A stretch of 20,028 nucleotides of DNA from a virus. Made by a program: the position numbers and the translations under genes. The notes beneath the pieces are model-generated. The model searched no databases and was not told the DNA's origin. It worked only from the letters and a program-made list of their open reading frames with translations. Below are positions 1 to 20,028 of this stretch, piece by piece; position 1 is the first letter of the stretch; each line of letters begins with the position of its first letter. Location: positions 1-20,028 of the IMG/VR virus record IMGVR_UViG_3300017724_000136. The stretch is one strand, 5' to 3'.

Positions 1-1
1 A

Positions 2-1573
2 CAGAAGAACGCAGGCAGACTCATAGAGGTCTTTAAGCGACTCGACAAGGATGGCTACGGGAAGATGGCTAAAGATATCGAGAAAGCCTACGGAATCATG
101 GACGCGGAGACTCAAAAAGCTCTTGACAAGGCGGCAGATACGATAGAGCGATTCAAGAATAAAGCTACGATTCGAGTAGGAGAGTTAATAGCAGGAGAAG
201 CAGACGGAGCCGCGCTAAAAATTCTAGGACTTTCGGTCGCCAAAGCGGGCGCGATGCTAGGCGTAGGAATGATAAACAGTATGGCGGATGCTGTCATCTT
301 CGCTCGAAACGCTTTCGGAGCTTTCGCAGACTTCTTTTGGAATCAGATGTCTACTTCTGCGAGGATGTTGGGAAATATCTTAAAGATGGAATTTTTCGAC
401 GCTGTGAACGCGATGATTATCAAGATGAATAAACTTCCTATGGTCGATATAGACTTAATCGATACTAGAAAAATAGCGAAGAAGCTAGAGGAAGACTTAA
501 AGAAGGGATCGGCGACGTATACCGATCACTTAATGGGAACTACGGGCATCGAAGGAGCGCGAGAGCTACAAGGAGGCGAAGAGGGTTTCGATGTGGTCGG
601 TGAAACCGGATACGATCCGGGCAAGTTTTACGATAAAGAGATAGAGAATCAGAAAGCGATACTCGAAAAATCTAGAGAAAAGGAGAAGGAACTCGAAGAC
701 TTAGGAGGCGAAGGAGGCACAGGCTCCGAAGGAGGCACAGGAGGCGCGGGAGACACAGGCTCCGAAGGAGGCACAGGAGGCGAAGGAGGCACAGGCTCTG
801 AAGGAGTCGATACTTCAACAGACGAAGAGAAGAGGAAAGAAAAAATTAAAGCTCTAGAAGAAGAGATTAATGGACTGCAGCTCGCATCCCTTCGAGCGCA
901 AGCTAAAGGAGACGAGGAGGCGCAAGCTCGTCTGGAGAAAAGAGCAGAGCTGACTAAGAAGATCTTAGATATCATGAGAAAATATGATATCTCGCATGAA
1001 GAGGCTTCAAGTCTCGCCGAGCAGACTCAAGAAAAACCAGAGGAGCCAACGGCAGACGATAAGAGAGCGGAGAAGATCAAGGGGCTAGAGAAGCAGATAG
1101 AAGACATGGAGCTGCAGGCTATACGCGCCCAAGCCGATGGCGATGAGAAGGGACAAGCCGCTATGGAGAGAAGGGTAGAACTAGCGAACAGAATTGTAGA
1201 CATCATGAACGATCACAATGTCTCGCAGGAGGAAGCCACTCGCATAGCCAATAAAATGAGAGACGCAGAAGAAGCTAAGGCTGCGAAGGATGCTCCTAGG
1301 AGCGAACTAACGGGAAGAGATCTCCAGAAAGCTGCCAATTTAGCAGGAAAAGGGATGGCGGGAGATCAAGCCTCTTTTCTGGGAGGGGACGATATTCGAT
1401 TTGAGAGAGACGGGAAGGGGAATTTCCAGCAGTTCGTAGGAGGAAATAAAGGAAAGGTTTTTACCGAAGAGCAGATGCAGGCGAGTTTACAAAATCAGAT
1501 AGATAAAGACGGCTCTGAAGGTCTTCTCGAAAAAATTAACGCAACTCTGGAGGGCAAATTCGTATCGCAATAG
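2..1573 (+). CDS. Tail tape measure protein, C-terminal part (5' end outside window)
   Basis: The reading frame is open from base 2 with no stop, so the gene starts upstream; the ATG at 65 is probably internal, since it has no Shine-Dalgarno sequence. About 523 residues are visible. An Ala/Gly-rich hydrophobic stretch (about 170-350) is followed by a charged helical region, a Gly/Thr/Glu-rich low-complexity linker (704-806) and two copies of a helical repeat containing the pattern RAQAxGDExxQAxxExR, then IMxxxxxSxEEA. Similar repeats occur near the C-terminus of many phage tape measure proteins, from memory of the family. Tape measures sit inside the tail tube and set its length. The position just before small tail proteins and fibres agrees with this. 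The call rests on composition, repeats and context; another large tail protein or internal virion protein is possible. Confidence 0.65.
   Translation, partial: QKNAGRLIEVFKRLDKDGYGKMAKDIEKAYGIMDAETQKALDKAADTIERFKNKATIRVGELIAGEADGAALKILGLSVAKAGAMLGVGMINSMADAVIFARNAFGAFADFFWNQMSTSARMLGNILKMEFFDAVNAMIIKMNKLPMVDIDLIDTRKIAKKLEEDLKKGSATYTDHLMGTTGIEGARELQGGEEGFDVVGETGYDPGKFYDKEIENQKAILEKSREKEKELEDLGGEGGTGSEGGTGGAGDTGSEGGTGGEGGTGSEGVDTSTDEEKRKEKIKALEEEINGLQLASLRAQAKGDEEAQARLEKRAELTKKILDIMRKYDISHEEASSLAEQTQEKPEEPTADDKRAEKIKGLEKQIEDMELQAIRAQADGDEKGQAAMERRVELANRIVDIMNDHNVSQEEATRIANKMRDAEEAKAAKDAPRSELTGRDLQKAANLAGKGMAGDQASFLGGDDIRFERDGKGNFQQFVGGNKGKVFTEEQMQASLQNQIDKDGSEGLLEKINATLEGKFVSQ
704..806 (+). repeat. 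Gly-rich low-complexity tandem repeat in tape measure gene
   Basis: Roughly 100 bases are built from shuffled copies of units such as GGAGGCACAGGC, GGAGGCGAA and GGCTCCGAA. They encode Gly/Thr/Ser/Glu-rich residues with GGTG and SEGG motifs. The DNA copies are nearly identical, which suggests recent slippage or unequal exchange. The segment lies between helical regions and probably forms a flexible linker whose length may vary among relatives. Confidence 0.85.
839..1251 (+). repeat. Two diverged 77-residue helical repeats within the tape measure protein
   Basis: Unit 1 starts near base 839 and unit 2 near 1070, an offset of 231 bases (77 codons). Both share the pattern EKIKxLExxIxxxxLxxxRAQAxGDE, then ExRxEL, IxDIM and SxEEA. 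The DNA has diverged far more than the protein pattern, so this is an old duplication kept by selection. The sequence predicts long amphipathic helices. Confidence 0.75.
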
Positions 1574-1576
1574 ATT

Positions 1577-2293
1577 ATGGCTAGAACAGACGACATGCCA
1601 TCGCCTCTTACGCAAAGAGTAGAGCTAGACCTAGAAGCTAATTTTTTCATCAAGGATCCGCAGATCCCAGAGTCTTACGTGATTGTAGAGAAGTCGGCTC
1701 AGAATAAGGACTCATACAAACCGACAGCTATAGGGACGGCTCATAAAAATCAAACAAAGTATTTTCTATATGAGGAATCTGTAAGAGATATAGGGAATGG
1801 AATCTTTGAGATCGAATCTAAGTATGCTATCGTTCCTCCGACTTGGTATTCTTTTGAAGCTCAAAGCATTCCTTTCACTAAGTTTGCAGGGGTTACTGTC
1901 ACAGGATCCGGAAACGTAGTAATTACTCAAAGTTTTCTTTATGGATGGCTAAATCTACAAGGCATAGAAGATGTTAGAAACTTCGACGAAAGTGTCTTCG
2001 CTTCTACGGAGCAGAAGTCTGGCTCTATAAATTGCGTCGTTAGGGTTAAACATGAATATGCGTCTGCAAGTCTAGATTCGATAAAAAACGGAACTCTAGC
2101 TCCCTTTACTATTGAAACTGCGGGATATGAAGAAAATCCTAATAACGGAAATCAAGGCAATATCGACAGCGACTTAACTTTTACTTTTAATACTAGTGAT
2201 CCATCTAATCCTATTAAGTTCGAGGCGGGGAAATACATCGGAAATATTTATTATAATAAGACCTACGAAATCGTCAGCACTTTCGTTATATGA
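1577..2293 (+). CDS. Putative tail structural protein, 238 aa
   Basis: I do not recognise a named family. The protein is soluble, rich in beta-forming residues and aromatics, and has no signal peptide or membrane segment. It starts 3 bases after the tape measure stop with no clear Shine-Dalgarno sequence, and its stop overlaps the next ATG by 4 bases (ATGA at 2290), so translation is probably coupled. Genes directly after a tape measure commonly encode distal tail, hub or baseplate proteins, which is the likely role by position. It is rich in Asn, Ser and Thr, like the following genes, consistent with an external virion component. No catalytic motif is visible. Confidence 0.6.
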   Translation: MARTDDMPSPLTQRVELDLEANFFIKDPQIPESYVIVEKSAQNKDSYKPTAIGTAHKNQTKYFLYEESVRDIGNGIFEIESKYAIVPPTWYSFEAQSIPFTKFAGVTVTGSGNVVITQSFLYGWLNLQGIEDVRNFDESVFASTEQKSGSINCVVRVKHEYASASLDSIKNGTLAPFTIETAGYEENPNNGNQGNIDSDLTFTFNTSDPSNPIKFEAGKYIGNIYYNKTYEIVSTFVI

Positions 2294-2865
2294 TCGAGAG
2301 ACTAACTAAAAACGAAGCTCCGTCTCTACTCGATACAGATAAAGCTAACGAGCTTATCGATGCGATCAATGGATTATATAATTCTACGGGAGCTGGGGGA
2401 ATTAACGTAAGGCAGAACGACGACGGATCCCTTCTTATATATGCAGGGACTCCAGAGACTATAAACACTAGATATCATCCTTTCGAGATCATTAGCGTAG
2501 GTGAAAGCAACGTAGTCGTAAACGCTGGTCTAGTGAATGGAGTTCTCCCATCGAATCTAACTGTAGACAACGGGAGTGGCAGCAGTTATATTTGCCTAGA
2601 TATATCAGCAGATACGGACGGAGTAACATCTGTTAGCATAGTCAGAGAAAATTCTCCTCCAGACGGAATTCCTTTTGAGGAAAATGGGATAAATACTTCG
2701 TTTAAGTATGTAATCGCGATCGTAACTAAAACAGATGTCACTAGCCAAGTCGTAAATCACAACTTATTTTTTAACGTAGATATAGCTGCCGAAATACCGA
2801 AAACAAGTGTATCTGCAGGAGAGTATCCTAACGACATTTACTACACTTGGAAGCAGACTATGTAA
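2290..2865 (+). CDS. Putative small tail/virion protein, 191 aa
   Basis: The N-terminus (MIERLTKNEAPSLLDTDKAN) followed by ELIDAIN resembles the start of small structural proteins found beside tail fibre genes in other phages, where a short helix precedes a beta-rich body. That resemblance is from memory and gives no function. The rest contains alternating Gly/Asn/Asp turns and beta-type stretches (for example SNVVVNAGLVNGVLPSNL) and no catalytic motif. It overlaps its upstream neighbour by 4 bases and is followed after 4 bases by the large surface-protein gene, so it is embedded in a tail operon. A baseplate or fibre-attachment component is the best guess. Confidence 0.6.
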   Translation: MIERLTKNEAPSLLDTDKANELIDAINGLYNSTGAGGINVRQNDDGSLLIYAGTPETINTRYHPFEIISVGESNVVVNAGLVNGVLPSNLTVDNGSGSSYICLDISADTDGVTSVSIVRENSPPDGIPFEENGINTSFKYVIAIVTKTDVTSQVVNHNLFFNVDIAAEIPKTSVSAGEYPNDIYYTWKQTM

Positions 2866-2869
2866 TGAA

Positions 2870-5332
2870 ATGGCTTTTACACACAATAGACCTAGCGCAC
2901 GTAGACATTACGCTATCGAGAACGAAGTAAAGACAGATGGAACTCAAACTGTTAGTAGAATAGCTGGAGCATCTAGTTCGGAATCCACGACTTTTGACGG
3001 AGGAACGAATAAAACTTCTTTTGAAAATAAAGCAATACACAACGGAAATCATGTAGTAAGCAGTCAGTATTTATCAACTTTAAATACTGCAACTAGAGTA
3101 GGTGATGGCTTTGCTAGTGGTATGACTGGCGAAATAGTAGTTACTTCTATATTTTCCGATACTCAAGGTGAGTGTAGTAGAAAAACCTTCAATACTTTTT
3201 CCGAGACTCGCAAAGACACAGGCACAGGCAATGCTTTCGGAAATGGAAGGAGCGCGAGTTCATCTAGCACATATCGTAGTTTCAGAAGTTACGGGAGCAG
3301 TATTACGTCATCGAGCGCAGAAGGTTTTTATAGTTTTACTGCCTCTCGAAAAAGACAATCTGGTGACGGCGATGGAAATACTGGGAACTACACAGTAAGA
3401 ACTACTAATAGCACAAATTTTAGCATCGGAGGAACTACTGAAAGAGTAGCTGCTGGTAGTGTAGTAAATGCTACCACTACGACTTATATAGACAGTCTTA
3501 CTTATATTAAAATCGCAGGTAATACCGGAGAGACGCCTAATGGAGATACTGTAGATCAAGATCAAACCATTACCGGATCTGATACCGTTACCAACTTCAC
3601 TCGACATTTAGAAGCCGTCTATCACAATACTACGCCTACGACTATAGAGGAGGTAATACCGGAAGTAGTTACTGCGACTGAAAAAGTAAATGTTTCATAC
3701 CCAGCAAAATCTTCCAATCTACTTAGCACGGTCGTCAGTTTTTACGAGATTAGAACAACGATCAGTAGCTATAATGGAGCATATCAAACAGTCTCAAAGG
3801 ATGGCTTTACTACCGATAAGCAAACTATAACGAATACTCCTGTGGGAACGTATGGTGAGTTTACTGTTCACGGAGAAGCTAGTTTTCTAAAAGGAGGCGT
3901 TCGCCTTAGCAATGGATTTGTAAGCGGTGCTTCTCTTACTGACAAATTGACTGAGCTTTACATTACTCAGCCTCCCTTGAATCAAGCTATATCATACGAA
4001 ATATATGTTCCCAGCGTAGGCGAGACTCAGAAAACTGGAAATGCGATTACTAATTTAACGCAACCTCACAGTATTATTGGTTATACTTCATCTGAAGGAA
4101 CTAAGATATACTCAGACTTTACGGATTATAGTCATCCAGTGAATTTTAACGATACGGAGAGTCGCGGATATGTATATGATTCGTCTACATTCCGATCTTA
4201 CTATTACGACTACAAAACTACTAATAGAAAGAGAACTACTACCAATACGGAGGATGATGGCTTCGGTGGATCTTATAATGTTCAAGGATATTTCCCGGAC
4301 GTTACAACGGAGAATTTCACTAGATCAGGAAGCGATGGAGTGATAGATGTATCTCTTTTAACTACTTACTGGAAAGAAGGGAATTCGGTCAGAGGATACT
4401 TTCAAAGATCAAACACTAAACCAAGGGGTCATACTATTTATGAAAGTTTTCTATCTAAAGTTGGCTCGCCGTCTGTAACTCAAACAGCCGAGTTCGGAGT
4501 GGGGACTCGCTATCGAAATGCGACTCTAATAACTTTGGACAAAGGTGAAGAAGGAGGAATTCAATATAAAAGTTCTTCTGATATAAGTGGAGCTATTCGA
4601 GGGTCAAAAAACGCTACGATAGCTCACGAATATGTTACTACGACAGTTCTAAGCCAATCTGCGAATGTTACTGTCAATACTGCCGCTAGCAATAGCTACG
4701 AAAGTATTTGTCATCCTATACTCGGTAGAACTAATTTTCGAGCTGGATATAAGTTAAATCGATACGCTACTTTTCTTCCTTCTGATGAATACTACGGAGA
4801 TATCTACACTCACATAAAAGGATTTGGATATAATAGTGATCTAGGCAATGCCGAATTCATACACGAAGCTGACGGATCTTCTGTAATTAAATATGCAAAA
4901 AACTTTAGTCTCTTCAGCACTAATTCTGTGAACAAGGGATCGATGGCAAGTCAAAATGCTGCAACTTTAGGGATGTCCTCTAGTTCGCACACTAATCTCA
5001 AAGGATTGATTAAAATACAAAAGGGAGGAAATGACGCTAACTTGCGTAGAACTAGATTGATAGAAACTGGCAATGGGAGAGGATACTTTGGAGGCTTTGT
5101 GTTTACTAACGACAAAGGAATCGTAGCCAATGGTGGAGGAATTCCATACTCCTTCAAGGCTTGCGACGCTAATAATTCTAGCATTATAAACATAGGCTTG
5201 CCAGATTTAGGAGATTACTCAAATATAAAGACAAAGACTATTCCAGCCAATGCTATGATTTTCCTTAATCAAACCACAGTTCCGTATAGTAGAAGCAATA
5301 TAGATATGGATGTGGTCGATAGATTCCAATAA
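2870..5332 (+). CDS. Large Ser/Thr/Asn-rich putative tail surface or receptor-binding protein, 820 aa
   Basis: The chosen start is ATG 2870 (MAFTHNRPSARRHY), 4 bases after the stop of the preceding gene; an earlier in-frame ATG at 2807 lies inside that gene and is less likely. The protein is strikingly rich in Ser, Thr, Asn, Gly and Tyr and poor in long hydrophobic runs, with many short beta-prone segments, typical of extended virion surface proteins such as fibres and spikes. I see no enzyme motif or intramolecular chaperone. Its codons look more AT-rich (AAT, ACT, AGT) than those of the sugar genes that follow, partly because of its amino acid make-up. Its place between small tail proteins and the fibre gene supports an adhesin-like role, but the family is unrecognised. 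Confidence 0.6.
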   Translation: MAFTHNRPSARRHYAIENEVKTDGTQTVSRIAGASSSESTTFDGGTNKTSFENKAIHNGNHVVSSQYLSTLNTATRVGDGFASGMTGEIVVTSIFSDTQGECSRKTFNTFSETRKDTGTGNAFGNGRSASSSSTYRSFRSYGSSITSSSAEGFYSFTASRKRQSGDGDGNTGNYTVRTTNSTNFSIGGTTERVAAGSVVNATTTTYIDSLTYIKIAGNTGETPNGDTVDQDQTITGSDTVTNFTRHLEAVYHNTTPTTIEEVIPEVVTATEKVNVSYPAKSSNLLSTVVSFYEIRTTISSYNGAYQTVSKDGFTTDKQTITNTPVGTYGEFTVHGEASFLKGGVRLSNGFVSGASLTDKLTELYITQPPLNQAISYEIYVPSVGETQKTGNAITNLTQPHSIIGYTSSEGTKIYSDFTDYSHPVNFNDTESRGYVYDSSTFRSYYYDYKTTNRKRTTTNTEDDGFGGSYNVQGYFPDVTTENFTRSGSDGVIDVSLLTTYWKEGNSVRGYFQRSNTKPRGHTIYESFLSKVGSPSVTQTAEFGVGTRYRNATLITLDKGEEGGIQYKSSSDISGAIRGSKNATIAHEYVTTTVLSQSANVTVNTAASNSYESICHPILGRTNFRAGYKLNRYATFLPSDEYYGDIYTHIKGFGYNSDLGNAEFIHEADGSSVIKYAKNFSLFSTNSVNKGSMASQNAATLGMSSSSHTNLKGLIKIQKGGNDANLRRTRLIETGNGRGYFGGFVFTNDKGIVANGGGIPYSFKACDANNSSIINIGLPDLGDYSNIKTKTIPANAMIFLNQTTVPYSRSNIDMDVVDRFQ

Positions 5333-5348
5333 AATAGATTCTAATAAA
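5319..5348 (+). repeat. Perfectly abutting 15-bp tandem duplication across a gene junction
   Basis: Two adjacent 15-bp units, ATAGATTC(C/T)AATAAA at 5319-5333 and 5334-5348, differ at one base. The first contains the TAA stop of the large tail protein (5330-5332); the second supplies the whole leader of the glycosyltransferase gene starting at 5350. No Shine-Dalgarno sequence is present. Confidence 0.9.
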
Positions 5349-5349
5349 A

Positions 5350-6369
5350 ATGAAAAAAATAGCGACAGTCATTGTAGCTACTAAATCTTACATCGATCCC
5401 TTAGAAGTATGCCTTCGTAGAACTAGGACGGCGATCGAGCATGAGGGTTCCGAGTTCGATCATCGACTTATCGTAGTCACAGACAAGGCGAGCAAAAAGG
5501 CAGTCGATGCCTTGGCTAAAGACTTCGAGGATCGCGAGATCATAGCGATCGACATGGAGGAGAGCGGAGAGCATTACAAAAAGGATCGGCAGATCCTAAT
5601 AGCTTCTCTGCAGTCTACAGGATTTGACGCAGCGAGACGCTGGGGATGCGACTTTCTCTGGAGCGTCGAGGCAGACGTTCTAGTTCCTCACAATGCTCTA
5701 TCTGTATCTCTAGACATGCTACGCTTCGACGGAGGCTACTACGACGTCTCCTTCGTCACTTATCCTTCGCAGGGAGGCGGGAGCTTTCTAGGAGGACATG
5801 GAAGCTATAGGCATCCGATCGCAGAGGACTATCTGCCAGAGGAGCGGATCATTCCCAGCAAGCTGCAGCTACTCATAGACTCTTGCGAGGAGAGGCTAAA
5901 AAATAAGGACATGAGCCGAGAATCATTCGACAAGGAGCATGAGAGAATGGGCAGGATAAATGAGCGCATTAAAAAATGTCCTCCGAGCGGCAACGTCTTC
6001 GAGCTGAATGCGAAGAAGTGGAGACGCAGAGGATGGCTAGACAACAGTCATGTCGGCACAGGTCGAGGCGCAGTCATCGAGACGGACTGGACTGGACTCG
6101 GATGCACTCTCATGAGCAAGCGAGCCGCATCTCTAGCTCACTTCGACGGATACGATGGAGGAGGGACGCAGGATCTGTATCTTAACTGGCACAAATGGCA
6201 TCCGGAAGGACTCCGATTTTGCTGTATCACTCACACGGTCTGCGATCACGTCGTGAGAGACGAGGATGCAGAGGGAGGACTTACCACTCTCAAGGCTTAT
6301 CACGAAACAGAGGGAGAGACGAGAGGGCATCTACGATATCGGCGCACTCCATTCCATAAATTTATATGA
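5350..6369 (+). CDS. GT-A-like glycosyltransferase, 339 aa
   Basis: The N-terminus (KKIATVIVATKSYIDPLEVC) looks like the first beta strand and nucleotide-binding loop of GT-A fold glycosyltransferases. An acidic patch, CDFLWSVEADVLVP (residues 100-113), fits the metal- and sugar-nucleotide-binding DxD position. Near the C-terminus, GGGTQDLYLNWHKWHPEG followed by THTVCDHV matches the pattern of a general-base acid and a late metal-binding His in such enzymes. The expected reaction is sugar transfer from an activated nucleotide sugar; the acceptor cannot be read from the sequence. The next gene overlaps by 4 bases and encodes a sugar-nucleotide dehydratase-like enzyme, so the two probably act together to decorate tail proteins or host surface glycans. 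The start has an A-rich leader without Shine-Dalgarno. Confidence 0.65.
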   Translation: MKKIATVIVATKSYIDPLEVCLRRTRTAIEHEGSEFDHRLIVVTDKASKKAVDALAKDFEDREIIAIDMEESGEHYKKDRQILIASLQSTGFDAARRWGCDFLWSVEADVLVPHNALSVSLDMLRFDGGYYDVSFVTYPSQGGGSFLGGHGSYRHPIAEDYLPEERIIPSKLQLLIDSCEERLKNKDMSRESFDKEHERMGRINERIKKCPPSGNVFELNAKKWRRRGWLDNSHVGTGRGAVIETDWTGLGCTLMSKRAASLAHFDGYDGGGTQDLYLNWHKWHPEGLRFCCITHTVCDHVVRDEDAEGGLTTLKAYHETEGETRGHLRYRRTPFHKFI

Positions 6370-7355
6370 AAAAAAGACTACTAATAACAGGGAGCGCAGG
6401 CTTCGTCGGATCTCATACGGCGAAGTGGGCATTAGAAAAAACAGAATGGGAGGTAGTCGGACTCGACTCCTTTCGTCATTTAGGCGATGCAGAGCGAGTC
6501 TCCGGAGATCCTCGATACTCGATGATCTGCCACGATCTTAACGCTCCCATCTCGAAGCGAACAGCATCTCGGATCGGACATATAGACTACATCATAAACT
6601 GCGCCTCGATCTCGCATGTAGACACGTCGATCGAGGATCCCATATACGTCTGGGAATCAAACACTCGGCTGATTGGAAACATTCTGCACTTCGCTCGCGA
6701 TCTTCCTAGTCTAGAGAAGTTCATCCATTGCTCGACAGACGAAGTCTTCGGCTCTGCCTACGGAGACCATTGCCATCATGAATGGGATGTCATCGCTCCT
6801 TCTAATCCTTACGCGGCATCTAAAGCGGCACAAGACGCTTTATGCTTTGCCTACTGGAGAACATACGGAACTCCGATCGCCATCACTCATTGCATGAATA
6901 TGATCGGCACGATGCAGGATCCGGAGAAGTATCTACCGAAGATCGTCTCTCGCGTTCATAAGGGAGAGGCTGTCACAGTTCACGGACAGCCAGACAGGGT
7001 CGGATCTCGAATGTATATAGACTGCAGGAACCTAGCCGACGCTTGGCTCTTCATGCTTCAAGAGATAGATTTCGCTTCCTACGGCGAAAAGCATTCTCGA
7101 ATGACTAAGTTTAACATCGCAGGACTAGAGGAGATAACGAATCTAGAACTGGCGCAGAAGATCGCTGATAGAATGGGAGAAGAACTCATCTACGAGTTTG
7201 TAGACTTTCACCGGACAAGAGCAGGACACGATCTTCGCTACGCTCTCGACAGCAGCAAGATATACTCCGCAGGATGGCGTCCTCCTATCGAGCTAGAGGA
7301 GACATTCGACCAAGTGATCGACCATGTGAGAAAGCACGAAGCATGGCAGGAGTAA
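6366..7355 (+). CDS. NAD-dependent sugar-nucleotide epimerase/dehydratase, RmlB-like, 329 aa
   Basis: This is an extended short-chain dehydrogenase. Residues 5-17 hold the NAD-binding loop (LLITGSAGFVGSH). NCASISHVDTSIEDP (about 79-93) matches the HVDxSI region of dTDP-glucose 4,6-dehydratases, STDEVFG (123-129) carries the Asp-Glu pair of that group, and YAASK (149-153) is the catalytic YxxxK. A late segment, FHRTRAGHDLRYALDSSKI, is also typical. At 329 residues it is slightly shorter than cellular RmlB. The likely reaction is NAD-dependent oxidation followed by dehydration or epimerisation of a nucleotide sugar; the exact substrate is not determinable. It overlaps the glycosyltransferase by 4 bases, so they are co-translated. 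The pair lies between two tail genes, an unusual place for host-type sugar metabolism. Confidence 0.85.
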   Translation: MKKRLLITGSAGFVGSHTAKWALEKTEWEVVGLDSFRHLGDAERVSGDPRYSMICHDLNAPISKRTASRIGHIDYIINCASISHVDTSIEDPIYVWESNTRLIGNILHFARDLPSLEKFIHCSTDEVFGSAYGDHCHHEWDVIAPSNPYAASKAAQDALCFAYWRTYGTPIAITHCMNMIGTMQDPEKYLPKIVSRVHKGEAVTVHGQPDRVGSRMYIDCRNLADAWLFMLQEIDFASYGEKHSRMTKFNIAGLEEITNLELAQKIADRMGEELIYEFVDFHRTRAGHDLRYALDSSKIYSAGWRPPIELEETFDQVIDHVRKHEAWQE

Positions 7356-7361
7356 ATTGAC

Positions 7362-7369
7362 AGAAGGAG
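7362..7369 (+). promoter_or_regulatory. Strong ribosome binding site that fixes the tail fibre start
   Basis: AGAAGGAG at 7362-7369 sits 8 bases before ATG 7378. It is one of only two clear Shine-Dalgarno sequences in the window and argues for the start at 7378 over an in-frame TTG at 7357. Confidence 0.75.
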
Positions 7370-7377
7370 CATTTTTA

Positions 7378-9333
7378 ATGGGACAGTCTGTATATATAAA
7401 CTTCGATACTGAGAACCTGCGATCAGCTCGATGCCGAGGGATCGACGATCTCAGAAATCAAAAATTTACGCAGTTCGTCGTAGGCGATAGCATCGAGCTT
7501 GATCTGTATCTTACAGGAACAGATGGAGCCTTGAACATTCAAGACTACTCAGAGATTCGTCTCGGCATGGGCAATCTCGACGCTCGTCCGGAGTCTGGCA
7601 GCTATCAAGTCGATGGATCTCAGACTCTGGCTTACAATCACTCGGCGTCTGATCTTCAAACTGCGGTCGCTTCTATTGCATCATCAAATGTCACGACCGA
7701 GCTGACTGGCTTTGTCTTCAAGATTCAATTTGACGCAGTCGGAGCGCAAAACATCCCTTCTATCGACGTCACTCTCTTACAGCCTCGAAGCACGGTGAGC
7801 GTCACTAAATTAGTAACTGGAGACGCTACGACAAAAGAGGTGTGGCTGTGGAGAGTTTTTAGAGATCCTCTAGCGTTCACGAATACATTCACAAACATAG
7901 CAGACAACGGAGTCAGAGGAACTCTCTCGCTCGCTACTGCAGGACTTTACGAGCTTATAGCACAATCTAGTTCTGTGAAGACGTTCTTCGAGGTCGAGCT
8001 TACTTCTTCTGACGGCAATGTTCGCACAGTTTTGCAGGCTCAAGTAGATCTGAATGGAGAGGTCATCGGACACAACTTTTCCGGATCCATTCCCGTAAGC
8101 CCAGAGATTCCTGCCGCCGCATATACGTTCCTTTCTTCTTTCCCTAATCCAGAGATCGCAGGCGATCTAACTGTAAATGGAGATCTAGAGTCGAAGAGCG
8201 ATGCGATAGTAACTGATGGTCTAACAGTAGACACAGACACTTTAGTCATCGAACCTAATAACAACTATGTCGGCATCAATAAAGCTATTCCTACTGCCGC
8301 ATTAGATGTAGTCGGAGACGTAGAGGTGACCGGGGAGGTTGATGCTAATTCCGTTCAAGCCAATAATTATTACGGAGGATTAGCTGCTTTTGCGGCGACA
8401 AGTATATCTGGGGATTTGACGGTAAACGGAAATGCTACTACAACTGGAAACCTTGGCGCGGGTGGAAACCTTGGCGTAAGTGGAGACCTTTCCGTAAGTG
8501 GACAAATTAGCTCAAGTCAAAAAATTGACTGTCCGCAAATATTGGCAACTATTGGAAAGATTGGCGACGTTGAGCTTACTAGCTCTGGGGATTTGTTAAT
8601 TAAGAGCGGAGCTACAACATACGTAAAACTAGCTTCAAGTGGTTTAACTCTTTCGGAATCAAACACTAGTTTTGTGAAAGAAAATTGCTACTACAAAAGC
8701 GGTGCAGTTAGACTCCAAAAGTCAGACAATATCTATGACGAAATCTTACTTCGCTACGAGGGGCAGACTAGTGATAATTTTGTAATCCAGCAATGGCATA
8801 GTGGCGAGCAGGCAGGACAAATAAAATTTTTGGGGAATACTCCTAGCTCATCTAACACTCTGAGGCTAGATGCCGAAAATGTAGATGTCGGCTTCAGCAA
8901 TACTGTCCTAACAAAAATATTCAGCGACACTAACTTCGGAGCGTATAAAAAATTCGTTTTCAAAGACTCCAGAGACGCGACTGACGGATTGCATTTCGAG
9001 CATACTGGAAACAATGCTCCTTCAATACAGCTAGGAATGTATGGAGACTCAAACGATGCAGACTTTGGTCAATTTAAAATAACTCACACGGATAGCAGCG
9101 ATGTTAATACGAACGTAATAGTCGTAGATAAAGATAATGGTTATACCAAGCTAGAGTCTGAATATACGGAAATGAAAAACGCTAAGGTTGCTGACGGAGG
9201 ATACACTCAATTCGGATCCCTAACGACTACAGAGCGAGACGCCTTAACTGCCGCAAACGGCATGGTTATTTACAACACAACTGACAATAAGTTTCAAGGA
9301 CGCGAAAACGGAGCTTGGGTCAATTTAGTATAA
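7378..9333 (+). CDS. Tail fibre protein, 651 aa
   Basis: The start is ATG 7378 (MGQSVYINFDTENLRS), supported by its Shine-Dalgarno sequence. The N-terminal third is globular and beta-rich and probably docks to the tail. From about residue 260 there are repeated DLTVNG-type strands and hexapeptides (see 8446-8517), typical of trimeric beta-helical shafts, and a segment with VGINKAIPTAALDVVGDV, a motif common in fibre and spike proteins. The C-terminal end (TTTERDALTAANGMVIYNTT followed by DNKFQGRENG) is a frequent ending of phage fibre proteins. No peptidase or chaperone domain is obvious. The DNA looks more AT-rich after about 8340, suggesting a mosaic tip. It should mediate host recognition; the receptor is unknown. 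Confidence 0.8.
   Translation: MGQSVYINFDTENLRSARCRGIDDLRNQKFTQFVVGDSIELDLYLTGTDGALNIQDYSEIRLGMGNLDARPESGSYQVDGSQTLAYNHSASDLQTAVASIASSNVTTELTGFVFKIQFDAVGAQNIPSIDVTLLQPRSTVSVTKLVTGDATTKEVWLWRVFRDPLAFTNTFTNIADNGVRGTLSLATAGLYELIAQSSSVKTFFEVELTSSDGNVRTVLQAQVDLNGEVIGHNFSGSIPVSPEIPAAAYTFLSSFPNPEIAGDLTVNGDLESKSDAIVTDGLTVDTDTLVIEPNNNYVGINKAIPTAALDVVGDVEVTGEVDANSVQANNYYGGLAAFAATSISGDLTVNGNATTTGNLGAGGNLGVSGDLSVSGQISSSQKIDCPQILATIGKIGDVELTSSGDLLIKSGATTYVKLASSGLTLSESNTSFVKENCYYKSGAVRLQKSDNIYDEILLRYEGQTSDNFVIQQWHSGEQAGQIKFLGNTPSSSNTLRLDAENVDVGFSNTVLTKIFSDTNFGAYKKFVFKDSRDATDGLHFEHTGNNAPSIQLGMYGDSNDADFGQFKITHTDSSDVNTNVIVVDKDNGYTKLESEYTEMKNAKVADGGYTQFGSLTTTERDALTAANGMVIYNTTDNKFQGRENGAWVNLV
8446..8517 (+). 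repeat. Four tandem 18-bp units encoding fibre hexapeptides
   Basis: Units start at 8446, 8464, 8482 and 8500. The first two are nearly identical (GGAAACCTTGGCG core), the third is diverged and the fourth strongly so. They encode GNLGAG, GNLGVS, GDLSVS and GQISSS, a G-x-[LI]-x-x-[GS] hexapeptide pattern suited to a left-handed or triple beta-helix shaft. The gradient of decay suggests stepwise amplification. Confidence 0.85.
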
Positions 9334-9497
9334 TGAATGATATCATCTACAAATCTACAATCGGAACCGGCGGCTTTATTGCTACCATCGAACTCGCTAC
9401 CGTGAATGAAATTCTAGTCTTTTGTGTAGGTATCTCCACATTCCTTTACATGACTGTCTCTGCGATCAAAGTGATTAAAGAGCTGCGGAAAAAATGA
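9333..9497 (+). CDS. Small single-span membrane protein, 54 aa (holin-like)
   Basis: ATG 9333 overlaps the fibre gene stop by one base. The product has one hydrophobic segment (about residues 27-47, ILVFCVGISTFLYMTVSAI) and a basic tail (KVIKELRKK), so the C-terminus is probably cytoplasmic. Its stop overlaps the next start by 4 bases (ATGA at 9494), and it is the first of three consecutive membrane-protein genes just after the fibre gene, a common place for phage lysis genes. A holin or holin accessory role is inferred from size, topology and position; no family motif is recognised. Confidence 0.6.
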   Translation: MNDIIYKSTIGTGGFIATIELATVNEILVFCVGISTFLYMTVSAIKVIKELRKK

Positions 9498-9649
9498 ATG
9501 AAGTTCTGCAAGTCATATCATCTATCACTCCTGTTCTCATAGGCATCATTACTCTTATAATTGTCTTAGCTAGGATGCACTACAATCTCGAATCTCTAGC
9601 GGAAAAAGTAAAAGTCTTATTCGACTTCCACAACAAACGTAAAAAATAG
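9494..9649 (+). CDS. Very small membrane protein, 51 aa (holin/spanin-like candidate)
   Basis: The sequence reads MNEVLQVISSITPVLIGIIT onward to a basic end (FHNKRKK). One hydrophobic helix spans about residues 8-26, followed by an amphipathic stretch (YNLESLAEKVKVLFDF). It is tied to both neighbours: a 4-base overlap upstream and one base before the next ATG at 9651. The organisation (short N-terminus out, one span, charged C-terminus) fits a small holin, antiholin or inner-membrane spanin, but no lipobox partner is visible, so the exact role is open. Confidence 0.6.
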   Translation: MNEVLQVISSITPVLIGIITLIIVLARMHYNLESLAEKVKVLFDFHNKRKK

Positions 9650-9650
9650 C

Positions 9651-10046
9651 ATGACACCAGAACTACTAGCAATGCTCGGAGGCGGCGTAAGCGGCTTTAT
9701 AATGAAGATGATCGCTAACCAAGCGGAGACACAGGCTCGACTATTCGAGCAGACTCTAGCGAAGCAACAGGTAGCAGACGCCTCGGCTAATGAGGCGGCA
9801 AATAGAGGAGGAGCTTTAATGCGGCGCGTTATCACATGCGTCGTTCTATTCGCGATCGTAGTAGTTCCGACTATTGTCGCATTTACTGATATCGGAGTCA
9901 GCGTCAGTCGAGAGACGGACGGCTTCTTCGGCTTCTTTAAAACTGTGAAATGGGATCAGATTGGCGGCTACGTTATTCTGCCAGAAGTAAGACAGACTGC
10001 TCTAGCGATCGTTGGTTTCTACTTCGGCTCCTCACAGGTTAAGTAG
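9651..10046 (+). CDS. Putative holin, 131 aa
   Basis: The protein begins with MTPELLAMLGGGVSGFIMKM, a Gly-rich hydrophobic segment, followed by a Gln/Ala-rich helix (about residues 24-50), a strong membrane span after MRR (about 57-79, ITCVVLFAIVVVPTIVAF) and a final hydrophobic segment (TALAIVGFYFGSS). This layout matches a group of phage proteins often annotated as holins, from memory. Holins form membrane lesions that release endolysin late in infection. The endolysin candidate lies about 3 kb downstream at 12989, beyond a promoter-like element, rather than beside this gene. Confidence is high for a membrane protein and moderate for holin. Confidence 0.65.
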   Translation: MTPELLAMLGGGVSGFIMKMIANQAETQARLFEQTLAKQQVADASANEAANRGGALMRRVITCVVLFAIVVVPTIVAFTDIGVSVSRETDGFFGFFKTVKWDQIGGYVILPEVRQTALAIVGFYFGSSQVK

Positions 10047-10079
10047 CGAGCAAGCCTCGCATCGATCGGTAGCGATCGA
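10046..10079 (+). other. Two tandem small hairpins between lysis and phosphoesterase genes
   Basis: Hairpin 1: GCGAG (10046-10050), loop CAAGC, CTCGC (10056-10060). Hairpin 2: TCGATCG (10062-10068), loop GTAG, CGATCGA (10073-10079), a perfect 7-bp stem. Only AATTT follows, so neither is a classic terminator. They fill the short gap before ATG 10085 and may affect mRNA processing or translation. Confidence 0.55.
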
Positions 10080-10084
10080 AATTT

Positions 10085-11209
10085 ATGACTGAATACCAAA
10101 AACAAGTCGTAGAGGCGTATCTACAATGCGGCTCTTATAACGGAGCAGCTAAACTGCTCGGAAAGGATCCTAGCAATCTGCGGAAGCTAGTTAAGCAACT
10201 AGAGGGGCAAGGCGACGTTCCTTGGAGATCTAAAGCTCCTAATCCTAATCATCTGGCGATCAAGAGTTCGACCGTCCAGTTCGACGCAGATGGCAACGTG
10301 GTCAAGGAATGGCGGCGGCAGCATCCGAATATAGAACTCATGCAGGACGTCGTAGACGGACTCTGCGAGCAGGTGAAGGGTAAGGCTAAGGTCTCCAAGA
10401 CTAAGAAGAGCAGGAAGACCGGAGAGGACGTTCTGTTCGAGATCGATCTATTCGACGCTCATGTCGGCATGTATGCAGACGAGATAGAGACGCTAGATTC
10501 AGACTATAACTGCGACATCGCAGCGCAGAGAATGATCGAGGCGACGCAAGCTCTAGCCGGCAGAGCGAACAATCCTAGCAAATGCGTTCTGGTCTTCGGC
10601 GGCGACATGCTGCACGTAGACGATCGCAGCAACCGGACTCCGTCGAGCGGTCACGCTCTCGATGCTGATAGTCGATATCACAGGATCGTAAGCTACGTCA
10701 TAGCAGCCTGCAGAGAATGCGTCGAGATAGCTGCTACAATAGCTCCAGAGATCGAGATCGTCGTTCTAGAGGGCAATCACTCCTCTCACTCAGAACTCTG
10801 GCTCGCTCGCGTCCTAGAGGCTTACTACTCGGACTGCTCGAACGTAGAGATCAAGACGACTCCTAATCCTCGCAAGCATTTAATCTGGGGAGACAACCTT
10901 CTGCTATGGGCGCATGGCGACAAGATCGCAGCACAGAAGTGGGCATTGATTATAGCCGCAGAGTTCGCCAAAGAATGGGGATCTACAAAGTATCGCCATC
11001 TGAAGTGTGGACACGTCCATCATAAGAAGGCGATCGCTCCGGTCGTCATCGATGAGCAGAGCGGTCTGGTCGTCGAGTATCTCGAAGCTCTCTGCGCTAC
11101 AGACGCATGGCACGCCGGAGCAGGCTTTGTCGGATCCCAAAAGGGAGCGAGCGCGTTTGAATATCATAAGACGGAAGGACTGCTGACTCGGCACTTTAAG
11201 ACAGTATGA
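10085..11209 (+). CDS. Phage metallophosphoesterase with N-terminal helix-turn-helix, 374 aa
   Basis: Residues 1-45 form a helix-turn-helix-like segment (QKQVVEAYLQCGSYNGAAKL and on), followed by a basic linker. The calcineurin-like metallophosphoesterase core shows its motifs in order: DAHVG (124-128), GGDMLH (172-177), GNHSSH (230-235), HGD (277-279) and GHVHH (309-313). These residues bind two metal ions. Proteins of this HTH plus phosphoesterase build are common in tailed phages; substrates are unknown, with nucleic acid ends or cyclic nucleotides as options. It overlaps the dNMP kinase by 4 bases, suggesting a shared nucleotide or DNA-metabolism role. The function class is secure, the substrate is not. 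Confidence 0.85.
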   Translation: MTEYQKQVVEAYLQCGSYNGAAKLLGKDPSNLRKLVKQLEGQGDVPWRSKAPNPNHLAIKSSTVQFDADGNVVKEWRRQHPNIELMQDVVDGLCEQVKGKAKVSKTKKSRKTGEDVLFEIDLFDAHVGMYADEIETLDSDYNCDIAAQRMIEATQALAGRANNPSKCVLVFGGDMLHVDDRSNRTPSSGHALDADSRYHRIVSYVIAACRECVEIAATIAPEIEIVVLEGNHSSHSELWLARVLEAYYSDCSNVEIKTTPNPRKHLIWGDNLLLWAHGDKIAAQKWALIIAAEFAKEWGSTKYRHLKCGHVHHKKAIAPVVIDEQSGLVVEYLEALCATDAWHAGAGFVGSQKGASAFEYHKTEGLLTRHFKTV

Positions 11210-11739
11210 GAATCATAGCTTTAACAGGAGCAAAGCAGGTCGGAAAATCTACAGTCGCGGCAGCGATCGCAGACATCTTAAACGAGGAGACTCATATCAT
11301 CTCATTCGCAGATCCCATGCGAGCGATGCTGCAGGCGATGGGCATTAACTCTTTCTATCTTTCTAATCAGCTATACAAAGAACGAGAGATCGACGGACTA
11401 GGAAAGAGCGCGAGATATCTCATGCAGACTCTCGGAACTGAATGGGGTCGAGGAATGATCGACGAGAATATCTGGCTCTGGGCGATGAAGCATCGAGTCG
11501 AGCAAGCTCAAATGGATGGAGCGAAAGTAGTAGTCATCGACGACTGCAGATTCGACAACGAGGCGAGCTGGGTATTGAACGCCGGAGGAATAGTCGCGAG
11601 TCTTTTCAGAGATGGAATAGAATACGGCTCGGACTCTCATGCGAGCGAGCAACCTATAGACTCGAAAAAAGTTACTATCATCTGCGACGCCGGTGATGAC
11701 TACGCGGCGGCAGAGAGGATCATAAATCATGGATCATAA
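11206..11739 (+). CDS. Deoxynucleoside monophosphate kinase, 177 aa
   Basis: A P-loop is present at residues 8-16 (GAKQVGKST), followed by ISFADPMRAML, GKSARYLMQTLGTEWGRGMI and VVIDDCRFDNEA. This series resembles the phage dNMP kinase family (T4 gene 1 product type), where DxRFxNE-like residues lie near the nucleotide site. It would phosphorylate dNMPs to dNDPs using ATP, feeding DNA synthesis in the cytoplasm. Length is close to other compact members and somewhat shorter than the T4 enzyme. It overlaps the phosphoesterase gene by 4 bases and the next gene by 11 bases, so expression is tightly linked. Confidence 0.85.
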   Translation: MRIIALTGAKQVGKSTVAAAIADILNEETHIISFADPMRAMLQAMGINSFYLSNQLYKEREIDGLGKSARYLMQTLGTEWGRGMIDENIWLWAMKHRVEQAQMDGAKVVVIDDCRFDNEASWVLNAGGIVASLFRDGIEYGSDSHASEQPIDSKKVTIICDAGDDYAAAERIINHGS

Positions 11740-12028
11740 CTTCGAGCGGAACATCATTTTGGCGCAAGCCACAGAAGAGTCTCTGGAGAAAGCTAAGTCT
11801 ATCCTATCGGAGTTCTTTCAGCACTTTGCTATCGTCGTTCAATATGAAGACGGGAGCGTCATGCACGTCACAGACAATTCTCTGGTCGAGAAGGCTCTAT
11901 ACAAGGAGGCTCTCGGAATGATAAAGGAGGAGAAGGAGTTCGAGGACTCCGACATAGAAGACTGCGAAATCGAGTGGGAAGATGAAGACGACAGCGACGA
12001 TTCTTGGTCGCAGGACGGCGAGCAGTAG
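11729..12028 (+). CDS. Acidic hypothetical protein, 99 aa
   Basis: No family is recognised. The N-terminal 75 residues look like a small alpha/beta domain (ERNIILAQATEESLEKAKSI onward), and the last 30 residues are extremely acidic (long runs of Glu and Asp). Such tails occur in DNA mimics and in proteins that bind basic partners, but that is only an analogy. The ATG lies 11 bases inside the dNMP kinase gene, and this is the last gene before the intergenic region with the promoter-like element at 12064. It therefore probably ends its transcription unit. Confidence 0.6.
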   Translation: MDHNFERNIILAQATEESLEKAKSILSEFFQHFAIVVQYEDGSVMHVTDNSLVEKALYKEALGMIKEEKEFEDSDIEDCEIEWEDEDDSDDSWSQDGEQ

Positions 12029-12044
12029 GCTACAAGCGGGCTAG

Positions 12045-12063
12045 AGAGCGATTTTCACGCTCT
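12045..12063 (+). other. Short hairpin just upstream of the promoter-like element
   Basis: AGAGCG (12045-12050), loop ATTTTCA, CGCTCT (12058-12063). On the + strand the stem is followed by an A-run rather than a T-run, so it is not a textbook terminator, although it sits where one would be expected, 17 bases after the acidic protein's stop. A role as a weak terminator or mRNA end-stabiliser is possible. Confidence 0.4.
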
Positions 12064-12130
12064 AAAAAAAAGTGAGAAAAAAGTGAAATAGGGTATTGAC
12101 ATGCCTGTCCGGATAGCTTTCTATCTTCTA
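12064..12130 (+). promoter_or_regulatory. Promoter-like element with phased A-tracts and GTGA motifs
   Basis: An eight-A run then GTGA (12072-12075), a second A-run then GTGA (12083-12086), 11 bases apart, precede TTGACA at 12096-12101. Nearly the same arrangement recurs at 19984-20020, so it is a conserved module. A -10 box is unclear: TTCTAT (12119-12124, 17-base spacer) is a weak match, and TATCTTCT (12122) weakly resembles a Bacteroidota TAnnTTTG box. An inverted repeat GATAG-CTTT-CTATC (12112-12125) overlaps this zone and could be an operator, and another imperfect one lies at 12133-12153 in the presumed leader. The A-tracts would act as an UP-like or curved-DNA element. It precedes the replication unit starting at 12177. 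Confidence 0.6.
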
Positions 12131-12176
12131 CATCGAAGCGATTCCCGCCTCGAACCTAACACACAAAAAACACGAC

Positions 12177-12500
12177 ATGAAAAACCTAAACAAATTCCAA
12201 GCCTTAGTAAAAGAAGCTAACGAACTAGCTAAAGAAAACAATAGACTAGATCGCTTGCTCACAGACGCTAAGGTTCCAAACGATGAAAATTGGTCAAACC
12301 ACGAGGCAGTTCGCGCTTACTACGATCACGATAAGCAAGCCTACATGGAAGTCGAAGGAGGACAAATCATCTGCGAATCTGCAGTCGCAATCACAGATCT
12401 TTCATACTACTTTAAGCACAACTTCTACTTTCTAAAAAACGGAGCAAAACGCCGCAGTCGTTTCTCTAAAGCAAAAGCTCTCGAAGCTCTCCAAGACTAA
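12177..12500 (+). CDS. Hypothetical protein, 107 aa, first gene of the downstream unit
   Basis: No family is recognised. The first 35 residues predict a charged helix (KFQALVKEANELAKENNRL). The rest contains several Tyr/Phe residues (ITDLSYYFKHNFYFLKNG) and a basic C-terminal part (GAKRRSRFSKAKALEAL). There is no signal peptide. It is the first gene after the promoter-like element, a place where phages often keep host-takeover genes, but nothing in the sequence proves this. The leader is A-rich (ACAAAAAACACGAC before ATG) with no Shine-Dalgarno. Its flanks are shared with the next gene: a similar A-rich leader ending at the ATG and a near-identical segment after the stop. Confidence 0.6.
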   Translation: MKNLNKFQALVKEANELAKENNRLDRLLTDAKVPNDENWSNHEAVRAYYDHDKQAYMEVEGGQIICESAVAITDLSYYFKHNFYFLKNGAKRRSRFSKAKALEALQD

Positions 12501-12542
12501 TCTTCAACACAGTTTTCGGATCTGCTCAAAACCGAATTTTTT
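12498..12542 (+). repeat. Stop-proximal direct repeat, copy 1
   Basis: Starts at the TAA of the 107-aa gene. A 26-bp core at 12511-12536 (begins AGTTTTCGG, ends AAAACCGAA) is identical to 12952-12977. It can fold as TTCGG (12515-12519) pairing with CCGAA (12532-12536), followed by a run of six T (12537-12542), so it may work as a weak terminator or attenuator. Bases between stop and core also match copy 2 except for a few positions. Confidence 0.85.
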
Positions 12543-12572
12543 AACCTAATCAAAAACCTAAAAAACACGATC

Positions 12573-12941
12573 ATGAAAAACACTACATCACTATTCGGCA
12601 AACGCCCAGATCCAATCGTCTTAACAGAAAAGTTGAGAGTCGAAAAATCTATTGAGGGCAAAGCACTATATCTCAACTACACAATGGGAACCGATACCAA
12701 TGCGTATGAAGTCGTTCACGTTTCTCCTAGCGGCAAAACAGTTTTCGCAAAGGAAATGGAAGTGAATCATAAGAAAGGCGCGGAGCCTTATTCGCAAAGC
12801 TGGGAGTTTACTTCTTCAAATCGTCTCGGAGTAACGAAGTTCACTCTACGCAAAAATGGAGCCTTCAGACAGGTCGGAATGTCTTGCGGATATGCGAGAC
12901 CATCTCACTCTCCTAGACATCACTACGACTACAGCTTCTAA
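12573..12941 (+). CDS. Hypothetical protein, 122 aa
   Basis: No family is recognised. The protein looks beta-rich with basic patches, ends in a His/Tyr-rich tail (ARPSHSPRHHYDYSF) and lacks membrane segments. Alternating strands such as KALYLNYTMGTDTNAYEVVH and KFTLRKNGAFRQVGMSCG suggest a small beta-sandwich or OB-like fold, which is only an impression. The leader (CTAAAAAACACGATC before ATG) closely resembles that of the gene upstream, and both proteins start MKN, yet the remaining sequences show no similarity. The segment after its stop repeats that after the upstream gene. The pair therefore looks like two different inserts in the same flanking frame. Confidence 0.6.
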   Translation: MKNTTSLFGKRPDPIVLTEKLRVEKSIEGKALYLNYTMGTDTNAYEVVHVSPSGKTVFAKEMEVNHKKGAEPYSQSWEFTSSNRLGVTKFTLRKNGAFRQVGMSCGYARPSHSPRHHYDYSF

Positions 12942-12984
12942 TCCTCAAACCAGTTTTCGGATCTGCTCAAAACCGAACTTTTAA
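12939..12984 (+). repeat. Stop-proximal direct repeat, copy 2
   Basis: Starts at the TAA of the 122-aa gene and runs to just before the ATG of the endolysin gene at 12989. The core 12952-12977 is identical to 12511-12536; the T-run is CTTTT instead of T6. Because it abuts the endolysin start, it may affect transcription into or translation of that gene. Confidence 0.85.
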
Positions 12985-12988
12985 TTTT

Positions 12989-13351
12989 ATGAATATCATG
13001 ACTCTCATTCTCGCTCTCATCGCCGTCGAATCTAATGGCAACGACAACGCCATCGGCGACGACGGTCTCGCCTACGGATGCCTACAGATTCACGCCGCCT
13101 ACGTCGCAGACGCTGCGGAGTATGCCGGCGAAGACTGGACGCATGAGGACGCCTTCGATCGCGAGACATCGATCAAGATCGTTCTCGCTTACATGGATCG
13201 CTACGCTACCGAGCGACGCATCGGAAGGACTGTGACGATCGCAGACGTAGCTCGCATCCACAACGGCGGTCTCAACGGCTACAAAAAGCAAGCCACCCTC
13301 AAATACTGGAAGAAGGTAAAGGCAGAACTAATCTCTCGCGGAGCCTTATAA
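12989..13351 (+). CDS. Endolysin, transglycosylase/lysozyme-like, 120 aa
   Basis: Residues 11-34 read IAVESNGNDNAIGDDGLAYG then CLQI, matching the lytic transglycosylase (SLT) signature with catalytic Glu14 in an ES motif and the following G-x-x-Q-I. Near the C-terminus, ARIHNGGLNGYKKQATLKYW matches the second signature, where R-I-x-N-G-G lines the sugar groove. The enzyme would cleave peptidoglycan glycan strands at the end of infection. The hydrophobic N-terminus contains the catalytic Glu, so it is not a removable signal peptide, and export presumably needs a holin. It is only a catalytic domain, with no wall-binding module. It lies about 3 kb from the holin candidates and within the replication-type unit. 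A virion-entry role cannot be excluded. Confidence 0.8.
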   Translation: MNIMTLILALIAVESNGNDNAIGDDGLAYGCLQIHAAYVADAAEYAGEDWTHEDAFDRETSIKIVLAYMDRYATERRIGRTVTIADVARIHNGGLNGYKKQATLKYWKKVKAELISRGAL

Positions 13352-13390
13352 GCTCTGCAATCTAACAACCCAAAAAGCATAAAAAAACAT

Positions 13391-14005
13391 ATGGCTATAC
13401 TAACGGTAAAAACAGAATCCTCTAGCGGATTCACTATCGACGAGCTAGCTCCTTCCGGAGACTTCGTCGTCACATGCCTAGAGATCGCAGACGAGTTCGG
13501 CGTCACTAGGAAGAAGTATCAATCAGAGGAAGAGGAGCAGATCGATGTCACTCGCTTTCTCTTCGGCTTCAAGGCGCAGGACGGTCGTCTCTACAAGGTG
13601 CAGACCTTCGAGATGAAGATCTCCGGCTCTCCTAAGTCTACGCTCTACAAGTTCCTCTCTAGCTGGCTAGGGCAGGCTCCGGACTACGGCTGGGACTATT
13701 GCACTCTCAAGGGTCAAGGAGCGGTCGTATCGATCGAGCATGTAGTCTCACAGATGGGAACTACATATCCGAAGATCACTCGGATCTCTCCGGCGAAGAC
13801 GAGCCTCGCAGACTACTCTGCTCAGATCGTTCCCGTAGATCAGTTCGGAGCTGTAGCGGCTCCTGCGGCTCCCGTAGCTCCTGCGGCTCCTGTAGCTCTT
13901 CCTGCTAGCGTAGGCAAGGCTCTATCATCGGTAGGAGCGACAGTCGCTTCTGCTCCCGTAGCTTGGACTCCAGAGACAGGCACACAGGCAGACTGTCCGT
14001 TCTAA
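13391..14005 (+). CDS. Putative single-stranded DNA-binding-like protein, 204 aa
   Basis: The first 140 residues form a mixed beta domain with aromatics (VTRFLFGFKAQDGRLYKVQT and LSSWLGQAPDYGWDYCTLKG). An Ala/Pro/Val-rich linker follows (about 153-180, coded by near-repeats of GCTCCTGCGGCTCC at 13857-13893), and the chain ends TQADCPF. A flexible linker with a short terminal peptide ending Pro-Phe is the build of bacterial and phage SSBs, whose tips recruit replication proteins, although this tip is much less acidic than the classic one. Context (nuclease, DnaA-like, helicase-primase) supports a replication role. The leader is A-rich with no Shine-Dalgarno. The OB fold is not proven by sequence. 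Confidence 0.55.
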   Translation: MAILTVKTESSSGFTIDELAPSGDFVVTCLEIADEFGVTRKKYQSEEEEQIDVTRFLFGFKAQDGRLYKVQTFEMKISGSPKSTLYKFLSSWLGQAPDYGWDYCTLKGQGAVVSIEHVVSQMGTTYPKITRISPAKTSLADYSAQIVPVDQFGAVAAPAAPVAPAAPVALPASVGKALSSVGATVASAPVAWTPETGTQADCPF

Positions 14006-14008
14006 TTT

Positions 14009-14071
14009 TCAGCGTCTCTGCTGATTGGTCAAAATAACTTGATCGGCATCGCTTCCATGCGGTGTCGATCA
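14009..14071 (+). other. Structured intergenic segment with a long hairpin
   Basis: A small hairpin TCAGC-GTCTCT-GCTGA (14009-14024) lies just after the SSB-like stop. It is followed by a long one: GATCGGCATCGC (14041-14052), loop TTCCAT, GCGGTGTCGATC (14059-14070), pairing over 12 bp with two G-U pairs, extendable by T14040-A14071. No T-run follows; an A-rich leader to ATG 14092 does. Because of the G-U pairs it is better explained as an RNA structure than as a DNA operator. Confidence 0.7.
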
Positions 14072-14091
14072 CTTAACCCAAAAAAAATAAA

Positions 14092-14883
14092 ATGGCTACA
14101 CTAGAAAAGAAAGTCGATCTTGACGGATCGCATTGGTATTCTCGCGAAGGCGTTCCCGCCTACACGATTAAAAAAACTAAGGGAGATGGAGAGCGAAACA
14201 CGACTCTCCGAGATGCTCGAAAGCATCGCCTGCTCCCTTCTGTCACTACTATCTTCGGAATCATGGCGAAGGCAGGACTCGATCGATGGAAGATCGGCAA
14301 AGCTATCGAAGCCACACTCTCGACTCCTCGCGATGAAGGCGAGACAGACGCTCGTTACTTCGATCGTATCAGATCTCGAAGCTACGAGGAGACAGACAAG
14401 GCTGCAAAGCTAGGCACTCGCATTCACGACGCAATAGACGCTGCGTTCGATAGCGTCGAACCTGCGGAGGATCTGAAGCAATACGTCGAGCCGACGATGG
14501 AATATCTTCGCACTCTGAATCTTCAGAACATTGAACGCGAAGGGACTGTCGTGAATCTTAAAGAAGGCTACGCCGGTCGAGTCGATCTACTCGCTCGCTA
14601 CGGCAACTCGAATATCATCATCGACTTCAAGACAAAGAAGACGAAGGAAGGAGTGAAGATCACTCCGTTCGACTTCCAAGCGACGCAGATAGCAGCCTAC
14701 GCTATGGCGGCATTCGGAACTCTAGACCATTGCGTAGGAGCGAACGTCTACATCTCTACTACAGAGGCAGGACGAATCGAGACTGCGGTCTACGATGAAG
14801 ATAAACTGAAAAAAGAATACCAACTCCTACAGCATCTGACTGCGGTCTGGAGACATCTAAAAAACTACGATCCTAGAGGATAA
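14092..14883 (+). CDS. PD-(D/E)XK nuclease, RecB/Cas4-like exonuclease, 263 aa
   Basis: The motifs of RecB-family nucleases appear in order: GTRIHDAID with His112, EGYAGRVDLLARY with Asp165, IIIDFKTKK with Asp178 and Lys180, and QIAAYA with Gln199 and Tyr203. These residues bind metal and cut DNA. An N-terminal region (about 1-105) with RLLPSVTTIFGIMAK precedes the core, as in phage exonucleases of this type. It probably trims DNA ends for recombination or degrades host DNA. Its neighbours, an SSB-like gene and a RuvC-like resolvase, fit a recombination set. It starts after an A-rich leader without Shine-Dalgarno and is followed by the DnaA-like gene after 6 bases. Confidence 0.85.
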   Translation: MATLEKKVDLDGSHWYSREGVPAYTIKKTKGDGERNTTLRDARKHRLLPSVTTIFGIMAKAGLDRWKIGKAIEATLSTPRDEGETDARYFDRIRSRSYEETDKAAKLGTRIHDAIDAAFDSVEPAEDLKQYVEPTMEYLRTLNLQNIEREGTVVNLKEGYAGRVDLLARYGNSNIIIDFKTKKTKEGVKITPFDFQATQIAAYAMAAFGTLDHCVGANVYISTTEAGRIETAVYDEDKLKKEYQLLQHLTAVWRHLKNYDPRG

Positions 14884-14889
14884 AATAAT

Positions 14890-15186
14890 ATGAAAACAAA
14901 ACTACTAAGCACACACGCAATCATCAAAGCGGCAGAGAGCGTCACAGGCAAACCTGCCAAAGTAATCCGAGGATCTACGCGAGTAGCTTCCGTCGTAGCC
15001 GTGAGGAATCTCTGCTACAAGGTAGCTAAGGAGCAACTCAATCTAGCAGACAGGGACATCGCCTCCTCCTTCGGTCGAGACCGGAGCGCGGTCACTCACT
15101 CGCTTAAACAAGTAGAGAAGCATCTGGCGCAGCGAGCTAACTATAGAGTCTTGCTCTCGCTCATAGAAGAGGAGCTGGGACTATGA
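14890..15186 (+). CDS. Stand-alone DnaA domain IV-like DNA-binding protein, 98 aa
   Basis: Residues 36-80 (VAVRNLCYKVAKEQLNLADR then DIASSFGRDRSAVTHSLKQV) match the C-terminal DNA-binding domain of DnaA: a helix-turn-helix followed by the signature helix GRDxSxVxHSxxxV, which in DnaA recognises DnaA boxes. The ATPase domain is missing and the gene is complete, so this is a small protein of essentially one domain. It could bind DnaA-box-like sites in the phage origin or interfere with host initiation; both are inferences. The stop overlaps the next gene's ATG by 4 bases, starting a chain of overlapped genes to 16391. The first 30 residues are basic and may add DNA contacts. Confidence 0.8.
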   Translation: MKTKLLSTHAIIKAAESVTGKPAKVIRGSTRVASVVAVRNLCYKVAKEQLNLADRDIASSFGRDRSAVTHSLKQVEKHLAQRANYRVLLSLIEEELGL

Positions 15187-15473
15187 TCGTTAAGCAGAAC
15201 TATCCGGAGTCGATCTCTAGGTTCATGAGCTGGGCTGAGGAAAGGCTAGGCAAGGAGGTCGAGTCTATTAAGAGGCTAGAGAAGCAAATAGGCGACGAGC
15301 TTTATGAAGAAAAAATTCAGACGTCCACAAAACTTTCTGCAGATCAAAAAAGGAGCATTCTCGACGATGTAGAAAAAGCGAGAGAGGAAGGCGAGGTCAC
15401 GGTTGCTGAAGCCTGTGAATTGGTCGGTATTCACTATGTAACCTATTATAGATGGAAGAAAAAACTAGCATGA
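15183..15473 (+). CDS. Small helix-turn-helix protein, 96 aa
   Basis: The N-terminal 65 residues predict charged helices (SWAEERLGKEVESIKRLEKQ), possibly a coiled coil for dimerisation. The C-terminal 30 residues (EVTVAEACELVGIHYVTYYR then WKKK) form a clear helix-turn-helix like those of transposase OrfA and Helix_turn_helix_23 proteins. It overlaps its neighbours by 4 bases on both sides (ATGA at 15183 and 15470). A transcriptional regulator or replication accessory is possible; there is no transposase catalytic partner, so it is not part of an insertion sequence. Confidence 0.65.
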   Translation: MIVKQNYPESISRFMSWAEERLGKEVESIKRLEKQIGDELYEEKIQTSTKLSADQKRSILDDVEKAREEGEVTVAEACELVGIHYVTYYRWKKKLA

Positions 15474-15652
15474 AAAAAGTATACACTAGAAGCGAAATAA
15501 AAATCCTAGAACAGGGACTCGAAGCGATGTCTCGAACCTGCGAATCTTTAACAAAAGAAAACAAAAGACTCGAAAGGAAGGTCGAGGATCTAGAGGCAGG
15601 CATCTCTCATCTAAAGGATCGACTAATCATCGACAGAGGAGAGAGAGAGTGA
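15470..15652 (+). CDS. Short coiled-coil protein, 60 aa
   Basis: From ATG 15470 (ATGA overlap with the gene before) the protein is a nearly continuous heptad-type coiled coil with many Glu, Lys, Arg and Leu (KILEQGLEAMSRTCESLTKE onward). An ATG 18 bases earlier is in frame but lies inside the HTH gene. The stop overlaps the GTG start of the RuvC-like gene by 4 bases. No function can be given; it may scaffold or pair with the HTH protein upstream. Confidence 0.6.
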   Translation: MKKVYTRSEIKILEQGLEAMSRTCESLTKENKRLERKVEDLEAGISHLKDRLIIDRGERE

Positions 15653-16152
15653 CGACTCGCTACATAGGGATCGACTGCGGTCTCGACGGCGCGATAGTGA
15701 CTATCGAAGGAGACAAGATCTTAGAGATGATGTCTATGCCTACGAAGAAAGTAGGCGCGAAGAGAGAGATCGATATCGATGTTCTGGCTAAGTTATTCGA
15801 CAGCGAATTTAAGAGAGATTTTTGTTTCGCATCTGTCGAAGATCCCGGAGGTCACGCTCCGAGCGCGGCAGGTCTGCGGTCTATGACTTACTCCTTCGCG
15901 ATCATCAAAGCTCTCCTAGTATCGAACCGGATAAAGTTCAAGACTATGGCGGCGAGGACATGGCAGAAGCAATTCTTCGAGAAGCCAAAAGGCATGAAGG
16001 AGAAGTTCGACACAAAGGCGGCTGCGCTCGAAGCGGCTGACGAGATCTGGACGGATACGAACTGGAGGCGAACGCCTCGAAGCAGGATCCCGTTCGATGG
16101 ATTTGTAGACGCTGCGCTGATCGCAGAATATGCAAGGAGGATGCGGGGATGA
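15649..16152 (+). CDS. RuvC-like Holliday junction resolvase, 167 aa
   Basis: An RNase H-fold nuclease with the expected acidic residues: Asp9 in YIGIDCGLDGA, Glu64 in ASVEDPGG, and the C-terminal pair Asp150 and Asp154 in FDGFVDAALIAEYARR. Phage members of this family cut branched DNA before packaging or during recombination. The start is GTG at 15649, overlapping the coiled-coil stop in GTGA; no good ATG lies before the catalytic Asp. The gene overlaps the membrane-protein gene downstream by 4 bases. Length is normal for the family. Confidence 0.85.
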   Translation: MTTRYIGIDCGLDGAIVTIEGDKILEMMSMPTKKVGAKREIDIDVLAKLFDSEFKRDFCFASVEDPGGHAPSAAGLRSMTYSFAIIKALLVSNRIKFKTMAARTWQKQFFEKPKGMKEKFDTKAAALEAADEIWTDTNWRRTPRSRIPFDGFVDAALIAEYARRMRG

Positions 16153-16391
16153 GAAACATCACTACATTTTTCTACGCCTACATACAGGTCGCGCTGATCT
16201 GCCTCAACACTTGGCAGGTCGCTAACGCAAAGATTCTCGGAGCAGTCGTCGTCGGCTTTCTTATATCTCTGGTCTGGTGCTTTAACGCGCAGCGAGCAGC
16301 GTTCTCGAATCTATCAGACAAGATCGTCTACTCAGCAGGAGCTTCTCTCGGAACAGCGAGCGGAATCGTGCTTTCTCAAATTATCTATTGA
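16149..16391 (+). CDS. Small multi-span membrane protein, 80 aa
   Basis: Two or three hydrophobic segments are visible: residues about 5-22 (TTFFYAYIQVALICLNTW), about 28-46 (ILGAVVVGFLISLVWCFN) and a weaker Gly/Ala-rich stretch at the C-terminus. Similar small membrane proteins are found among phage replication genes, but no function is known to me. It overlaps the RuvC-like gene by 4 bases, so it is co-translated. A second holin or antiholin or a membrane anchor for replication are options without direct evidence. Confidence 0.6.
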   Translation: MRNITTFFYAYIQVALICLNTWQVANAKILGAVVVGFLISLVWCFNAQRAAFSNLSDKIVYSAGASLGTASGIVLSQIIY

Positions 16392-16397
16392 CTACCC

Positions 16398-16406
16398 AAA
16401 AGGAGG
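16398..16406 (+). promoter_or_regulatory. Strong Shine-Dalgarno before the ATG at 16411
   Basis: AAAAGGAGG (16398-16406) lies 4 bases upstream of ATG 16411. It is the best ribosome binding site in the window, yet it serves a short frame instead of the large helicase-primase frame that opens at 16464. That makes the region decisive for how the helicase-primase is started. Confidence 0.75.
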
Positions 16407-16410
16407 ACAG

Positions 16411-16623
16411 ATGAATAGATCAGAACTAATCGAAGAACTAAAAAAATTAAACGACAAACTACTATGGAAGAAAGACAAAGCACGGCAGACTACTATGGAT
16501 CTCGACGGATCAGCATCGTTAAACAAGCGAGAGCTACAGAGACTACAGACTTCGATCTCGAAAAGATCATCGAATGGATCAGAGACGGTAGCGGACGATT
16601 CGCAAAGAACGTCACAGCAGTAA
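16411..16623 (+). CDS. Short overlapping reading frame, 70 aa, possible leader of the helicase-primase
   Basis: It begins MNRSELIEELKKLNDKLLWK and then becomes low-complexity (Ser, Thr, Gln). It shares 160 bases with the helicase-primase gene in another frame, so at most its first third is likely to be under selection for its own sequence. A run of seven A at 16440-16446 is read A-AAA-AAA in this frame, and a -1 shift there leads directly into the open helicase-primase frame. It could be a real small protein, a translational leader, or the true start of the helicase-primase by frameshift or sequencing error. No homolog is recognised. Confidence 0.4.
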   Translation: MNRSELIEELKKLNDKLLWKKDKARQTTMDLDGSASLNKRELQRLQTSISKRSSNGSETVADDSQRTSQQ

Positions 16624-18461
16624 GAGAGGCGACAGAAGCCGGAGATTTAGATCGAGCCTCCGAGCTAAAGAGAGATCTGCCTGCAGTCATGTTCTGCGGT
16701 CAATTCTCTCGTAGATCTAGCAAGGCTATAACTAGTCATTCTGGGATGATCTGCATGGATGTCGATAAGATCGAGTCTCCGGCGAAGAAGGTAGACGAGA
16801 TGAGGTTCGATCCTCACGTCATCGCAGCGTTCGTCTCTCCTTCCGGCAACGGACTAAAAGCTATCTTCGCTATCCCTAACAGCATCGAGAAGCATCGCGA
16901 CGCCTTCGAGTCTGCCAGACGCTATCTCTCGACATACGGACTCGAAGCGGACGAGAGCGGCAAGGATCTATCGCGGCTATGCTTCCTATCGCACGATCCA
17001 GAGATTCACTACGCTCCAGACGCCGTAGAGCTTCCTGTCTACATCGAGGAGGAGCAGGTCGTCAATACGGCAGCTCCTAAAGCCGCCACAGGCGATCGTA
17101 TCGGAGATCGATACTCCGCGTCTCCTAATGTTCGAGAGCGATCTGTAGGCATTCTGCAGGGTCTAGGATGGCAGCTACAGCGAGGCGACAGCACTCGGAC
17201 ATATTGCACTCGACCATCCAAGCGAGGAGGCATATCTGGAGAGCTACGATTCGATGGATCCTTCTACTGCTACACGGACAGCGCAGCTCCTCTGGAGCCT
17301 ATGCAGAACTACTCGGCATTCTCTCTATACACTACAGCAGAACACGGAGGAGACTTTAAGGCAGCAGCTCTGGCTCTGGCAGATGAGTTCGGAGACAATG
17401 AGCCTCCGGTAGACGGTCGCGACTTCTACAATAAGACAGGAGCGGTCGAGACACAGCAGATCGAAGTAGACGAGAAGAGAGCGGAGGCGATCGGCAATAT
17501 GCCGACGTGGACTGCGGCAGGCGAGATCCCAGATGATCTCAATAAGCTGATCATGCAGCGATATCCTGTTCTCATCGAGGGTCTGCTACACAGAGGCACG
17601 AAGATGGTTCTGGGAGGAGGCTCGAAGTCTTACAAGACGTGGACGCTGCTGAACCTAGCCGCATCCGTAGCAGGAGGCAGGGACTGGTTCGGACACAAGG
17701 TCATGAATACCGGACTCGACGTGATCTTTCTCAACTTCGAGGTTCCGCATGAGTTCTTCCTCGATCGAGTTCGTAGCGTCTGTAAGGCGATGGATATGGA
17801 GCCTCCTATGAATCTGAAGGTCTGGAGCCTCCGAGGAATCTGCAACGATCTGAAGCTCATCCTAGAGACTCTGCAGGAGCGTCTGACGAACGGATGCGCT
17901 CTGCTCTGCATAGATCCCATCTACAAGGCTATCGGAGATCGAGACGAGAACAGCGCGGGCGATATCGGTCTGCTCATGAACGAGGTCGAGGCTATCGTCG
18001 AGAAGACCGGAGCGGCTGTGGCTTTTGGAGCGCACTACTCGAAAGGAAACCAATCGGAGAAGGATCCTCTCGATCGCATAAGCGGCTCTGGGGTCTTCGC
18101 TCGCGATCCGGACACGATCATGGGACTCACAGCTCATGAGGAGAAGGACTGCTACACAGTTCACTCTGCGCTCCGGAACTTCGCCGGCATGGATCCCTTC
18201 GTCGTCGAGTGGGACTTTCCGCTCTTCAGTCTTCGCGAAGATCTGGACGCTAAAAAGCTCAAGAGAGCAGGTCAGAAAATTAGCGCAGGAGAGATCCTCG
18301 CAGAGATCACTAGCGCGGGAGTCGATCCCAGAGATTTCGTTCCGAGCATGTCGTCGAAGCACGACGTCAGCGATCGAACAGTCTACAGGCTTCTGAAGAA
18401 TCTAAGCGATCAGAGAAAGATCCACAAAACAGCAGGCAACTACTTCCCTACAATTAAATGA
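16464..18461 (+). CDS. Replicative helicase-primase: VirE-N plus RepA-like AAA ATPase, 665 aa
   Basis: An N-terminal VirE-N/primase-like region (about 15-190) contains HSGMICMDVDKIES and FVSPSGNGLKAIFAIP. A middle domain (about 215-310) with YCTRPSKRGGISGELRFDGS and YSAFSLYTTAEHGGDFKAAA is of a kind often found between primase and helicase parts. A RecA-like ATPase follows, with Walker A GGGSKSYKT (384-392), strand LDVIFLNFEV, Walker B LLCIDPI with Asp484, and HYSKGN. The C-terminus looks like a winged helix (VSDRTVYRLLKNL). It should unwind and prime phage DNA. ATG 16464 is the first start in frame and has no Shine-Dalgarno; see the frameshift finding. It overlaps the methyltransferase by 4 bases. 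Confidence 0.85.
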   Translation: MEERQSTADYYGSRRISIVKQARATETTDFDLEKIIEWIRDGSGRFAKNVTAVREATEAGDLDRASELKRDLPAVMFCGQFSRRSSKAITSHSGMICMDVDKIESPAKKVDEMRFDPHVIAAFVSPSGNGLKAIFAIPNSIEKHRDAFESARRYLSTYGLEADESGKDLSRLCFLSHDPEIHYAPDAVELPVYIEEEQVVNTAAPKAATGDRIGDRYSASPNVRERSVGILQGLGWQLQRGDSTRTYCTRPSKRGGISGELRFDGSFYCYTDSAAPLEPMQNYSAFSLYTTAEHGGDFKAAALALADEFGDNEPPVDGRDFYNKTGAVETQQIEVDEKRAEAIGNMPTWTAAGEIPDDLNKLIMQRYPVLIEGLLHRGTKMVLGGGSKSYKTWTLLNLAASVAGGRDWFGHKVMNTGLDVIFLNFEVPHEFFLDRVRSVCKAMDMEPPMNLKVWSLRGICNDLKLILETLQERLTNGCALLCIDPIYKAIGDRDENSAGDIGLLMNEVEAIVEKTGAAVAFGAHYSKGNQSEKDPLDRISGSGVFARDPDTIMGLTAHEEKDCYTVHSALRNFAGMDPFVVEWDFPLFSLREDLDAKKLKRAGQKISAGEILAEITSAGVDPRDFVPSMSSKHDVSDRTVYRLLKNLSDQRKIHKTAGNYFPTIK

Positions 18462-19672
18462 AAAACAATATGATTAAGCTACTAAAAGGAGACTGCCTAG
18501 AGCAGATGAAAACACTAGCCGACAACAGCGTAGATAGTATCGTCTGCGATCCTCCGTATGGCATCAGTTTTATGGGTAAAAAGTGGGACTACGACGTTCC
18601 GAGCGCAGAGGTCTGGGCTGAGGCTATTCGAGTCTTGAAGCATGGCGGTCACGCGCTGATCGCTTGCGGCACACGGACGCAGCACAGAATGGTCGTGAAC
18701 ATCGAGGACGCTGGCTTTGAGATCCGTGACGTGGTAAGCTGGGTCTACGGATCCGGCTTTCCAAAGAGTTTAGACGTCAGTAAAGAAATAGATAAGAGAG
18801 ACGCAGCGGAGGCGCAGATTGCGAGGAAGCTCAAATTTACGCAATGGGTCAGATCGCAGGGAGTAAGGGGGCAACAAATAGACGCAGCTACAAAGACACA
18901 GATGGGAGGACACTACACGACGTCAGCTAGTCAGCCAGCTATCATGACTAGAGAACATCTAGAAGCCTGTCGCCATCTATTCTCAGACGTTCCGAAATGG
19001 GTAGAGGATGAATGCGATAAAAGAAGCGTAGAGAGCGAGAACCTTAAGCGGCGCGAGGTCATAGGTCAGAAGACCGGAATAGACATGAAATTGGCGAATG
19101 CCGCCTCTCCTATATCAGCGCAAGGCATAGGAAAATGTATAAGCAAACAGATAGACATAACAGCTCCAGCAACCGAAGCCGCGAAAAAATGGGACGGCTG
19201 GGGAACAGCGATAAAGCCAGCTTGCGAGTTCTTTACTCTGGCGAGAAAGCCTCTAGCTGAGAGAACAGTTGCCGCTAATGTCCTCAAGTGGGGAACTGGT
19301 GCGATTAACATTGATGGCTGCCGCACGGCAGACGCCGGTCGCTTTCCGACTAATCTAATTCATGACGGATCTCAAGAGGTCATGGAACTTTTTCCAAGGG
19401 CAGGTAAAGCGTCGGCGGCTCGATTCTTCTACTGTCCGAAAACAAGCCGAGCGGACAGGGAGGAGGGCAACAATCATCCAACGGTAAAGCCGACGTCTCT
19501 CATGAGTTATCTCTGCCGACTAATAACGCCAAAGGGCGGCACGGTTCTAGATCCGTATATGGGATCCGGCTCAACCGGCAAAGCGGCAGTTCGAGAAGGC
19601 TTCAGCTTCGTAGGATGCGAGCTAGATTCTGACTACTACGAGATCGCCAAGTCGAGGGTCGAGGGCTTATAA
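18458..19672 (+). CDS. DNA methyltransferase (N6-adenine or N4-cytosine, beta-class order), 404 aa
   Basis: Catalytic motif IV, DPPY, is at 31-34 in VCDPPYGISFMGKKWDYD; the cofactor part is C-terminal, with HPTVKPTSLM, then DPYMGSGSTG (365-374) and FVGCELD. The order IV then I marks a beta-class amino-methyltransferase. An insert (about 108-205) containing KFTQWVRSQGVRG and GGHYTTSASQPAIMT resembles a module seen in phage methyltransferases and may take part in target recognition. It transfers methyl from S-adenosylmethionine to A (N6) or C (N4). No restriction endonuclease is adjacent, so this is an orphan enzyme, probably for protecting phage DNA. The target sequence cannot be deduced. The stretch coding the insert looks A-richer than the flanks. 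Confidence 0.85.
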   Translation: MKNNMIKLLKGDCLEQMKTLADNSVDSIVCDPPYGISFMGKKWDYDVPSAEVWAEAIRVLKHGGHALIACGTRTQHRMVVNIEDAGFEIRDVVSWVYGSGFPKSLDVSKEIDKRDAAEAQIARKLKFTQWVRSQGVRGQQIDAATKTQMGGHYTTSASQPAIMTREHLEACRHLFSDVPKWVEDECDKRSVESENLKRREVIGQKTGIDMKLANAASPISAQGIGKCISKQIDITAPATEAAKKWDGWGTAIKPACEFFTLARKPLAERTVAANVLKWGTGAINIDGCRTADAGRFPTNLIHDGSQEVMELFPRAGKASAARFFYCPKTSRADREEGNNHPTVKPTSLMSYLCRLITPKGGTVLDPYMGSGSTGKAAVREGFSFVGCELDSDYYEIAKSRVEGL

Positions 19673-19673
19673 A

Positions 19674-19922
19674 ATGAAAGAAGCAATCAAGATACAGCAG
19701 TTCATAGAATCATGCGATCCGAAGGCTATACGATTCGACAAGCTAGACGACGCCATCATCGGAGTCTCTCATTCCGGCTGTCTATGCTACAGCTATCCTA
19801 AGCTCGTAGGCATATTCAAGGAGAGAGATAAGATGACTGACGAGGAGGCTGTAGACTGGATCGACTACAACGTGATCGGCACGATGGGAGGCGAGGGCTT
19901 CATCATCGTCTTCGAGAACTAG
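19674..19922 (+). CDS. Small conserved phage-type protein, 82 aa
   Basis: The sequence contains RFDKLDDAIIGVSHSG, then CYSYPKLVGIFKERD, then MTDEEAVDWIDYNVIG, a pattern (D-LDDAIIG, Y-YxxxK, MTxEEAxxxxxYNxxG) that I recognise as frequent in small phage proteins of unknown function. It has no catalytic motif and is predicted soluble. It starts one base after the methyltransferase stop, and a strong terminator follows after 26 bases, so it is the last gene of the unit. Confidence 0.65.
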   Translation: MKEAIKIQQFIESCDPKAIRFDKLDDAIIGVSHSGCLCYSYPKLVGIFKERDKMTDEEAVDWIDYNVIGTMGGEGFIIVFEN

Positions 19923-19934
19923 CCAGAATCTAAT

Positions 19935-19943
19935 CCCCCCCCC
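19935..19943 (+). repeat. C9 homopolymer after the last gene
   Basis: Nine consecutive C at 19935-19943, the longest C-run seen in this AT-leaning window, lie between the last stop and the terminator stem. It may vary in length by slippage or be a sequencing artefact; it is outside any gene. Confidence 0.9.
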
Positions 19944-19948
19944 TATGC

Positions 19949-19976
19949 AGCCTCTCGCGAAATCGAGAGGCTTTTT
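19949..19976 (+). terminator. Intrinsic terminator closing the replication unit
   Basis: AGCCTCTCG (19949-19957), loop CGAAAT, CGAGAGGCT (19964-19972): a perfect 9-bp GC-rich stem followed by TTTT (to 19976). This is a classic Rho-independent terminator, 26 bases after the last stop codon. Confidence 0.92.
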
Positions 19977-19983
19977 AGTATCT

Positions 19984-20028
19984 AAAAAAAAGTGAATAAA
20001 AAGTGAATTAGCTATTGACTCGCCTCAA
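19984..20028 (+). promoter_or_regulatory. Second copy of the promoter-like element (truncated by window end)
   Basis: It repeats the 12064 element: an eight-A run, GTGA (19992-19995), A-run, GTGA (20003-20006) at the same 11-base spacing, then TTGACT at 20015-20020, one base closer to the second GTGA than in copy 1. The -10 region lies beyond the window. Its position straight after the terminator supports a promoter for a downstream unit. Confidence 0.6.

Follow-up and report, generated by a model that had tools for sequence, protein, structure and literature searches.

An exchangeable small-gene slot with a putative 3′ pseudoknot in uncultured phages

In T4-type phages, promoter early stem loop (PeSL) cassettes place a conserved regulatory sequence with an RNA structure in the gaps between small early genes and shuffle these genes between related phages (Arbiol 2010; Comeau 2014; both via PMC4503421). 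As far as that account goes, PeSL shuffling is the nearest known system to the locus analysed here, in which conserved flanks likewise enclose variable small genes that are shuffled among related phages. Measured against PeSL as described there, the locus differs in several respects. Its promoter bounds the slot on one side and its RNA structure on the other, instead of both forming one composite motif in the same gap; its phages are not T4-type myoviruses, the nearest named ones being P8625 for a gene of the analysed DNA and Flavobacterium phage 11b for the terminase of a contig group termed G1; its structure appears to be a mini pseudoknot, mostly without a U-tract, instead of a stem-loop; and there are one to three element copies per genome, one of the two elements (element B) recurring across many phage groups. 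Because two defining features of PeSL are lacking, we do not class the slot as PeSL, although it appears to work like it.

Three other kinds of element invite comparison. Integron gene cassettes also consist of a gene followed by a structured conserved site (attC), with a single promoter in front; unlike them, the slot came with no integrase in the records searched, its site is far shorter and a putative pseudoknot, and the coding part alone is exchanged. Intrinsic terminators and 3′ stabilising hairpins share with the slot elements a position shortly past the stop codon, and in some relatives (L032, L033, L020–L024) that place is taken by a terminator or by a plain hairpin; the slot elements, however, have short weak stems, tertiary pairing and a conserved loop, and the U-tract is usually missing in element B. 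Small RNAs of the H-type pseudoknot class include the preQ1-I and SAM-II riboswitches, the T4 gene 32 leader and ToxI. The slot elements have the same H-type topology, and element A the same A-rich third loop, but they are only 22–27 nt long, lie 3′ of a gene and match no Rfam family.

The DNA analysed, hereafter the window, is the 20,028-nt virus record IMGVR_UViG_3300017724_000136. Among named phages, Verrucomicrobia phage P8625 is nearest for one of its genes (66% identity, 131-aa protein), which makes a marine Verrucomicrobia bacterium the probable host. Apart from the features in Table 1, the window encodes a PD-(D/E)XK exonuclease and a RuvC-like resolvase (Pfam/PHROG), and tandem repeats lie inside two of its genes (18-bp period at 697–813, in the gene for a 502-aa protein; 9-bp period at 13846–13898, in that for a 204-aa protein). 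A sequence-only reading had described the genes at 12177 and 12573 as encoding dissimilar proteins that both begin MKN; the shared start is present, and protein comparison detected no similarity. Slot gene 1 has no Pfam match and no significant PHROG match, and its structure model is poor (pLDDT 51). For slot gene 2, the weak PHROG match is to phrog_33370, a function-unknown family, and the predicted small beta protein matched uncharacterised phage proteins only, with no match in the PDB. The predicted secondary structures of the two proteins differ, as far as the poor model of gene 1 can be used. Most slot genes likewise gave no convincing Pfam/PHROG match.

Table 1 Features of the slot region in the window
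Feature	Position	Strand	Details
A-rich block TCTAAAAAAAAGTGAGAAAAAAGTGAAATAG upstream of the putative promoter	12052..12091	+	direct repeat, 83%; second copy 19972-20011
Left border	12096..12142	+	-35-like TTGACA 12096-12101; 30 nt on, ATCGAAGCGAT 12132-12142
A-rich leader of gene 1	12153..12176	+	sequence comparison
Slot gene 1	12177..12500	+	open frame, 107 aa; 64% nt identity in L013, flanks there 93-98%
Element A copy 1, proposed mini pseudoknot	12510..12536	+	S1 12510-12512/12522-12524; S2 12515-12519/12532-12536; 9 nt past gene 1 stop
T-run and A-rich leader of gene 2	12537..12572	+	sequence comparison
Slot gene 2	12573..12941	+	122 aa, predicted small beta protein; two unrelated genes instead in L005/L007
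Element A copy 2, right slot border	12951..12977	+	9 nt past gene 2 stop
Conserved lysozyme/transglycosylase-like gene 3′ of the slot	12989..13351	+	Pfam Destabilase, SLT

Comparison among close relatives shows a promoter-like leader followed by one or two small genes that are swapped while leaders and trailers stay constant. With the lysozyme/transglycosylase-like gene as anchor, 60 related loci were collected, and the comparison of the slot across related phages that the sequence-only reading had proposed revealed varying gene content between constant flanks. Between the window and L012, the flanks are 96–100% identical and gene 2 only 69%; in L013 it is gene 1 that diverges (Table 1), gene 2 being 99% identical. 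L013 and L015 in turn share flanks and gene 1 at 99–100%, and L015 carries two unrelated genes (67 and 122 aa) in the place of gene 2. Each replacement ends at the flanks: on the left the leader, which reaches to the start codon, and on the right the trailer, which begins at the stop codon. Genes 1 and 2 do not always co-occur in these relatives; their constant association in the same order had been named as evidence against exchange. A parallel case is G1, eight related Bacteroidota-type contigs whose terminase is nearest to that of Flavobacterium phage 11b (56%). The genes before (144 aa) and after (63 aa) the slot are constant there and the slot gene (50–92 aa) is different in all eight, with median pairwise nucleotide identities of 91% for the upstream gene, 81% for the leader, 50% (unrelated) for the slot gene and 92% for the element, here element B, with the downstream gene. 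Swaps of a similar kind were seen in three more groups (G2, G4 and G8), and 24 locus pairs have related slot genes and no other detected protein in common, some of these loci coming from fragments of related phages. Segment identities thus demonstrate the exchange that had been claimed; we infer that it proceeds, as was also claimed, by homologous recombination.

At the left border, the A-rich leaders proved as described, with ACACGAC-ATGAAAAAC at 12177 and ACACGATC-ATGAAAAAC at 12573; the two are 78% alike across 23 nt. That the slot lies directly behind a promoter is plausible from the TTGACA and the 30-nt spacing, which are kept in relatives, but a good -10 hexamer is missing and a generic promoter scan was silent at the site. 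In the relatives, TTGAC-N29/30-ATCGAAGCGA stands ahead of the slot with differing spacer sequence, at most three times per contig, and this fixed distance suggests that the ATCGAAGCGAT block lies about at the transcription start. The A-rich block farther upstream would be a promoter-upstream element. The 72-nt gap that separates the two slot genes contains no TTGAC-N30-ATCGAAGCGA. The same A-rich GTGA block recurs at the very end of the window (19972–20028), where it stands between a terminator-like hairpin on its 5′ side and TTGACT; a second small-gene unit of this type probably starts there and is cut by the contig end. Further on in the L004 genome, a promoter of the same kind is accompanied by small genes with a hairpin between them.

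Two further leader types were observed. In eight loci (L093, L096, L100, L105, L106, L107, L151 and L155), a Bacteroidetes-type promoter, TTTG-N19-GATATTTG, lies in the gap preceding the slot gene. Behind it comes what may be a leader hairpin, ACCG..CGGT, with the compensatory ATCG..CGAT in L151; the slot mRNA of the eight loci may be structured at both ends. Six others (L090, L102, L114, L116, L131 and L172) have differing slot genes with a common in-frame upstream extension like MFTYICDVINYSLNKGTAM, so that the conserved leader there forms an open reading frame fused with that of the slot gene.

At the right border, the sequence-only reading had pointed to an identical 26-bp core inside a longer similar segment running from the stop codon. 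The exact 26-mer is indeed found at 12511–12536 and 12952–12977, within trailers (12497–12541 and 12938–12982) that each start at the stop codon and are 91% identical in a gap-free alignment of 45 nt; with up to three mismatches allowed, the window contains two matches to the 26-mer, whereas 100 shuffles yielded none. The metagenome search proposed for this core located exact copies in seven stretches of uncultured viral contigs. Four of these (L004–L007, the same as L012–L015) are close relatives with the same neighbours, and a more distant relative (L010/L023) has one copy with other genes around it; L026 carries two copies of a variant core. A small gene in an AT-rich contig (L008/L009) and another in L075 likewise have the core behind their stop codon, and each of the two is the first small gene of a region divergent from the structural genes. 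Protein comparison found in common between the window group and L009 only a primase domain (33% over 180 aa), between the window group and L075 only one small acidic protein (33–37% over about 45 aa), and between L009 and L075 nothing; by this measure, L008/L009 and L075 are two phage lineages distant from the window group. The presence of the core in such distant phages indicates that the flanks are not merely leftover homology and supports the trailer core, termed element A, as a conserved RNA element. Six matches to element A in 84,980 bacterial genomes lacked the element context and look like chance, and there was no real match in named phages or plasmids. The ends of the 40-kb contig that contains L008 and L009 (IMGVR_UViG_3300020043_004132) are inverted copies of each other, 99.7% identical over the 2,391 bases compared, and are either an assembly artefact or real inverted repeats.

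The 11 copies of element A fit an H-type pseudoknot in which one helix joins CAG to a CUG in the loop and the other joins UUCGG to CCGAA, with 98.8% of cells paired. One compensatory pair, UA to GC, occurs in S2 (L026 and L075), and S1 is invariant in the 10 distinct rows, so the first helix remains tentative; element A is likely, on this comparative evidence, to be a mini H-type pseudoknot. In the window group, the element combines a weak stem with a T-run. A plain-terminator reading of the core is disfavoured, as the simple hairpin folds no more stably than shuffles.

In several relatives of the window, the place of the core after slot genes is taken by element B (GGGGNGNAGCATCCTACACTNC, 22 nt), of which there are at least about 160 distinct copies among the viral-contig matches listed. 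Its loci were retrieved by a pattern scan of viral contigs and by a second scan limited to A, C or T at position 1, which tested the predicted pairing of positions 1 and 14. Among the 161 matches listed, this pair is G:C in 112, A:U in 46, and C:G, A:C and U:U in one each. All 161 have a paired S2, in which eight different stem pairs occur; this figure is favourable in that most loci were fetched with patterns fixing part of the stem. The pair 7–21 occurs as CG, AU, GC and UA. Moreover, the covariation score of 84 distinct rows was reached by 0 of 500 shuffles. Covariation is therefore present in both helices, as expected of an H-type pseudoknot, and the switch at 1/14, the pairing of S2 and the shuffle result together make a 22-nt mini H-type pseudoknot a well-supported model for element B. 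In 140 of 152 matches listed, an open frame stops 6–17 nt before the element begins, against 239 of 7,900 random positions (3%); the interval from the upstream stop varies little (IQR 7–11), the one to the downstream start widely (IQR 10–31). Alignment evidence thus places a pseudoknot about 9 nt past the stop codon, firmly for element B and as a likely fold for element A. G makes up 1% of the 8 bases before element B and 4% of the 12 after it. At least six T in eight were counted in 29 of 158 copies listed, and since most copies have no U-tract, element B is no usual terminator and its equivalence to terminators rests on position. No real match was found in 50,697 named phage records or 72,556 plasmids; Rfam covariance models gave nothing at or above the gathering score, the sub-threshold matches (E 0.8–0.9) lying on the opposite strand or elsewhere, and text searches of the literature found no description.

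Elements A and B and hairpins also alternate behind homologous genes. One set of homologous slot genes is followed by element B in L016 and by element A in L010 and L026; another carries A in L026, and in L032 and L033 it carries B. The gene 2 family has trailer A in the window and an intrinsic terminator in L032 and L033. Behind one promoter in L261, three genes come in succession: the first has a plain hairpin, the second a B variant, and the third lies before a terminator and the next promoter. This interchangeability suggests that the trailers have a role in common, as RNA structures on the 3′ side of the gene. Gaps between slot genes in L020, L022, L024 and L263:756–820 contain yet another recurring trailer, the third, which is the hairpin GTCTCGCTCGCACGACGCGGGCGAGAC and has no T-run.

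With moderate confidence, we interpret the locus as a PeSL-like slot for exchangeable small genes at the head of a phage operon, whose right border would be a 3′ RNA structure acting on the mRNA of the upstream gene. During co-infection, homologous recombination within the conserved flanks would swap the coding parts; RecT, considered as the enzyme for it, was not found in the 11 records searched. In the mRNA, the pseudoknot would serve as the 3′ structure of the small gene, through 3′-end stabilisation or through transcript attenuation or processing; it would stand just ahead of the point where the terminating ribosome halts and be replaceable by terminator-type hairpins, and the tight stop distance fits a structure just beyond that ribosome's reach. 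An incoming gene would have to land between leader and 3′ structure for expression, which would keep the flanks conserved and let them double as recombination anchors. The nearly invariant loop of element B counts against this interpretation, as it suggests a specific binding partner that a mere 3′ roadblock would not need. So do the single covarying pair of element A, the unremarkable stability of its simple hairpin and the scarcity of U-tracts behind element B.

The same loop is compatible with a cis regulator in the same exchange slot, the pseudoknot being a protein- or ligand-binding site, or an RNA acting on RNA polymerase (antitermination), for the remaining operon. It is also favoured by the gap, large enough for a promoter (median 127 nt), that usually lies ahead of the gene before element B, and by the occurrence of the element once per 30–44 kb contig in the longer records tested, with further genes downstream. 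We nevertheless consider this rather unlikely, since it is the distance to the downstream start that varies widely and not that to the upstream stop, the downstream genes differ among phage groups, and terminators and plain hairpins take the place of element B. Antitoxin RNAs of ToxN-kind type III toxins are pseudoknots. A small pseudoknot with an invariant loop, carried by phages of very different GC (0.25–0.56), might similarly be released as a small trans-acting decoy or inhibitor of a host factor, for example such a toxin; a position locked to the stop codon, the usual single copy per genome in place of repeats, and substitution by hairpins of other sequence make this improbable.

The gene, the element right after its stop (one per cassette) and the promoter in front are also what site-specific recombination of the integron-cassette style, with an attC-like site, would produce. 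It is very improbable here: neither a tyrosine nor a serine recombinase (integrase/resolvase; PF00589 for tyrosine integrase) was detected in 11 records of 20–44 kb, some of them fragments; homology spans the leader to the start codon as well as the trailer, with no fixed crossover point inside the element; and homologous genes are served by different elements. Two adjacent genes in the same flanks could stem from one gene that was duplicated in tandem along with its flanks, the coding part diverging later, but the lack of similarity between the proteins, the unrelated genes in the slot of relatives and the presence of the element in distant phages leave this origin scarcely credible. Known recoding sites have a stop-to-pseudoknot spacing resembling that of the slot elements, and gene 1 of the window could read through in frame into gene 2. 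Stop-codon readthrough or frameshifting driven by the pseudoknot is still hardly to be expected, given that the stop-to-element distance is even modulo 3 (56/49/42) and that in-frame extensions are short (median 16 codons).

More tentatively than the slot itself, we suggest that elements A and B could form a new class of mini-pseudoknots (22–27 nt). Uncultured phages whose hosts belong to several bacterial phyla would use them as the standard 3′ module of a first-gene slot that is hypervariable and carries fast-exchanged anti-host or counter-defence genes, for which the element would be a sequence tag. Strong covariation supports element B as a 22-nt RNA structure, which is locked to the stop codon in many uncultured phage groups and has no match in Rfam, named phages or the literature searched. 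It marks slots in which small genes of unknown function turn over fast, and phages may keep anti-defence genes in such places, for which the element offers a simple search string. The slot itself is a testable case of gene swapping in which the expression signals are kept.
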